Assembly (NCBI RefSeq): GCF_001586255.1
Contig: NZ_CP014544.1
Span: forward strand, 2,387,501-2,451,500
Reading direction: 5' to 3'
Origin: Zhongshania aliphaticivorans
Lineage (GTDB): Bacteria > Pseudomonadota > Gammaproteobacteria > Pseudomonadales > Spongiibacteraceae
DNA length: 64,000 nucleotides
Numbering within the stretch: the stretch's first letter is position 1; each line of letters begins with the position of its first letter. The notes under the pieces are model-generated. The model did no database searches and had not been told where the DNA came from. It saw only the letters and a list, made by a program, of their open reading frames with translations. Shown piece after piece: positions 1-64,000 of the stretch. Both the position numbers and the translations under genes were made by a program.

Positions 1-261
1 TCCTATAGCTGTCTCAGACATTGATAAATTGGGAACATAGGCTTGAAGATCTTCTATTTTATCAATGCCCGCCTCAGCCATTTTTTCACCAGACACTGCA
101 TTTACCGACACCGGCACGTCTTGCAAACTTTCGGTACGCAAGGTGGCCGTAACCAGCACTTCTTCGAGTGCAGGTGCGGCAAATACTGCAGTATTTGTAC
201 AAAGCCCCACAGCAATGGCCAAAGGCACTAAATGGCGGTTTGATTTTGAGTGCTTTTTCAT
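1..261 (-). CDS. TonB-dependent receptor, N-terminal fragment
   Basis: This is the first 87 codons of a minus-strand gene that runs off the left edge. The reading starts at an ATG at 261 preceded by GGGAGAG. It gives a signal peptide of about 30 residues (KK..., hydrophobic core, AVFAAPA), then EEVLVTATLRTESLQDVPVS, and then a stretch on gene products reaching LQAYVPN. The EEVxVTA.R.E.LQDVPVS pattern is the TonB box and start of the plug domain seen in outer-membrane TonB-dependent receptors of the large gammaproteobacterial group with many paralogues. The substrate cannot be told because the barrel is outside the window. Confidence 0.88.
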   Translation of the reverse strand, partial: MKKHSKSNRHLVPLAIAVGLCTNTAVFAAPALEEVLVTATLRTESLQDVPVSVNAVSGEKMAEAGIDKIEDLQAYVPNLSMSETAIG

Positions 262-466
262 CAACGTCTCTCCCAAAGAGATTTATTGTAATTATTTCCG
301 CTCCATTAGCGGTGCACCATCAGCGCACATATAGGGGCTAATACACAGTCTAGTCGGGAATCCGGTAATGTAAAATGTGAATAACCCCTATAAGCGCCAC
401 TGAATGGCACAAGACATGCTATGAATAGTAGTAGCGCTTAGATCAGGGATATCGGCAGGAAATTGG

Positions 467-940
467 CTAAAAAACACCGAGTGCGAGACCAGCAGCAAAG
501 CCCGCCCCCAATTCTTCAGCTTGCTGAAAGGCCTCCGCGTTAGGCTCGCCGTGGCAGATAATCGCTTCAGTGACACTGCGCCACGCATAACCTTTTGCTA
601 TCCGCTGCCATTGTCGCAAGGCATTGCTGCCGTCGTTGCCACTGCAAATAAATACGCCGTATGGCCGGATAAGCTCCCGCGCCAGTACCGGGTAAAAGCT
701 TCGGTCAAAAAAATCCTTCATTCCGCCGGCTAGCGCACCAAAGTTTTCCGGCATAAATAATAAAAGACCGTCGCACCACATGATGTCGCGAGTGCCAGCC
801 TCGGCAGCGCGGAGTAGCCGAGTTTCAAGCTCAGGCTCTGCCCTTATGGCCGCGTCATGGGCGGCATAAGCCAGGCGCTCATTCCTACCCGACTGGCTGT
901 GATATACAATCAACAGGTGTTTGGATCTGGCATCAGCCAC
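467..940 (-). CDS. flavodoxin-like / NAD(P)H-dependent oxidoreductase family protein
   Basis: About 157 residues with a flavodoxin fold: a strand LLIVYHSQSGRN (FMN phosphate loop) near the N-terminus, a CDGLLLFMPENFGALAGGMKDF segment resembling the flavin loop of WrbA/flavodoxin-like proteins, and YGVFICSGNDGSNA further on. Cytoplasmic redox function is inferred from the fold; no partner is visible. I chose the GTG at 940 because AAGGGA sits 6 nt upstream; a TTG at 946 would have no spacing. It is divergent from the glyoxalase gene. Confidence 0.7.
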   Translation of the reverse strand: MADARSKHLLIVYHSQSGRNERLAYAAHDAAIRAEPELETRLLRAAEAGTRDIMWCDGLLLFMPENFGALAGGMKDFFDRSFYPVLARELIRPYGVFICSGNDGSNALRQWQRIAKGYAWRSVTEAIICHGEPNAEAFQQAEELGAGFAAGLALGVF

Positions 941-1019
941 AAGCAATCCCTTAAATACAAGCTAAGCATTAATGAAAAAAGCGCGACAAACGCCAATGTA
1001 AAACCAAGGAAATAACGCC

Positions 1020-1460
1020 ATGAAATTTTTACACACAATGATTCGGGTGAAAAATCTCGACGCGTCATTGCATTTTTATTGTGAGCTACTCGGCCTCAAA
1101 GAGGTTCGCCGCTACGATAATGAAAAAGGGCGTTTCAGCCTCATATTTCTCGCGGCACCTAATGATTTTGAAACGGCGCAGAAAACCCAGGCACCGACTA
1201 TCGAGCTTACTTATAACTGGGACCCAGAGGATTATCAAGGTGGCCGCAATTTTGGTCACCTCGCTTTTCTCGTCGATAATATCTACGAAAGCTGCAAGAC
1301 CCTGCAGGACGGCGGCGTCACCATAAACCGCCCGCCAAGAGATGGCCACATGGCTTTTGTACGCTCACCGGACAACATCTCCATTGAATTATTACAGCGC
1401 GGCGACGCACTGCCACCCCAGGAACCGTGGCTATCGCTAGCAAATTGCGGCGAATGGTGA
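1020..1460 (+). CDS. gloA: lactoylglutathione lyase (glyoxalase I), VOC family
   Basis: The 146-residue protein aligns along its length with E. coli GloA: MKFLHTMIRVKNLDASLHFY, IELTYNW and NFGHLAF blocks. The four metal ligands expected in GloA are present as H5, E62, H80 and E123. It should convert the hemithioacetal of methylglyoxal and glutathione to S-lactoylglutathione in the cytosol. The C-terminus carries about 10 extra residues compared with GloA. It is convergent with the lipoprotein gene, whose stop lies 4 bp beyond. Confidence 0.86.
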   Translation: MKFLHTMIRVKNLDASLHFYCELLGLKEVRRYDNEKGRFSLIFLAAPNDFETAQKTQAPTIELTYNWDPEDYQGGRNFGHLAFLVDNIYESCKTLQDGGVTINRPPRDGHMAFVRSPDNISIELLQRGDALPPQEPWLSLANCGEW

Positions 1461-1464
1461 GCAC

Positions 1465-4094
<2,630 letters not shown>

Positions 4095-4135
4095 TCATGA
4101 CGCCGTTGTTATAGTAGACTGCGCATCAGCCACCC

Positions 4136-5080
4136 TTACATAAGGGTAAGCTGACGGCGCTCAAAATCGCGAATTCGCTGTTTATAATGTTCAAGAGTCT
4201 GCTTGGTTGCGACACTGTGGGTCTGATCGCGCAGCTCCCCTTCTAGATTTTTTACCAGGCAGCGGGCAGTTTCAACCATTGCCTCATAGGCTTTCATGCT
4301 ATCTGCCGGGCCGGGAAGATGCATAAAAAAGACCACACCTGGAGTGCTGAACTCATCTATTTCATCCAAATCAAAATTGCCGGGTTCTACCAAATTTGCC
4401 ACGCTAAATTGAATTTGGCCACTGCCATCGGCATTTTCATAGCGGTGAAAAATATTCATTTTGCCGTAGCGAACATCACAGGCCATCAAAATCTGCAACA
4501 AATCATTGCCTTTAAAGGGCTTACCCGTCGGCGACATGACATTGAGCACAATCAACTCTTGATGCGCTGACGGCGCTGCCTGCGCCGACTTTAACGATGC
4601 AGCTTCTTTCTCTGGCCGACGCTCAGCACTTGCCGCCAGCGGCTTGGCTTCGCTGCGCTCAGGCTGGACTAATTCTTCGTCATCACCTAGCTCACCACGC
4701 CAACCCGCATCTACATCGTGAAGATCGTCGCCGTCATCGACAACATTCCTCGCGTATTCCTCGGCGGGGTCGCGAAATAAAATATCATCGTCGTCATCTG
4801 CTGCCGCACTTACAGGCGGCTCTTTACGCGCTGCCGCTGTGCTCGTCGTCGGCGCCCGTTTTACATGCAAGCTTGGCTGTTCGCGAACCGCGATAACACG
4901 TGCTGAGCCGCCGGGCAGTTCCGGGTTGACCAAATCGTCATCCACTTCACTGCGCGCCTTTGGCGTTAAGCGTATGGTATCACTGCGGTCTTTGTGCATC
5001 CGCCGATAGCCATCTAGCAATACTGCCAGCGCGAGCAGTGAGCCAATTATAATTAACCAATCTCTGACACTGAGGTCCAT
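4136..5080 (-). CDS. zipA: cell division protein ZipA
   Basis: 314 residues: a short N-terminal membrane anchor (DWLIIIGSLLALAVLLDGYRR), a long charged and Ala/Pro/Asp-rich linker (about residues 30-175), and a C-terminal FtsZ-binding domain from about 178 (ELIVLNVMSPTGKPFKGNDL ... FSVANLVEPGNFDLDEIDEF). ZipA tethers FtsZ to the inner membrane at the division site. The gene lies between smc and ligA, its usual neighbours. Confidence 0.95.
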   Translation of the reverse strand: MDLSVRDWLIIIGSLLALAVLLDGYRRMHKDRSDTIRLTPKARSEVDDDLVNPELPGGSARVIAVREQPSLHVKRAPTTSTAAARKEPPVSAAADDDDDILFRDPAEEYARNVVDDGDDLHDVDAGWRGELGDDEELVQPERSEAKPLAASAERRPEKEAASLKSAQAAPSAHQELIVLNVMSPTGKPFKGNDLLQILMACDVRYGKMNIFHRYENADGSGQIQFSVANLVEPGNFDLDEIDEFSTPGVVFFMHLPGPADSMKAYEAMVETARCLVKNLEGELRDQTHSVATKQTLEHYKQRIRDFERRQLTLM

Positions 5081-5224
5081 TATCTAGCCCTTTTTGGCCA
5101 TTACGACCGCATCCCCAATAATTCACTGTGGCCTTGGATAAAATTCTGACGCTATTGTTCCACGCGTTTTGCTAAATTTCCATGTTTTCGCAATTAACGC
5201 GGCACTATCGCATCCAAGCTTATC

Positions 5225-8200
5225 TTACATTGCCGCCATTTCCGCTGCTTTTTCCAAATCAACTGAAACCAAGCGCGAAACGCCGGGCTCGTGCATGGTC
5301 ACGCCCATGAGTTGATGCGCCATTTCCATGGCAATTTTATTGTGGCTAATATAAATAAATTGCACTTCCGAGGACATCTCTTTCACCATCCGCGAATAGC
5401 GACCAACGTTGGCATCATCGAGTGGCGCATCAACTTCGTCCAGCATACAAAACGGTGCAGGATTTAAGCGGAAAATCGAAAATACGAGCGCGATTGCCGT
5501 CAGTGCTTTTTCACCACCTGAAAGCAAATGAATGGTGCTATTACGCTTACCCGGTGGCCGCGCCATGATCGAAATCCCGGTGTTGAGCAAGTCATCCCCG
5601 GTCATTTCCAGCGAGGCACTACCACCGCCAAAAACCTTGGGAAACAGATCTTGTAAGCCAGCATTAACGCGGTCGAAGGTTTCTTTAAAACGATTGCGGG
5701 TTTCTTTGTCGATACGGCGAATAGCCGCCTCCAAGGTTTCCAGCGCCTGCTCCAAATCTGCATTTTGCGCATCGAGGTAGTTTTTACGCTCCGACTGCTG
5801 CTTATACTCTTCTATCGCCGCGAGATTGATTGGCCCCAGACGGGCAATACGCCTGCCGACCTGCTCCAGCGACTCCAGCCATTCCGCCTCGTTAGCGTTT
5901 TCTGGCAAGCTGTCGAGTACCGACTGCAAATTAAATTGCGCTTCCTGCAACTGATCTTGCAAACCCTTGCGGCGCACTTGCAGACCTTGATTATCGACCC
6001 GCGCCTGCTCTAAGCGGCTGCGCACTGTTTGCAAGCGCTGCTCGATCCCATGGCGCTTTTGCTCGTTTTCGCGCAGCTGATGATCAACAACTTCTAGGGC
6101 TCTGCGCGCTTGCGCCAACTCCTCTTCGACAGCAAGGCGCTGCTCTAAGCGTGACTCAAGCTCAATTTTTAAATCATCAATGGGCGCATCGTTGTCTTCT
6201 AAGGTCAGCGCTAATTGCTCGCGGCGCTCCTGCAATTGCGCCAGCTGTTCTTCGGTGCGGCCAATGTTCTGCAACACCGAGTCACGTTGAGTGCGCAGCG
6301 ATTGATAACGCATCGCCAACTGATGGGAGTGGTCTTTGGATTGCCGCGCCGTTTGACGAGCGGCATCCAATACGGTGCGGTTATTATCGCGTTCGCCCAA
6401 TAGGGCTTCGCGCTTACCGGAGTCTTGCTCCATTGCCTCAATCGCTTCTTGAAGCGTCATCCGCGCCTCGGCAACCGACTCCTGCTCCATCGCAAATTGA
6501 TTACGCAGCTCCTTGCCGTCATTTTCTAACTGCAAGCGCCGAGCACTCAGCTGCTCTACTTTGGCCTGCTGGGCACTTAACTTGGCTCGTAGCTCACTTA
6601 ATTTGCGATTGAACTGCTGCACATCGCGGTTGAAATTCTCGCGATCTTGCTCCTGCTTCTTCAATAATTCGCGATCCGTATCCAGCGCCGCAACAATGGC
6701 CTCGATACGGGCTTCGCTGTTGGCTATGCCTTCGCGCAAGTCTTGGAGATCTTGCTGGCGCTGCAGCACCCCGCCCTGGGCAGTATCACCACGACTAACC
6801 CGCAACCAATTACCCCCAAGCCACAAGCCCTCGGGAGTGATTACCGACTCGTGAGCCGCTAAATTGCCGCGCATCGCCAGCGCCGAACCAAGGTCGTCGG
6901 CGAGCTTAACCGTAGCCAAAATACCGGACAGCGCCGCATTGCCAGTGACTTTATCGGCCAGCGAGGCCCCAGAGCTAGCCTGCGCAGCTTTGTGCGGTTC
7001 AACAAAGGCCACACTGCCCTCGGCGAATCCCGCCAATAACTCGGCAACGCCATCAAGCGAATCAACACACAGTGCCTGCAACTGGTCGGCCAACACTGTT
7101 TCGACCGCCTGCTGCCACCGCTCGTCAACGTGCAATTGTTCGGCGAGCCGCGCTTGCTTATCGAGCCCGTGACTGGCCAACCACTGGCTGGTCGCCTTGT
7201 CGCCCTGCCCCAATGCCGCCTGCTGCAGCGCTTCCAGCGAGGCCATACGACCGCGCATACCCTGCAAATCGCTGCGGCGGCGATCTAATTCATCATTCGC
7301 CTGCTTAATGCGCTCTCGACATTCACTGATTTGCGGCAACAGCGCGGCGTGGCGCTCTTGAGCCGTCATTTCTTCCAGCTCACTCTCAGCCACTTCCTGC
7401 TGCAGTAGCTCAATGTCCTCGTCAACATCGGCAAGACTCAGCCCTTTGCGCTCGTGGTCAAGTTTTTCAACCCGCTCCTGTATGCGCTGCAAACTCAATT
7501 CAAGATGCTGAATACGCGACTGTTCAACCTCGGCGCGCTGACGTGGCCCAGCCGCTGCGTGGTTAAACTCATCCCAACGCTGCTGCCACGACTGCATGGC
7601 CTCCTCTGCGGCTGCCAGCGCCTCACTAGCGCCCTCTTCGCTGGCCTCGGTAAGCTCCAGCTCTGGCTCTATTTCTGCTATTTCTTCTTCCCATAGCGCA
7701 ATTTTTTCTTTGTCGCTATTGAGATGGCGAGTGGTTTCGGCAACGTTGCCAGCGACCTGCTGCAAATCTGCATCGAGCTGGCGACGGCGTTCTTGCTGAT
7801 GCTGAATAGCTTGCTCGGCCCGCGCGATTTCAGCGCCGATGCTGTAAAACCGGCCCTGAACTTCGTTGAAGGTGTCGTTTAACTGGCTGTGCTGATCTCG
7901 CGCCTGCTCAATACCGGTATTTAAGCCCACCTGCTCAGTCACGATCGCTTCGCGGTCGAGCTCTAGCTGGTTTATATCTTTTTCTTTGAGACTGGCTTGC
8001 TCATCAAGGGTCTTCCACTGCAAAACCTGAACTTGGGCCTTGAGTAGTCGCTCCTCTTTTTTGAACTCAGTGTATTTTTCTGCCGAGGCCGCCTGACGCT
8101 GCAAATGCTGCAGCTGGCGCTCTAGCTCATCGCGCAAGTCGGTAAGCCGTTCGAGGTTTTCTTGGGTGCGACGCATGCGGCTTTCGGTTTCGCGGCGGCG

Positions 8201-8725
8201 TTCTTTGTATTTGGAAATACCCGCGGCTTCTTCAATAAACACCCGCAATTCTTCCGGCTTAGACTCAATAAGCCGCGAAATCATACCCTGCTCAATAATG
8301 GCGTAGCTGCGTGGCCCTAAACCCGTGCCTAAGAAGATATCGGTAATATCACGGCGACGGCATTTACTGCCGTTTAAATAATACTCAGACAGTCCTTCGC
8401 GGGTGACTTTACGGCGAATGGCTATTTCATTGTACGCTGCGTACTCGCCGCCCAATTTTTTATCGGTGTTATCAAAAACCAACTCGATAGTAGCTTGGCC
8501 GACCGGCTTGCGATTGACCGAGCCGTTAAAGATAACGTCCGTCATAGACTCGCCACGGAGGTTTTTAGCCGAGCTTTCGCCCATCACCCAGCGCACTGCG
8601 TCGATGATATTTGATTTGCCACAGCCATTTGGGCCGACAACGGCCGACAAATTAGTCGGAAAATGAACCGTTGTGGGGTCTACAAAAGATTTAAACCCAG
8701 CCAACTTAATACTTTTTAGACGCAT
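5225..8725 (-). CDS. smc: chromosome segregation protein SMC
   Basis: 1166 residues with the full SMC plan. The N-terminal head has Walker A GPNGCGKSN at about 32-40. Two very long coiled coils flank a hinge at about 510-670, followed by the C-terminal head with signature LSGGEKALTA and Walker B FCMLDEVDAPLDD. It forms an ATP-driven dimer that compacts and segregates the chromosome. This lineage uses SMC, not MukB, which argues against an enteric host. scpA and scpB are not nearby. Confidence 0.97.
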   Translation of the reverse strand: MRLKSIKLAGFKSFVDPTTVHFPTNLSAVVGPNGCGKSNIIDAVRWVMGESSAKNLRGESMTDVIFNGSVNRKPVGQATIELVFDNTDKKLGGEYAAYNEIAIRRKVTREGLSEYYLNGSKCRRRDITDIFLGTGLGPRSYAIIEQGMISRLIESKPEELRVFIEEAAGISKYKERRRETESRMRRTQENLERLTDLRDELERQLQHLQRQAASAEKYTEFKKEERLLKAQVQVLQWKTLDEQASLKEKDINQLELDREAIVTEQVGLNTGIEQARDQHSQLNDTFNEVQGRFYSIGAEIARAEQAIQHQQERRRQLDADLQQVAGNVAETTRHLNSDKEKIALWEEEIAEIEPELELTEASEEGASEALAAAEEAMQSWQQRWDEFNHAAAGPRQRAEVEQSRIQHLELSLQRIQERVEKLDHERKGLSLADVDEDIELLQQEVAESELEEMTAQERHAALLPQISECRERIKQANDELDRRRSDLQGMRGRMASLEALQQAALGQGDKATSQWLASHGLDKQARLAEQLHVDERWQQAVETVLADQLQALCVDSLDGVAELLAGFAEGSVAFVEPHKAAQASSGASLADKVTGNAALSGILATVKLADDLGSALAMRGNLAAHESVITPEGLWLGGNWLRVSRGDTAQGGVLQRQQDLQDLREGIANSEARIEAIVAALDTDRELLKKQEQDRENFNRDVQQFNRKLSELRAKLSAQQAKVEQLSARRLQLENDGKELRNQFAMEQESVAEARMTLQEAIEAMEQDSGKREALLGERDNNRTVLDAARQTARQSKDHSHQLAMRYQSLRTQRDSVLQNIGRTEEQLAQLQERREQLALTLEDNDAPIDDLKIELESRLEQRLAVEEELAQARRALEVVDHQLRENEQKRHGIEQRLQTVRSRLEQARVDNQGLQVRRKGLQDQLQEAQFNLQSVLDSLPENANEAEWLESLEQVGRRIARLGPINLAAIEEYKQQSERKNYLDAQNADLEQALETLEAAIRRIDKETRNRFKETFDRVNAGLQDLFPKVFGGGSASLEMTGDDLLNTGISIMARPPGKRNSTIHLLSGGEKALTAIALVFSIFRLNPAPFCMLDEVDAPLDDANVGRYSRMVKEMSSEVQFIYISHNKIAMEMAHQLMGVTMHEPGVSRLVSVDLEKAAEMAAM

Positions 8726-8841
8726 AAACCAATAACCAAAATATGAAGCCCTTGCCTGCCGCTGAGTTTTTATCGTTTTCGGGGCAAACGCGGAATAAAT
8801 TTGCGCAAAGCGCGATTATAGCGGTCATAGCGAGGACTAAC

Positions 8842-8874
8842 AGTAGAAATTCCGACTTTGCGGGAATTTCTACT
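8842..8874 (-). terminator. 12-bp hairpin at the 3' end of the ccm operon
   Basis: AGTAGAAATTCC (8842-8853) and GGAATTTCTACT (8863-8874) form a perfect 12-bp stem with a 9-nt loop. The ccmI stop codon lies inside the stem. There is no T-run after it on the minus strand, so it may protect the 3' end or act as an imperfect terminator. Confidence 0.4.
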
Positions 8875-10087
8875 TGGCGGCCTGTATTGCGTTGATCGTC
8901 AAGGCGATCGCGCTCGCCTCCGCGTCGGCCTTAAGGCTTACCGGCTCGGCGAGCCAGTCGCCAGCACGCCGAATGGCGGTGCCCGCTAAACTGATGTGGG
9001 CGGACACCACTAATTCAGGAAAATCGGCCAATACCTTACCTTGGCGAATAACATCACTGTCGGTCAAATACACTGTTACCGGCCATTTTTGCTCTGATGC
9101 AGCAGAAAGCGGCAAGCGCATTGCCGCCACCGGCATGGGCGAGCCATCTGCACTTTTAGCCACCACAAACAACACCCCAGCAGGTGTCGGCCCCAAGTCG
9201 GCATTCACCGTCACGATCACCGCCAGCCCCTCTAATTCACCATCCGCCATGGCGAGACGTTTGGACTCGGCAATACCACCGGCGATCACCCCAGCTTCGG
9301 CAGAGTTTGGCGGCAATACCTGCAACAAGCTCTGCCAATATTTTAATGCCTCGCTATAGCGCCCAGCCGCGAAGGCGTCAATTCCCAAGACTCCCAATGC
9401 CGTTGCCTGCTGGGGGTTAATCGCGAATGCCCTATTGAGCAAGGCTTGGGTTTGCTCGTCTACTTGACGTCCATTAAGCAAATAACGCGCCTGCGCCAAC
9501 TGCGCCAGCACATCGGCATCATTCGGATACAAAGCCTCAAGCCGCTGATAGTAAGGCAGTGCACCGGCAAAATCGCCTTGCTGGCGAAACAAGGTCGCCA
9601 TCATCACCAAATGTTCACCACTCTCTGGGCGACGTGCCAATATATCGGCAACAAGGTCTTGATAGCGCTGCCACCGCGCCTCATCGATACCTTGCTCAAC
9701 AATCTCGCGCTGCAAGCTCCGCAACTGCAAATCTAAGTGATAACCTAACTGACCATAAAGCAGTATCGCCAGCAGCGGCAGTGCCATGGCCAATATTACG
9801 ATCAATGAACGCTGTCCCACGCGCTGCTTGCTAGGCACCTCGGTAGCGGACTCCACCACCAACTGCCGATCCAGCTCACGAACAAGCTCTTGGTATTGAT
9901 TGTCTTCGATCAAACCAGCATCGCGGTCGGCAGCTAATTCCGCTTGGCGCTGGCGATAAAAGCTACGCTGGGCGCTGCGATGCAATTGATTATCGGCATC
10001 GGCAGGTGCATGACGGCGAATCGCCAGCAACACAAAAAAGGCGGCAACCACCAGTAGCAATGCTATTCCTAAATACAGCGCGATCAC
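8870..10087 (-). CDS. ccmI: cytochrome c biogenesis protein CcmI (CycH)
   Basis: 405 residues. Two transmembrane segments (residues 2-22 and about 97-116) flank a cytoplasmic loop with the typical QRSFYRQRQAELAADRDAGL pattern. A periplasmic TPR region follows (YYQRLEALYPNDADVLAQLAQARYLLNGR, then two more repeats), and a C-terminal domain like that of E. coli CcmH's C-terminal half. It presents apocytochrome c to the CcmF/CcmH haem ligation complex. It is the last gene of the ccm operon and overlaps ccmH by 4 nt. Confidence 0.92.
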   Translation of the reverse strand: MIALYLGIALLLVVAAFFVLLAIRRHAPADADNQLHRSAQRSFYRQRQAELAADRDAGLIEDNQYQELVRELDRQLVVESATEVPSKQRVGQRSLIVILAMALPLLAILLYGQLGYHLDLQLRSLQREIVEQGIDEARWQRYQDLVADILARRPESGEHLVMMATLFRQQGDFAGALPYYQRLEALYPNDADVLAQLAQARYLLNGRQVDEQTQALLNRAFAINPQQATALGVLGIDAFAAGRYSEALKYWQSLLQVLPPNSAEAGVIAGGIAESKRLAMADGELEGLAVIVTVNADLGPTPAGVLFVVAKSADGSPMPVAAMRLPLSAASEQKWPVTVYLTDSDVIRQGKVLADFPELVVSAHISLAGTAIRRAGDWLAEPVSLKADAEASAIALTINAIQAAK

Positions 10088-10575
10088 TTATTGTCCCCAT
10101 CTTTGCTCGCCGAGTTTTCCTCATCCAGCAAATCCTTTAGCTGCTGTTGCTCTGTTACCGACAGCGCCTCATCACTTGATAACTTAGGCTTAGCCCGCGT
10201 CGCCGCCATGCGCCACCACACAAACAAACCAAGCAACAATAAACCGAGTGGCGTCAACCACAAGACTGCCGTAGCGGCGTTAAACTGGGGCCGGTAAAGG
10301 ATAAAATCGCCGTAACGTGCCACCATATACTGGGTGATTTCAATATCAGATTTATCGTCCATAATCATCTGATGAATCTGACGACGTAAGTCTTTGGAAA
10401 TAGCCGAGTCTGAACCCGATAAATTTTGATTCTGGCATTTTGGGCAGCGCAACTCCTCAATAAAATGGTGGTAACGAGCGCGCTGCACATCAGTGTCAAA
10501 TTGATACGTTTCAATGACCCCATGCGCACTAAAGCTCAGCAAAATGAGCCAGCCTGCCAAGAGTAAACTCCTCAT
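10084..10575 (-). CDS. ccmH: cytochrome c maturation thiol reductase CcmH (CcmL)
   Basis: 163 residues: signal peptide, then the redox motif RCPKCQNQNLSGSDS, a three-helix periplasmic domain and one C-terminal transmembrane segment (AAVLWLTPLGLLLLGLFVWW). The LRCxxCQ motif reduces or resolves the disulfide of apocytochrome c before haem attachment. It overlaps both neighbours by 4 nt, which indicates translational coupling. Confidence 0.95.
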   Translation of the reverse strand: MRSLLLAGWLILLSFSAHGVIETYQFDTDVQRARYHHFIEELRCPKCQNQNLSGSDSAISKDLRRQIHQMIMDDKSDIEITQYMVARYGDFILYRPQFNAATAVLWLTPLGLLLLGLFVWWRMAATRAKPKLSSDEALSVTEQQQLKDLLDEENSASKDGDNK

Positions 10576-11135
10576 TGCTTAAGCTCCGCCGACGGCGCCG
10601 CCAAGCCTGCAATAAGTGGGGCAAACTCGCGACCCCATATAGCTTGATCTAGCGCACCCTGATAGCGAAAGCGAACGATGCCCGCCGCGTCTACCAAATA
10701 GGTTTCTGGCGCGCCGGTAACACCGAGATCCAAACCAAAATCACCGGCCTCATCAAAGAGCGTCGCCACATACGGATTGCCCTTCTCTGCCAGCCAACGC
10801 TGCGCCGCCTCGGCGTTATCTTTGTAATCGACGCTGACAATTTTGACACCCTGATCGGCAAGCGCAACGAGGAATGGATGCTCATAGTGACAAGTAGGGC
10901 ACCACGTCGCCCACACATTCAGTAAAAACCACTCACCTTGAATATCGCTGTTGGTGAGAGTTCGACCGTCCTCCAACGCAGGTAGGGAAAACGCGGGCAA
11001 CGGTCGATTGACCAATGCCGACGGCAAATCGGTCGGCGCGTATTCACCGCGCTGCACGCGGCGTTCAACACCAAAAAACATTGCCGCTAGCGCAACAAAC
11101 ACCAACAGGGGAATAAAGAGTTTAAGCCTTTGCAT
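10572..11135 (-). CDS. ccmG: thiol:disulfide oxidoreductase CcmG/DsbE
   Basis: 187 residues from the ATG at 11135, chosen because AAAGGGGA lies just upstream; an in-frame start at 11186 would lie further inside ccmF. There is an N-terminal membrane anchor, then a periplasmic thioredoxin fold with WATWCPTCHYEHP active site and the GVTGAPETYLVD cis-Pro segment. It keeps apocytochrome c and CcmH thiols reduced using electrons from DsbD/CcdA. The start overlaps the ccmF end by 14 nt. Confidence 0.94.
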   Translation of the reverse strand: MQRLKLFIPLLVFVALAAMFFGVERRVQRGEYAPTDLPSALVNRPLPAFSLPALEDGRTLTNSDIQGEWFLLNVWATWCPTCHYEHPFLVALADQGVKIVSVDYKDNAEAAQRWLAEKGNPYVATLFDEAGDFGLDLGVTGAPETYLVDAAGIVRFRYQGALDQAIWGREFAPLIAGLAAPSAELKQ

Positions 11136-13098
11136 GGTTTTCCCCTTTTTGAACGCGCGGTGAAGCGCTTCGGTAGCGCTTATCACAAATTGCCAACAAG
11201 GCCCCTAGCGCCATCAAGATTGCGCCCAGCCAAATAAAACGGATGAAGGGCTTTACGTGGATACGCACCGCCCAGGCATTTTCACCCACCGGCTCGCCCA
11301 GCGCGATATAGACATCACGCAGCAAACTGGCGTCAATGGCGGCCTCAGTCATCACCTGACCGCTGCGCGCATGGTAGCGACGCTTTTCTGGGTGCAGGTC
11401 GGCAACAAAGTCGCCCGCTTGCCACAGCGTAAAGCTGCCGCGCTGGCCCTGGTAATTTGGGCCGGTAATCGATTGTACGCCGTCAAAACGAACCTCGTAG
11501 CCAGACACGTCATCCATGCGATCGCCGACTTCCATCCGAATATCGCGCTCATCATTAAAACTGGTGACCATCGCCACGCCAAGCACGCTGGCAGCAAAAC
11601 CGATATGCGCGAGCAACATGCCATAATACGACGGCGTCAAGCGGCGCAGCCCCGAGAACAGCGATGCTGCATTGCGGGTTTTGCTGCGCAAATTTACCGC
11701 ACTGCTGAGCACTATCCATGATGCAAGTAACACACCCACGGTAGCGCCAAGCTGGAATTCATCAGCGAAGGCATTAGGGAGGATTAACGCGATAACAGCA
11801 CTGGCGATAAACGCACCAAGTAATGCGCGCCACCAACGCTGAGCCCCAGTGCGCTTCCACTGCGAAGAAGGCCCAATACCAACAAGCAAGGCCAATAAAC
11901 ACATTAGCGGGACAAAAATCGCATTAAAATACGGCGGCCCCACGGAGTATTTGCCTAGACCGGCGAAATCCATAATAAGCGGAAACAAGGTGCCGAGCAG
12001 CACCGTCATGGCGGCAACCACCAGCACAATATTATTGGCCAGCAACAGCGCTTCTCGAGACAGCCAGCCAAAGCTCGGCGCTGTCTTTGCTGCCGGTGCT
12101 TTAAAGGCATACAGGGTCAAGGAGCCACCCACTACCAAAAACAAAAATGCCAGTATAAACATGCCGCGAGTTGGGTCCGCTGCAAAAGCGTGCACCGAGG
12201 TGAGAACCCCGGAGCGCACCAAAAATGTACCTAGCAAACTCAACGAGAACGCAAATATCGCCAGTAATAAAGTCCAGCTTTTAAAGACACCACGTTTCTC
12301 TGTCACCGCTAAGGAGTGAATTAACGCGGTGCCGACCAACCACGGCATAAATGAGGCGTTTTCTACCGGGTCCCAAAACCACCAACCGCCCCAGCCCAGC
12401 TCGTAGTAGGCCCACCAACTACCCAGCGCAATGCCGACGGTTAAAAACAACCACGCCGTATTGGTCCAGGGCCGAGACCAACGCGCCCAACTGGCGTCCA
12501 TGCGACCACTGAGCAGCGCAGCAATGGCAAAGGCGAAGGCCACAGAAAAGCCAACATAACCGATATAGAGCATTGGCGGATGAATCACCATGCCGGGATC
12601 TTGCAATAGCGGGTTTAAGTCCTGACCATCGCTTGGCACGTTTAGCAAATGCCGCGCAAAGGGATTTGAGGTAAACAGCGAAAAACTAAAAAAGCCTACC
12701 GCGATCATGCCCATGACGGCCAATACTCGGGCGAGAATATCGCGGGGCAATTGCCGAGAAAAAATGGCAACGGCGACCGTCCACAAGGTCAATATTTCTA
12801 ACCATAGCAAGAGGGAACCTTCATGGCCGCCCCACATAGCGCTGAATTTATAGGCATTGGGGAGCAGTGAGTTGGACTGTGCCGCCACAATATCGACAGA
12901 AAAATCGTCGGTCATAAATGCATAGACAAGACAAGCAGTGGCAATAGTGGTAAATAAAAACTGCGCAAAACTCAAATAGCGCGCCGCGGCCATCGCCATT
13001 TGGTCGCCACGCTGCACACCCCACAAGGGCAAAACCGCTAGGACTAAGGCGAAGCAAAAACCAAGAATTAAGGCGAAGTGGCCAAGTTCTACAATCAC
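11122..13098 (-). CDS. ccmF: haem lyase subunit CcmF
   Basis: 658 residues with about 15 membrane segments. The tryptophan-rich signature WAYYELGWGGWWFWDPVENASFMPWL, quoted here only in part as GWGGWWFWDPVENASFMP, and the conserved periplasmic His residues identify CcmF. It binds haem b and, with CcmH/CcmI, attaches haem from holo-CcmE to apocytochrome c. It overlaps ccmE by 4 nt upstream and ccmG by 14 nt downstream. Confidence 0.97.
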   Translation of the reverse strand: MIVELGHFALILGFCFALVLAVLPLWGVQRGDQMAMAAARYLSFAQFLFTTIATACLVYAFMTDDFSVDIVAAQSNSLLPNAYKFSAMWGGHEGSLLLWLEILTLWTVAVAIFSRQLPRDILARVLAVMGMIAVGFFSFSLFTSNPFARHLLNVPSDGQDLNPLLQDPGMVIHPPMLYIGYVGFSVAFAFAIAALLSGRMDASWARWSRPWTNTAWLFLTVGIALGSWWAYYELGWGGWWFWDPVENASFMPWLVGTALIHSLAVTEKRGVFKSWTLLLAIFAFSLSLLGTFLVRSGVLTSVHAFAADPTRGMFILAFLFLVVGGSLTLYAFKAPAAKTAPSFGWLSREALLLANNIVLVVAAMTVLLGTLFPLIMDFAGLGKYSVGPPYFNAIFVPLMCLLALLVGIGPSSQWKRTGAQRWWRALLGAFIASAVIALILPNAFADEFQLGATVGVLLASWIVLSSAVNLRSKTRNAASLFSGLRRLTPSYYGMLLAHIGFAASVLGVAMVTSFNDERDIRMEVGDRMDDVSGYEVRFDGVQSITGPNYQGQRGSFTLWQAGDFVADLHPEKRRYHARSGQVMTEAAIDASLLRDVYIALGEPVGENAWAVRIHVKPFIRFIWLGAILMALGALLAICDKRYRSASPRVQKGENHAKA

Positions 13099-13562
13099 AG
13101 GGAACCCTTCTCTTCTAGCTCAGCACGCTTGGCGGCTGATTTAGTTAAGGCATCACTAACTTCCGGAGGCATATAAGTTTCGTCGTGTTTTGCCAACACC
13201 TCGCTCGCGTAAAAAACACCGTCCTCGGCAAGCTTACCCGAAACGACCACGCCCTCTCCTTCCGCAAACAAATCCGGCAAAATGCCTTCGTACTCAACGG
13301 TGACAACCGCGCTGTAATCAGTCACCACAAAACGTATTTTCAAACTGTCAGTAGCGCGCTGCACGCTACCCTCTTGCACCATTCCACCGGCGCGAATCGC
13401 TTTACCTACTGGCGCCTTACCCGACACAATTTCGGCGGGGGGATAAAACAAATTAATATTTTCCTTTAAGGCGTAACCCAACAAGCCAGCGGCCAAGGAC
13501 GCTACACACAAAATAAAAACAACAATCATTAAGCGCTGTTTGCGCTGGGGATGCATAGCCAT
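13095..13562 (-). CDS. ccmE: haem chaperone CcmE
   Basis: 155 residues with an N-terminal membrane anchor (LMIVVFILCVASLAAGLLGY) and a periplasmic OB-fold ending in VLAKHDETYMPPEV. H126 is the covalent haem attachment residue and Y130 the axial ligand, equivalent to H130/Y134 of E. coli. It receives haem from CcmABCD and hands it to CcmF. The first Met codons are at 13562 and 13556, and either could be used. Confidence 0.96.
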   Translation of the reverse strand: MAMHPQRKQRLMIVVFILCVASLAAGLLGYALKENINLFYPPAEIVSGKAPVGKAIRAGGMVQEGSVQRATDSLKIRFVVTDYSAVVTVEYEGILPDLFAEGEGVVVSGKLAEDGVFYASEVLAKHDETYMPPEVSDALTKSAAKRAELEEKGSL

Positions 13563-13568
13563 AATTCT

Positions 13569-13769
13569 TTACTCTTTGCCTTTCACTTTATTAGCGCTTG
13601 CTTGTTTGCGGCGAACCACCCCACGCACCCGCTGCTCAGCACCAAGACGGCGACGACGGGCTTCAAATAAAATAACGCACAACACCAGTGCTGTTATACC
13701 GTAACAGAACCACACATAAGGGCCGTGGCCATCCATTGCGAACAACTCACCAATCGAATCAAAGTACAC
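13569..13769 (-). CDS. ccmD: haem exporter protein CcmD
   Basis: 66 residues from a GTG at 13769, preceded by GGAGAG with 5-nt spacing; the open frame extends upstream but without this signal. Sequence begins YFDSIGELFAMDGHGPYVWF, the CcmD hallmark (FxMGGHGxYVW), followed by one transmembrane helix (FCYGITALVLCVILFEARRR) and a basic cytoplasmic tail. It stabilises the CcmABC-CcmE complex. The start overlaps the ccmC stop by 11 nt. Confidence 0.92.
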   Translation of the reverse strand: MYFDSIGELFAMDGHGPYVWFCYGITALVLCVILFEARRRRLGAEQRVRGVVRRKQASANKVKGKE

Positions 13770-14532
13770 TGTTACTCTCCGCGTTTTTGTCATCACCGCA
13801 GACAATGTCTTGGACCCAGCGGGTATTGCGCTCACGATCAAGAATTTCATTGCGAGTAAACAACAACATTGCCCAGGCGAAAAACAAATACATGCCCGCC
13901 ATGGTCGCCATCAAGGGCCTCAGCATACTGGGATGAATAGAGGATTCACCGATAAAACGAATACTGGCTGGCTGATGCAGGCTGTACCACCATTCCACAG
14001 ACCAATAAATAATGGGGATATTAACTGCGCCCACGATCACCAGTACCGCACAGGCCTTGGCCGCTGCTTCGCGATTTTCAAAGGCTTGATGCAGGGCAAT
14101 AACCCCAAGATACAAAAAGAACAAAATCAACACTGAGGTGATACGAGCATCCCATACCCACCAGGTACCCCAGGTTGGCTTACCCCACACGGCGCCGGTC
14201 AACAGCGCAAGAAATGTAAGCGAGGCACCGATCGGCGCAATCGCTTTCATGACCATTGCCGCCAACTTCATTCGCCAAATCAAGTGAATCGCGCCAGCTA
14301 TGGCCATGGTCATATACGCGCCCATGGCCACCGCCGACGCAGGTACATGCACATAAATAATACGAAAACTATTGCCCTGTTTATAGTCGGGCGGCACCAG
14401 CGCTAAGCCCCACACCGCGCCACCAATGAGCAGCAATAGCGACAAGCCCCCCAGCCACGGCAGCAAGCGGCCACTGAACTGATAAAACCAGCGCGGCGAG
14501 CCCCATTTATGAAACGTAGTCCAAATAGACAA
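13759..14532 (-). CDS. ccmC: haem transporter subunit CcmC
   Basis: 257 residues, six membrane segments, with the tryptophan-rich motif WGKPTWGTWWVWDARITS between helices and conserved periplasmic histidines (RIIYVHVPASA, YSLHQPASI). It loads haem onto CcmE. It is separated from ccmB by 81 nt, the only real gap in the operon. Confidence 0.96.
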   Translation of the reverse strand: MSIWTTFHKWGSPRWFYQFSGRLLPWLGGLSLLLLIGGAVWGLALVPPDYKQGNSFRIIYVHVPASAVAMGAYMTMAIAGAIHLIWRMKLAAMVMKAIAPIGASLTFLALLTGAVWGKPTWGTWWVWDARITSVLILFFLYLGVIALHQAFENREAAAKACAVLVIVGAVNIPIIYWSVEWWYSLHQPASIRFIGESSIHPSMLRPLMATMAGMYLFFAWAMLLFTRNEILDRERNTRWVQDIVCGDDKNAESNSVL

Positions 14533-14613
14533 AACTCTTCTCTCTTTTACTAAAGCCTAATGCCGCTCTGGCAAATAATTACCGCGCCGAAGTATACCAG
14601 ATACCCCGCACCA

Positions 14614-15291
14614 CTACTGATCCACACTAATTCGCAAAGCGCCCGCTATCGCCAGCGGTGCCAGCGCCAAGGCAACCAGAAAAAACACGCCCAGCATCGC
14701 CAGTTGCGGTAGAAATGGGCCGCCGTCGACCGCCGTTTTAACGGCACTACTGCCAAAGATCAGCACGGGAATATACAGGGGTAAGATGATCAGTGACAAC
14801 AATAAGCCGCCCTTTCGCAAGCCTACGGTTAACGCCGCGCCAATAGCACCAATAAAGCTTAATACGGCGCTACCAAGCGCCAAGCTCGCCATCAAAGCCA
14901 GCATCCCCGCCGTCGGTAAATGCAGCAAAACACCTAATAAAGGTGAAAGTAGACTAAGAGGCAAACCGCTTAACAACCAGTGCGCCAAGGTTTTAGCGAT
15001 CACTTGCGGATATAAGGCTTGGTGGCTAAGCAGCATTTGCTCGAGGGTAGCGTCGTCGTAATCACTGCGAAATACCGTATCGCTGGCGAGTAAGGACGCT
15101 AATAAAGCCACCACCCACAATATTCCGGGCGCCAACTCCGCCAATCGCTGGGGTTCAGGCCCAATCCCGAGCGGAAACAGCGCACAGACCATGACAAAAA
15201 ACACGAGGGGATTTGACCATTCACTGCCCCGGCGCGCAGCGGCGAGCAAATCCCTACGCAATACGGCCAACGCCAAGCTAAATAACGTCAT
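14614..15291 (-). CDS. ccmB: haem ABC exporter permease CcmB
   Basis: 225 residues with six predicted membrane helices. The N-terminal cytoplasmic portion (LRRDLLAAARRGSEWSNPLVFF) and FPLGIGPEP and GILWVVALLASLLASD blocks are typical of CcmB. It pairs with CcmA in the ATP-dependent release of holo-CcmE. Start and upstream stop share one base (TAATG). Confidence 0.95.
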   Translation of the reverse strand: MTLFSLALAVLRRDLLAAARRGSEWSNPLVFFVMVCALFPLGIGPEPQRLAELAPGILWVVALLASLLASDTVFRSDYDDATLEQMLLSHQALYPQVIAKTLAHWLLSGLPLSLLSPLLGVLLHLPTAGMLALMASLALGSAVLSFIGAIGAALTVGLRKGGLLLSLIILPLYIPVLIFGSSAVKTAVDGGPFLPQLAMLGVFFLVALALAPLAIAGALRISVDQ

Positions 15292-15926
15292 TAATGCTCC
15301 CCCAATTCAATAATGCGGAGGGGGCGGTTAATCGCGAGTCGATGATGCGTGGTTAACAAGACCGCGCCACCGGCATTGGCAAATTCGCTAATCCATTGTT
15401 CAATTTCAGCGACACCGCCTTGATCAATAGCGGTAAAGGGTTCGTCTAAAATCCACAGCTGGGCCGGAATACAAAATAATCTAGCGAGATTAACGCGGCG
15501 CTGCTGCCCTGCAGACAAGCTGTAACAGGCTTGCTCTTCAAAGCCCCGCAAACCTACTTTGGCCAGGGCCGAGAGGATAGGATTGTCGTCTGCAGGTAGA
15601 CCACGCAAGGCGCAAGACCACCGCAGGTTTTCCAGTGGACTTAATGCCGCTTTGATACCAGCGCCATGACCGATATACAGCAATTGCTGGAGATAGTCAG
15701 CGCGCTGCTGTTCCAAAGAGTGGTTGTGCCAAAGGATATCGCCTTGGTAGCGACTGGATAAACCCGCCAAAATTCGCAGCAGACTGGTCTTGCCACTGCC
15801 ATTAGGACCGGCAATTTGCAGCACATCTCCGGCATTTAGCGTAAAACACAGATCAGCAAACAGCACGCGATCATCGCGCTCACTGTAGAGTTGCCTTACC
15901 TCCAGCCCTGTTTGTGCCAAAATCAC
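15291..15926 (-). CDS. ccmA: haem ABC exporter ATPase CcmA
   Basis: 211 residues with Walker A GPNGSGKTSL, signature YSLSAGQQRRVNLARLF and Walker B LWILDEPFTAID. Its LSAGQ signature is characteristic of CcmA. It is the first gene of the maturation operon; any promoter should lie in the 152 bp between it and the upstream CheA-like gene, unless it is read from the C-ring operon. No clear promoter was recognised there. Confidence 0.95.
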   Translation of the reverse strand: MILAQTGLEVRQLYSERDDRVLFADLCFTLNAGDVLQIAGPNGSGKTSLLRILAGLSSRYQGDILWHNHSLEQQRADYLQQLLYIGHGAGIKAALSPLENLRWSCALRGLPADDNPILSALAKVGLRGFEEQACYSLSAGQQRRVNLARLFCIPAQLWILDEPFTAIDQGGVAEIEQWISEFANAGGAVLLTTHHRLAINRPLRIIELGEH

Positions 15927-16078
15927 TCCCGTAGCAGACCAGCATCACGCAGGCCTCAGCATCTGTCAAAACGCTGCAAGTATATACGAAGCAGAGTGGA
16001 ATTTAGTCCCTAAACAGGATTGTCGTCGAGTAAATCTATTGCTTGGCCGCAAAACTGACACTGGTAATGCACACCGCG

Positions 16079-16948
16079 CTACCGGCGCTTCGCCCGGCTC
16101 TGCAGCCAGGCTTCCATATCCCGGGTGACTAAGTCCAGATAAGCTAGCGCCTTATCTAGCTCTGTCTTTTGTTCAAGCCCCTGAAAGCGGATTAAGCGAT
16201 TGCGCACCCAGCTCAACTCTTGAACCAAATGGCCTATACCGCTGTCGCCCGTCGTCACGTCAGTAACCAAAGCTGCTTGCGGCCTGACCATTGTCTCGGT
16301 AGCACTAGCTCCGCCAGCTTCACCGCCTCGGACAGCAACTTTGCGCGACGTTGGCCCCCTACCTTTGCCGTAGAGGCTATCGAGTAAGTTTTCAAATTCA
16401 TCATCAGTTATTTGATTTGCAGCAACCGACGGCAAGATGCCACCGGAACTTAGATTCAAGGGAGTGCTAGGTTTACGTGATGTTAGGCGACCATCGAAAA
16501 ACAAGCCCATGGGGTCGCTGTCGGTGTGTGGTGACACAATGGTATTCGCCGATTTATCGCTGCCATCTGCCGCTTGAACCAGACGCTGTTTTAACTCCCG
16601 GCTTAGCGTTTCAGGCTCCTGATGATTTATACGGCGGGCAAGCATTACCTGAACACTTTCCACTGCGCTTAAAATCAGCGACACCGCGGCCGGACTCAAG
16701 GCCATTCGCCGTGTACGCAAGCGCTCCATGAGTCGTTCAGAAAGTTGCGCGCACTCCACCAATTCAGCCAAGCCCAACACAGCAGCGCCGCCATAAAGGG
16801 TGTGAAAACCACGATGAATATCATCGAGGATACGCTGACCGTCGTAGCCATATTGCAGCTCGGCCAACTGTTCAGATAGGCGCTGGACAATTTCTTCGGC
16901 TTCCGCCAAAAAAATCGCCATAATCCCTTCGTGTTCAGTTTTATTCAC
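16079..16948 (-). CDS. CheA-like Hpt protein lacking the kinase domain
   Basis: 289 residues. The N-terminal 110 residues are an Hpt (P1) domain: IFLAEAEEIVQRLSEQL, then DDIHRGFHTLYGGAAVLG with candidate phospho-acceptor H49. The usual Lys after H-T-L is Tyr here. A disordered linker follows to about 225. The last 60 residues (LVQELSWVRNRLIRFQGLEQ ... ALAYLDLVTRDMEAW) match the start of the CheA P3 dimerisation domain, including the (V/L)VRNRLxR and NLDxVTxDLQ signatures of Pseudomonas CheA. The protein stops before the P4 ATPase and P5 domains, so it cannot autophosphorylate; a phosphate source elsewhere is required. It is the last gene of the C-ring operon, adjacent to ccmA. Confidence 0.75.
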   Translation of the reverse strand: MNKTEHEGIMAIFLAEAEEIVQRLSEQLAELQYGYDGQRILDDIHRGFHTLYGGAAVLGLAELVECAQLSERLMERLRTRRMALSPAAVSLILSAVESVQVMLARRINHQEPETLSRELKQRLVQAADGSDKSANTIVSPHTDSDPMGLFFDGRLTSRKPSTPLNLSSGGILPSVAANQITDDEFENLLDSLYGKGRGPTSRKVAVRGGEAGGASATETMVRPQAALVTDVTTGDSGIGHLVQELSWVRNRLIRFQGLEQKTELDKALAYLDLVTRDMEAWLQSRAKRR

Positions 16949-17076
16949 GCATAATCCAATTAAATCTCACGGTTCAACAAGCGCAGCAAGCACACATATT
17001 ATGATTATGACCAAATTATTCTCTGGCTACTGTAAGACCGATCACAATCCAGCAACTTGCCCACTGCATAGCGTCA

Positions 17077-17538
17077 TTAACCGTCAACTCTAGCAAAAAT
17101 GCGCATTATTTTGCTTTCCAGCATTGCCGCAGTGAAGGGTTTGACAATATACCCGTTCACACCCGCTTCAGCGGCTTCAATAATTTGCTCGCGGTGAGCA
17201 TCTGCGGTAATCATTAACACTGGAATATGGCGAAGTCGGCGATCAGCACGAATAGCCCGCAACAACTCAAGACCCGACATATGCGGCATTAACAAATCGG
17301 TAATAACAAAATCAAAATGCTGATTATGCAGCATAGGCAGTGCCGCTAAGCCGTCGTCTGCCTCACTAATGTAGCGATATCCCAAGTCGCCAAGGAGATT
17401 GCGAATTATCCGTCGCATTGTCGAAAAATCCTCAACGACCAAAATACGCATCTCGCTACGCAGGCCCGAGGCCGACGACACCGGATCACTGCTCTCCTGG
17501 TTGTGCTCAAAGGGATTCGGCGAGGAATTATCACCCAT
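17077..17538 (-). CDS. cheY: CheY-like single-domain response regulator
   Basis: 153 residues from the ATG at 17538, preceded by GGGGAG; it overlaps the fleN stop by 8 nt. From residue 30 it closely resembles Pseudomonas CheY (ILVVEDFSTMRRIIRNLLGD, EADDGLAALPML, GYIVKPFTA). Receiver residues are present: E36/D37 pocket, phospho-acceptor D81, T111, Y130 and K133. An N-terminal extension of 29 Ser/Asn-rich residues is unusual for CheY. Expected target: the N-terminal peptide of FliM encoded in the same operon. The partner phosphodonor may be an Hpt protein of this operon, as its CheA-like gene has no kinase. Confidence 0.87.
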   Translation of the reverse strand: MGDNSSPNPFEHNQESSDPVSSASGLRSEMRILVVEDFSTMRRIIRNLLGDLGYRYISEADDGLAALPMLHNQHFDFVITDLLMPHMSGLELLRAIRADRRLRHIPVLMITADAHREQIIEAAEAGVNGYIVKPFTAAMLESKIMRIFARVDG

Positions 17539-18379
17539 CGCGACGCTCCCCAATGCCCCGTCGCTGAGAGTCCACCGCCGTTAATTGTTCAATAAAAAAC
17601 AATAAGCGCCCCTCCATGCGGCTAGGCAAGGGCCACATTTGTATCTTTTTGCTAACGTCACGCAAAGCTCTGGCTGAAACGCTGCTTGGCGCATGTAATA
17701 TCACCGGATGGCGCTGGCGCACCGCATCGCGTAAGTGCTGATCAAAAGGAATTGCACCCGTGTAAATCAAAGCGACCTCAATAAACTGCTGACACACGTT
17801 ATTTAAAGTCTCAAAGACCTGCCGCCCCTCCGCTTCGTCTGCCACCATATTAGCCAGTATCCGAAATCGGCTGCGACCAAAATCCCTATTTAATAATTTA
17901 ATCATGGCGTAAGCGTCAGTTATCGAGCTCGGCTCATTACAGACCACCAATAACACCTCGTGGGCTGCGCTGACAAAATTTACCACCGAGTCAGAAATCC
18001 CCGCCGCAGTATCAACAATTAAAACATCCAGCTGCTCGGCGATCTCGCTGAACGCCCGAATCAAGCCCACATGTTCAAGGCTAGACAGCATGGTTAAACG
18101 CCGTGTGCCGGACGAAGCAGGAATAATTTTAATGCCCGCCGGCCCCGTTAACATTACCTCTTGCAGCGAGCAGCGCCCATCGAGAACATCCTCGATGGTT
18201 TTGGTACTACGCAAACCCAACAATACGTCGATATTCGCCAAACCAAAGTCGGCATCAAGTATTACCACTCGCTTACCCGCCTCAGCGAGCGCGACACTGA
18301 GATTAATAGCGACATTGGTTTTACCTACCCCGCCCTTGCCGCCACTGACGGCAATCACCTGCACCGGCCGGGAATTCAC
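17531..18379 (-). CDS. fleN: FleN/FlhG family MinD-like ATPase
   Basis: 282 residues from a GTG that overlaps the upstream stop (GTGA). Deviant Walker A SGGKGGVGKTN with K15 and K20, LDADFGLANIDVLLGL, VDTAAGISDSVVNF and SITDAYAMIKLLNRDFG are near-identical in pattern to Pseudomonas FleN. This family sets the number and polar position of flagella by binding FliM/FliN and handing C-ring pieces to the membrane. Like Pseudomonas FleN, it has no long N-terminal FlhF-activating helix. No flhF or fleQ is in the window. In this operon it probably places or counts the C-ring-like assembly. Confidence 0.9.
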   Translation of the reverse strand: MNSRPVQVIAVSGGKGGVGKTNVAINLSVALAEAGKRVVILDADFGLANIDVLLGLRSTKTIEDVLDGRCSLQEVMLTGPAGIKIIPASSGTRRLTMLSSLEHVGLIRAFSEIAEQLDVLIVDTAAGISDSVVNFVSAAHEVLLVVCNEPSSITDAYAMIKLLNRDFGRSRFRILANMVADEAEGRQVFETLNNVCQQFIEVALIYTGAIPFDQHLRDAVRQRHPVILHAPSSVSARALRDVSKKIQMWPLPSRMEGRLLFFIEQLTAVDSQRRGIGERRDG

Positions 18380-18933
18380 CCGTTCACCTGCGCAGCGCTA
18401 ATACTATGCTCGCGCCAAGGCATACCGGGCAGACGCCGAGAATAATCACCAATTTGCTCTACATTACACATTGCCATAATCTTTTTAAGCAAACGCAGAT
18501 CAACACTGTGCACATCAACTAAAAGCACGAGGCGGCCTGAATCAACATAGGACTGAAAATGTGCCAAATCTGGATTGTTTTCGGTCAAGCCAACAAAGCC
18601 ACCTTCCCACGCGCCAAAACACAAAAAGCTCAGCGGTAGCGAATAAAAAAGTATTTCGCGCGCTAAACCGTCGTTCAAATTAAAGGCGGACACAAAGATC
18701 ATTACCAATAGACAGCCAAGCAGAAACCCCCAGAATCCACCACGCCAAGCTCGACCATAAAGATTGCTGAGTAGCAGTTCGGAGGCCACTGGCACGCCCA
18801 TACGCTGCACATCGGCGACGTGCTTACTGACCACACACCAACGCCAGCCAGACAAATGAGGCTGATCCAGCATATCGGCAACTTCCCTAAGTTTGGCCGG
18901 GGTTTTACTTAAGAATATGAGGCGGTGCTTCAT
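18376..18933 (-). CDS. two-helix membrane protein of unknown function in the C-ring operon
   Basis: 185 residues. I do not recognise a named family with certainty. An N-terminal soluble part (RLIFLSKTPAKLREVADMLD) is followed by two membrane helices (about 64-84 and 92-117, glycine-rich turn GAWEGGFVG) and a C-terminal soluble part (FQSYVDSGRLVLLVDVHSVD) that looks like a repeat of the first. The plan, two small alpha/beta halves around a helix pair, recalls DUF1269-like membrane proteins. ATG at 18933 has AGGA upstream. It is translationally coupled to fleN (4-nt overlap) and follows fliN by 15 nt, so it is an integral part of the operon and a candidate membrane receptor or adaptor. Confidence 0.7.
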   Translation of the reverse strand: MKHRLIFLSKTPAKLREVADMLDQPHLSGWRWCVVSKHVADVQRMGVPVASELLLSNLYGRAWRGGFWGFLLGCLLVMIFVSAFNLNDGLAREILFYSLPLSFLCFGAWEGGFVGLTENNPDLAHFQSYVDSGRLVLLVDVHSVDLRLLKKIMAMCNVEQIGDYSRRLPGMPWREHSISAAQVNG

Positions 18934-18948
18934 TAAATCGTCCTGATC

Positions 18949-19386
18949 TCATCGCAAAGATTGTAAGCGTTCAGCGGGGCTAACGACTTCTGTCAATCGT
19001 ATGCCAAGCTTATCTTCTACCACCACAACTTCCCCTCTGGCGACCAAGGTACCGTTAACCAGAACATCGAGCGGCTCACCCGCCTGGCGATCCAACTCTA
19101 CAATAGCACCCTGATGCAACTGTAATAACTCTCGGATTGGCATATCCGCGCCGCCCACTTCGAGGGTAATGCGCACCGGAATATCGAGCACCATTTCCAG
19201 ATCTGGAGCAGCTGGCTTGCGGTCTTGCAGCCGCGCTCCCGCATGTTGAAACGCGCTGGTCGTCTGAAACCCCTCGCGGGCTTGATCATTACCCGACGCG
19301 CCCGCCCCGCCCCGATCGGCGGCTTCAATCTCTTCTTTGAGGGCCCGGCGCTGCCTGCGCAGCTCATCTTGATTATCCACGAGCAA
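18949..19386 (-). CDS. fliN: flagellar switch protein FliN
   Basis: 145 residues: a charged variable N-terminus and a SPOA domain from about residue 63 (LEMVLDIPVRITLEVGGADM ... LLQLHQGAIVELDR, GEPLDVLVNGTLVARGEVVV, KLGIRLTEVVSP), the canonical FliN core. FliN forms the base of the C-ring and, in flagella, docks export chaperone FliH. The start is uncertain between TTG 19386 and GTG 19380. No fliH, fliI or export gate gene accompanies it here. Confidence 0.93.
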   Translation of the reverse strand: MLVDNQDELRRQRRALKEEIEAADRGGAGASGNDQAREGFQTTSAFQHAGARLQDRKPAAPDLEMVLDIPVRITLEVGGADMPIRELLQLHQGAIVELDRQAGEPLDVLVNGTLVARGEVVVVEDKLGIRLTEVVSPAERLQSLR

Positions 19387-19413
19387 TATCTCTAAGCAGG
19401 TTTATCATTTTAA

Positions 19414-20370
19414 CTACGCCCTTCGGTCAATAATTTTGAGGGCTAGTTGGCCATTAGCCACGCCCAAGCTTGCCGTGGCCATTTCAACGCCACTGGCCTT
19501 TAATACTGAACGTTGACCAGCGCCCAGTGGAATAATATCGCCCACTTTCATGCTTGCCACTTCTCGTAAACTCAATATCGGCTCCGCAATCGTACATCGA
19601 GTGGCAACGCGTAAATCCAGCAAGGAGTCACGCAGAGCGGCTTGCCAATAGGGGTCTTCTACCGCTTGGTCAGCACTTTCTTTCTTACTCAGCTGATCTC
19701 GTACCGGCTCCAGCATTAATTGCGGCAATGTAATATGAAATTCACCGCCACCGCCGCCTTCGAGTTCAATTTGAAACCGACACAAAACCACGGTTTCGGA
19801 CTGCCCGGCAATGGCCGCCATAGCGGGATTCACTTCCATGGCAAGCCCTTCGCACTGCACGTCTTTGAACAAAGCCCAAGCCTGCTGGTAATCGCCGAGC
19901 GCACGCCGCACCAAACGCGCAAGCACTCGGCGCTCAACCGGACTAAAGTCGCGACCATCGGCGCTGCCCTGGCCACCGCTGCCACCAAAAAATATATCAA
20001 CCAATCTAAAGACTAAGCGCGCGTCAAACACCAACATTGCCGCCCCTTTCAGCGGGTGGACACGCATCAAGTTTAAACTGGTCGGCACATAGAGCGAATG
20101 CAAATACTCGCTGTACGGTAGAAATTGCAGATCGAGGGCGACAACATCCACCCCTTGACCCAAAACATCAGAAATACTGTCGCGAAAGCGCTCCGCAAAC
20201 CGTTTATTAAGCTGCTCCAGACCGGGCAAGCGGCGCTTTTTCGGCTGCCGTCGACTGGCCAAATCAAACGACCGCGGTGGCGTCGCAGCATCTTCTGCGC
20301 GAACATCTTGGGCCTGCACATTGGCCAGCAGGGCATCAATCTCTGCCTGCGATAGCAAGTCTTTAACCAT
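19414..20370 (-). CDS. fliM: flagellar switch protein FliM
   Basis: 318 residues from ATG 20370. Residues 6-15 read LSQAEIDALL, the N-terminal peptide that binds phospho-CheY. The middle CheC-like domain keeps LNKRFAERFRDSISDVL, the FFGGSGG loop that contacts FliG, and SPVERRVLARLVRRAL. A C-terminal SPOA domain (LRVATRCTIAEPILSLREVA, VGDIIPLGAGQRSVLKA) would bind FliN. Length and motifs are normal for a working FliM. 27 bp separate it from fliN. Confidence 0.94.
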   Translation of the reverse strand: MVKDLLSQAEIDALLANVQAQDVRAEDAATPPRSFDLASRRQPKKRRLPGLEQLNKRFAERFRDSISDVLGQGVDVVALDLQFLPYSEYLHSLYVPTSLNLMRVHPLKGAAMLVFDARLVFRLVDIFFGGSGGQGSADGRDFSPVERRVLARLVRRALGDYQQAWALFKDVQCEGLAMEVNPAMAAIAGQSETVVLCRFQIELEGGGGGEFHITLPQLMLEPVRDQLSKKESADQAVEDPYWQAALRDSLLDLRVATRCTIAEPILSLREVASMKVGDIIPLGAGQRSVLKASGVEMATASLGVANGQLALKIIDRRA

Positions 20371-20525
20371 ATAAAAACACAACCGTTAGCGCTGAACATG
20401 AATCATCAACACCAATGAATGCAAGGGACGAGCCAATTATTTTTATATAAAATCAATCACTTAGAAAAGTCATTACTGTCAACTAATTGACAGTAGCACT
20501 GAATTAGCCAGTAAATTGCTCAATA

Positions 20526-20882
20526 TTAAACGTGAGCAAGCCATTTATTAAGCGAGGCCATAGCCTCTTCAAAACTGCGCTGGGTATTGCCAAAATCTTG
20601 CTCTATACCACTGAAACTCGCATCGCGACCACGCAATTCTAAACCGCGAAACTGCTGCGATAGCCCCACCGCCCCCAGTGTGGCCGCGCCACCTTTTAAA
20701 CTATGAGCTGTCTGGCGCAGCGTTTCTGCATCGCGCCGCTCTATCGCTTGCGCTACTTGCAGTAAACGCTCACGAGTATCTTCCTCAAATTCACTAATTA
20801 GAATATGAAGGTCGGCGTCCATAAACTCGCGCAATTCATCTAATAAACTCAAATCCAAGGCATTCATATTTGCATCATCCAT
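20526..20882 (-). CDS. stand-alone histidine phosphotransfer (Hpt) protein
   Basis: About 118 residues from ATG 20882. A four-helix Hpt domain with the motif TAHSLKGGAATLGA places the phospho-His and the conserved Lys and Gly residues correctly. DLHILISEFEEDTRERLLQVAQAIERRD is the preceding helix pair, quoted only for orientation as FEEDTRERLLQVAQAIERRD. It could move phosphate between an outside hybrid kinase and the CheY-like protein of this operon. It sits between fliG (44 bp) and fliM (155 bp). Confidence 0.85.
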   Translation of the reverse strand: MDDANMNALDLSLLDELREFMDADLHILISEFEEDTRERLLQVAQAIERRDAETLRQTAHSLKGGAATLGAVGLSQQFRGLELRGRDASFSGIEQDFGNTQRSFEEAMASLNKWLAHV

Positions 20883-20926
20883 GTTGTTTATTGCCCAGTT
20901 GCGCACTAATTTCTGCGTCTACAAGC

Positions 20927-21928
20927 TCAGAATACATCTATTTTACGCGCATCAAGTATTATTTCACCCACTGCCGCCATCTGCTTCGCAATGCTAACTA
21001 TCTCGGCTCGCGCCGATTCAATTTCTGTGGGGCTAAAGCGCGAGCCAAGGGCGGCGATCGCCGCCACCTTATCCGCTGACAAACTTCCAAGCAGTTGCTT
21101 GCGCAACTCAGCACCAGTGCCTCGCAAGGCCGGGGCCAAAACTTCGGGGGCGAGCTGAGCAAGGAGTATTGTTAAATCTCGCGGCGCCATATTAGCAATT
21201 TGGGCAAAGCCAAACATGAGTTCCTCAACCCTCGCGGCACTTTCCGGCTGGGCATAACGAAGTCCGTTTAACAGCGTACTTTCCGTCCCAACATCCATTT
21301 CATTGAGCAATTTCGCCGCCATCGAGTCGCCTTGCAAGGCTCTGCCAACAGGGCGACCGAGGTCGCTGAAATACTGCTCCAACAACCACTCCAACTCTTC
21401 CAAAGCAGCGGGAGTAAGTGACTTAAGAGCCGATAAGCGCGCTAAAACATCAACGCGCTTTGCCTCGTCAAAGGCAAGCAACACCTCACTCGCCAAGCGA
21501 GGTTCCAAGCAGGCAACAACCACCGTCTGAATCTGGGGGTGCTCGCGGCGAATAATACCCGCGATAGTAGTGGCGTCTAACCACTTCAATTTTGCGATAT
21601 GCTTTGCCTGACCATGAAAGGCCAGCCTATCGCTCATCAACTTAGCCCGCTCCTCCCCCAGCGCCTCCTTAAGCAGACTCGATACCGCGTCACTAACACC
21701 CACTTTAACGCCAGAAAAATCGGTCACATCCCGATGAAAACGACGCAAAATAGTCAAGAAATCGGCATTGTTTGGCGCAGACATCATTGTCATGGCCTCG
21801 ACCACTCTATGTAAATCGCGAGGCACCATAGCGCGCATAACCGCAGCCGCATCAGCCTTATCTAAGGACATCAACAGTGCGGCCGCCTGCTCTGTACTCG
21901 ATAGCGTCACACTTGCGGAATTTACCAT
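20927..21928 (-). CDS. fliG: flagellar motor switch protein FliG with altered torque helix
   Basis: 333 residues from ATG 21928 (GCGAGG upstream), the length of classical FliG. The middle-domain EHPQ motif (129-132) that binds FliM and the MFxF hinge (MFGF 238-241) are present. In the C-terminal torque helix, aligned by eye to E. coli, K264 is R269 and R281 falls on D286. The D288/D289 pair that faces MotA falls on A293/L294. The torque charges are therefore largely lost while assembly surfaces remain. That suggests a ring that does not engage a normal stator. Fold and family are clear; the functional reading is inference. Confidence 0.9.
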   Translation of the reverse strand: MVNSASVTLSSTEQAAALLMSLDKADAAAVMRAMVPRDLHRVVEAMTMMSAPNNADFLTILRRFHRDVTDFSGVKVGVSDAVSSLLKEALGEERAKLMSDRLAFHGQAKHIAKLKWLDATTIAGIIRREHPQIQTVVVACLEPRLASEVLLAFDEAKRVDVLARLSALKSLTPAALEELEWLLEQYFSDLGRPVGRALQGDSMAAKLLNEMDVGTESTLLNGLRYAQPESAARVEELMFGFAQIANMAPRDLTILLAQLAPEVLAPALRGTGAELRKQLLGSLSADKVAAIAALGSRFSPTEIESARAEIVSIAKQMAAVGEIILDARKIDVF

Positions 21929-21985
21929 GCGCGCACAAACCTCGCAGAACACGCTAGTGACATTACGCCCCCTTGCCAGGCCATA

Positions 21986-22681
21986 TTATTGCCGCTCATC
22001 ATTTAGCCACGCACTTAACACCCCAGCAACACGCCCCGGCTCCTGCTTAGCAATCGCCTTCAAAGCCGACAGTTGCTCTTGATAATCATCGGCATCTTGC
22101 GTTTTCAGCAACTCACGGCTGCGCTGGCGACGCCAAAGCCACAAAACCAATAGCACAAAGGAAACGGCTACCACCCCTACAACTACTCGCCAAGCAAATA
22201 CCTTATCACCTATTCGTAAACCGCTAACGCCCCTAGCACCGGTTGGCGCGAAGCTATGAAACTGAACTACAATTTTGTCACCCCGCGCTGAGTTTAGCGC
22301 GAGCCCGGACCACAATATTTCCCGCAAACTTTGCGCTAAGGCACTATCCATTTCAGGGCGATTAATCAATAACGTGACCTGCCTAGCACCCGGTCTAACA
22401 TCATTTATATTAACGATAAGGCGAAAATCCGCCTCTGCCACAAAGGGCTCTATTAGTTGCTGGGATTGGCGCTGAAGCTGAATTTCACGCAGACTTACCT
22501 CGTCGGCAAGCTTATTTTGATCGACATACTGTAGCTGCCCTGCACTGAGCAACTGCGGCCAAACCGTCTGCGCAATCAAGCCACAGCCAATAAGCAGCAA
22601 GGCAATGAGCATTGCCTTCATTAAGTTGCCCACTAAACCCTTTTCAAACACAGTGCACTCCACCTCACCCCGCAAAGCCAT
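21986..22681 (-). CDS. miniature FliF-like MS-ring protein
   Basis: 231 residues versus about 550 in FliF. TM1 (21-40) is followed by a periplasmic domain matching FliF RBM3: REIQLQRQSQQLIEPFVAEA, then GARQVTLLINRP and LREILWSGLALNSARGDKIV. These correspond to FliF's ring-building domain, including its ...F-x-x-x-RGD-x-x-x-V... end. TM2 (164-183) leads to a cytoplasmic tail whose end, LKAIAKQEPGRVAGVLSAWL, matches the FliG-binding helix of FliF (DPRxVAxVIRxW). RBM1 and RBM2 are absent. The start is uncertain: ATG 22681, or GTG 22651 with GGTGGAG upstream. First gene of the operon. Confidence 0.78.
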   Translation of the reverse strand: MALRGEVECTVFEKGLVGNLMKAMLIALLLIGCGLIAQTVWPQLLSAGQLQYVDQNKLADEVSLREIQLQRQSQQLIEPFVAEADFRLIVNINDVRPGARQVTLLINRPEMDSALAQSLREILWSGLALNSARGDKIVVQFHSFAPTGARGVSGLRIGDKVFAWRVVVGVVAVSFVLLVLWLWRRQRSRELLKTQDADDYQEQLSALKAIAKQEPGRVAGVLSAWLNDERQ

Positions 22682-22881
22682 AGTCAAATATTTGACGGAT
22701 CGATAAATCCGATCAATTAGCAGCCTAAATTCGTCATATTATTGACAGCTGCGCAGGAGTAGCAAGCAAAACCCGCCACGCCAAACGTATGATGTTGAAA
22801 ACAATGCAGAAAGCGGGCCAGCAGCTGAGTGCGACCCGTAAGTGATGAAAAAATCTAAATGGCAGGCGTAAACAACTGGCC

Positions 22882-23790
22882 TCAGAGCTGCGTGATCTCG
22901 ATATAGTCACTTCGTGATGACAGCGGCACGCCACCAGAATCGATGGTTTGACTAGAGTCGAAACCATATTCTTTGCGTTCACCCGTACGGTCGATGGTGA
23001 GGTTGGCAAAATCAAATAACTCGGTATCGGCCATTTGCGAGGGCGCAATATTTTGCATAGACGAGAAAATTTTCTCTATGCGACTGCCGTCCTGTTTTTC
23101 CCAATCCAGCAGCATTTTACGAATATTCTGGCGCTGCAAATTCTCCTGTGAGCCACAGAGATTACAGGGAATAATGGGAAACTCTTTGTACTGCGAGAAC
23201 GCTTCAATATCTGACTCGCGGCAGTAAGCTAGCGGCCGAATCACAATATTGCGCTTGTCGTCTGACAGCAGTTTGGGGGGCATACCCGACAGCCGCGAGC
23301 CATAGAACATATTCAAAAACAGGGTTTGCACGATATCGTCTTTGTGATGTCCCAGTGCGATTTTAGTCGCGCCGATTTCTTCCGCAAAGGCATACAGGGT
23401 GCCACGGCGCAGACGCGAACACAGCCCACAGGTGGTTTTACCTTCAGGGATCTTTTGCTTAACAATCGAGTAGGTGTCTTTATTGACGATGTAATACTCA
23501 ATACCCAAGGCGTCAAGATACTCAGGCAGAATATGCTCGGGATAGAACGGCTGTTTCTGATCCATATTGACCGCCACCAGCTCAAACTTTACCGGCGCGC
23601 TCTTTTGCAAATTCATTAAGATATCCAGCATGGTATAGCTGTCTTTGCCACCAGACAGGCACACCATCACCCGATCGCCCTCTTCGATCATTTTATAGTC
23701 TTCAATCGCTTGCCCCGCATGGCGACGCAGGCGTTTTTGCAATTTATTGAACTCTAGCTTTGGCAAACTGGACATAGCACTTAAAATCAA
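22882..23790 (-). CDS. ttcA: tRNA 2-thiocytidine synthetase TtcA
   Basis: 302 residues with the PP-loop [10 protein letters not shown] and the two CxxC motifs typical of TtcA ([10 protein letters not shown] and [12 protein letters not shown]) that hold an iron-sulfur cluster. It thiolates cytidine 32 of certain tRNAs using ATP and a persulfide sulfur. The gene is monocistronic-looking: 200 bp separates its stop from the C-ring operon downstream. Confidence 0.96.
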
Positions 23791-23808
23791 TCGGGGCTGG
23801 GGCTGCGC

Positions 23809-23814
23809 ATTATA
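23809..23814 (-). promoter_or_regulatory. candidate -10 element for ttcA
   Basis: On the minus strand the sequence TATAAT lies 19 bp upstream of the ttcA start codon. No good -35 hexamer is seen at 16-18 bp, so this is a partial promoter call. The remaining divergent region to mdh (to 24106) shows no other clear element. Confidence 0.35.
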
Positions 23815-24106
23815 TAGAAACCATGGATATGCGGCTACAAAGTAGCCAATGGAAAGACCAAGAAACCATAAGTAGCACTCATATCGGCAATCTAAATCAG
23901 CGAAAATCCGGCGTTTTTAGCACTCGCAACGGCTCAGCACTGGCAATCCTAGGCCGAGATGACTATCATTAGGCCGCCAAAATCTGCTGGCACGAGGTGT
24001 ATTGGACACGGCCAGACCCCGGCACGGGTGCATGTCGGACTGTGTAATCCACATCCGATCGCACCCGCTCACAAATCAGCCACTCATTCAGAAAGGGAAT
24101 CGCCCA

Positions 24107-25087
24107 ATGAAACAACCAGTTCGCGTCACCGTTACCGGTGCAGCCGGCCAAATTGGCTACGCTTTACTTTTCCGCATCGCCTCTGGCGCTATGCTGGGCG
24201 ACGATCAGCCCGTTATTTTACACCTACTCGACATCACTCCAGCCATGGACGCCCTGCAAGGCGTGCGCATGGAACTGGAAGATTGCGCCTTCCCATTATT
24301 GGCTGGCGTAGTTTGCACCGACGATCCAAATGTTGGCTTTAAAGATGCCGACTACGCCCTGCTGGTTGGCGCACGTCCACGTGGCCCAGGCATGGAGCGT
24401 AAAGACTTGCTTGAAGCTAACGCGGCAATCTTCTCTGTTCAAGGTAAAGCCATTGACCAGAATGCCAGCAAGAACATCAAAGTATTGGTTGTTGGCAACC
24501 CCGCTAACACCAACGCCCTGATCGCCCAGCGCAACGCGCCGTCTATCAGCCCACGCAACTTCACTGCCATGACGCGCTTGGATCACAACCGCGCCATGAC
24601 TCAGATTGCCATCAAAACCGGCAAAACTGTGAACGACGTGACCAACATGACCATTTGGGGCAACCACTCTGCTACTCAGTACCCAGACCTGTTCAACGCC
24701 AAGGTCTCTGGCCAGACTGCAAGTGACTTGGTTGACCAAGCGTGGCTCGAAGGCGATTTCATCCCGACTGTTCAGCAGCGCGGTGCAGCAATCATCAAAG
24801 CCCGTGGCGCTTCTTCTGCTGCTTCTGCGGCTAACGCTGCAATCGGTCACGTGCGCAGCTGGGCACTGGGCACCGAAGGCGACGACTGGGTTTCTATGGG
24901 TGTTTACAGTGACGGCAGCTACGGCATTGCCGAAGGCCTGATCTACTCATTCCCTTGCCGCTGCAAAGATGGCGAGTGGGAAATTGTTCAAGGTCTTGAA
25001 GTTAACGACTTCAGCCGCGCAAAAATGCAAGCTTCTGAGCAAGAACTGGCCGAAGAGCGCGACGGCGTAAAACACTTACTTCCTTAA
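24107..25087 (+). CDS. mdh: malate dehydrogenase
   Basis: 326 residues from ATG 24107, with AAAGGGAA upstream; upstream in-frame starts would add non-conserved sequence. [18 protein letters not shown] is the NAD-binding loop. [15 protein letters not shown] carries the substrate Arg residues, VGNPANTN and [12 protein letters not shown] hold the catalytic Asp/His region. It is the LDH-like, cytosolic-eukaryote-type Mdh used in the TCA cycle by many gammaproteobacteria outside the enterics. It interconverts malate and oxaloacetate with NAD. A strong terminator follows. Confidence 0.96.
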
Positions 25088-25107
25088 TATTTAAGGTAGT
25101 TAAGTTT

Positions 25108-25139
25108 AAAAAAACCGCGACATTGTTCGCGGTTTTTTT
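25108..25139 (+). terminator. rho-independent terminator of mdh
   Basis: AACCGCGA (25113-25120) and TCGCGGTT (25127-25134) form an 8-bp stem with a 6-nt loop, extended by A/T pairs and followed by a run of T. The A-run on the left could let it also end the opposing HlyD-gene transcript. Confidence 0.9.
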
Positions 25140-25200
25140 ATGTAACACGTAAACCAGCCCGCCGCTTGGCATTCAAGCCAGTCAGCTTAGCCAGCCCCGC

Positions 25201-26559
25201 TCAGCCTTCATCAGCCAAAGACAGCAATTTAGCCGCTTTAGGCTTTTCTAGCGAACTTGCCGGACCCGGCTTTGTTGGCGATGCATCTGCAGACCGCCCA
25301 GCAATACGCTCAAGCTGCTCGCCCAAGTTAGCTGGCAGGGACCACCGCGGTATGCGGCCTTCTATTGGCGTACCGGAAGTCATGTCCATTTCAAAAGCTT
25401 TGCCGTCTTTGAGGTAGGCCTCCACCACGATCGCCGAACTATTGGGACGATAACCCTGCTGCAATGCATCAGGCAGGGCAGACATTGACGGATACACTTT
25501 ATTAACGACCAGCTCAAATTGCGAACCATCTGCGCGCGACACTGAAATCACCATATCCTTCTTTAGTTTCTCCTGGGCTGCAGGTGGAAAATAGAGGTAG
25601 GCTCGCAGCTGATTTTTATCTACGATTTCAACGGCTGGCTCGCCCGCCCGCAACACATCGCCCTGGGACACCGGCACTCGCGCCACAGTGCCTGCCTTGG
25701 GCGCACGCAATTCCAATGCCGCCAGCTGGTCCTCAATAGAGGTCCGCAATTGGGTCAATGCCGCGAGGCGTTCCGACAATTCCGGCGCGTCACTTGGCCC
25801 GCGACTATTGCGCAAACCAGCAAGCTGGCTTCGGGTGGATGCCAATTCCGCCTCAACTCGGCGATATTCCGCCCACGTTTTATTGTGCTGATTCTGGAGC
25901 TGATCGAGATTACCCCGCTGGGATGCCCCCGCATCAACCAGTTCACGCAGCGCATTCAGCTGCTGGGTTTCTTGGAAATATTGTGACTCCAAATATTCCA
26001 TTTCTGCCTGCAAAGAAGAAAGTTGCGCGGTTAGCTGCGACTCATTGCCCGAGCTCGTTACCGAGCGTTGCTCTAAATCACTTTGCAAACGCGCTATATC
26101 TGCTTCGTTTTTCGCGAGCGATTGTACTAAAGCAGGTGAACTAAGCGTGGCCAGCAACTGCCCCTCTTCGACTGTATCCGAGGGCGACACCAGTATTTCT
26201 TTAATCGACACCGTATCTGAGGGTGCAACATTATATTGCGTACCATTGATCACACCATCAGCCGAAAACCAAAAGAAATTTAGGTACACAAAGCGCATGG
26301 CGATATAGGCAATGCCCAGCAAAATAGCGAAATACATCCAACGCCCCCACTGAGGTTTGCGCGGCTGCGCCACCTCAAGTGCGGCCGTGGTCTGGGTGCT
26401 GGCGGCAGTGTGCCACTGGCGCCAAGGACGTGCCTGCACCGAGCTGCCCGGTTGCTGCCCATAAATAGTGGGCTCCCTTCTCTCCGGAACAATTTTACTT
26501 GGATAACGCTTGTTATCGGCGTCATCATTAAATTCGTTATTAATCAGTTTATTTACCAT
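25201..26559 (-). CDS. HlyD-family membrane fusion protein
   Basis: 452 residues. A 70-residue cytoplasmic N-terminus precedes one membrane segment (MYFAILLGIAYIAMRFVYLN). A biotinyl-lipoyl half motif (VSIKEILVSPSDTVEEGQLL), a coiled-coil hairpin (about 155-275) and the second lipoyl half (LRAPKAGTVARVPVSQGDVL) follow, then a beta-barrel domain. This adaptor type bridges an inner-membrane pump or synthase and a TolC-like channel. It lacks the PilZ domain of Alg44, to which the context otherwise compares. Overlaps the glycosyltransferase gene by 7 nt. Last gene of the operon beginning at the TolC-like gene. Confidence 0.88.
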   Translation of the reverse strand: MVNKLINNEFNDDADNKRYPSKIVPERREPTIYGQQPGSSVQARPWRQWHTAASTQTTAALEVAQPRKPQWGRWMYFAILLGIAYIAMRFVYLNFFWFSADGVINGTQYNVAPSDTVSIKEILVSPSDTVEEGQLLATLSSPALVQSLAKNEADIARLQSDLEQRSVTSSGNESQLTAQLSSLQAEMEYLESQYFQETQQLNALRELVDAGASQRGNLDQLQNQHNKTWAEYRRVEAELASTRSQLAGLRNSRGPSDAPELSERLAALTQLRTSIEDQLAALELRAPKAGTVARVPVSQGDVLRAGEPAVEIVDKNQLRAYLYFPPAAQEKLKKDMVISVSRADGSQFELVVNKVYPSMSALPDALQQGYRPNSSAIVVEAYLKDGKAFEMDMTSGTPIEGRIPRWSLPANLGEQLERIAGRSADASPTKPGPASSLEKPKAAKLLSLADEG

Positions 26560-27872
26560 GGATCGTACATCCTTGATTGTTTCTGAATATGTTCTGGCAC
26601 ATAAGACTCGCGATATGAGGTGCGCAAAAAATACTCATCGGCGTACGCGATAAGCCGCACAACTCTCAAATAAAAGCCCATAAAAAGACCATACAAGGGA
26701 ATGTATGGAAACATTTTTAAATCGAGCCAAGGTCGCTCACTTAATGCCAACGCAACAAAGAAATGCAGGTAATTAATTGCCGTATACAGCATTAAAACAA
26801 CCAGCATCAACGGATAAAAAATGTCATTGTGATTTAGGTATAACCAGCCAAGATAAATAGGAAACGTAATACTTAGCGCCAGCTGATAGAGCACCGTATC
26901 GATATTTGCGATTAAGTTACGCACATCAAACGGCCGCCGAAACGGGTTAAACAACCAGCCGTATTTGCGCACATGAAAACGAATCATGCTGCGATTCCAG
27001 CGCAGTTGTTGCCGATAGTAAGGCCACCACGCATCCGGCGCATCTGTCATGCACATGGCCTCTGGGGCAAAGGCAACATCGCCACCCGCAACTCGGGCTT
27101 TTACCGTTACATCGCCATCCTCACCCGGACCCGTTTCCCAACCGCCCGTCGCGATCAGCGTTGAACGCCGCAACGCGCCAAATGCACCAGAAACAATAAA
27201 TAAAATACCCAGCATGGCCGACACCCGGCGCCCCACACCGATTCCGAACACGTACTGCATAGCTTGTAGACGGGTAAGTAGATTGGCGTCAGCATTGCGC
27301 ACCCGCAAATTACCCGCCACGGCAGCCACCTCGGGGCGATAGAACTCCACCAGTAAATGCCAAATGGAATCGCTGTCAAAGGTGGAGTCGGCATCACAAA
27401 TCACCACATACTCACCCCGCGCCGCATTTAGTGCGAAGTTCGCCGCCGAGGATTTACCACCGCGCATTCGGTGTTCGAAATAGCGCACCCAACCGCGATT
27501 GGCCAACATGCGCCCTACCTCACCCATACCATCAGTGGAACCATCATTGACCACCACAATTTCCATATTGGGGTAGCTTTGCTCTCGCAGCGACAACACC
27601 GTCGTTTCCAAGGTGTCTCGTTCGTTGTAGCCCGGTAGTAATACCGTCACCAGCGGCGGATTAATTTGTAAGCGCTGACGAAATTGCCTTTTTGCCTCGG
27701 GCTCCGGCCGCAACGCCTGGTAGAGAGCAAACACTTCGGTCAGCACAAAACGCGGTACCGACAGCAGCAGAAAAGGCCATAACAACATAACTAAATGCAG
27801 GGGCGACAAACTAAATAGCATAGCCAAACTGGCTTCCACGTAGCCGACAATACTATTAATTAAATCGTACAT
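26553..27872 (-). CDS. membrane processive glycosyltransferase, family 2
   Basis: 439 residues from ATG 27872 (GGAGGG, 7-nt spacing). N-terminal membrane helix, then a GT-A catalytic domain with VNDGST (108-113), DAD (160-162), EDGD at 251-254 and the processive-synthase motif QQLRW (288-292). Further membrane helices follow at the C-terminus. The set matches polysaccharide synthases such as PgaC, NodC, HasA and Alg8, which polymerise a UDP-activated sugar and push the chain across the membrane. The sugar is not determined. Linked glmS suggests an amino sugar. Coupled to the HlyD gene. Confidence 0.9.
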   Translation of the reverse strand: MYDLINSIVGYVEASLAMLFSLSPLHLVMLLWPFLLLSVPRFVLTEVFALYQALRPEPEAKRQFRQRLQINPPLVTVLLPGYNERDTLETTVLSLREQSYPNMEIVVVNDGSTDGMGEVGRMLANRGWVRYFEHRMRGGKSSAANFALNAARGEYVVICDADSTFDSDSIWHLLVEFYRPEVAAVAGNLRVRNADANLLTRLQAMQYVFGIGVGRRVSAMLGILFIVSGAFGALRRSTLIATGGWETGPGEDGDVTVKARVAGGDVAFAPEAMCMTDAPDAWWPYYRQQLRWNRSMIRFHVRKYGWLFNPFRRPFDVRNLIANIDTVLYQLALSITFPIYLGWLYLNHNDIFYPLMLVVLMLYTAINYLHFFVALALSERPWLDLKMFPYIPLYGLFMGFYLRVVRLIAYADEYFLRTSYRESYVPEHIQKQSRMYDPW

Positions 27873-27923
27873 AGCGGACCCTCCCAGCATAACGTTTCAA
27901 GCTTAGGCATAATGCTTTCACCC

Positions 27924-29345
27924 TCACTTGCACGCCGCGCGGCCCAGCGGTTTAGCGCCGCTGACAGTAATGATCTCGACCTTTAGGCCCGCGCGAAGGT
28001 ATACGTAGTCTTTTATTTTATTGGGAGAAGGTAGAACTTCAGAATCGCTGGCCGGCAGTAGAATTAAAAACTCAGCGTCACTGGTATTCACCACAACGTC
28101 TGACTCCCGCAATACTTCTCGTAATACATCCCGTGTTTGAGTGAGCAAGTCCTGTAAGCTCTGGGCAGAAATATCTTTGTCGTGAAGTAAATTGGCTTTG
28201 TAGATTGTCATGGCGCGTCCGTCTTGCTGAGCCAGCTCAACAACCTTCAGTGCCAGTGCTTTGCTGTAGTCCTTGTCTAAATCCTCTCCGTTTGAGGATA
28301 AATCTAAGTCATCTTCGCTATCGCCTGCCAAAACGGGCACCGGCCCCCAGCGGCCATTCCGAGCAACATTGACGCCGCTTTGGGCGATGACATAAGTATT
28401 GATATTGACCGGAACTAAATCTGCAGGCGAATGATATTGATCGCAGTTGGAACACCACGCTGCCAAATCAGGGTCCGCCGCCCAAAAATTGCACTGACGG
28501 CAAATTGAGAATCGGCCGGGGCGGTTATATTCCACACCGATATGGCGAATTGCAGAGAAGCACTTAGGGCACTGTTTGGCACCGTCTACGTTAAAGTCAG
28601 ACTCTGGCCCAACATGGCCGCAACGAAAATGATGAATAGACTCCTCAACACCGAGATGGGTAGATTTACACTCCGGGCACAACTCCTTTACCGGCACCTG
28701 ATAGCCGCGACATGAAGGACAGGTGAACAGCCGGTCGACGTGCCGCGCATCCAGTAAGCCTCGCGCACTGAGATCCTGCAATACCGATTGGGTCTCCAAT
28801 ACATCGCAATGTAGCAAGCCTTCCGCCAGCGGGAAGCCATAGGCAATCGGACTTTGTGCATCTACCCCAGACTCAATATCACGCCCACGGGTATACATAA
28901 ATTGCAGCATGGTGAGGGCTGTGTCACGAGGTGAGCGCGGCAAGCGCTCAATATGTGCAGCTAAGGTTGCGAGCGTTGCTGCCGTGCTGCTTAAATCATC
29001 TTCACGCGGGTGTGGCGGCAGCACAATATCCGCCAGCTGCATAATATTCGCGCTTAATTTAGAACCTTCCAATCCGACCACAGCTATAGGTCGCAGTGCG
29101 GTAAAGCCTTCGCGCTGCTCAATCAACAAACGCTCTATTTTGCGATGATCGTAGCCCACAATCACCAGTGGCAGCTGCGCGACATCCTTGTCACCCAAGG
29201 CTGCCAAAGGCTCCCCTAATACCGACTTAATTGCTACTGCTTCGTCAGTACCTCGCTCAAATTCCTTGAGTTCCAGTATCTGGTAATGCTTAAGCCGACC
29301 CTCGCTTTGGCCGCGCGTCGTTCGCTTGCTTAGAGAAAGATCCAT
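27924..29345 (-). CDS. TackOD1-type zinc-ribbon protein with degenerate GGDEF-like end
   Basis: 473 residues. The N-terminal 130 residues look like a divergent receiver fold (LPLVIVGYDHRKIE, LRPIAVVGLEGS). The centre holds a multi-cysteine region: C209/C212, C223/C226, HH at 238-239, C242, C259/C262, C282/C285, C298/C301, arranged as in the TackOD1 domain first named in thaumarchaeal signalling proteins. The last 110 residues resemble a GGDEF domain in outline (LREVLRESDVVVNTSDAEFL, with SDAEF in place of GGDEF), so no cyclase activity is expected. A regulatory role for the adjacent glycosyltransferase is inferred from position: 51 bp upstream of it, 28 bp after the TolC-like gene. Confidence 0.72.
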   Translation of the reverse strand: MDLSLSKRTTRGQSEGRLKHYQILELKEFERGTDEAVAIKSVLGEPLAALGDKDVAQLPLVIVGYDHRKIERLLIEQREGFTALRPIAVVGLEGSKLSANIMQLADIVLPPHPREDDLSSTAATLATLAAHIERLPRSPRDTALTMLQFMYTRGRDIESGVDAQSPIAYGFPLAEGLLHCDVLETQSVLQDLSARGLLDARHVDRLFTCPSCRGYQVPVKELCPECKSTHLGVEESIHHFRCGHVGPESDFNVDGAKQCPKCFSAIRHIGVEYNRPGRFSICRQCNFWAADPDLAAWCSNCDQYHSPADLVPVNINTYVIAQSGVNVARNGRWGPVPVLAGDSEDDLDLSSNGEDLDKDYSKALALKVVELAQQDGRAMTIYKANLLHDKDISAQSLQDLLTQTRDVLREVLRESDVVVNTSDAEFLILLPASDSEVLPSPNKIKDYVYLRAGLKVEIITVSGAKPLGRAACK

Positions 29346-29373
29346 GACAAAATACCTTGTTCTGGTTCAAATT

Positions 29374-30774
29374 TCACAGGCCTGCGATATCGTCGCAAGC
29401 TCCATAGGGCGCACACAGGGTGTAGCTGCTTTCAGCGTCAGCCTCACGACCGTAATTGCGTAAAAACTCCGGGTCTAATAGCCCCCACGCGAGCGCATTT
29501 TGAATCCACTGCCCGCGCTTTTCCCACACATCGGCAACTGCATTCCAAAATACCGTCTCTTGCATGTCGACTTCCCACGGCTCCGGTGCCCGACCAGAAC
29601 CCGGCGATTTAGCCCGGCGCTTAAGCTGCGAGAGCAAGGTCGCTTGCTGGCGCATAAATTCCTGAGACTGATTAAGTCGGGCCACTGACGCTGCCCACTG
29701 ATCACGAAGTTTCACGAGGGCACGCTGACTATTTCGAATTGCCGCATTCGCCGCCAAACTTGCGGCATGGGATTGATACTCAGCAGCACGGCGCTGATGA
29801 TACTGACGGCTACCAAGAGGAATGTTCAATTGAACACCATACTGAGGCCCGCTATCCGTCGACGCTGCGTCGCTGTTAAGCCCACTCCTACTGCGCTCCT
29901 GTTCAACATAACCGCCGAATACCGTCAGGGCCATGCCGTTGCCCCGCAGCGACTGCGCTTCCTCACCGTAGGCCAGCGACTCTGAGCGCAGCATCTGCGC
30001 TTGAAGATCTTGGTTTGCTAATTTATCAATGTCGCCAGCGCTCGGCGGTGCCAGTGGCAACACCGAAAAGTCCCCCGGCGGACTAGGTATATTGGGAATA
30101 AGTCGTGAGATCGCATCGAGTTTATTTTTCACTTCACTGTGTAAAATAATGGCCTCAGCCACTTTCACAGGCGTCGCCTTGGTGATTTCAGGCATCGCGG
30201 CGCTTTCTGACAGCTTCAGTTTTCGCTTGGCATTTTCCACTCCGGCCAGCGCATTACTCAAGGCCTCGCGACGATAACGAGAAGTCCATGCCGTTACCGC
30301 ATCTTCCATAAAATTCACTGTCGCTTGATTGGCTTTAATTTCCAATTCGTACTCCGCGCTTTTAACTCTGGCCTCAGCACCATCAACCGCCGAGCCGCGG
30401 CGAGCCAGCAAACGCATTAAGTCCAGCGACACCCGCGCGTCAGAATATGCTTCCAATGCACTCGCACCACTCTCCAGCTCAGAACCAGCGCTGTCTGAAA
30501 AGCGGGTATGACTGATACTTAAATTCAGGCCAATATCGCCTTTTTCGGCGTAATAAAGCTCACGCTCAGCTTCAACCAAAGATGACTGTGCCACCATCTC
30601 TGGGGAAGACTTGGCGATCTCGCTAAGTTTATTAAGAAACACCGCCCATTGTGCTGCCGTCTGGGGCTCACTCATTGACTGTTGCGGCGCCACTTCCTGC
30701 GCTGTTGCTGCACTGATAACAGTGCTCAATGTAGCGGCCACCAAGAGTGATCGGCTTCCAGTTACTTTCTTCAT
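29374..30774 (-). CDS. TolC-like outer membrane efflux/export protein
   Basis: 466 residues. Signal peptide with cleavage after SAATA. The body has the two-fold repeated helical pattern of TolC: long amphipathic helices, with membrane-strand segments VSLDLMRLLARRGSAVDGAE and YGVQLNIPLGSRQYHQRRAA at equivalent positions. It should form the outer-membrane channel for the HlyD adaptor two genes downstream. First gene of a four-gene operon (TolC, TackOD1, GT2, HlyD) with a sigma-54 promoter about 200 bp upstream. Confidence 0.85.
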   Translation of the reverse strand: MKKVTGSRSLLVAATLSTVISAATAQEVAPQQSMSEPQTAAQWAVFLNKLSEIAKSSPEMVAQSSLVEAERELYYAEKGDIGLNLSISHTRFSDSAGSELESGASALEAYSDARVSLDLMRLLARRGSAVDGAEARVKSAEYELEIKANQATVNFMEDAVTAWTSRYRREALSNALAGVENAKRKLKLSESAAMPEITKATPVKVAEAIILHSEVKNKLDAISRLIPNIPSPPGDFSVLPLAPPSAGDIDKLANQDLQAQMLRSESLAYGEEAQSLRGNGMALTVFGGYVEQERSRSGLNSDAASTDSGPQYGVQLNIPLGSRQYHQRRAAEYQSHAASLAANAAIRNSQRALVKLRDQWAASVARLNQSQEFMRQQATLLSQLKRRAKSPGSGRAPEPWEVDMQETVFWNAVADVWEKRGQWIQNALAWGLLDPEFLRNYGREADAESSYTLCAPYGACDDIAGL

Positions 30775-30985
30775 CTAATACCGCTCCCTTTGCTAAAATT
30801 GTTTTGTCTAACCTCGGCGCTACAGATGCCTCCCTTCTATCGGGGAAACTAATCTGGTAGCAAGGCGGCACCGGAAATTCATTTTCCTTTGGAATAATTT
30901 TCCACCTCTAATCTCCAACACGGCGCGATACCTAGGGCAGGATCAACAAATGCCACCCAGATGCCATCGCGCTGCCCCTACGATG

Positions 30986-31000
30986 GCAAGCACTATGCCA
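30986..31000 (-). promoter_or_regulatory. sigma-54 promoter of the TolC-TackOD1-GT2-HlyD operon
   Basis: On the minus strand TGGCAT-AGTGC-TTGC matches the -24/-12 consensus TGGCAC-N5-TTGC with one mismatch and exact GG-N10-GC spacing. Expected transcription start is near 30974, giving a leader of about 200 nt. The rest of the 580-bp intergenic region (30775-31354) holds two GlrR-like sites and no other recognised feature. Confidence 0.72.
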
Positions 31001-31075
31001 AAACGCTGAAAGGCTTATGCCCCGTGGAGCCTTGCGCGTATCACTCAAAACCCCAGACACGACCACCCCCACAAT

Positions 31076-31093
31076 CGTTGCTAATGTGTTACA
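31076..31093 (-). promoter_or_regulatory. proximal GlrR-like upstream site, TolC operon
   Basis: Read on the minus strand this is TGTAACACATTAGCAACG. It shares the GCAAC half with the sites upstream of glmS and of the SQD1 fusion and lies 75 bp upstream of the -24 element, the same distance as at the other two promoters. Confidence 0.5.
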
Positions 31094-31142
31094 GAAAACG
31101 CCAATAAAACACCTAAGGCATTGTTTTTATTTATAAATATGC

Positions 31143-31160
31143 TGTCGCCTAATAACGACA
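31143..31160 (-). promoter_or_regulatory. distal GlrR-like upstream site, exact consensus
   Basis: TGTCGCCTAATAACGACA is a perfect TGTC-N10-GACA dyad, the site known for E. coli GlrR at the glmY promoter. It lies 142 bp upstream of the sigma-54 -24 element and about 200 bp upstream of the divergent gene at 31355. Confidence 0.65.
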
Positions 31161-31354
31161 CACGCCTAGTAGCAGCTTATTTATACGGGGAATTCAAAAC
31201 GCAAACGCGATCTTTTCGGCAACTAGAATCGTCGACGCTGACTATAAAGTGAGCCCGATTTTTGCATTACTTTTGCAATGCACACTGAATTGCATCACTG
31301 CGTCATCAGCAATGAAAATCCATCCACGTTTAATCAAAATACAAAGAGCTGACC

Positions 31355-32104
31355 GTGAAACTACAACGCCGACAACTTTCATATGACACATCACAATCCT
31401 TAGAACAGCAGGCTGCCTGGCAAGTACCACTGAGTGAGCTAATTCAGGCTCTCGATGCAGAAATTCATTTTTTTCGACATCAAACAGAATTACTAACGCG
31501 GCACCCACCCCCGCGACCGCGAGCTAACTTTCCCTGCAAAAGCCCCTCGCAAGTTTTGTCGGCAGGCGACTGGGCAAGACTAAACCCACTGGCGCAACAA
31601 CGACTTTATCTGGCTGAAAAGCAAATGGCCTTTGCGAGGGCGAAACTGGCCCGCGTTATCGCCGACATCAATACCTACAACGCTAAGACCGATGCCGATG
31701 GCTTAGTGTCGAGCCTATTGACGTTTCGGCGCATGCGACAGCACGCCGACGAATTGATACAGCGCCAAGTACGAGCCAGTCGCCACTTAGATATCACCCA
31801 GCGGCATCTCGAAGCAGAGCTTGTGTGGATCCGGCGACACGGGATTCAACAAACGGAAAGTACTGCAGATTATGGCGTTGAAAATGCGGCGCTATTACAA
31901 GTTTCAAAAGATCGACAGCACGCAATTTTAAAAAATTTTAAACAAACAGAACTAGCGCTGCGCGAGGATATCCGCGGCCAAATAGAAAATATCGACCGCA
32001 ATATTACTGTTCGGGTGAATCACCGCAACCTGGACGACGCAATTAGTGACCGTCAATTTAAAGCCCAAATTCGGCGTTTAAAAAAACAATTCAACACAAA
32101 CTAA
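31355..32104 (+). CDS. basic helical protein of unknown function
   Basis: 249 residues from a GTG with AAAGAG upstream. I do not recognise a family. It is rich in Arg, Gln and Leu, predicted mostly alpha-helical, with no signal peptide, membrane segment or cysteine pair. There are heptad-like stretches at 84-125 (LYLAEKQMAFARAKLARVIA) and 180-249. A short proline-rich stretch (HPPPRPR) lies near residue 50. It is divergent from the TolC operon and 226 bp upstream of glmS, between two sigma-54 promoters, so it may belong to the same regulon. Codon usage does not look foreign. Confidence 0.6.
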   Translation: MKLQRRQLSYDTSQSLEQQAAWQVPLSELIQALDAEIHFFRHQTELLTRHPPPRPRANFPCKSPSQVLSAGDWARLNPLAQQRLYLAEKQMAFARAKLARVIADINTYNAKTDADGLVSSLLTFRRMRQHADELIQRQVRASRHLDITQRHLEAELVWIRRHGIQQTESTADYGVENAALLQVSKDRQHAILKNFKQTELALREDIRGQIENIDRNITVRVNHRNLDDAISDRQFKAQIRRLKKQFNTN

Positions 32105-32135
32105 AGTGCCGCCCGAGCTTAAACACGTACTTTAC

Positions 32136-32153
32136 CGTTGCTATTCGGCAACA
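32136..32153 (+). promoter_or_regulatory. GlrR-like upstream site of glmS
   Basis: CGTTGCTATTCGGCAACA, an imperfect dyad (GTTGC...GCAAC). It agrees with the site upstream of the SQD1 fusion at GTTG-N3-TTC-N-GCAACA and lies 74 bp upstream of the glmS -24 element. Confidence 0.55.
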
Positions 32154-32227
32154 AAATCCTGCCCTTACCTGGCTTATTCAGTCAGCCGATTTCTGCAACA
32201 CCGCGGCCACGGGGAATTTGCAGAGAT

Positions 32228-32242
32228 TGGCATATCACTTGC
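32228..32242 (+). promoter_or_regulatory. sigma-54 promoter of glmS
   Basis: TGGCAT-ATCAC-TTGC matches TGGCAC-N5-TTGC with one mismatch and exact GG-N10-GC spacing. Transcription would begin near 32254, about 77 nt before the glmS start codon. Confidence 0.75.
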
Positions 32243-32330
32243 CACACACCGCACCGTCATCCCAATAACGCATTGACTCAACTGCAGCTAATGCAACAAC
32301 AACGTCAACAGCAAACTGAGAGGTTTATTT

Positions 32331-34163
32331 ATGTGTGGACTGGTAGGTGCGATCGCTAATCGCGATGTTATACCCGTTTTAGTCGACGGCTTACGCAATC
32401 TTGAGTATCGAGGTTACGACTCCGCAGGGGTCGCTACCCTCAACGGTGACGTGCTAAACAAACAGCGCGCTGTCGGCAAGGTCGAAATATTGGCGGGCCA
32501 ACTCGCCGCCTCCGGCATGTCAGGTAGCATGGGCATAGGCCATACCCGCTGGGCCACCCATGGCTCGCCAGTCGAGCACAATGCCCACCCCCATGTTTCC
32601 ACCGAAATGGTTGCGGTAGTACACAATGGCATAATTGAAAACTATCAGGCGCTGCGCACAGAACTAAGTAACTTGGGCTATGCCTTTGAGTCCCAAACCG
32701 ATACCGAAGTCATTGCCCACCGCATTCACTTCCACCTAATGCAAAAGGGATCTTTGCTCGCCGCCGTGCAGGCCACCGTCCCGGAACTTGAGGGCGCATT
32801 TGCGATAGCAGCCATCAGCAGTGAAGAGCCAAGCCGGATGATCGCAGCTAGACTGGGTAGCCCACTCGTGGTGGGTATTGGCGACAAAGAAAATTTTGTC
32901 GCCTCAGATGTCACCGCCTTGCTTTCGGAAACGCGTCAATTCATTTACCTCGAAGAGGGCGACGTTGCCGACATTCGCAGTGATTCAGTTACGGTGTACA
33001 ACCGCTACAATCGCCGTGCCGAGCGACCAATACAAACATCTACACTGGAGAAGCACGCTGCCAGCAAGGGTGATTACCCCCACTACATGCTTAAAGAAAT
33101 TCATGAGCAAAGCACAGCGTTACGGCAAACACTGAGCACGGCATTATTTGAGGAGTCACTAAACGAGCGTTGTTTCGGCGACAATGCGGCAAGCTTACTC
33201 ACCGGAATTGAGGCCGTGCAAATTTGCGCTTGTGGCACTAGTTATCACGCCGGCTTGGTAGGACGTCATCTAATAGAAACCGTGGCCAAGCGTTCGTGTT
33301 GGGTCGAACACGCCAGTGAATTTCGTTATCGCGACCCGGTAGTCCCTGCCAACACCTTGTTTGTAGTGTTATCTCAGTCTGGCGAAACCGCCGACACCCT
33401 CGCCGCACTGCGCTATGCCCGCACTGCAGGCTACGCCGCAAGCCTCGCGATCTGCAATGTAGCCAGTAGCTCACTGGTACGGGAAAGCGACCTCCATTTT
33501 CTTACCCAGGCTGGACCAGAAATTGGCGTCGCCTCTACCAAAGCCTTCACCACGCAATTATTGGCGCTCAACATCTTGGCCCTACTACTGGCTCGCCGCA
33601 ATGGTATGGACGCCATTACCGAAGCAGCAATCACGGCCCACTCGCTGAAAAAAGCCTGCTTTGCAGTGGAATCGGTGCTGTCGCTGGACGACCAAATTCG
33701 CGATGTTGCCACGCAAATTGTGGACAAACATCACGCTTTATTTTTAGGCCGCGGTGCCATGTACCCCATCGCTTTAGAAGGCGCGCTCAAGCTCAAGGAA
33801 ATTTCCTATATACATGCTGAAGCCTATCCCGGCGGCGAGCTTAAACACGGACCTCTGGCCCTTGTTGACCATGAAATGCCTGTTATTGCCGCCGCCCCTG
33901 GCAACAAGCTGTTTGCCAAAATTCAAGCAAATCTACAAGAAGTAGAAGCTCGCGGCGGCCAACTCTTTGTGTTTACCGACAAACCAGACAGTTTCACCTC
34001 TAATGATCGCTGCCAAGTTATTACTATGCCCAGTGTGGACGAAATCCTTGCGCCGCTGGTGTACACCATTCCCCTACAGCTACTGGCCTACCATGTGGCC
34101 GTAATACGGGGCAACAACGTAGATCAACCACGTAATTTAGCTAAGTCGGTCACCGTCGAATAG
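32331..34163 (+). CDS. glmS: glutamine:fructose-6-phosphate aminotransferase GlmS
   Basis: 610 residues, full length. MCGLVGAIANRD gives the Cys2 nucleophile of the glutaminase domain; HTRWATHG, HNGIIENY and the two SIS isomerase domains (ACGTSYHAGLVGRHLIE, LSQSGETADTLAALR, GRGAMYPIALEGALKLKEIS) follow. It makes glucosamine-6-phosphate, the entry to UDP-GlcNAc. The RBS is GAGAGG. Unlike the usual glmU-glmS pairing, it sits in a polysaccharide locus under a sigma-54 promoter and next to glrKR, so it may be a second, pathway-dedicated copy. Confidence 0.96.
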   Translation: MCGLVGAIANRDVIPVLVDGLRNLEYRGYDSAGVATLNGDVLNKQRAVGKVEILAGQLAASGMSGSMGIGHTRWATHGSPVEHNAHPHVSTEMVAVVHNGIIENYQALRTELSNLGYAFESQTDTEVIAHRIHFHLMQKGSLLAAVQATVPELEGAFAIAAISSEEPSRMIAARLGSPLVVGIGDKENFVASDVTALLSETRQFIYLEEGDVADIRSDSVTVYNRYNRRAERPIQTSTLEKHAASKGDYPHYMLKEIHEQSTALRQTLSTALFEESLNERCFGDNAASLLTGIEAVQICACGTSYHAGLVGRHLIETVAKRSCWVEHASEFRYRDPVVPANTLFVVLSQSGETADTLAALRYARTAGYAASLAICNVASSSLVRESDLHFLTQAGPEIGVASTKAFTTQLLALNILALLLARRNGMDAITEAAITAHSLKKACFAVESVLSLDDQIRDVATQIVDKHHALFLGRGAMYPIALEGALKLKEISYIHAEAYPGGELKHGPLALVDHEMPVIAAAPGNKLFAKIQANLQEVEARGGQLFVFTDKPDSFTSNDRCQVITMPSVDEILAPLVYTIPLQLLAYHVAVIRGNNVDQPRNLAKSVTVE

Positions 34164-34172
34164 GAGGTCAAC

Positions 34173-35372
34173 ATGGTGAAGACTAAGACCTGCGCGGCAC
34201 TGTTAAGCATTACGCTAAACTTCAACGTTGCTGTATTTGCTAGCGCGCCAAGTAACGCCGTCTCAGGGCCTGATTTTAGCGGCCACGCTGCCTGGGTCTA
34301 CGATAGCCTCAATGTGCCGGGCCAAGCTCGGCAACTGCAAGCCGGGTTTTTCATTGATGCCATCAACGACTACAACACCCAGGCCGATCGCAAGCACCAG
34401 ATTAGTAGCATTTACAGCTACCACGCCAGCATGGAGATGTACTGTAGAGGTGGCGCCCACAACTGCAGCCCGGCCAATCTTAAACTCAGTTTTGCCAGCC
34501 CTCAGCACCCCCTTGGCAAGCACGCTGAGAAAAGCAGCGTCGCCCGCTACCGCCACGGCGTAAAAGCCCGCGACGGCCATCAGCCCGTGAAAGCAGTCGC
34601 AATTATTGACGGCGTCGTTAACGGTCAATACCAAGGCAGTTTAAAAGGCCTTAACGAACTACCTCAACGATTGGCCGAGGGGTTTGCCGACAAGGTCAGC
34701 GCAGCAATATGCGCTGACGCTAACATAGATGGCGTGCAATTTGACCTTGAACCCCTGAACCTAGAAAGCCATAACGGTCAGTACTTTTTCTACCGCCGTA
34801 TTGCGGAAAATTTCGCCGGTAAGCGCGACATGGGCGGCATTAATTGCGTCACCAGTAGCCACCCGGCGGGCCGGTTCTTCTCCGTGTTCGCACCGACGCG
34901 AGCACTGCGTCCCGGCAGTGGCAGTGCCGCCAATATGCATCAGATTACTAACAGCCACCGCAATGGCTATATGATTGCGCCAATTTACGACCTGGACGGC
35001 AGTCCGCTGGGACACGCCACCCCCGTCGCAGATTACCAACAAATGGCCCGACGGCAGTTACAGCAGCTTAACAGCTGGGCAACACAAGCGCGGGTGCCTT
35101 TTAAAATAGGGGTTCCCGCCGCGGCATCGGTGCACGAATATGTACGCTGCGCGGGCCCGCCCTGCAAAAACCAGGGCGCCGCACCCGACTCCCAGTTAGC
35201 GTATGTGCAAGCCCTTATGACGGCGCTGAGTGCGACCGGGGTGCGTGACAACACCCTATTTCACGGCAACGTTATCTGGGCTTGGAGCCGTGGTATTAGT
35301 CACGGTGGCGCCAGCTTCATGCCCGAGGCTCCCCCCACTGAGGTGCTCAGCTATCTCATCAAAAACCTGTGA
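34173..35372 (+). CDS. secreted GH18-like glycoside hydrolase
   Basis: 399 residues with a signal peptide (about 1-24) and AGGAGGT 5 nt before the ATG, 9 bp after glmS, so co-transcribed. DANIDGVQFDLEPL matches the GH18 active-site strand DGxxxDxE, with D186, D191 and E193. One acidic position of the full DxxDxDxE motif is Gln. GGINCVTSSHP, YMIAPIYDLDG and NVIWAWSRG would be later barrel strands. Four cysteines suggest periplasmic disulfides. It probably binds or cleaves an N-acetylglucosamine-containing polymer, consistent with linked glmS and GT2. Family membership is remote and by motif only. Confidence 0.6.
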   Translation: MVKTKTCAALLSITLNFNVAVFASAPSNAVSGPDFSGHAAWVYDSLNVPGQARQLQAGFFIDAINDYNTQADRKHQISSIYSYHASMEMYCRGGAHNCSPANLKLSFASPQHPLGKHAEKSSVARYRHGVKARDGHQPVKAVAIIDGVVNGQYQGSLKGLNELPQRLAEGFADKVSAAICADANIDGVQFDLEPLNLESHNGQYFFYRRIAENFAGKRDMGGINCVTSSHPAGRFFSVFAPTRALRPGSGSAANMHQITNSHRNGYMIAPIYDLDGSPLGHATPVADYQQMARRQLQQLNSWATQARVPFKIGVPAAASVHEYVRCAGPPCKNQGAAPDSQLAYVQALMTALSATGVRDNTLFHGNVIWAWSRGISHGGASFMPEAPPTEVLSYLIKNL

Positions 35373-35515
35373 GATAGCGCCGCAAAAGTATGTCGCTATC
35401 GAACCAGTTGGCCATTTCAGAGTCATAACCACATTGGCGAGCTTAGCCACTGGCCTGCCCTAACGGCGAACAATTGGAATGAGGTTGCAAAAACTCCGAA
35501 TCAAAAGGCGCCGTT

Positions 35516-37066
35516 ATGACAATATTTTTTGTTCACGAATCAACCGATCAGCCAACATCAAAGGGGAGCGATGTGGCCACATTCTCTTTGCCATTACGCA
35601 GTGCACTGACGCGCTGGCGGCCCACACCTTACTTCTCTTTCTACCCCCGGTCGCTAACCCAGCTCATGTCGGCGGGACTCCTTGGCTTAGTTCTCCTGCT
35701 GGTTGCCGCATTGGCCATTGCTGGGCTTTATGTTGAAAAAGCGACGTCTAAGGGCCAGCAGGCCGTAATATTTTCCACTGAGGCAGTACGGCACAGCCTA
35801 ACACTATCGGAACTACTAAAAGACATGGAGCGCAGCGCCCGCATCTATCAGGTGTTAGGGAATGAAAGTCTATTGGCAAATTATGCGCAGCTTCGTCAAA
35901 AACTAAACGACACCGCTGCTGAACTGGTCACATTAGAGTTTGATTCCAAAATAAAAAACACCATCAGCATGCTTCTGCAAAAAGAAAAGCAGGTTTTTGC
36001 TGAGCTTGCCACCAATGGCCCCGGCGCCGATCAAGCCGCCAACACTGTCGAGATCTTTGCAGAACTTCGCGACATTGCGGCAACCTTAATCGCCCATAAC
36101 AGCCTGTCGATTGAAACCCGCGTTAAGGAGATGAAAGACACGGCAGCCAAAACTCGGCGAACACTTTTCTGGGAGGCCGGAGTCGCCTTAGCACTGGTGA
36201 TTGCTACCGCGCTTTGGATTATTCCCCCCCTGTCGCGCTATATCCGCGACCTCGACCAAAGTCTTGTACAAATTGGTAATGGCAATCTCGATAAGCATAT
36301 TTCATTAAAAGGACCAAAAGATATTCGCGAGCTCGGCGCACGCCTAGAGTGGCTGCGCCAACAACTACAGCAACTTGAAAGTCGAAAGCAGCACTTCTTG
36401 CAACATTTCTCTCACGAACTAAAAACGCCCCTCGCCAGCCTGCGCGAAGGTACGAGTCTGCTTTCTGAGGGTGTCATGGGCGAACTCAATAATGACCAGC
36501 GAGAAATCGCCGTCATCCTCCAGCGCAACTGTCTAAATTTACAGCAACAGATCGACGACTTACTCACATACAGCGTGTCAATGCAGCCATTCCAAAGCTT
36601 CAATTACCAAAAACTGCAGCTCGATGAACAAATTTTAGGGGTCACTAGGGAACAACAACTGCAAATTCGTGCCAAAGACATATCGCTAATAACAGCACTC
36701 GACAAAGTTTCGATCTACGCAGATACCGCGCAGATCACCACAGTGCTAGATAATTTGATATCCAATGCGGTGAAGTTTTCGCCAAGCGGCGGCCGCATTA
36801 ACATCGAGTTACGCACAGACGGGCAGTGGGCAGTTATAGATGTCGCCGACGAAGGCCCCGGAATTTCAGATTCAGAGCACGACCGCATTTTTGAGGCGTT
36901 TTACAAATCGCCATCGACAATGAACGAGAACGCCGAAGGCTCTGGACTGGGACTATCCATAGCGAAACAATATAGCAACGCACACGGTGGAAACATTGAA
37001 GTCATCAATACTCATAAAGGGGCTAGATTGCGTCTTACACTACCTCGCGAGCCGCAGCACGGCTAA
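35516..37066 (+). CDS. glrK: sensor histidine kinase GlrK (QseE)
   Basis: 516 residues. TM1 (about 51-72), a helical periplasmic domain, TM2 (about 218-238) and HAMP precede a HisKA domain with HFSHELKTPLASLREG (H300) and a HATPase domain (NLISNAVKFSPSGG, DEGPGISDSE, GSGLGLSIAKQY). Gene order kinase, lipoprotein, sigma-54 regulator identifies the GlrK-QseG-GlrR system, which in E. coli senses envelope state and controls glmY. An alternative start, GTG 35573 with GGGGAG upstream, would remove 19 residues. Confidence 0.9.
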   Translation: MTIFFVHESTDQPTSKGSDVATFSLPLRSALTRWRPTPYFSFYPRSLTQLMSAGLLGLVLLLVAALAIAGLYVEKATSKGQQAVIFSTEAVRHSLTLSELLKDMERSARIYQVLGNESLLANYAQLRQKLNDTAAELVTLEFDSKIKNTISMLLQKEKQVFAELATNGPGADQAANTVEIFAELRDIAATLIAHNSLSIETRVKEMKDTAAKTRRTLFWEAGVALALVIATALWIIPPLSRYIRDLDQSLVQIGNGNLDKHISLKGPKDIRELGARLEWLRQQLQQLESRKQHFLQHFSHELKTPLASLREGTSLLSEGVMGELNNDQREIAVILQRNCLNLQQQIDDLLTYSVSMQPFQSFNYQKLQLDEQILGVTREQQLQIRAKDISLITALDKVSIYADTAQITTVLDNLISNAVKFSPSGGRINIELRTDGQWAVIDVADEGPGISDSEHDRIFEAFYKSPSTMNENAEGSGLGLSIAKQYSNAHGGNIEVINTHKGARLRLTLPREPQHG

Positions 37067-37610
37067 ACGCTGGCCTGTGTTAGCACCGCTGCTTGCCATC
37101 GCACTGCTGGGTTCAGGCTGTGCCATGAACGGCACATCCGCCTTCAACCTTGGCATGACAAACACCGCTGGTGGTAAGGCCTTCCCTCGCACTGAACTCG
37201 GCTTACTCGCCTTTTCCAACTATATTAGCAATGTCTCCGGCAGCCAATTAGACGCCGAACTCAATCTGGCCGAAAAAAATTATCGCGCCAAGCGCGATGA
37301 CTACAACATGCTGTGGCTAGCCATTGTATTGATGCAACCTCATGCCGCGCCGGCCAGCAATCAAATGGCCGTGCGGCTGCTGCGGGACTATGTGAACCGC
37401 AGTAAAACCGCCGCAGATTATCGGTTTGACCGCCTAATAGACGAAACCGGCAGCTACGATACCTTGGCAGAATTTCTGTTAAATAGCACCGCTCAGCGCC
37501 AGCGTCTCCTTGCTGACAATGCGACTTTACGTCAGAAAATTGAAAAGCTAATGCTAATCGAAAGCAGCCTAAACTACCCCCAAGTACAAACTCACATCGG
37601 CGCTAAATAA
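36987..37610 (+). CDS. qseG: QseG-like outer membrane lipoprotein
   Basis: The frame is open from a GTG at 36987 inside the end of glrK; the exact start is unclear (GTG 36987, TTG 36996 or later). The lipobox is LLGSGC, preceded by a basic stretch (SRSTAKRW) and hydrophobic core, so acylation at that Cys is expected. The mature part of about 160 residues is helical, with LLADNATLRQKIEKLMLIES as a coiled coil. In enterics QseG (YfhG) lies at this position between the kinase and GlrR and is needed for GlrK activity. The identity rests mainly on position and lipoprotein nature. Confidence 0.72.
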   Translation: METLKSSILIKGLDCVLHYLASRSTAKRWPVLAPLLAIALLGSGCAMNGTSAFNLGMTNTAGGKAFPRTELGLLAFSNYISNVSGSQLDAELNLAEKNYRAKRDDYNMLWLAIVLMQPHAAPASNQMAVRLLRDYVNRSKTAADYRFDRLIDETGSYDTLAEFLLNSTAQRQRLLADNATLRQKIEKLMLIESSLNYPQVQTHIGAK

Positions 37611-37661
37611 CGCGCGGGGAAAACACCATGGTATTCATTTCAAAATAGTAACGGAGATATT

Positions 37662-39059
37662 ATGTCGAGAATAATGGTAGTTGATGACAATGCGGATATT
37701 CTCCACCTGCTCAAGCTCCGCTTACAATCAGCGGGCCATCAGGTCGAAACCGCCGAAAGCGGCGAACATGCTCTCGCGTATATTCCGAACTTTCAACCCC
37801 AGTTAGTGATTACCGATTTGTGCATGGACGGGATGGATGGCATGGCGCTATTTGAAAAGCTCAAATTCAATCAGCCTTCGCTGCCAGTCATCGTTATCAC
37901 CGCTCACGGCTCCATACCTCATGCGATCAAAGCGACTAAACAAGGCGTGTTCAGTTATGTTACAAAGCCTTTCGACAGCAATGCCTTACTCGCAGAAGTT
38001 AGCCGTGCACTCGCCTTGTCTTGCAGCGACGAAAGCGAGACCGAGGGTAATAGCTCACCTTTTGCTGAAATTGTCACCCGCAACTCAAGCGTATTGGAAA
38101 CCCTGCAGCAGGCCAAAATGGTTGCCGCGAGCGAAGCCAGTGTCTTAATTCAAAGTGAAAGCGGCACCGGCAAGGAGCTATTAGCGCGCGCCATACACCG
38201 CGCGAGTCCTCGAGCAAACAAACCTTTTATCGCCCTGAATTGCTGTTCGGTACCCAGCTCCCTTTTGGAGTCCGAGCTGTTCGGTCACGTTAAGGGCGCG
38301 TTTACCGGCGCCACCCGCGATCATCAAGGCCTTGTACTCGCCGCAGACGGCGGCACTTTGTTCCTCGATGAAATAGGCGATATGCCACTGGATTTTCAAG
38401 CAAAGCTCTTACGTGTGTTACAAGAGCGAGAAGTTCGCCCTGTTGGTGCTACCGCCTCTATTCCATTTAATGTTCGAATAATTTGCGCAACGCACCACGA
38501 CCTGGAAAAGTTGGTAGAAGACGGTACATTCCGTCAGGATTTATATTACCGTTTACATGTTGTGCAATTAGAACTACCGCCACTGCGCAGCCGCCGTGAT
38601 GATATTCCTTTGCTCTCTCAATACTTTCTTGAACAACTTTCGAATGAGCGCCGTAAAAAGCATTTTTCCTCTGAGGCCATGGAAACACTGGCCTCGGCAT
38701 CTTGGCCGGGCAATATTCGCCAACTGCGCAATGTTGTGGAACAAACCATGGTGCTTTCTCACACCGCCGTCATTCCAGTCTCGCTAGTTAAAAAGGCCCT
38801 AAAACAAGACGAGAGTAATATCGTGTCCTTCGTCGACGCTCGAGATCATTTTGAACGCGACTATTTAGTTGAGGTACTGCAAGTCACCGGTGGCAACGTT
38901 ACTCAAGCCGCCCAGTTAGCCAAACGCAACCGTACCGAGTTTTACCGCCTACTTCGGCGCCATCACCTCGACCCGCATAGCTTTAGAGGCCAAGCGGGGG
39001 ATTTTACGCCCAGCGGCCAAAGTGCAGCAGACAAATCAATTCAGCCTAAGCAGCTATAA
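37662..39059 (+). CDS. glrR: sigma-54-dependent response regulator GlrR
   Basis: 465 residues: receiver domain (VVDDN, phospho-acceptor D52, TKPFD), AAA+ domain with SESGTGKELLARAIH (Walker A), the GAFTGA loop that contacts sigma-54, GGTLFLDEIGDMP (Walker B), and a C-terminal Fis-type helix-turn-helix (GNVTQAAQLAKRNRTEFYRL). It activates transcription from -24/-12 promoters. Three such promoters with GlrR-like sites lie within 9 kb on both sides, so it is the likely local regulator. Confidence 0.95.
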   Translation: MSRIMVVDDNADILHLLKLRLQSAGHQVETAESGEHALAYIPNFQPQLVITDLCMDGMDGMALFEKLKFNQPSLPVIVITAHGSIPHAIKATKQGVFSYVTKPFDSNALLAEVSRALALSCSDESETEGNSSPFAEIVTRNSSVLETLQQAKMVAASEASVLIQSESGTGKELLARAIHRASPRANKPFIALNCCSVPSSLLESELFGHVKGAFTGATRDHQGLVLAADGGTLFLDEIGDMPLDFQAKLLRVLQEREVRPVGATASIPFNVRIICATHHDLEKLVEDGTFRQDLYYRLHVVQLELPPLRSRRDDIPLLSQYFLEQLSNERRKKHFSSEAMETLASASWPGNIRQLRNVVEQTMVLSHTAVIPVSLVKKALKQDESNIVSFVDARDHFERDYLVEVLQVTGGNVTQAAQLAKRNRTEFYRLLRRHHLDPHSFRGQAGDFTPSGQSAADKSIQPKQL

Positions 39060-39110
39060 CTCCAAAAGCATTCGCCAAGTTGAAATCGGGCGCCCACTCA
39101 TCTCGATCTG

Positions 39111-39131
39111 AGGGGCACTAACTGTGCCCCT
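39111..39131 (+). terminator. hairpin downstream of glrR
   Basis: AGGGGCAC (39111-39118) and GTGCCCCT (39124-39131) form a perfect 8-bp GC-rich stem with a 5-nt loop, 51 bp after the glrR stop. There is no following T-run, so termination efficiency is doubtful. Confidence 0.45.
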
Positions 39132-39239
39132 GATCACCTACGTGGTGAATGCTATTCGCGCCAAACGCACAACACTCACAACAAGCGCCATGCCAAATGC
39201 GTAAGCACTCCCCACTAGAGCAGAGTAACTGCGCCCCAG

Positions 39240-39257
39240 TGTCGCTTATCTAGAACA
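39240..39257 (+). promoter_or_regulatory. distal GlrR-like site upstream of the SQD1 fusion gene
   Basis: TGTCGCTTATCTAGAACA fits TGTC-N10-GACA with one mismatch. It is 250 bp upstream of the -24 element. The surrounding 39060-39611 interval (552 bp) holds a hairpin, two such sites and a sigma-54 promoter; nothing else was recognised. Confidence 0.4.
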
Positions 39258-39418
39258 ACAGCGAATCGGTAAACTCTGGGAATTAAAATCCTGCGCGCCA
39301 TGCCACCAAGCACTCCCAAGGCCGTTATCTTTAGGGGCTTCCCCGCAGGTTTCATCAAGCCCCATTGGCCCTCGACCGATTTCCCCCCAATGCTCGCCCT
39401 GTTCGGACTAGGTATAAG

Positions 39419-39436
39419 TGTTGGATTTCAGCAACA
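39419..39436 (+). promoter_or_regulatory. proximal GlrR-like site upstream of the SQD1 fusion gene
   Basis: TGTTGGATTTCAGCAACA, a TGTT-N10-AACA dyad, shares GTTG-N3-TTC-N-GCAACA with the glmS site and lies 71 bp upstream of the -24 element. Confidence 0.55.
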
Positions 39437-39507
39437 AAATCACCTCTCTCTACTTGGCGCCTGCTAACAACAACTCATAAGCAATTGATTTTAAATAATT
39501 TATTTTA

Positions 39508-39522
39508 TGGCACAGCAATTGC
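39508..39522 (+). promoter_or_regulatory. sigma-54 promoter of the SQD1/class V fusion gene
   Basis: TGGCAC-AGCAA-TTGC is an exact match to the -24/-12 consensus. Transcription would start near 39534, about 78 nt before the ATG at 39612, which has GGAGGAG upstream. Confidence 0.85.
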
Positions 39523-39611
39523 GCTAGTCCTCCTCATCAACCCCGCTGAGCTGAAGATGTGCAAATCATTAAGCCTGCCAGTGACAGATACAACGACACG
39601 GAGGAGCAACA

Positions 39612-42086
39612 ATGGAAGAAAAAAACAATGCCCCAATAATCGTTCTTGGTGGCGACGGTTACTTAGGATGGCCCCTAGCCCTTAGACTGGCGCGGCAGCA
39701 CCGTGATCGAAAAATCATCATCGCCGACAATCTGTCGAGACGACGCCTCGTAAAAAGTCTTGGCGCTGATAGCCTAATTCCAATTTCCAGCCCCAGCTCA
39801 CGCTTAGCGGCCAGCCGCAGTATATATGGCGTAACCAACCTGGAATTTTTACATTTAGATGTTAATAGCGAAGCACTTACGACGCTGATTCGAGCGCGCC
39901 AACCTGTCGCAATTTACCACCTCGCCCAACAGTGTTCCGCTCCCCTGTCTATGCGTAGTCGCGAAGACGCCCTCATGACGCTAAGAAATAATGAAGAAGG
40001 CAATATGCGCTTGCTCTGGGCGGTCAAAGACCATGTACCTAACTGCCATATCATCAAGCTGGGCACGTTTGGCGAATACGCCAAATCTGGCTTAGATATC
40101 GCCGAAGGGTATTTTCGGCCAAGTTACAACGGTAAAACGGCACAGCGCCCGGTGCCTTACCCTCGGCAGTCCGACGATATTTATCACGCGTCTAAAATCA
40201 ACGACACCAATTATATTTCCATTGCCTGCCGGATTTGGGGACTGCGTATAACCGACGTAATGCAATCAACCATATTTGGCGCATGGACAAGCGACATCGC
40301 CGAGCATGCATCCCTTTATACGCGCTTAGACTACGACGAATTTTATGGCACCGTGGTGAATCGTTTCCTTACACAGGCACTGTGTGGCCAAGCACTTACG
40401 GTATACGGCAGCGGCCACCAGCGCACCGGGCTGATGTCGCTTAACGATTCCGTAAGCTCCATGGCCGAGCTTTGGCAGCAGACGCCAGACAAAAACGAAC
40501 ACCGAGTAATTAATCACCTCACCGAAGAATCCTTTTCGATTAACGAGCTGGCCGACACCATCAGAGATTTAGTGAAAGATGAAGGTTTTCCGGTTGAAAT
40601 TCAGCGTGGCCGCTTTGACCCACGGGGGGAAAATGAACCCAGTAAACTTGACTATACGGTAGAGCGTCGCCACGTCGAACGTCGCGGGCAGCAAGAAGGT
40701 CTCGCCGAGGTCGTCGCCAAAACCTTAGGGATGCTGCTGCCCTATAAAAATAATATCAATACCACGCAATTACAGCCCAGCCACCGCTGGCAGCAACAGG
40801 CAAAAGCGGCCAAGACTGCCTCTGGTGACGTAGTACCACTCATCACCACACCCCAGAGCGATGATGATGAAGGGCGCTGGCAGCGCTTTCAACAAACGGA
40901 ATTCGCCTATGACCACATTAATTTAAACCCTGGCACCCTCGGTAGCCCTGCGGCCTCAGTACTACGCGCCCAGCGCGAATTCGAAACCAGTGACATTATG
41001 GCTTTCCCGGTAGGCCAATACGGCGAAGGTCGCAAAGCCTTATTAGCGGCAGTGACAAGCGCCAACGACTTGTGGCCAAACCGCGAACACCAATTACAGA
41101 TTAGTGCCGGTGCCTCCCAGTGCTCTAACATACTGGCCTTGAATTTGGTTCGTATGTGCAATGCCAAGCAACGCAAACTAAAAGTGCTTACCACACCCCA
41201 CGAACATATTGGCGGCACCGGCGCTTTTGAGCGGCTCCCCGAGTTCGAGGTCACCTACCTCAGCCCAGATCAACTGAATCACTACGATCAGTTTATCGAG
41301 GCCGTGGACACGCTGCGGCCAGACGTGGCGTTCTTTTCGCATATTGCCTACGACAACGCGCATATATTCCCGGTGTGCGATTGGGGGCGCGCCGTAAAAG
41401 AGCGTATACCGACGTGTTGGGTACTTTACGATGTCTCCCAGTCCTTGGGGCTCATGGCGCCCCCATTAGATTACGCAGACGTGGTGTTTGGCAGCTGTCA
41501 CAAATGGCTATTTGGCCCTCGCGGCAGCGGCCTAATGTGGACAAGCCCAGCGTTTCGCGAGCAGTCCGGCGGTTTAAACTGGTCAGGCCTGCCGCTAATC
41601 GACGATGCGAGCTCAGTGGGCTTTTCTCCCGCCGGCGGCATGGACTTCTCAATTTTCGCCGGTGTCGGCGCCGCGCTGGATCTGCACCGCAAAATCGGCG
41701 AAGCCAATATTCGTCAGCGCTGCCGCTATCTGGCCAGCAAGCTGCGACAAGGACTAGACGCCTTATTGTTAAGCTACAATATTGAGCATCGCTTTCTGAA
41801 CAAGCAATACGCCCTCAGCTGTGAAGCCGGCGTACTTACCGTGGCGTTCAAGGACTACGACCCCTATCCGCTATATCACGCAATGAATCAACGCGGGGTG
41901 CACTGCAAGTGTATAAAAGACACCTGCAAACGAGGCGAGGCGCGCCAGCTATTGCGTTTTGGCGTCCCGTTTTACGAAACCGAAGCGCGGCTTGAATACG
42001 CATTATCGGTCATGGACGAGTGCATTCGCTGGGTCAACCTAGCGGGGGGGCGCGTAGTTGCAGGCCAGCGCAGCCCTGCTGGTTAA
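39612..42086 (+). CDS. fusion of SQD1-type UDP-sulfoquinovose synthase and class V PLP-dependent enzyme
   Basis: 824 residues in two full domains. Residues 1-400 follow plant/cyanobacterial SQD1: GGDGYLGW (13-20, NAD loop), ADNLSRR, SAPLSMRSREDALMTLRNN, KLGTFGEYA with T152, and YHASK (Y191, K195). SQD1 joins sulfite to UDP-glucose. Residues 425-800 are a class V aminotransferase/cysteine desulfurase fold: NLNPGTLGSPA, DVSQSLG with D607, and SCHKWLFGPRGSG with PLP lysine K631. Class V enzymes include those that release sulfide or sulfite from cysteine or cysteine sulfinate, so the second domain could feed sulfite to the first. An aminosugar aminotransferase role is the alternative, though those are usually DegT-type. 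Exact sigma-54 promoter upstream. Confidence 0.82.
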   Translation: MEEKNNAPIIVLGGDGYLGWPLALRLARQHRDRKIIIADNLSRRRLVKSLGADSLIPISSPSSRLAASRSIYGVTNLEFLHLDVNSEALTTLIRARQPVAIYHLAQQCSAPLSMRSREDALMTLRNNEEGNMRLLWAVKDHVPNCHIIKLGTFGEYAKSGLDIAEGYFRPSYNGKTAQRPVPYPRQSDDIYHASKINDTNYISIACRIWGLRITDVMQSTIFGAWTSDIAEHASLYTRLDYDEFYGTVVNRFLTQALCGQALTVYGSGHQRTGLMSLNDSVSSMAELWQQTPDKNEHRVINHLTEESFSINELADTIRDLVKDEGFPVEIQRGRFDPRGENEPSKLDYTVERRHVERRGQQEGLAEVVAKTLGMLLPYKNNINTTQLQPSHRWQQQAKAAKTASGDVVPLITTPQSDDDEGRWQRFQQTEFAYDHINLNPGTLGSPAASVLRAQREFETSDIMAFPVGQYGEGRKALLAAVTSANDLWPNREHQLQISAGASQCSNILALNLVRMCNAKQRKLKVLTTPHEHIGGTGAFERLPEFEVTYLSPDQLNHYDQFIEAVDTLRPDVAFFSHIAYDNAHIFPVCDWGRAVKERIPTCWVLYDVSQSLGLMAPPLDYADVVFGSCHKWLFGPRGSGLMWTSPAFREQSGGLNWSGLPLIDDASSVGFSPAGGMDFSIFAGVGAALDLHRKIGEANIRQRCRYLASKLRQGLDALLLSYNIEHRFLNKQYALSCEAGVLTVAFKDYDPYPLYHAMNQRGVHCKCIKDTCKRGEARQLLRFGVPFYETEARLEYALSVMDECIRWVNLAGGRVVAGQRSPAG

Positions 42087-42125
42087 TACAAACCGGTGCC
42101 GCTCCGTTCGCCACCATAGTCCCGA

Positions 42126-42145
42126 GCAGCCCCCTAAGGGGCTGC
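42126..42145 (+). terminator. hairpin after the fusion gene
   Basis: GCAGCCCC and GGGGCTGC form a perfect 8-bp stem with loop CTAA, 40 bp after the stop. No T-run follows, as with the hairpin after glrR. Confidence 0.45.
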
Positions 42146-42284
42146 AGCCGCAGGTATGCCAACACAATGGATTGCTTCCCCCGTGTTTTTCGGCAACAAA
42201 AACTGGGGGACGCTATCGTTACCTGCGCTCACGTCAGGACTTTGACCACCGCTGTTTCGGCCGTCACCGGCAACAGTGACCGTG

Positions 42285-42290
42285 TATAAT
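42285..42290 (+). promoter_or_regulatory. candidate -10 element for the nitroreductase gene
   Basis: TATAAT at 42285-42290, about 105 bp before the ATG. No convincing -35 hexamer is seen 16-18 bp upstream. Apart from this and the hairpin at 42126, the 308-bp gap 42087-42394 shows nothing. Confidence 0.4.
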
Positions 42291-42394
42291 GCCCCCACTT
42301 ACAACGGTGACACGAACGCCCAAATAGCTTATCTTGGCGCACGTGTTTTCACCGAAACCTTTCAGTATTTCTCGCGAACGTAGGATAAAAAAGC

Positions 42395-43060
42395 ATGAAT
42401 GTCTCAGATGCCATCGCGGCACGTCGCTCAATTCGCGGCTTTAAACCAGACCCGGTTGCCCCAGAGTTACTCGAAAAAATCTTTGCCACCGCCAGTTTGG
42501 CGCCATCCAACTGCAATACCCAGCCCTGGCACACCGTCGTTGTATCTGGGCAGGCAAGAAAAGACCTTCAAGCCGCGATTTTTGCTGAAATCGGCGCAGG
42601 TAAAACACCCTCTCCAACCTTTATTCCCGGCGACCAGAATTTAGCGGGTGTGTACAAAGAGCGTCAATACGAGTGCGCTTTTGGCTACTACGGAACCATG
42701 GGTATTGAGCGTCACGAAAAAGACAAGCGCTTTGCGCTGATGATGAAAAACTGGGAGTTTTTTGACGCCCCCCACGCGGCCTTTATTTCTATGCCCAGCA
42801 CAATGGGTCCGGTCAATGCGGTGGATATTGGCATTTACCTGCAAACCCTAATGCTGGTATTAGTTGAACACGGTTTAGCGAGCTGCCCCCAGGGCGCACT
42901 GGCGCTCTACCCCGATGAAGTGCATAAAATAGCCAACATACCTGAAGGCAACGCAATTATCTGTGGTTTGTCCTTTGGCTATGAAGACGTTGGTGCCCGT
43001 ATCAATGACGTTATCATGGACCGCGCTCCGCTTGCCGAGACAGTAGAGTTTATTAGCTAA
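42395..43060 (+). CDS. nitroreductase family flavoprotein
   Basis: 221 residues. IAARRSIRGFKPDPVAPELLE and APSNCNTQPWHTVVVSG form the FMN-binding pattern of the NfsB/nitroreductase superfamily. AVDIGIYLQTLMLVLVEHGL, GLASCPQGAL and the C-terminal ICGLSFGYED are the later conserved blocks. An NAD(P)H-dependent dimeric FMN enzyme acting on nitroaromatics or quinones is expected; the physiological substrate is unknown. It appears monocistronic and is convergent with the receiver gene, 26 bp away. Confidence 0.9.
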   Translation: MNVSDAIAARRSIRGFKPDPVAPELLEKIFATASLAPSNCNTQPWHTVVVSGQARKDLQAAIFAEIGAGKTPSPTFIPGDQNLAGVYKERQYECAFGYYGTMGIERHEKDKRFALMMKNWEFFDAPHAAFISMPSTMGPVNAVDIGIYLQTLMLVLVEHGLASCPQGALALYPDEVHKIANIPEGNAIICGLSFGYEDVGARINDVIMDRAPLAETVEFIS

Positions 43061-43086
43061 ACTTACATAGCGTAACGCAGCCGCGA

Positions 43087-43566
43087 CTACGCCTTGGTCG
43101 ACACCCGGGTAAATCCCCCCGTATATTCACGCCCGGGTTTAATCGACTGGCCGCGCTGCAAGCTGCGAATACCAGCTTGCAGGCGCACCCTTAACTCCTC
43201 GCGCCACGCTGGCTTAGCAATAAAGTCATCCGCGCCGGAGTCCATTGCTGCAATCAAATCAGCACCTGCACTCTGGCCGGTTAACATAATAAAGTATGGC
43301 CGCCCTAAGTCAGGATCAGCAGCCAAGCGTTGGCACAGATCCAGACCATTTACCCCGGGCATACGCCAGTCGCTTAGAACAATATCGACTGGATGCTTTT
43401 TAAGAAAACGTAGGGCCTCAGCGGCATTTTCAGCTGCGATCACCGCCAAGCCCATACTCTGCAATACCGCTTGCAGACGCATGCGCTCTACTCGGCTGTC
43501 TTCTACAACCAAGACTTTCACCTCGCGGCCACCAAGATGCATTTCCGTTTTTTCAAAAAATTCCAT
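43087..43566 (-). CDS. single-domain response regulator
   Basis: 159 residues: one receiver domain (VLVVEDSRVERMRL, phospho-acceptor Asp in VLSDWRMPGVNG, MLTGQ, FIAKPAW) with short basic tails and no output domain. The ATG at 43566 has AGGTGAT upstream. It has no adjacent kinase. Its divergence from CheY (MRLQAVLQSMGL, KPAW in place of KPFT) suggests a phosphorelay intermediate or stand-alone regulator instead of a flagellar CheY. Confidence 0.88.
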   Translation of the reverse strand: MEFFEKTEMHLGGREVKVLVVEDSRVERMRLQAVLQSMGLAVIAAENAAEALRFLKKHPVDIVLSDWRMPGVNGLDLCQRLAADPDLGRPYFIMLTGQSAGADLIAAMDSGADDFIAKPAWREELRVRLQAGIRSLQRGQSIKPGREYTGGFTRVSTKA

Positions 43567-43982
43567 ACATCACCTATCCCATCAAATCTACGTTCTTCAC
43601 TTAATCAGGATAGAGCAAGCTTTAAGCCACACAATGTAAACAGTGTAAGCACTTGAATTAAAAGCCAAATTAAAAGATCAACAAACCCAGCAAGCTCGGC
43701 CTCCCGGCATCTCGCGCTTTATGATTAGCAAAATGCGATGCTTTTTACGTAAATCATGCTTAATAATGCCAACTGTTTACGTTAGGTCCTTGAACATTGG
43801 CGCATAACATCTAACGGTGGCGTATTCAGCGACCCACCTCGGGCACCGATACTATCAAGAGCGGTACTACCCGAATATCACAGGAACGACGCGATCATTG
43901 CAGTAAAGCATGTATCCAATTTCCAGAAAAACTGGTGGCCGCAGCGCTCTGGGCTTAACACCGCTGTCACTGCGATAAAATG
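43567..43982. other. 416-bp intergenic region without recognised features
   Basis: It lies upstream of the receiver gene (minus strand) and downstream of the MFS gene stop. I found no open frame with coding character, hairpin with T-run, or promoter with both hexamers. Confidence 0.6.
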
Positions 43983-45269
43983 CTAAACCACGGGGCCGTC
44001 CGGCGGCATATCGCCACCGGAATCCGTTTCTGAGCTCGCTAGGGCATCTTCGTCCATACGGGGGTCGAGTTCAAAAATTACCGGCGAGGTCACCGATACG
44101 GGGCGGAAAGGTTCAGTTTCATCGACAATCGGCATCTCATGGGATTTGCGCCGAATAGCAATACCCAAGGTAAAGCCAAGCAAACTCAAGGCTGAAAATA
44201 CAAACAAACCCTGTGGGCCAAGCAGCGACATTAATAGCGAGGCCAGTGGCGCGCCCAGCGCCGAGCTCACGCCAAAGATAAACAATATGCCACTGCCGAT
44301 TAGCACAAAATCACTAGGCTCGGCGTTGTCAGAGGTATGGGCCAAACAGATCGAATACATGGTCATCGCAGACGCGCCCCACAGCACCGCGAGCAACAAT
44401 AGGAAATCGCCACTGGCCGGAATAAAGGCCAAAATCAGCGACACCACGGCGCCAAAAATACTGGTAAAAAACAAAACCAGCCGCCGGTCGTAGTGATCAG
44501 ATAAACGCCCCAGTGGTAACTGAAAAAGTGCGCCACCCAATACCGCGCCGCTCATAAACAAGGTCAGTTGCGCAGTATCTAAGCCGAGGCCCCGTGCATA
44601 CACCGGCCCCAAGGCCCAAAATGCGCCGGTGATTAAACCACTGCATACCGCGCCTTCCATGCCCACATGGGATAGCTGCCACAGCCGCTTAAAATCGAGC
44701 TTAACTACCTGCATTGGCGCAGGCGCCAGGGTCAGCGTGAGTGACACCGGCACAATCGCCAGCGACAACAACACCCCGGCAAGGCCAAACAACACTGGCC
44801 CCGACGGCTCGGCAAAGTTAATCATTTGCTGACCTAAAATAATCATACTTAAATTGATTACGGTGTAGGTCGACAGCAAGGTGCCTCGGGTTTCCCGCGT
44901 GGCGCGGTCATTCAGCCAGCTCTCGATCACCATGTATAAACCAGAGATACAAAAGCCCAATACAAAGCGCAGCACCAGCCAGACTTCAAATACGGGCAGT
45001 GCGTGGAATAAAAACACAATGGCGGAAAAAACCGAACCCAAGACCGCAAAGCTACGAATATGGCCAACCCGTCGCACAATATGTGGCGTCATTAGGCTGC
45101 TAACCACAAAGCCAACAAAATAGCAGGAAGCGGTAAAACCGATTTCTGTTGGGCTAAATTGCTCAATTTCAGCCCGCAGCGGCAGCAGTGTTAGCATCAT
45201 GCCGTGGGCGAGTAATAATAAGGCGTCAGACAATAGCAACGCCGTCAGGGGCAGTAATAAACGTCTCAT
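43983..45269 (-). CDS. MFS transporter, YcaD-like
   Basis: 428 residues with 12 predicted membrane helices and the loop 2-3 motif region VRRVGHIRS and loop 8-9 motif GRLSDHYDRRLVL typical of the major facilitator superfamily. FVLGFCISGLYMVIESWLND is characteristic of the YcaD branch, whose substrates are unknown. The acidic C-terminal tail of about 50 residues is longer than usual. Divergent from tamA. Confidence 0.85.
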   Translation of the reverse strand: MRRLLLPLTALLLSDALLLLAHGMMLTLLPLRAEIEQFSPTEIGFTASCYFVGFVVSSLMTPHIVRRVGHIRSFAVLGSVFSAIVFLFHALPVFEVWLVLRFVLGFCISGLYMVIESWLNDRATRETRGTLLSTYTVINLSMIILGQQMINFAEPSGPVLFGLAGVLLSLAIVPVSLTLTLAPAPMQVVKLDFKRLWQLSHVGMEGAVCSGLITGAFWALGPVYARGLGLDTAQLTLFMSGAVLGGALFQLPLGRLSDHYDRRLVLFFTSIFGAVVSLILAFIPASGDFLLLLAVLWGASAMTMYSICLAHTSDNAEPSDFVLIGSGILFIFGVSSALGAPLASLLMSLLGPQGLFVFSALSLLGFTLGIAIRRKSHEMPIVDETEPFRPVSVTSPVIFELDPRMDEDALASSETDSGGDMPPDGPVV

Positions 45270-45327
45270 GAATCGTCCATTTTAGGAGCTACAACCGCAA
45301 TGCTATATGGCGGCCCTGAGTTTCTAT

Positions 45328-45339
45328 ATGCTATAGCAT
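45328..45339. repeat. perfect 12-bp palindrome between the MFS gene and tamA
   Basis: ATGCTATAGCAT lies in an AT-rich stretch of the 241-bp divergent region, 59 bp from the MFS start. It could be an operator or coincide with promoter elements; no regulator is linked. Confidence 0.3.
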
Positions 45340-45510
45340 GTGTATGTATCTTATTGTACTAAACTAGTCACTGTTAAATCTAAACACTAAGTCATACGTA
45401 TCACAAACACTGTTGGCCAGCTAAAATGCACTCCGCGTGTTATACGCCATTCACCCCATAAAACACCCCGCTACATTCGGGCAGCAACTTTACGAAAACT
45501 ACTTGGATTT

Positions 45511-47367
45511 ATGCTTAGAGCGTTATTTTTCTCAGCAACTTCAGCCCAGAGGCGAAGCAGCAGCGCTGCCATGGCGGTATTCTGCGCCCTACTCTGGACA
45601 CTACCCGCTTGGGCTGAGGATTCCGCTAGCCTAGAAATTGATGGTGGCAAAAGCGAACTGCAAAAGAATATTCGCGCTCACCTCGATCTTGACGACATTC
45701 CGTGCAATACCACTGAAGCGCGACTACGCAGTCGCTTACGGGGCAGCGACGACAATATTTCCAAAGCCCTGCGCGCCCTCGGCTACTACCATGGCAGCTG
45801 GGTTTTACGCCGCGAACACGCACGCATCAAGCCTAAGCTCATTAACAACAACCCAATCACCAAGGTCGTGAAAAAGATTGGCAGCGCTAAGTCAGCTAAA
45901 TCCACACCAGAGGCTGAGGCCTGCTGGCTGCTAACGCTGGAATTAACACCGGGCCCCCAAACCCTGATCAAGCAATTGGATGTGAGGGTTATTGGCCCGG
46001 GCGCCAGTGACCCGCTGTTCAGCAAATACCTGAGCAAGCTCCCTATTGCCATCAATGACCCGGTTCAACACGAGCTCTACGAAGAAACAAAAAAGGCTAT
46101 TAATCAACGCGCGCGCAGCGCTGGTTACCTTGACGGCAAGTTTGTGGAACACCGTTTGGAAGTGGATGTCGACCGGCATAGCGCCGCCATTATCTTAGTA
46201 TTTGATAGCGGCACCGCGTATACCTTCGGAGAGATAGACTTTGGCCCCTCGCTGCTCAAAACCAGTTTCCTTGAACGCTATCTCCCTTTTAAGCCTGGCG
46301 ACGCCTTCGAGCCGAATAAAATTGTGCAACTACAAAACAATTTAATCAGCAGCAATTATTTTTCCTCAGTCAATATTGACCAACAAAGCCCCGACCCAGA
46401 GAGTCACAGTGTTGACCTGAGCATAACGAGCACGGATAAACCAAAATACGAAACCACCGCCGGCATTGGCGCCTCAACGGACACTGGTCCACGCGTGAGC
46501 TATGGGCTGCGCAATAGGCGGGTGAATGACGACGGCCACACCTATCAAGTTGCGAGTCAGTACTCACCGGTTTTGTCCAACCTCAGCTTTCAATACACCT
46601 TACCCGGCGCCAAACCGCTGACCGACAAAATACAGCTGGCAACCGGCGTTGAGCGCAAGAAAACCGATACCTCAGACAGCACCAGCTACCGCGCTGAAGT
46701 GGCACAAATTTCCCTGCAAAATCACAACTGGATTCAAACCTTAAGCCTCAAGTTTCTCCGCGAGAGCTACGATATCGCCGAAACGAGCAACACATCTACC
46801 CTGCTTATGCCAGGTATCGGCTGGTCGCGTAGCGAAGCCAATGACCGCCGCTACCCCAGCCGAGGCTGGCGAATCAATACGGCTGTGCGCGGCGCGCTGA
46901 AAGGCGTGGTATCTGATGTCAGCCTTGCCCAAGCTGAACTCGACGCCAAATTGATATTCCCGCTTTGGGGCGGCCGTGTTATTAGTCGCGGTGGACTCGG
47001 TGTTACCGCCCTCGATGATTTTTCAGAATTACCCGCCTCCCTGCGTTTTTTTGCCGGTGGCGACAACAGTGTGCGCGGCTACGGTTATGAAACCCTAGGC
47101 CCGGAAGACGCCGCAGGCGAAGTGGTCGGCGGCAGTCACCGCCTCACCGGCAGCATTGAATACGATCACCGCGTCTGGGGCGACTTCGCGCTTGCCACCT
47201 TCTATGACGCTGGCAACGCCTTTGATACCAGCGATTTCACTTTTTATGAAAGTGCTGGCTTTGGTCTGCGCTGGTTGTCGCCTATTGGCCCGGTCAGAGT
47301 CGATTTTGCATTCCCGCTGAAAGACGGTGGTTTTCACTTTCATTTATCCATGGGGCCGGATCTATGA
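45511..47367 (+). CDS. tamA: translocation and assembly module protein TamA
   Basis: 618 residues from ATG 45511; a second in-frame ATG at 45571 would shorten the signal peptide to MAVFCALLWTLPAWA. Three POTRA domains (to about residue 300) precede a 16-strand Omp85 barrel with the lid-lock motif RFFAGGDNSVRGYGYETLGP and the final strands GPVRVDFAFPLKDGGFHFHL. It works in the outer membrane with TamB. The stop overlaps the tamB start by 4 nt. Confidence 0.95.
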   Translation: MLRALFFSATSAQRRSSSAAMAVFCALLWTLPAWAEDSASLEIDGGKSELQKNIRAHLDLDDIPCNTTEARLRSRLRGSDDNISKALRALGYYHGSWVLRREHARIKPKLINNNPITKVVKKIGSAKSAKSTPEAEACWLLTLELTPGPQTLIKQLDVRVIGPGASDPLFSKYLSKLPIAINDPVQHELYEETKKAINQRARSAGYLDGKFVEHRLEVDVDRHSAAIILVFDSGTAYTFGEIDFGPSLLKTSFLERYLPFKPGDAFEPNKIVQLQNNLISSNYFSSVNIDQQSPDPESHSVDLSITSTDKPKYETTAGIGASTDTGPRVSYGLRNRRVNDDGHTYQVASQYSPVLSNLSFQYTLPGAKPLTDKIQLATGVERKKTDTSDSTSYRAEVAQISLQNHNWIQTLSLKFLRESYDIAETSNTSTLLMPGIGWSRSEANDRRYPSRGWRINTAVRGALKGVVSDVSLAQAELDAKLIFPLWGGRVISRGGLGVTALDDFSELPASLRFFAGGDNSVRGYGYETLGPEDAAGEVVGGSHRLTGSIEYDHRVWGDFALATFYDAGNAFDTSDFTFYESAGFGLRWLSPIGPVRVDFAFPLKDGGFHFHLSMGPDL

Positions 47368-50300
47368 TCGCTACCTTCGGGCGCTATTTATTCCGCACAC
47401 TACTGGCCTTGTTTGCCCTGGCCTTTTTATGTGTGGCCAGTGTTTACCTCATATTAGATACTCAGCGCGGCAGCGACTGGCTCTTACACCGTGGTCTGGC
47501 GCTAGTCTCGCCAGAAGCCGAGTTCACCTCTTATAGCGGCAGCTTAGCGCGGGGCATACAGCTCGAAGGCCTGCATATTCCCTTAGATGGGATAGACATC
47601 CAGCTCGGGCAGTTAGACAGCAGCTGGAATTTATGGGGTGTACTCAGTGGCAGCTTAGCCATCAATAAACTGCACCTCGACGAGCTGCGTATAAAAATTG
47701 ACGCTAGCGCTACACCCACTGCAGAGCCGAGCGCGACATCTCCCGGCCCCTGGCCCAGTTTAAGCCTGCCCATTGCTATTGCTATCGACGACCTAAAAAT
47801 CGCCCAGCTGCAGCTTATTCAAGGAAGCGATATTCAAAACATTGAACAGATAAACCTCAGCGCGGCGCTCGGTTTAACACGCAGTAAAATTAAAGCCCTA
47901 AAGATTCAAACCGCCACTCAGCGGCTGAACATGCACGGTCGAATCAACAATACACCGCCCTACCCAATGGACATTAATGTGGATTGGGAAACAAGCACCG
48001 AGGAGTTTGGCGCCCTCAGCGGCAAGGCTCAACTCAGCGGTGATTTACGCGAACTACAACTGAGCCACCGCTTAAACCAACCCGCCCTGCTCGACTCTAA
48101 GGCCAAAGTTCGTCTGCCCTATCGTGCCGAGCATATGGTCATCGACTACCGAGAAATTCAACTTAGTCTTAATAACCAGTGGCACAATTTCAAAACCTCG
48201 GCGTTAACGTCCTCTGAGCTGGCATTGCAGAGCACGGGTAGTTTGACCATTGAAGGGAGCTGGCAGGATTACCAGTTAAACCTAGACACCACCATCAGCG
48301 CAGACGGCCAGCATCATCCCCAGAAAACGACTCCGGCGCCAGCAAGTACCGCGCAAATTTCCGCCAGTACCGCTCCAGACATGGCGAGCATACTGAACGC
48401 GGTATTCAAAGAACCCGGTCAGTTCGCCGCCAAGCTCAATGGCAATCAACTCAGTATTGCCATTGCCAAGCTTGATGCGCAAACCGCAGTCGGTGAGCTA
48501 GCCGTAAACGGTAAGGTCAATGCCAATAATTTTCTCAATAATACAGCTGCCAGCGCTAAGCAAGCGCTGCAGTGGCAGCTCGCCATAACGGCCAAGAACT
48601 TGGATAGCCGCAGCCTCACCCCCCAATGGCCCGCGCACTTGTCAGCCAAACTCAACAGCAATGGTCATTGGCAGGGCGATCGCTACCAGCTCAGCGTCGA
48701 CATTGAATCCCTTAATGGCGATTTTTTGGCACGGACCGCCCAGGGCAGCGGCCAAATACGGCTTAGCGAACGCGGCCAAGAATTTAAGCAGCTCAAGCTG
48801 CAACTCGGCGATAACCACCTGCAATTGCACGGCAAGCTTGCTGAAACCAGTTCCCTAGACTGGCAGCTTGACGCACAAAACCTCGGGCAAATTTTGCCTG
48901 AACTCAGTGGCGCATTGACTAGCGAAGGCAGCCTACGCGGTGGCCCGCTGGCCACACTGCTTGGCCCACTAAGCAGTGCCACCAAAAACACACCGCAGAT
49001 CAATGCCACCGCGAGTGCCACCAAACTCCAGTATTTGGCTTATTCGATAGCCCAGGCCGATCTAGACGCAAAATTAAGCGCAGACCAAAGCCTGACACTG
49101 AAGGTCAACGCCACAGAACTCAATGTCGGCCCACTCACTAAGGCTGATATGGAGTTGAACGGCACCGGCAGCTTAGAAAATCATAAACTCGCCTTTAAAG
49201 TCGCGGATCGCAATCAGCAAATTGAATTAAGCCTGTCAGGTGGCTTAGGCACTGCGTCAACATCTGCCAAGACTAAAGCGCAAACCGCAAGCGCCACATG
49301 GCACGGACATATTGAACACCTCGCCGCAAACCACCCAATGTTAGGCCCCTGGTTTTCTAAGGCGCCAAACTCCCTGCGTGCATCAGCGACCGAGATACAG
49401 CTAGGCGAGCTCTGCTTAGTTCAAGAACAAGACTCCGCACCCGCCAGCCTCTGCGTTGCATTGAACTTCAATGACGACACCATAAAGCTCAATGGCGATA
49501 TTCAGGGTCTGTCACTCAATCGCTTCAGTGCCGGTCTACCGCCGGGATCCTCTCTGCAAGGCAAAGTCGACAGCGAATTTAATGTGGCCGGTAAGCTAGA
49601 CCAACTCACTGGCCAGTTCGCGCTAACAGCAGCACCGATTCTCATCCGCTACCAGGCCGGTGTTGACGAAGCAGCCCTTGAACACCACGCCAGCTTAAGC
49701 GCCAACGCCAGCCTCAAAGACAATCAAATACGCAGCGAAATGGCATTTGTGATCGCCGAAGTGGGTAGTATGAACGGCACGCTGAACACCCGTGGTCTTG
49801 ACCCCGGCAGCGCAATTGAGGGCTCAGTGAGCAGCCAATTTGACAACCTACTTTGGCTCGGCGGTTTCTTTCCTGAACTTGAAAAACTCGACGGTAGCCT
49901 AAATGCCGATCTTGCCATTAATGGCAGCGTCGCGGCACCCGCGCTGGTCGGCGCCGTGGGCCTAGACAATCTTCATATGCAATTGCCCGCCATTGGTCTC
50001 GCGCTTAATTCTGGCAGCGCCAGCCTTCACTTGGCCAATGCTGGCGACTGGCAGCTAGACGCCGGCATCAGCTCCGGTGCAGGCCGCATCAATCTCATCG
50101 GCCAAGGTGTTTTTGAACCGAGCAACGGCCCCACCGGCAATATCGCCATCAGCGGCGAAAACTTCACTGCCGTTGATCTTGCAGATGCCAAGGTGCTTAT
50201 TTCGCCGGATATTAATATCAGCCTTGCCGCCGAACTCATTAAGATTCGAGGCAGCCTCGCGATCCCCCAAGGTAATTTCACCTTAAAATCTCTGCCCGCA

Positions 50301-51083
50301 CAGGCCAGTTCGGTGTCCGCAGACGAGGTGATAATCAGCAGTAAAAGCGCGCCTACCATCGCCGCCACGAGAGCAATTGACACCCAGGTCACCATCTCCC
50401 TAGACGACAGTTTTCAGTTTACCGGCTACGGCCTGAGCACCCGCTTTGGCGGCAAGCTCAAAATAGTGCAAAAGTCCCAAGCTGCAGTACAGGCTTTTGG
50501 CAGCCTCTCGCTCTACGACGGGGTGTATAAAGCCTACGGACAAGACTTAAGTATTCAGCGCGGCTTACTGCTATTCCAAGGGCCGGTAGACAATCCCGGT
50601 TTGAATATTACCGCCGTGCGCGAGGTGGAACCCTACCGTGTCGGTATCAATATTGGCGGCTTCGCGCAGGATATACGCAGTGATTTATTCTCTGACCCCA
50701 CTATGCCGCCCACAGACGTGATTTCAATGCTCATCACCGGCAAAGCGCCCGGTGCAATGAGTCAGTCTGATGCGAATCAAGTCATGAATGCCGCAACGTC
50801 ACTGGGTATATCCCAGAGCAAGGGCATAACCAGTACCTTGCAAAGTACCTTTGGCATGGATGTGTTAAATTTTCAGGGCGGCGACAGCTATGAGGAAAGC
50901 TCACTGGTGGTGGGCAAGTACTTAACGCCAAGTATTTTCATCAGTTATGTACAAAACCTATTCACCCCTGCAGGCAGTGTTCAATTGGACTACACCCTGA
51001 GCAAATCGCTGGGCTTAAAAGCCCAGTCTGGCGAAACGCAAAGCATTGACCTCTTGTACCGGGTAGAACACGGTAAAGATTAA
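47364..51083 (+). CDS. tamB: translocation and assembly module protein TamB
   Basis: 1239 residues. An N-terminal inner-membrane anchor (LFRTLLALFALAFLCVASVYLI) is followed by a very long periplasmic beta-taco region with repetitive beta strands, and the DUF490 C-terminal domain (about 900-1239) with GNFTLKSLP, GLLLFQGPVDNPGLNITA and SMLITGKAPG. It spans the periplasm as an AsmA-like lipid-transfer or assembly bridge to TamA. Coupled to tamA. Confidence 0.94.
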   Translation: MIATFGRYLFRTLLALFALAFLCVASVYLILDTQRGSDWLLHRGLALVSPEAEFTSYSGSLARGIQLEGLHIPLDGIDIQLGQLDSSWNLWGVLSGSLAINKLHLDELRIKIDASATPTAEPSATSPGPWPSLSLPIAIAIDDLKIAQLQLIQGSDIQNIEQINLSAALGLTRSKIKALKIQTATQRLNMHGRINNTPPYPMDINVDWETSTEEFGALSGKAQLSGDLRELQLSHRLNQPALLDSKAKVRLPYRAEHMVIDYREIQLSLNNQWHNFKTSALTSSELALQSTGSLTIEGSWQDYQLNLDTTISADGQHHPQKTTPAPASTAQISASTAPDMASILNAVFKEPGQFAAKLNGNQLSIAIAKLDAQTAVGELAVNGKVNANNFLNNTAASAKQALQWQLAITAKNLDSRSLTPQWPAHLSAKLNSNGHWQGDRYQLSVDIESLNGDFLARTAQGSGQIRLSERGQEFKQLKLQLGDNHLQLHGKLAETSSLDWQLDAQNLGQILPELSGALTSEGSLRGGPLATLLGPLSSATKNTPQINATASATKLQYLAYSIAQADLDAKLSADQSLTLKVNATELNVGPLTKADMELNGTGSLENHKLAFKVADRNQQIELSLSGGLGTASTSAKTKAQTASATWHGHIEHLAANHPMLGPWFSKAPNSLRASATEIQLGELCLVQEQDSAPASLCVALNFNDDTIKLNGDIQGLSLNRFSAGLPPGSSLQGKVDSEFNVAGKLDQLTGQFALTAAPILIRYQAGVDEAALEHHASLSANASLKDNQIRSEMAFVIAEVGSMNGTLNTRGLDPGSAIEGSVSSQFDNLLWLGGFFPELEKLDGSLNADLAINGSVAAPALVGAVGLDNLHMQLPAIGLALNSGSASLHLANAGDWQLDAGISSGAGRINLIGQGVFEPSNGPTGNIAISGENFTAVDLADAKVLISPDINISLAAELIKIRGSLAIPQGNFTLKSLPAQASSVSADEVIISSKSAPTIAATRAIDTQVTISLDDSFQFTGYGLSTRFGGKLKIVQKSQAAVQAFGSLSLYDGVYKAYGQDLSIQRGLLLFQGPVDNPGLNITAVREVEPYRVGINIGGFAQDIRSDLFSDPTMPPTDVISMLITGKAPGAMSQSDANQVMNAATSLGISQSKGITSTLQSTFGMDVLNFQGGDSYEESSLVVGKYLTPSIFISYVQNLFTPAGSVQLDYTLSKSLGLKAQSGETQSIDLLYRVEHGKD

Positions 51084-51103
51084 GTGCGCCGTTTACCCGG
51101 CCA

Positions 51104-51895
51104 CTACCAGACCGTTTTCATTGTGCCGCCATCCACCACCAAGCTAGCGCCGGTAATATAGCTCGCGGCCGGTGACAGTAGAAAAGCCCCCGCCTTACCA
51201 AACTCAGCAGGCTCGCCATAGCGACCAAGGGGAATAGTCTGCTCATTGGCACGGCGTTGATCGCTAATACTAAGGTGCTTAGCCTGCGCTTGGAGTTTGT
51301 CTAAATTCTGCATGCGATCAGTGGCAATCAAGCCCGGTATCAAATTATTGACGCGGATATTTTCGGCCGCTAACTGTTTTGACAAACTTTTGGCCAAGCT
51401 CGTCACGCCAGCCCGCATTACATTGGATAGCAGCAAAAAATCGATGGGTTCTTTAACTGAGGATGACGTTAGGGTCAATATGGCACCGCCACCGGCACTA
51501 CGTAAATGCGGTAGCGCCGCGCGTACCATCCGCACTGCACTCATCAGCGTTAAATTAAACGCCGCCAGCCAATCCTCATCATCAAAGCTATCAAACTGAC
51601 CAACCGGCGGCCCACCGGCATTCACTACTAAGCCATCGATTCGCCCGAAATCGCTATGCGCATCGGTTACCCACCGCTGAATACTGGCGCCGTCGCTCGC
51701 GTCCATCACATAGGCCTTTACCGGATTTCCGCTGCGACCGGCCAATTCAATGGCGCTAGCCTCAATAGTTTGCGCGCTGCGACTCGCAATGGCCACCGAC
51801 GCACCGTTTAAAGACAGCTGTTCGGCTATTGCCAAGCCTAAGCCTTTGCTCGCCCCCGCAAGCAAAAACACTTTACCCTTAACCTGCAAATCCAT
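51104..51895 (-). CDS. short-chain dehydrogenase/reductase with non-canonical catalytic residues
   Basis: 263 residues from ATG 51895, chosen because AGGAG is 8 nt upstream; the GTG at 51904 would overlap it. Rossmann motif LAGASKGLGLAIAE, NAGG and IRVNNLIPGLIATDRM are standard. The catalytic Ser region SSSV (144-147) is present, but the YxxxK pair aligns to S157 and R161 in LLLSNVMRAGV. This matches an SDR subfamily with LSNVxRxGV and no catalytic Tyr. Convergent with tamB. Confidence 0.85.
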   Translation of the reverse strand: MDLQVKGKVFLLAGASKGLGLAIAEQLSLNGASVAIASRSAQTIEASAIELAGRSGNPVKAYVMDASDGASIQRWVTDAHSDFGRIDGLVVNAGGPPVGQFDSFDDEDWLAAFNLTLMSAVRMVRAALPHLRSAGGGAILTLTSSSVKEPIDFLLLSNVMRAGVTSLAKSLSKQLAAENIRVNNLIPGLIATDRMQNLDKLQAQAKHLSISDQRRANEQTIPLGRYGEPAEFGKAGAFLLSPAASYITGASLVVDGGTMKTVW

Positions 51896-52144
51896 ATTGC
51901 TCACTCCTCGCTCTATTATATTAAGGATTAAACCCTACTAGCGGGTCTATTAACCCTAGGCCTATCATCACTAGCAATGGCCACCAAACTTAATCAACCG
52001 AGACGGCTAGGTGGGAATTGGGTAGAATAGCCCCCAAAATAGGTCGGTCCGAATTTTGCTTTACTTAAAGCGTATTGTTGCTGACTCAAGAAAACCTAAA
52101 AAACACATGACATCAGATATAATCGCTGTCAACATTACCGCACG

Positions 52145-52828
52145 ATGACGGGCGAATACATTATGACAACTGACACCAACACAAGCACAAGTTATCACCA
52201 CGGCAATCTCCGCCAGGAATTGATGGAGCTCGCCGAAAAGCACCTCGTTACTGGTGGCATTGGCGAGCTGAGCCTGCGCGCGCTCGCTCGAGAGATCGGC
52301 GTTTCACAAACTGCGCCTTATCGGCACTTTAAAGACAAAAATGCCTTGCTTGCAGCGCTGGCCACCGAAGGTTTTCGCCGCTTCTTTGCATTGTGTGAAG
52401 CAAGCGAAAATGAACCAAGGGCTGACCTGAGCTTATTAATGTTTGGCTTGAGCTATGTACAATTCGCCAAACTCCATACCGAAATGTTCCATCTCATGTT
52501 TGGCCCGGTATTACAGCCTCGCAATGACTACCCAGAACTGTTTGCCGCTGGCCGTGAAGCAATTTACAAAGTCCGCGCCGGTGTTGAACGCGGCTTTAAA
52601 ACCAATGTTATTCGTCAACTCGACGATGTTGCATCAATGGCACACACCGTTTGGGCCGCCGTACACGGCGTTGCGACGCTAATGCTTGACCACGGCGACA
52701 CCTATGGTTATCACCGCGACCTCGACCTTCAAGCAGAAAAATCGCTGCGCATGATGATCGCGGGGCTTTGCACTGACCCCACCGATATTTCTAAATTACC
52801 AGCAACGCCGAGCCCAGCAGCCGAATAA
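52145..52828 (+). CDS. TetR-family regulator with WHG-type C-terminal domain
   Basis: 227 residues, or 221 if the second ATG (52163) is used. YHHGNLRQELMELAEKHLVT and LSLRALAREIGVSQTAPYRH form the TetR helix-turn-helix. The C-terminal part (HTEMFHLMFGPVL, AHTVWAAVHGVATLMLD) is the WHG domain. The ligand is unknown. It is divergent from the SDR gene across 249 bp, a possible target. Confidence 0.9.
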   Translation: MTGEYIMTTDTNTSTSYHHGNLRQELMELAEKHLVTGGIGELSLRALAREIGVSQTAPYRHFKDKNALLAALATEGFRRFFALCEASENEPRADLSLLMFGLSYVQFAKLHTEMFHLMFGPVLQPRNDYPELFAAGREAIYKVRAGVERGFKTNVIRQLDDVASMAHTVWAAVHGVATLMLDHGDTYGYHRDLDLQAEKSLRMMIAGLCTDPTDISKLPATPSPAAE

Positions 52829-52850
52829 ATCCTTCGGCTGTAACTCATCG

Positions 52851-55346
52851 TTATAAGCGGCCCAAAACCAATAATGGCGGCGTAGTAAGTACGGCTCGGC
52901 AATAAAACCACCCCGTTGCAGCCATTGTCACCGCGCCCAGTAATGGCACCACCAAAAACACCTCGCCATGCCAAACGCCGTCCATATCCAACACCCAACG
53001 CTGCACGCCATAAAGCGCAATATTACTGCCTAGGGCGGCCAACAAACCGGCTAGCAGTCCTACTGCAGAAAACTCTAACAGCAAGCCGCTGGCGACAAGT
53101 TTTCTGCTCGCCCCCAAGGTACGCAATATGGCATTTTCGTGTAGGCGACTGTCTAGGCTTGCCTGCACATTCGCCACGCTCACTAGCAAGGCGCAAACCA
53201 CAACCAATAGCAGAACCAAGCCAATGGCGGCACTCACCTGCGCGACTACGGTATTCATTTGCTTAATCACGGCATCAATTTCAATCAAGGTCACCGTGGG
53301 AAATGCCCGCAACAACGCGGTAAGCAACGGCTTGTCGCCCTCCGCCAAATAAAAACTGGTGATATAACTCCCGGCGTATTTCTCTAAGCTGCCCGGCGGA
53401 AACATAAAGTAGAAATTGGGACGCATACTGCTCCAGTCCAAGCTGCGAATACTGCCAACCTCCGCCTGCAAAGTCTGCCCGCCAATATTAAAGTTAAGCA
53501 CTGAACCAAGCTTAAGATGCAATTGCTCGGCAAGCTCCTGCTCTACTGAAACAGCAATATTGTCAGCGCCTTTAACGCTCACCTCGGGCCACCAAGCCCC
53601 CGCCTCTAGACGGTTATCTTCAGGTAAGTCACTGGCCCAGCTCAAATTTATTTCTCGATTAACATTGCCGCGCTCGGCATCAATACCCTCAATGTCCTTA
53701 AGTAGCATTTCGTTAATATGCGTCAAACGGCCCCTGACCATGGGGTATAAACCGGCATCCGCAATTTGATGCTCAGCGAAAAAGGCATTCAAGGGCGAAA
53801 TTTCATTTGGCTGAATATTAATTAAAAAATGATTAGGCGCACCCTCGCTCAATTGCATTTGCCAATCGGCCAATAATGTTGATCGCAACACGCCCAAGGT
53901 AGTTAGCGCCATTAACGCCAGGGCAAAACTTGCCACCTGAAAAGCATTGCCAAAGCGTCGCCGGTAGATAGCCGCAAGCGCTAGACGCAGTGCGCCCTGT
54001 GAGCGACTCGCCGTTGCGCGCCGAGCCAGAGAAATCAAAAGCAGCACCAAGCCCGCGGCCAACAAACCTAAACTCAGACTTGCCAGTAACAGCGCACCAC
54101 TAAGCTGAATGTCCTTGCTATACCACCACATTAATAGTCCAACGCCGAGCAAGCCAATCAAACCACTGCTCAGCAAGTCATCACTATTGTCAGCAAGGTC
54201 TCGGCGCAATACCCGCAACGGCGCCACTTTGCTCAGGCGCCACAGCGGCGGCAAGGCAAATACCGCGGTGGATACCACGGCGGTAATTGCCCCGACCATA
54301 AAGGGCCGCCAGCTAGGCGGCGGAATTTCAATATCAATTAAGCCTTGCAAGCTACTGAACAGAATTTCTTGCAAGCCAAAGCCCAATAAGCCGCCCAGTG
54401 TAATCGCACCGCTGCACAACAGGAGCAATTGGCCAAGATAGCGGTATAAAATCTGCCGACGCTGGGCACCCAGCGCCTTCATTACGGCAACATTATCGGT
54501 ATTGCGGTCGCCGTAGCGCCGCGCCGCCAAGGCAATTGCGGCGCCCGCAAGGGCCACGCCCAAACTCGCCGCGAGCAATAAATAGCCCTCGGCCCGCTTT
54601 AAGGTGTTCGCTAGCGCCGGCTGCCCATCGCGCAGGTCTTCCCAGCGTTGCCCTTCAATTAAATGCGGTGCAAGCCACGCCCCGTAGGCATCAAGCTGTT
54701 CAGTATTACCCGCAAATAAATAGCGGTAGCGCACCAAACTACCCGGCTGCACAACCTCGGTGGCCGCCAAATCGCGGATATTGATCATTGCCCGTGGTGC
54801 TAGCATGTCATTCATGCCACCACGATCAGGCTCACTGAGCAGCGCCCGACTAAGCCTGAAATTCGCCTCACCTAAGCTGACTTCATCGCCAAGCGCTAAA
54901 TTCAGCAATGCCATTAAGCGGGAGTCCAACCAAATCTCCCCTGTTTGGGGGCCGCGATTGACAAGCTCTACCTCACCAAAGGCCGTGTCGCTCACGCCTA
55001 ACTCGCCAATTAATGGGTAGGCTTCTGACACCCCGCGCACCGAGGCCAATTGCATGTTGTCATCCGCAGCGACCATCGAGCGAAAGCTCACCACACTGGC
55101 AGTGCGCAAGCCCTGTGCCTGGGCCTCAGTTAACCAGCTCTCAGGAATACTGCGGGCAGTTTTCAGCACCCGATCTGCGGCTAAAAAATGATGACTCTGT
55201 TGCGTCATGGCGCCGCTGAGCCGCTCCGAGAACCCCGCGATGCCGGTAACAATCAATACCGCCAAACACAGAGAAAAACCCAATAAGCCCAGCTCGCCGC
55301 CCCGCCAAGCGCGGCTAAAATTGCGCAGTGCCGCCACAATATTCAT
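52851..55346 (-). CDS. ybbP: FtsX-like ABC transporter permease, YbbP family
   Basis: 831 residues with about ten membrane helices arranged in two FtsX/MacB-type halves plus large periplasmic domains. LGFSLCLAVLIVTGIAGFSERL is the first segment; TDNVAVMKALGAQRRQILYR and ENAILRTLGASRKLVASGLL are the coupling regions with the typical (R/K)xLGAxR motif. Partner of the ATPase gene it overlaps by 4 nt. In E. coli ybbA-ybbP lies beside tesA, as here; a role in envelope lipid or toxic compound handling is suspected. Confidence 0.9.
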   Translation of the reverse strand: MNIVAALRNFSRAWRGGELGLLGFSLCLAVLIVTGIAGFSERLSGAMTQQSHHFLAADRVLKTARSIPESWLTEAQAQGLRTASVVSFRSMVAADDNMQLASVRGVSEAYPLIGELGVSDTAFGEVELVNRGPQTGEIWLDSRLMALLNLALGDEVSLGEANFRLSRALLSEPDRGGMNDMLAPRAMINIRDLAATEVVQPGSLVRYRYLFAGNTEQLDAYGAWLAPHLIEGQRWEDLRDGQPALANTLKRAEGYLLLAASLGVALAGAAIALAARRYGDRNTDNVAVMKALGAQRRQILYRYLGQLLLLCSGAITLGGLLGFGLQEILFSSLQGLIDIEIPPPSWRPFMVGAITAVVSTAVFALPPLWRLSKVAPLRVLRRDLADNSDDLLSSGLIGLLGVGLLMWWYSKDIQLSGALLLASLSLGLLAAGLVLLLISLARRATASRSQGALRLALAAIYRRRFGNAFQVASFALALMALTTLGVLRSTLLADWQMQLSEGAPNHFLINIQPNEISPLNAFFAEHQIADAGLYPMVRGRLTHINEMLLKDIEGIDAERGNVNREINLSWASDLPEDNRLEAGAWWPEVSVKGADNIAVSVEQELAEQLHLKLGSVLNFNIGGQTLQAEVGSIRSLDWSSMRPNFYFMFPPGSLEKYAGSYITSFYLAEGDKPLLTALLRAFPTVTLIEIDAVIKQMNTVVAQVSAAIGLVLLLVVVCALLVSVANVQASLDSRLHENAILRTLGASRKLVASGLLLEFSAVGLLAGLLAALGSNIALYGVQRWVLDMDGVWHGEVFLVVPLLGAVTMAATGWFYCRAVLTTPPLLVLGRL

Positions 55347-56056
55347 AGCGCGTCCAGCGCAGAATCACTTGGTGTCGCAACGCCGCCATTATCAAATTCT
55401 TCACTCAAAACACCGTCGTGCATCACAAATTGTCGTTCGCAGCGTCGCGCGAGGGGTAACTCATGGGTGACCAGTACAAGGGTGGTATCGCTCTCGCTAT
55501 TTAACGCAAACAATAACTCTATAATGCGCTGACCAGTGTGCTCGTCTAAATTCCCGGTGGGTTCGTCGGCAAACAGAATATCTGGCTCCACCGCAAACGC
55601 CCGCGCCAGAGCAACCCGCTGCTGCTCACCACCAGAGAGTTGACGGGGGTAATGATGGCCGCGTTCGGCCAAGCCGACCTTATCAAGAAACACTTTTGCC
55701 TTAGCGGCAGCGCCAGAGCGGCCGCTCAGCTCTAGTGGCAACATCACATTTTCTAATGCGGTTAAACCCGGCAATAACTGGAAGGACTGGAACACAAAAC
55801 CGACATGCTTGGCCCTGAGACTAGCGCGCTGATCTTCCGTCATCACGCTGATATTTTGACCGTGCAGAAATACCGCGCCGCTACTGGCATTGTCCAAGCC
55901 AGCCAGCAAACCTAGTAAGGTCGACTTGCCCGCCCCAGACACGCCAATAATGGCCGCGCTCTCCCCCGCCTTGATTTCGAGGTTAATCCCTCGCAATATG
56001 GCAAGTTCCTGGGCACCGCTGGTGACCGTTTTACAGAGATCTTGTACTCGAATCAT
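55343..56056 (-). CDS. ybbA: ABC transporter ATPase, YbbA family
   Basis: 237 residues: Walker [38 protein letters not shown] (Q-loop), signature [16 protein letters not shown], Walker [13 protein letters not shown] and H-loop VTHELPLA. It is of the LolD/MacB class that partners with FtsX-like permeases. Its ATG shares two bases with the ATG of the divergent tesA (sequence CATG). Confidence 0.94.
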
Positions 56057-56714
56057 GTTGAAACCTGTGTTTTCATTTTATTCACGCCTTCGTCGCCGTG
56101 CCGGATTACTTTTACTCTTGAGCTTAATATCGCTAGGCACAACGTCTGTAGCCTATGCGAGCGCCGCTGATAAAACAGCCAATATACTGGTGCTTGGCGA
56201 CAGCATCAGCGCAGGCTACGGCTTTGACCCCGCACTGGGCTGGGTGACTCTGCTCAGCAAGCAAATCCCCGAAACGTATACCGTGGTCAATGCCAGCGTC
56301 AGCGGCGAAACCAGTGCCGGAGGCTTAAACCGTCTGCCCGCGCTATTGGCGGAGCACCAGCCGAGCATCGTCATCATCGAACTCGGCGGCAATGACGGCC
56401 TGCGCGGTTACCCCGTGAATACCTTACGTAAGAACCTGCAAGCCTTGATCAATTTAAGTATTGAGGCCGGCGCTCAACCGCTGCTCCTCGGCATGAAAAT
56501 TCCGCCTAACTACGGAAAGCGCTATACCGAGGCCTTTGCCGCCAGCTATGCAAAAATCGCAAAGGCCAATAATCTGCCTTGGATAGACTTTTTCCTCGAC
56601 AATATCGCCACTAATAGCAGCCTAATGCAAAGCGACGGCATACACCCCAACGCCGACGCCCAAGCATTGATAGTACAGAAGGTATTGCCAGCACTGACAC
56701 CCCTGCTGAATTAA
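56055..56714 (+). CDS. tesA: multifunctional acyl-CoA thioesterase/lysophospholipase TesA
   Basis: 219 residues from ATG 56055, with a signal peptide (RLRRRAG + hydrophobic core, YASA) for the periplasm. SGNH hydrolase blocks: LGDSISAGYG (catalytic Ser), GGNDGLRG (Asn), SDGIHPNADAQ (Asp/His). It hydrolyses acyl-CoA, lysophospholipids and esters. No clear RBS is visible because the start abuts the divergent ybbA start. Confidence 0.94.
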   Translation: MLKPVFSFYSRLRRRAGLLLLLSLISLGTTSVAYASAADKTANILVLGDSISAGYGFDPALGWVTLLSKQIPETYTVVNASVSGETSAGGLNRLPALLAEHQPSIVIIELGGNDGLRGYPVNTLRKNLQALINLSIEAGAQPLLLGMKIPPNYGKRYTEAFAASYAKIAKANNLPWIDFFLDNIATNSSLMQSDGIHPNADAQALIVQKVLPALTPLLN

Positions 56715-56756
56715 GTTTTGGTAAGAGAAGGTATTAGCAAAGACAGAGGAAGCACT

Positions 56757-57203
56757 ATGGGTGGCAATTTTGAGCAAGCGAACCCGCCGCCGCCCGGATT
56801 CTTAGGCCCCGACGATAAACTCGTGGTGTTCGACGGGGTCTGCAAGTTCTGTCATTTTTGGAGCCGCTTCATCATTCGCTTTGACAGCCACCAGCACATC
56901 AAACTTGCCACCGTGCAATCGCCCGTCGGGATCGCGTTATTTGAGCATTACCGTTTAGCAAGCAGCGATATTGAATCCGTCTATTTTTTTACCGGTGGTC
57001 GCGTATTTGAAAAAAGCACGGCGATTTTCCAAATTATTAAGCAGTTGCCCTGGCCCTGGCGGCCACTGCTCTTATTTTCACTGATCCCTCGCCCCATTCG
57101 CGATCTACTCTACGATCTTATTGCCCGCCATCGCTACCGTTTGTTTGGCCGCTACGAGCAATGCCCCCTGCCAACCGCTGAGCAAGAAGGCCGATATTAC
57201 TAA
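56757..57203 (+). CDS. DCC (DUF393) family thiol-disulfide protein
   Basis: 148 residues from ATG 56757, preceded by GAGGA. The hallmark is VVFDGVCKFCHFWSRF (D-G-x-C-x-x-C), followed by FFTGGRVFEKSTAIFQIIKQ and a C-terminal YDLIARHRYRLFGRYEQCPL. The family has a thioredoxin-like core and unclear function. It lies 42 bp after tesA and may share its transcript. Confidence 0.88.
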   Translation: MGGNFEQANPPPPGFLGPDDKLVVFDGVCKFCHFWSRFIIRFDSHQHIKLATVQSPVGIALFEHYRLASSDIESVYFFTGGRVFEKSTAIFQIIKQLPWPWRPLLLFSLIPRPIRDLLYDLIARHRYRLFGRYEQCPLPTAEQEGRYY

Positions 57204-57279
57204 CCTAGCTAGCCCCACACCCCGCGTAGGATTAGCTATGCGGCAGCGCTGCAAAATCACATTGCTAGCGTCTCATTAC

Positions 57280-57933
57280 TCACGCGCTCTCTTCGGCCAG
57301 CTGCTTCAAAATACGGGTGTAATTCTCAATTCCTTGGGCACCGGTCACAAGGTGACGGCGATTAAATACTACCGCGGGCACCCCTTGAATACCTTGGTCT
57401 AACCAGAATTCTTGAGCCACTCGCACGTCGTTGGCAAAACGCTGATCGGTCAATACAGCTAAAGCTTCGCTGCGTTCGAGTCCGATATTGGCAGCGACGT
57501 CCGCTAGAACATTGATGTCCGACAGGTTCTTGCCGTCGGTGAAGTGAGCCGTAAAAAGCGCTTGTTTTAGCTCGTGCATACGCCCGAACTGATCTGCCCA
57601 ATGTAATAACTGGTGCACGTTAAACGTGTTATGCATTCGCATATCGTCACTAAAATTCATTTCAAATCCGACTTGCGCAGCAGCCTCAGTCATCTGGATT
57701 CGGCTGTCTTGCGACTGCTGTTTGCTCGTGCCATATTTTTCGGCAATATGCTCACGGAGATTTTGGCCCTGAGTAGGCATATTGGGATTCAGCTCAAAGG
57801 GATGCCAATGAATTTCATGTGGCGTGCCACTTGCTTCCAACGCCGCTGCGAGCTGCCTGTAGCCAATGACGCACCATGGACAGACAACGTCAGATACGAT
57901 ATCAATGTGCATAATATTTAAACTACTGCTCAT
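57280..57933 (-). CDS. DsbA-family (FrnE-like) oxidoreductase
   Basis: 217 residues without signal peptide. IDIVSDVVCPWCVIGYRQL has the CPWC active site at the N-terminus. WHPFELNPNMP, the helical insert and QGIQGVPAVVFNRRHLVTGA (cis-Pro segment) match the cytosolic FrnE/HCCA-isomerase-like branch of DsbA proteins. Redox or stress role inferred. The start M1 or M8 remains open. The 278 bp upstream of it (57934-58211) hold no recognised gene. Confidence 0.9.
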   Translation of the reverse strand: MSSSLNIMHIDIVSDVVCPWCVIGYRQLAAALEASGTPHEIHWHPFELNPNMPTQGQNLREHIAEKYGTSKQQSQDSRIQMTEAAAQVGFEMNFSDDMRMHNTFNVHQLLHWADQFGRMHELKQALFTAHFTDGKNLSDINVLADVAANIGLERSEALAVLTDQRFANDVRVAQEFWLDQGIQGVPAVVFNRRHLVTGAQGIENYTRILKQLAEESA

Positions 57934-58211
57934 GTTTGTCTCCTTTAATTAATTACAACGGGCTAGGCGCCAATGGTTTATTGCTGTGCGCGCAGAGTAT
58001 CTCCATCCTGACGACATACAATACGCCACTAGTAAGCATAAAAAGCGTCAGTTGCTGGGCAAATTTCACATCCACGCTATACAGAGTTATAACAGGTAAT
58101 TGGCTCAGCTGAGGCAGTGAAAAGCAATGATGTATTCGCGGCATAAGCCTAGGAACTCATCATTGCCTTATTAGACTTAGCTCCCAGCGTCCTTGAGTGC
58201 TACGTGGATAA

Positions 58212-58763
58212 TCACTTCTTTTCCCACGAAAATTGCGTGAACGCTTTATCGACCGGAGTCTGGGCCAAATGATTTGTATAGTTGCTCATTATTTTTTGGC
58301 TAAGCCCCAAAATCACTTCTAATACGTTTTGCTGGGTAAAACCGGCTGAATAAAAATCTTGTACTTGTTTCTCTTCCAGCGCACCACGTTGACGTACCAC
58401 GGCCAAGGTAAAGTCGCGCAGGACTTCGAGCTTGGCACTTGGCAGCGGCGTCTCGTCGCGCAAGGCATTACTGATCTCATCTGAAACTTTCATGGACTTT
58501 GCGATACCCGTGTGAGCCGGCACACAATAATGACAGGCATGCTCCACATTGATTGTTTGCCAAACCACAGTTTTCTCGTCGGCGTTTAAAGTGCTGTTAA
58601 CAAACAGGCGGTGCAAGGTTTGGTAAGCCTCAAGTAAGCCGGGGGCTTCAGCCATCACGGCATGCAAGCCGGGAATCATACCAAAGGCTTTCAACGAGCC
58701 TTCTAGGAACGGCTTAGCTTCAGTCGGTGCGCTGTTTATGTCGTGCAAAGTAAATGTACTCAT
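58212..58763 (-). CDS. AhpD-like carboxymuconolactone decarboxylase family protein
   Basis: 183 residues from ATG 58763 (AGGCGAGA upstream). VVWQTINVEHACHYCVPAHT contains the CxxC-xxxH redox motif of AhpD-type alkylhydroperoxidases. It is probably a peroxidase or dehydrogenase accessory. It is divergent from the TetR gene at 58906, with two operator-like palindromes between, so that TetR probably represses it. Confidence 0.88.
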   Translation of the reverse strand: MSTFTLHDINSAPTEAKPFLEGSLKAFGMIPGLHAVMAEAPGLLEAYQTLHRLFVNSTLNADEKTVVWQTINVEHACHYCVPAHTGIAKSMKVSDEISNALRDETPLPSAKLEVLRDFTLAVVRQRGALEEKQVQDFYSAGFTQQNVLEVILGLSQKIMSNYTNHLAQTPVDKAFTQFSWEKK

Positions 58764-58779
58764 TGATCTCGCCTTTTTT

Positions 58780-58795
58780 TGAGTGATCATTCAAA
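58780..58795. promoter_or_regulatory. TetR operator candidate 1
   Basis: TGAGTGATCATTCAAA region: TTGA-x-TGATCA-x-TCAA, a near-perfect palindrome just upstream of the AhpD-like gene start. Confidence 0.65.
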
Positions 58796-58843
58796 TAAAG
58801 AAATGATCTTATATTGCGTTATGAGCAGTGGTCAAGCTAAAAT

Positions 58844-58859
58844 TGAGCGATCATTCAAT
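58844..58859. promoter_or_regulatory. TetR operator candidate 2
   Basis: TTGAGCGATCATTCAA, a second copy sharing GAG(T/C)GATCATTCAA with the first, 64 bp away, upstream of the TetR gene. Confidence 0.65.
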
Positions 58860-58905
58860 ATTAACCCGGCCGACACCATTTAGGCCTATTCATAAAGAGA
58901 CCGTC

Positions 58906-59508
58906 ATGGCCCGCACAGCCCGCTTTGATCGCCAAGTTGCGCTGGATAGCGCCGTTGAACTGTTCTGGTCAAGAGGCTATTACGCCACCTCAATGAAACA
59001 TATTGAGAAGGCCTTAGACATGCGCCCCGGCAGCCTTTACGCGACCTTCGGCAGTAAAAGCGGTTTGTTTGCCGAGGCCTTAGATGCCTATGCCAGCCGC
59101 AGCAGTGATGACTTTAAGCAAATAAGCGACAACGCCGAGAGCGTTGTAGACGGCTTACAACGCTACCTCCGTTCATTTGCCCAGCCCTGTAATGCGGATG
59201 CACAAATGCCCGCACAGGCATGCATGCTAATTAAGACCTTGCTTGAGGTGAATGCCGAAGATGCCGCGCTGCGGGCTCAGGTTGACGCCATACTTGCAAC
59301 CGTCGAAAAGCGGCTTTGCCAAGCGCTTGAGCAGGCGAAGGCGATGGGAGAATTGCGCGCGGAAGTTGATTGCCCGCGATTGGCACGCTTATTACAAACC
59401 CAGATCATTGGCTTGCGATCATTTGCCGAACGCAATGTACCCAGCGATCAGTTAACCGCGCTTGCTGATGATATGGCCGCCATACTCGATGCCTACCGCG
59501 TTCGCTGA
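58906..59508 (+). CDS. TetR-family repressor
   Basis: 200 residues from ATG 58906 (AAAGAGACC upstream). DRQVALDSAVELFWSRGYYA, TSMKHIEKALDMRPGSLYAT and FGSKSGLFAEALDAY form the typical TetR helix-turn-helix of the AcrR/NemR type. PAQACMLIKTLLEV resembles TetR proteins with a reactive Cys. Paired with the divergent AhpD-like gene and two palindromes, it is probably an electrophile- or peroxide-responsive repressor. Confidence 0.92.
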   Translation: MARTARFDRQVALDSAVELFWSRGYYATSMKHIEKALDMRPGSLYATFGSKSGLFAEALDAYASRSSDDFKQISDNAESVVDGLQRYLRSFAQPCNADAQMPAQACMLIKTLLEVNAEDAALRAQVDAILATVEKRLCQALEQAKAMGELRAEVDCPRLARLLQTQIIGLRSFAERNVPSDQLTALADDMAAILDAYRVR

Positions 59509-59592
59509 ATAAAACTAAAACCTGATGCTATTAATGGACGTCTTAATTTGCGGTCACTAAAAGCAGCATTACACTCAGAGCGTCATAAAAAA

Positions 59593-60957
59593 TCACACCA
59601 AGCTCGCTGGATCCAACAACACCGCCAATTCATCCCGACTTAAATCGGTCATTTCCACGGCCACGTCCAGTACCGGCCGTTGCTCGGCATAGGCTTTTTT
59701 AGCTATTTTTGCCGCCGCTAAATAGCCGATAACAGGGTTGAGCGCGGTCACTAATATTGGGTTGCGAGCGAGGCTGTCCGCCATTACCGCCTCGTCGATG
59801 GTGAAGTCAGCGATGGCTTTATCGGCCAGCGCCCGACAGGCAGTACTCAGCATATCGATACTTTGCAGTAGGTTGTAGGCAATGACCGGCAGCATGACAT
59901 TCAACTGAAAATTACCTGACTGCCCGGCGACGGTTATGCAGGCGTCGTTGCCAATTACCTGCGCGGCAGCCATCGCCACCGCCTCGGGTATCACTGGGTT
60001 TACTTTGCCCGGCATAATACTGCTGCCGGGCTGCAGCGCTGGCAGGCGGATTTCGCCCAAGCCCGCTAGCGGGCCGCTGTTCATCCAGCGCAGATCATTA
60101 CTGATCTTCATTAACGCCACCGCCAAGGCCTTTAATTGACCAGAGGCGGCCACCGCCGTGTCTTGGCTAGATAGCGCCTCAAACAGCGAGCTGTTGGGTT
60201 TAAAACTCAAGCCGGTGTCGATACTAATCGCCAAGCAAAACTTCTCAGAAAATAAATCGGGCGAATTCACCCCGGTGCCAACGGCTGTTGCACCTTGCGC
60301 CAACTGACAAAGTTGCTTTTGGGTATCCAGAAGACGTTTGCGGGCCTTATGAATTTGTTCTGCCCAGGCCGAAATTTCTTGAGACAACTTAATCGGCATC
60401 GCATCCATAAGATGGGTTCGACCGGTTTTGAGAACACCGTCAAGCTGGCTAGCCTTGCGTTTAAGTACAGCCTCTAAATGTTCTAGCGCTGGCAATAATT
60501 GCTTGTGTAAGGCCAGCGCCGCGCTGACATGGATCGCGCTAGGAATAACATCATTACTACTTTGACTCATATTGACGTGGTCATTGGCGCTGACCTCAAG
60601 ACCGCTACTCTCGCTGGCAAGGTTAGCCAATACCTCGTTTACGTTCATATTTGTGCTAGTGCCCGAACCGGTTTGAAATACATCAATCGGGAATTGGTCG
60701 CTATAGGCGCCATCCAAAACCTTATCTGCAGCACTAACAATCGCCTGAAATAGATCTTCCGACAGCAGCTCCTCTTCGCGATTGACCATAGCCGCACAGC
60801 GCTTGATACGCACCACTGCGTGAATAAACTGCTCGGGCAGAACCAAACCGCTAATTGCAAAATTATCGAGGGCGCGCTGAGTTTGCGCCCCATATTTAGC
60901 CGAACTAGCAACCTTCACCTCGCCCATACTGTCGCGCTCGAGCCGAAACGTATTCAT
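59593..60957 (-). CDS. fumC: class II fumarate hydratase FumC
   Basis: 454 residues. TGSGTSTNMNVNEVL, NDHVNMSQSSNDVIPSAIHV, GRTHLMDAMPIKLSQEI and the signature GSSIMPGKVNPVIPE of the fumarase/aspartase superfamily are all present. It is the oxygen-stable, iron-free fumarase of the TCA cycle. A strong RBS (GGGAGGAG) precedes the ATG. Confidence 0.95.
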   Translation of the reverse strand: MNTFRLERDSMGEVKVASSAKYGAQTQRALDNFAISGLVLPEQFIHAVVRIKRCAAMVNREEELLSEDLFQAIVSAADKVLDGAYSDQFPIDVFQTGSGTSTNMNVNEVLANLASESSGLEVSANDHVNMSQSSNDVIPSAIHVSAALALHKQLLPALEHLEAVLKRKASQLDGVLKTGRTHLMDAMPIKLSQEISAWAEQIHKARKRLLDTQKQLCQLAQGATAVGTGVNSPDLFSEKFCLAISIDTGLSFKPNSSLFEALSSQDTAVAASGQLKALAVALMKISNDLRWMNSGPLAGLGEIRLPALQPGSSIMPGKVNPVIPEAVAMAAAQVIGNDACITVAGQSGNFQLNVMLPVIAYNLLQSIDMLSTACRALADKAIADFTIDEAVMADSLARNPILVTALNPVIGYLAAAKIAKKAYAEQRPVLDVAVEMTDLSRDELAVLLDPASLV

Positions 60958-61091
60958 GGTATCTCCTCCCTAGCCAGCAAATTTACGCTTAAACGCCGTC
61001 ATAACATAAAGCGCTTAGCTCTATGGCAATGATAATTCGTGTTATGTCCCCATAAGCCCTAAAATATATCAGCCTTAACATGGAGACCAAT

Positions 61092-62396
61092 ATGCCCACA
61101 GACTACCAAAACACTAGCACAGATCAGTGGCTACAATGGGACAAAGACCATATTTGGCACCCATACTCCTCAGTACTGAACCCGCCAGCGATGGTTCCGG
61201 TGGTATCCGCCAAAGGCGTGCGACTCACGCTAGCCGATGGTCGTGAACTTATTGATGGTATGTCATCTTGGTGGTCAGCTATACACGGCTATAATCATCC
61301 GGCCTTAAACGCGGCGGCAAAAGCCCAGCTCGATGATATGTCTCATGTTATGTTTGGCGGGCTTACTCACCCCGCCGCCGCCACCCTAGGCAAACGCTTG
61401 GTAGATATTACCCCAGCGCCACTCACCCGCGTATTCATCTCTGATTCTGGCTCTGTTGCTGTAGAGGTCGCCATTAAAATGGCACTGCAATACTGGCATT
61501 CTATCGGCCAGCCCCAAAAAACCCGCTTGCTCGCCCTGCGCAACGGCTACCACGGTGACACTTTTGGCGCGATGGCGACCTGCGATCCCGTCACCGGCAT
61601 GCACCATTTATTTAATAAGGTTTTGCCAGAACACCTATTTGCCGAGGCGCCCAAAACTGCCTTTGGCGAACCCGCCACCGAAGCGGATTTAGCGAACATC
61701 AAATCACTTGTACAAAACCATCATCAGGAGTTAGCTGCAGTTATCCTTGAGCCCGTTGTACAAGGTGCCGGGGGCATGCGCTTTTACGGCGGCGACTACT
61801 TAAAACAACTGCGTACACTCTGTGATGACTACGATGTATTACTCATTCACGACGAAATTGCCACCGGCTTTGGCCGCAGCGGCAAGCTCTTTGCCTGCGA
61901 GCACGCGGGTATTAGTCCCGATATTATGTGTGTCGGCAAGGCATTAACCGGCGGATACTTATCCTTAGCGGCAACCCTGTGTAGCGAAAAAATTGCCCAC
62001 GGCATATGCGAAGGCGAAGCTGGCGTTTTCATGCACGGCCCCACCTTCATGGGCAACCCACTGGCATGCAGCATTGCCAATGCCAGTATCGACTTGCTTT
62101 TGGCCAGCGACTGGCAAACTAATATTCAACGAATCGAGGCAGGTCTGAAGACTGGCCTAGCCGCCGCGGCCGAGTTAAGCAGCGTCGAGACCGTACGTTG
62201 TCTTGGCGCGATTGGCGTGATCGAGATGAAGACACCGGTCAATATGGCCAGTTTGCAAGCCAAGTTTATAGACAGAGGAATCTGGATTCGACCTTTTGGC
62301 AAGCTGGTGTACACCATGCCTCCCTATATTATCAGCAACGCCGATCTCGCCCTGCTTTGCCAGCAGATGGTCGCCGCCTTGGCCGCAGAGGAATAA
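61092..62396 (+). CDS. bioA: adenosylmethionine-8-amino-7-oxononanoate aminotransferase BioA
   Basis: 434 residues from ATG 61092, with GGAG placed correctly upstream; a 5' ATG at 61080 would put that GGAG inside the gene. WHPYSSVLNPPAMVPV, DGMSSWWSAIHGYNHPALN and the PLP lysine region CVGKALTGGYLSLAA are characteristic of BioA. It makes 7,8-diaminopelargonate in biotin synthesis. Other bio genes are not in the window. The channel gene follows by 6 bp. Confidence 0.94.
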   Translation: MPTDYQNTSTDQWLQWDKDHIWHPYSSVLNPPAMVPVVSAKGVRLTLADGRELIDGMSSWWSAIHGYNHPALNAAAKAQLDDMSHVMFGGLTHPAAATLGKRLVDITPAPLTRVFISDSGSVAVEVAIKMALQYWHSIGQPQKTRLLALRNGYHGDTFGAMATCDPVTGMHHLFNKVLPEHLFAEAPKTAFGEPATEADLANIKSLVQNHHQELAAVILEPVVQGAGGMRFYGGDYLKQLRTLCDDYDVLLIHDEIATGFGRSGKLFACEHAGISPDIMCVGKALTGGYLSLAATLCSEKIAHGICEGEAGVFMHGPTFMGNPLACSIANASIDLLLASDWQTNIQRIEAGLKTGLAAAAELSSVETVRCLGAIGVIEMKTPVNMASLQAKFIDRGIWIRPFGKLVYTMPPYIISNADLALLCQQMVAALAAEE

Positions 62397-62402
62397 ACCC
62401 AA

Positions 62403-63221
62403 ATGAGTAATGCCAATTTTAAAACCTGGCTCCATGAGATTATTTTTGGCACCGAACCTGGTCCCGGTCGCAACTTCGATATTTTTTTGATTGTGGTCAT
62501 ACTGAGTAGCGTCGCCGCTTTGTTTGTAGATTCGGTAGCATCTATCCACCAGCGCTACGGCGATTTCTTATTTGGCATAGAAGTTTTTTTTACCATTTTA
62601 TTCACGCTGGAGTATGGCGCGCGAATTTATTGTTCACCTAATCGACGCGCCTATATATTCAGTTTTTACGGCTTAATTGATCTACTCGCGACAATACCCA
62701 CGTATCTTTCCATTTTCATTCCCGGCGCCCAGCACTTATTGGTCATCCGAGTATTCAGAGTGCTGCGAGTTTTTAGGGTATTTAAGCTTTTTCACTATAT
62801 GAGCGAAGCCAATGTGCTGCTGCGTTCGCTGCTTGCATCACGGCGCAAAATATCTGTTTTCCTCGTTTCTGTGCTGACGGTAATCGTGGTTTTTGGCGCC
62901 TTGATGTATTTAATAGAAGGCCCTGAGAATGGCTTTACCAGTTTACCCAGAAGCATGTACTGGGCGATTGTGACCGTGACCACCGTCGGTTATGGCGACA
63001 TCGCACCCCACACCCCACTGGGCCAACTCGTTGCTGCTATGGCGATGATAACGAGCTACGCCATTATCGCCATTCCCACCGGCATTCTCAGTGCAGAATT
63101 AATTCAAGAAAGTCAGCGTATGATCACCAACCGCCAGTGTGTTAACTGTGCAAAATTTGGCCACGACAAAGAAGCCAATTACTGCAAGCACTGCGGCGAA
63201 AAAATGCCGCCGCCTCAATAA
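62403..63221 (+). CDS. voltage-gated-type potassium channel with C-terminal zinc ribbon
   Basis: 272 residues, six membrane helices. S4 is RVFRVLRVFRVFKLF, with Arg at every third position, and the pore has the K+ filter TVTTVGYGD, so it is KvAP/KvLm-like and inner-membrane. The end carries a compact ribbon C-x2-C-x12-C-x2-C (CVNC ... CKHCGEKM), which is an unusual addition for a bacterial Kv channel and may bind zinc or a partner. It is probably co-transcribed with bioA. Confidence 0.9.
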   Translation: MSNANFKTWLHEIIFGTEPGPGRNFDIFLIVVILSSVAALFVDSVASIHQRYGDFLFGIEVFFTILFTLEYGARIYCSPNRRAYIFSFYGLIDLLATIPTYLSIFIPGAQHLLVIRVFRVLRVFRVFKLFHYMSEANVLLRSLLASRRKISVFLVSVLTVIVVFGALMYLIEGPENGFTSLPRSMYWAIVTVTTVGYGDIAPHTPLGQLVAAMAMITSYAIIAIPTGILSAELIQESQRMITNRQCVNCAKFGHDKEANYCKHCGEKMPPPQ

Positions 63222-63244
63222 GCACAATGGGCATCAAATAAAAA

Positions 63245-63283
63245 AGCCAGTCGCGACAAATGAGGGGGAAACCGCGACTGGCT
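63245..63283 (-). terminator. minus-strand terminator hairpin
   Basis: AGCCAGTCGCG (63245-63255) and CGCGACTGGCT (63273-63283) form a perfect 11-bp stem. On the minus strand it is followed by TTTTT, so it would stop leftward transcription before the bioA-channel genes. On the plus strand no T-run follows. Confidence 0.65.
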
Positions 63284-63359
63284 GAGGGAAACTTCACTCT
63301 ATATAAATTGCTGTATCACTCAATCTTACTTGCAATAAGCAAAGTAACGCCGAGCAAGA

Positions 63360-63401
63360 AAACCAGACTTATTAAACCCTATGTCTTAATAAGTCTGGTT
63401 T
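63360..63401 (-). terminator. rho-independent terminator of the outer membrane protein gene
   Basis: A 15-bp perfect inverted repeat (63361-63375 with 63386-63400), 10-nt loop, followed on the minus strand by TTTTC. It starts 6 bp after the stop codon of the barrel protein. Confidence 0.8.
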
Positions 63402-63406
63402 GCATT

Positions 63407-63982
63407 TTAAAATACAAACCTAGCGCCCAGCTTCACGGTGTCCATATCCCCTTCCCAGTTTGAGGCTGGCGCGGGAAAGGTCGAGTCATCAAGGTCAATT
63501 TTGTAGCGATCGTACTCTAGCGCCACAACAATATGCTCACTTACCTTCAAGTCGGCACCGACACCGAAAAAAGGCTCATCGCCATCATAGCTTTGCTTAA
63601 ATCCTGCGGCGCGGAGATCCGCATCCCAAAATAGCTGCCCTGCTTTTGCATAGAGGCCCATTTGCTCGGTTAAGGGCAAGCGACCGACTACCGCCAAACC
63701 GTAGCCATCAACACTGGCTTTACCGACATCACCACCAAATGAACCGAAATCAATATAGCTAGCTTCAAAGCCTAAAAATTGATTGAGTTGTGCGCCCACT
63801 ATGGCTTCTTTAAAATCATCGTCTTCATCAAAATCGCCACCGCGATCCTTATAACCACCGTAATTGGCCCCGACGTATGCGTGTGGTCCTACCGTTGGAT
63901 TTGCAAACGCGGTAGATGCTAAGGTTGTTGTGCCAATAACAGCGGCAAGCAAGGCCAAGCTATGTGAATATAATGTGCGCAT
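63407..63982 (-). CDS. small outer membrane beta-barrel protein
   Basis: 191 residues with a signal peptide (ASTAFA). The mature part has eight amphipathic strand-like stretches: GPHAYVGANYGGYKDRGGDF, FLGFEASYIDFGSFGG, ... FFGVGADLKVSEHIVVALEY, ending MDTVKLGARFVF with the terminal Phe of outer-membrane barrels. It is like the OmpA-N-terminal/OmpW or Opacity-type 8-strand porins. Function unknown. Confidence 0.85.
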   Translation of the reverse strand: MRTLYSHSLALLAAVIGTTTLASTAFANPTVGPHAYVGANYGGYKDRGGDFDEDDDFKEAIVGAQLNQFLGFEASYIDFGSFGGDVGKASVDGYGLAVVGRLPLTEQMGLYAKAGQLFWDADLRAAGFKQSYDGDEPFFGVGADLKVSEHIVVALEYDRYKIDLDDSTFPAPASNWEGDMDTVKLGARFVF

Positions 63983-64000
63983 AAAATTTTCCTCTATGAA

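Follow-up and report, generated by a model that had tools for sequence, protein, structure and literature searches.

Among the described systems closest to the locus reported here is the C-ring of the gammaproteobacterial polar flagellum, composed of FliG, FliM and FliN and accompanied by FliF, FleN and CheY. Parts of this assembly have also been described in other roles. In Campylobacter jejuni, FlhG together with the MS-ring and switch proteins takes part in division control, according to the available sections of PMC3228812. The portion of PMC7064773 at hand describes a checkpoint at which the MS-ring and rotor are read by FlgS, FlrB or FleS. The FleQ consensus, FleN-FleQ control and the co-folding of the FliF tail with FliG are covered jointly by the accessible parts of PMC6120874, PMC10723142 and PMC7355467, and one paper, as excerpted, deems the FleQ motif unreliable genome-wide. 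In the open-licence texts and excerpts available on stand-alone switches or on Zhongshania/Spongiibacter-type genera, we found nothing similar to the operon described below.

We analysed a 64-kb stretch (the window) of the genome of Zhongshania aliphaticivorans, which is 4.2 Mb long and forms one contig. The list of open reading frames contains nine co-directional ORFs on the minus strand (16079-22681), of which the first gene has its first ATG at 22681 and its listed TTG start at 22687. A sequence-only reading had taken these for a flagellar switch operon, and the ORFs together with Pfam, NCBIfam, profile and fold comparisons confirmed it. The features are as follows, in the direction of transcription:

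22882..23790, minus strand: ttcA, flanking gene, on this side in 19/19 genomes
22806..22820, minus strand: sigma54-type -24/-12 element by sequence pattern, TGGCCCGCTTTCTGC
22733..22746, unstranded: FleQ-type box 1, GTCATATTATTGAC, among 5 strict matches genome-wide (3 in the reversed control)
22683..22696, unstranded: FleQ-type box 2 by pattern match, GTCAAATATTTGAC, adjoining the ATG
21986..22681, minus strand: mini-FliF, with a first transmembrane segment (TM1), one ring-building domain (RBM3-like, no beta-collar), TM2 and a FliG-binding tail (hhalign, AF2, PDB fold, hydropathy)
20927..21952, minus strand: FliG with N, M and C domains, EHPQ loop present, torque helix gone (Pfam; FliG alignment)
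20526..20906, minus strand: Hpt phosphotransfer protein, AHSLKGG motif (Pfam 1e-12)
20478..20491, unstranded: FleQ-type box 3, imperfect, 5' of fliM, by pattern match, GTCAACTAATTGAC
19414..20382, minus strand: FliM with the CheY-docking N-terminus LLSQAEIDALL and an FGGSG loop (Pfam 2e-48; TIGR01397 above cut-off)
18949..19386, minus strand: FliN (Pfam 7e-24; TIGR02480 above cut-off)
18376..18933, minus strand: membrane protein, helical hairpin (AF2 pLDDT 83)
17531..18379, minus strand: FleN/FlhG-type MinD-like ATPase (Pfam ParA/MinD-type 7e-21; NCBIfam ParA/MinD-like)
17077..17553, minus strand: CheY, phosphorylation site intact in the host genome (Pfam 2e-29; alignment)
16079..16948, minus strand: CheA remnant with P1 (Hpt), a DDEFE..LLD linker and the P3 helix, without P4 and P5 (Pfam Hpt alone, 2e-12)
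15291..15926, minus strand: ccmA, first gene of the ccm cluster, on this side in 19/19 genomes

The same reading suggested looking for this gene order in related genomes, and the arrangement ttcA-[operon]-ccmA recurs in 19/19 genomes examined, with the core ORFs of the operon complete in each. It had also described the switch as having no flagellum around it, which is correct for the window and incorrect for the genome. BLAST with the host genome's own flagellar proteins as queries (other than MotA, MotB, CheW and CheZ) found no additional flagellar genes in the window; matches to the MotB and CheW families lie outside the window only, and no export gate, ATPase, rod, hook or filament gene was found with the operon's switch in it. 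Elsewhere in the genome there is a separate flagellar gene set, hereafter the main set. It has its own FliF, FliG, FliM and FliN, so the operon encodes a second, divergent switch, and the export, rod, hook and filament genes of the genome sit in clusters whose set has that switch. The only FlhA-family match in the genome belongs to a flagellar cluster, and no injectisome-like pairing of an SctV/FlhA-family gate with SctQ was found.

The C-ring subunits are readily recognized, with FliG matching its N, M and C domains in Pfam (6e-19, 3e-18 and 2e-17) while scoring below the NCBIfam cut-off (135 vs 226.7 bits). Assembly motifs had been thought to be kept. This is true, by sequence, of the EHPQ loop for FliG-FliM contact (19/19 operons), of the FliF tail and of the CheY-docking motif SQ.E[IV]DALL of FliM (19/19), but not of the torque helix, which is present in the FliG of the main flagellum. 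In an alignment of 19 operon, 3 main and 7 ordinary FliGs, 12 columns of the torque region are invariant in the 10 comparison proteins and operon FliGs retain 11% of them on average; outside this region they retain 63% of 52 invariant columns. The four charged columns of the torque helix, present in 10/10 comparison FliGs by construction of the count, are retained in 1, 0, 0 and 0 of the 19 operon FliGs.

The MS-ring, by comparison, cannot be called maintained as had been proposed, since what is left of FliF is a single ring-building domain, a pair of membrane helices (residues 25-43 and 163-181 by hydropathy) and the FliG-binding tail. Pfam gave no significant match for this mini-FliF, and hhalign aligned it with FliF columns 395-584, the C-terminal third (96%, E 4e-9). 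The alignment covers part of RBM3, TM2 and the tail out of a full set of RBM1, RBM2, RBM3 with beta-collar, two transmembrane segments and tail. Its AF2 model (pLDDT 72, pTM 0.39) shows a helix-strand-strand-helix-strand fold flanked by two long helices, and the top PDB matches are FliF MS-ring structures (7bk0 and 8z5v, E 3e-4), with TM-scores of just 0.3-0.4. Reduction has gone further elsewhere: FliF is down to a membrane hairpin fused to FliG in 4/19 species and to a bare tail in 1/19; the fusion protein of Spongiibacter marinus joins membrane hairpin, FliF tail and FliG, and no membrane anchor of any sort was found in one of the 19 operons.

The locus itself points to the origin of the operon. 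In other families of the order, 7 of the 10 clusters examined have a full flagellar-chemotaxis set that leads into ccm, with the gene order fliM-fliN-...-fleN-fliA-cheY-cheZ-cheA-...-ccm; an hpt-like gene lies 5' of fliK in two genomes (G038 and G016). Because these clusters run into ccm with matching gene order, the operon is best read as that cluster shrunk in place, having lost the export gate, the rod, most of FliF, the kinase core of CheA and the torque-helix charges of FliG. Operon FliM is 40-43% identical to FliM of 10 ordinary clusters and 27% to main FliM (ordinary-main, 27-29%), and operon FleN shares 53-60% identity with FleN from 7 ordinary clusters and 44% with that of the main flagellum. 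FlhA identity between main and ordinary sets is 52-59% vs 55-71% within the order (20 pairs listed). FliN does not discriminate (operon-ordinary 46-52%, operon-main 48%), operon and main FliG share 23% identity, and ordinary FliG is nearer to main FliG (37-39%) than to operon FliG (31-35%). A FliM tree of 44 rows, which omits four operon rows (near-copies L057 and L064, long branches L061 and G272) as well as L090, L097, L113-L120, L122 and several named rows, did not reject operon and main FliM as a single clade (AU p 0.53); an earlier tree of 61 rows had very long branches, and a FleN tree, its root pulled to long outgroup branches, was set aside. With the tree non-committal and the FliN and FliG identities unhelpful, the case for vertical origin is made by the locus, by gene order and by the identities of FliM and FleN, and the same locus and identities disfavor a recent duplication of the main switch. 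We regard it as well supported that the operon descends from the polar flagellar-chemotaxis cluster ancestral to the order, which shrank at its original site to a switch ring and signaling proteins that selection maintains, with the second, divergent flagellar set supplying the genes for swimming.

Upstream of the operon, the sigma54-type element occurs in 16/17 genomes of the genus vs 0.23/17 expected from base shuffles, with the pattern set after inspection. The site of box 3 before fliM has the strict form in 11/17 genus genomes, lying just within the end of hpt in L058. A FleQ-like gene in the genome bears the same box; Pfam did not call the FleQ N-terminal domain in its product. With 5 strict boxes in the genome vs 3 in the reversed control, lone sites carry little weight. 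The -24/-12 element, the putative boxes and the FleQ-like activator gene together suggest a FleQ/sigma54 regulon. No strict box was found in 240 kb around the main flagellar clusters, and the two sister-genus operons yielded no boxes and no sigma54 element.

The signaling genes are less uniform. The protein described as CheA-like is of CheA origin and can be aligned, outside the kinase core, with complete CheA proteins from two ordinary clusters; it retains P1 and P3 and lacks the kinase (P4) and CheW-like (P5) domains, and thus the operon holds no CheA of the kind found in a CheA-CheY chemosensory pathway. CheW-family matches in the genome comprise one 190-aa and one 1797-aa frame, and the host retains a large Pil-Chp-type CheA. 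Reception of CheY-type signals had been proposed, and FliM docking fits this in all 19 operons, but the phosphorylation site of CheY is altered in 9/19 species (alignment), so phospho-signaling is not universal. The histidine motif of Hpt is present in 17/17. Genomes without flagellar CheA have an intact operon CheY site in 6/7 cases vs 4/12 for those with it (Fisher p 0.057); we do not claim an association, as only 3 independent pairs lie on supported branches.

FleN had been proposed to position the assembly, a conjectural role. FleN and Hpt were not found in two of the 19 operons, FleN not in the two of the sister genus, and the membrane protein likewise not in 2/19; as each of these, and the membrane anchor, is missing somewhere, no one wiring suits all operons. 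The membrane protein, without a significant Pfam match, is a paralogue of a gene widespread in the order (relatives in 170/390 genomes), and its model weakly resembles ActD of alternative complex III (E 5e-3). No switch genes lie beside its paralogues at 5 loci examined outside the genus (L065-L069).

Compared with the nearest relative, dN/dS is 0.03-0.12 for eight operon genes and 0.33 for mini-FliF, and low values for most genes and pairs indicate purifying selection. Together with the separate flagellar set and the torque charges kept in 0-1 of 19 operons, this bears out the proposal that a C-ring set is maintained, along with CheY and FleN, for a purpose other than swimming. Judging from sequence, FliG, FliM and FliN would form a C-ring, tethered in this species by mini-FliF, that could not rotate, lacking a torque helix, nor export, lacking a gate and a rod-bearing MS-ring. 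FliM would dock CheY, which here could receive its phosphate from a kinase encoded at another locus, relayed by Hpt and the CheA remnant. FleQ and sigma54 would turn the operon on, and FleN would both aid ring assembly and restrain FleQ, so that rings would be counted as flagella once were. In our view the ring may be a signal-responsive scaffold holding or releasing CheY and FleN, which would tune motility or surface behavior; this output is a guess. Taken whole, the explanation of an in-place reduced cluster whose non-rotating, non-secreting C-ring acts as a scaffold responsive to CheY and Hpt and controlled by FleQ and FleN is the one we lean towards. There is in our estimate a slightly less than even chance that this family of marine bacteria thereby possesses a distinct machine: a free-standing, non-rotary and non-secretory C-ring that docks CheY, has FleQ-sigma54-FleN control to itself and descends from a polar flagellum that gave up its motor once a second flagellum had taken on the task of swimming.

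Other explanations deserve consideration. Operon FliM and FliN might mix into the main motor, or the ring might cap or count it, so as to supply CheY input or keep down the number of flagella. Both FliM types occur in every one of the 20 family genomes that have a FliM at all, flagellar-type CheA was not found in 9/21 genomes including the host, and the host's main FliM has just LDPEELEALM at the site where operon FliM carries the canonical docking motif. Such an accessory role is nevertheless unlikely: main FliM of the sister genus retains EEIDALM, between the two sets, FliG identity is no more than 23% and FliM identity no more than 27%, stator-contacting charges are missing from operon FliG, and no strict box was found in the 240 kb around the main clusters. 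Quite unlikely, by analogy with C. jejuni, is a pole or division-site marker in which C-ring and FleN would block polar division; the protein set is much like the one implicated there by minicell phenotypes, but C. jejuni is without a Min system in the available text (PMC3228812) whereas the host encodes MinE, sister-genus operons appear to do without FleN, and it would leave unexplained why CheY docking, Hpt and the CheA remnant were kept. A functionless relic being lost would account for FliF dwindling to a bare tail, the altered CheY sites and the dN/dS of mini-FliF, and is very improbable given complete core ORFs, dN/dS that is low in most genes and pairwise comparisons, and genus-wide conservation of the promoter and boxes. 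The displaced switch of a normal motor, suggested by the presence of another flagellar gene set, has next to no chance and was rejected, as that set has its own fliF, fliG, fliM and fliN, torque helix included.

In the reduced switch, nature has in effect run a subtraction experiment on the flagellum, with motor and export parts taken out by evolution and the switch left in. The graded series from separate mini-FliF through fused membrane hairpin to no membrane segment illustrates stepwise paring and reuse of a nanomachine. If the ring forms, it would reveal a use of the C-ring apart from turning a rotor, offer a minimal model in which to study how rings assemble and how CheY switches them, and test the switch complex as a signaling platform in its own right.

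Compared with described systems, the operon resembles the gammaproteobacterial polar-flagellum C-ring in its homologous subunits, gene order, place beside ccm, EHPQ loop, FliF tail and CheY-docking motif; in contrast to it, the operon has no torque helix, complete FliF, or export, rod, hook and filament genes, and stands apart from the swimming set. With C. jejuni it shares FlhG with FliF, FliM and FliN in a non-motility role, but there, in the available part of PMC3228812, these belong to working flagella, whereas the operon is a separate set in a host with MinE. Similarly, the rotor checkpoint uses the FliF-FliG assembly as a two-component signal platform, but requires the export gate (PMC7064773, in the portion at hand), and the operon has neither gate nor FlgS/FleS gene. 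A sigma54-type promoter, paired GTCA-N6-TGAC boxes and FleN within the target operon are common to the Pseudomonas FleQ-FleN regulon as presented in parts of PMC10723142 and PMC6120874, with the difference that the operon encodes a motorless switch and that no strict box was found in the 240 kb around the swimming clusters. Finally, the FliF tail is joined to FliG in engineered fusions too (PMC11481574 and PMC6079021, in the sections available); unlike these, the fusion found in some of the operons is natural, and the periplasmic part of FliF is mostly or wholly gone in some species.

All nine genes of the operon are present as open reading frames in the same direction, as the sequence-only reading had claimed, and Pfam and NCBIfam recognised FliG, FliM, FliN, two Hpt domains, CheY and a MinD-like ATPase among their products. 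Mini-FliF and the membrane protein gave no significant match in either collection. By profile comparison (hhalign 96%, E 4e-9) mini-FliF corresponds to the C-terminal third of FliF, and its AlphaFold model (pLDDT 72, pTM 0.39) consists of helix-strand-strand-helix-strand flanked by two long helices. FliF MS-ring structures were the top PDB matches of this model (E 3e-4), and because TM-scores were just 0.3–0.4, support for the fold lies in this ranking. Mini-FliF retains a single ring-building domain, two membrane helices and the tail that binds FliG, and has lost RBM1, RBM2 and the collar.

The genome is a single contig (C1) of 4,204,359 bases and carries a separate swimming set, hereafter the main set.

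Main flagellar genes of Z. aliphaticivorans
C1:1335666-1353144, cluster 1: flgN to flgL, flhA, flhF, fleN, fliA
C1:2605463-2626205, cluster 2: fliK to fliE, fliS, fliD, flaG, fliC, flhB to fliO, fliN, fliM, fliL
C1:3560737-3562347, motAB, apart from both clusters

FlhA, FliG, FliM/N and MotB were located by family search, and the remaining genes were named by eye from gene order and sequence starts. The two FliG_C and four FliMN_C matches of the genome divide into one set in the main clusters and one in the operon; therefore the swimming flagellum has FliG and FliM/N of its own, and the operon is not its displaced switch, the case that the sequence-only reading had named against itself. Genome-wide CheW-family matches were limited to frames of 190 and 1797 aa, which we take from their sizes to be PilI and ChpA of a Pil-Chp system, and this search found no flagellar CheA in Z. 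aliphaticivorans. The main set is divergent throughout the family, with FlhA 52–59% identical to the order's usual FlhA (55–71% within the order, 20 pairs). Beside its fliL end are two near-identical short ORFs that by eye resemble PpiC-type peptidyl-prolyl isomerases (C1:2626451-2626729 and 2627518-2627796; L047). In a relative, Spongiibacter nanhainus, cells are described with single flagella and a che-mot cluster induced by light (PMC8805636), which would fit a second flagellum that works.

Named relatives, among the matches listed, are Zhongshania, Spongiibacter marinus and Neomelitea. With the membrane protein as probe, relatives were found in 170 of 390 genomes of the order, those with E < 1e-15 in the window's genus only. 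This protein (window 18376-18933) has a widespread paralogue (L066, L068, L069), whose gene adjoins putative cytochrome oxidase genes in some genomes, and the model of the operon protein is a weak match to ActD of alternative complex III. We read 19 loci: the window, 15 of its genus, G272 of the same genus, and G095 and G390 of the sister genus. In every one of the 19, ttcA and ccmA flank a stretch with FliG, FliM, FliN, CheY and the CheA remnant. Two FliMs, one per type, occur in 20 of the 21 family genomes, the 21st (70% complete) having none; two FliM matches (G123, G252) carried an in-frame stop in the search output, which we took as the normal end since the frames there are complete at 317 aa. 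FliM was present in 85 of 125 order genomes, two in the five of this family and one in the other 80, and among these 80 fliK, fliL, fliO or fliP stood beside fliM in all 26 loci examined. In a pattern scan with the operon FliG over one genome per species (84,980 species), the best 80 of at least 381 relatives comprised eight copies of this operon and 72 ordinary flagellar clusters; fliI is close by in 71 of the latter, and the remaining one, at a contig end, has fliE, fliF and fliH.

The position of the operon ahead of ccmA recalls flagellar clusters of the order's other families (ordinary clusters), where che genes run on into ccm in seven of ten examined (G060, G026, G009, G020, G037, G094 and G068, stretch read); no such run-on was seen in the other three (G038, G083, G005). 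The predicted ancestral order is fliF-fliG-(HIJ)-hpt-(KL)-fliM-fliN-(OPQR, flhB, flhA, flhF)-fleN-(fliA)-cheY-(cheZ)-cheA-(...)-ccmA, in which cheZ is named from its position; deletion of the bracketed genes would yield the operon, and the sole addition is the membrane protein. An hpt-like gene, recognised by similarity, precedes fliK in G038 and G016, and fliF-fliG lie upstream within the same cluster in G060. The alignment of the CheA remnant with ordinary CheA covers P1, the DDEFE..LLD linker and the P3 helix and ends there. FliM is 40–43% identical between operon and ordinary clusters (10 clusters), 27% between operon and main and 27–29% between ordinary and main; for FleN the values are 53–60%, 44% and 50–53%. 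Two proteins count against reading the operon as the old locus: FliN does not discriminate (operon versus ordinary 46–52%, operon versus main 48%), and FliG, fast-evolving in the operon, is closer between ordinary and main (37–39%) than between ordinary and operon (31–35%; operon versus main 23%). All operon rows group together in the FliM tree. Since this tree without an outgroup does not reject operon and main as one clade (AU p 0.53), we lean on locus, gene order and the FliM and FleN identities in concluding that the operon is the locus of the old polar flagellum and the swimming set a divergent newcomer.

In comparison with the nearest relative (L050), dN/dS lies at 0.03–0.08 for FliG, Hpt, FliM, FliN, the membrane protein, FleN and CheY; the CheA remnant reaches 0.12 and mini-FliF 0.33, and flanking ttcA, ccmA and ccmB have 0.01–0.10. 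The pair L053/L057 gave 0.01–0.13 (mini-FliF 0.20), the window/L051 and L052/L055 pairs 0.05–0.13, and the very close pair L063/L064 0.28–0.29 for the membrane protein and CheA remnant, with 0.21 for flanking ccmA; all figures are computable values, several saturated ones having given none. Among 64 FliG columns invariant in ten sequences (three main, seven ordinary), the 19 operon FliGs retain on average 11% of the 12 in the torque-helix region and 63% of the 52 outside it. The four charged torque columns are retained in 1, 0, 0 and 0 of the 19, and the FliM-contacting EHPQ loop is intact in every one (roles after PMC7355467). The FliF tail sits in a separate mini-FliF in 11 genomes and is fused to FliG in the other eight, with a periplasmic domain in three, the membrane hairpin alone in four and no membrane segment in one (G272). 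Among the 19 operons examined, searches missed Hpt and FleN in both sister-genus members, and the membrane protein in G272 and G390.

The claim that the assembly receives CheY-type signals held in part. The FliM motif SQ.E[IV]DALL, which we take to be the CheY-docking site, is intact in 19/19; the CheY active site looks functional in just 10/19, read at positions 12/13, 57, 87 and 109 of E. coli numbering. Six CheYs have S or G at position 13, further changes occur in L059–L061, and the phosphorylated aspartate itself is changed in L060 and L061, which argues against phospho-signalling as a universal function. The histidine is retained in all 17 Hpts and in 18 of 19 CheA remnants. Flagellar-type CheA (683–715 aa frames) was seen in 12 of 21 family genomes and not found in nine, three of them <90% complete, whereas 20 of 21 have a CheA of ChpA size; the operon is thus independent of the flagellar-type kinase. 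The nearest relatives also encode, a few genes away from the operon, an orphan CheY-like protein of ~160 aa (L050:16364-16846, L051:17082-17561).

Of 17 genus genomes, 16 carry the pattern TGG[CT]C-N6/7-[CT]TGC, a sigma54-type -24/-12 element, 82–274 bases ahead of the gene start (base shuffles predict 0.23 of 17, for a pattern chosen after inspecting the sequences); L058, the 17th, has a variant. This element and the start codon region enclose two GTCA-W6-TGAC sites ~40–52 bases apart. Both sites are strict in 13 of 17 genomes, L061 and L062 have one strict site plus one with C in the spacer, and L059 and L060 have two sites each with the same half-site altered. Neither element nor boxes were found in the sister-genus operons. 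The predicted site agrees with the published FleQ consensus GTCaNTAAAtTGAC (PMC6120874, PMC10723142), although PMC6120874 itself cautions against relying on this motif genome-wide in P. fluorescens. In the Z. aliphaticivorans genome the strict pattern has five matches versus three for the reversed control: two at the operon, one ahead of a 458-aa sigma54 activator, one at ppx/ppk and one inside a kinase gene (genes named by eye). The ppx/ppk box (C1:760679-760692; L224) lies between apparent exopolyphosphatase and polyphosphate kinase genes. None was found in 240 kb read around the main clusters. The 458-aa activator is FleQ-like: it shares 50% identity over 448 residues with a 511-aa protein of FleQ type in G020 and carries GAFTGA and an RRTTL.EK.RK helix. 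In the N-terminal part, however, identity is only 27%, Pfam did not call a FleQ domain, and one main-cluster activator is equally similar (50% over 348) with a like helix. A close relative occurs in 18 of 18 genus genomes, in six of which the match begins only at about residue 125; in 11 of the 18 a strict box stands close to the start of this gene. Another sigma54-dependent activator (window 37662-39059) is ~51% identical over 217 residues to a main-cluster activator.

Overall, gene content, origin, losses, selection and promoter elements of the operon are supported by sequence comparison. Its products would assemble a C-ring, tethered to the membrane in Z. aliphaticivorans, on whose FliM CheY may dock, under putative control of FleQ and FleN; any output assigned to this ring is a guess. 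A FliF tail with FliG, FliM, FliN, CheY and a P1 domain are constant in 19/19, and this core therefore points to a possible scaffold for CheY over membrane or export roles. In other bacteria FlhG is reported to have a part in C-ring assembly (Schuhmacher 2015; PMC12327844), and FleQ is controlled by FleN (PMC10723142), so that one operon would unite the ring with its assembly ATPase and with part of a regulatory loop. A literature search aimed at a stand-alone switch or at these genera found no motorless switch that exists as a separate set. The roles beyond motility that PMC3228812 and PMC7064773 present for the C-ring concern working flagella, whereas here the switch set is separate and has no motor. 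The parts of the operon are already known, but no such assembly of them is.
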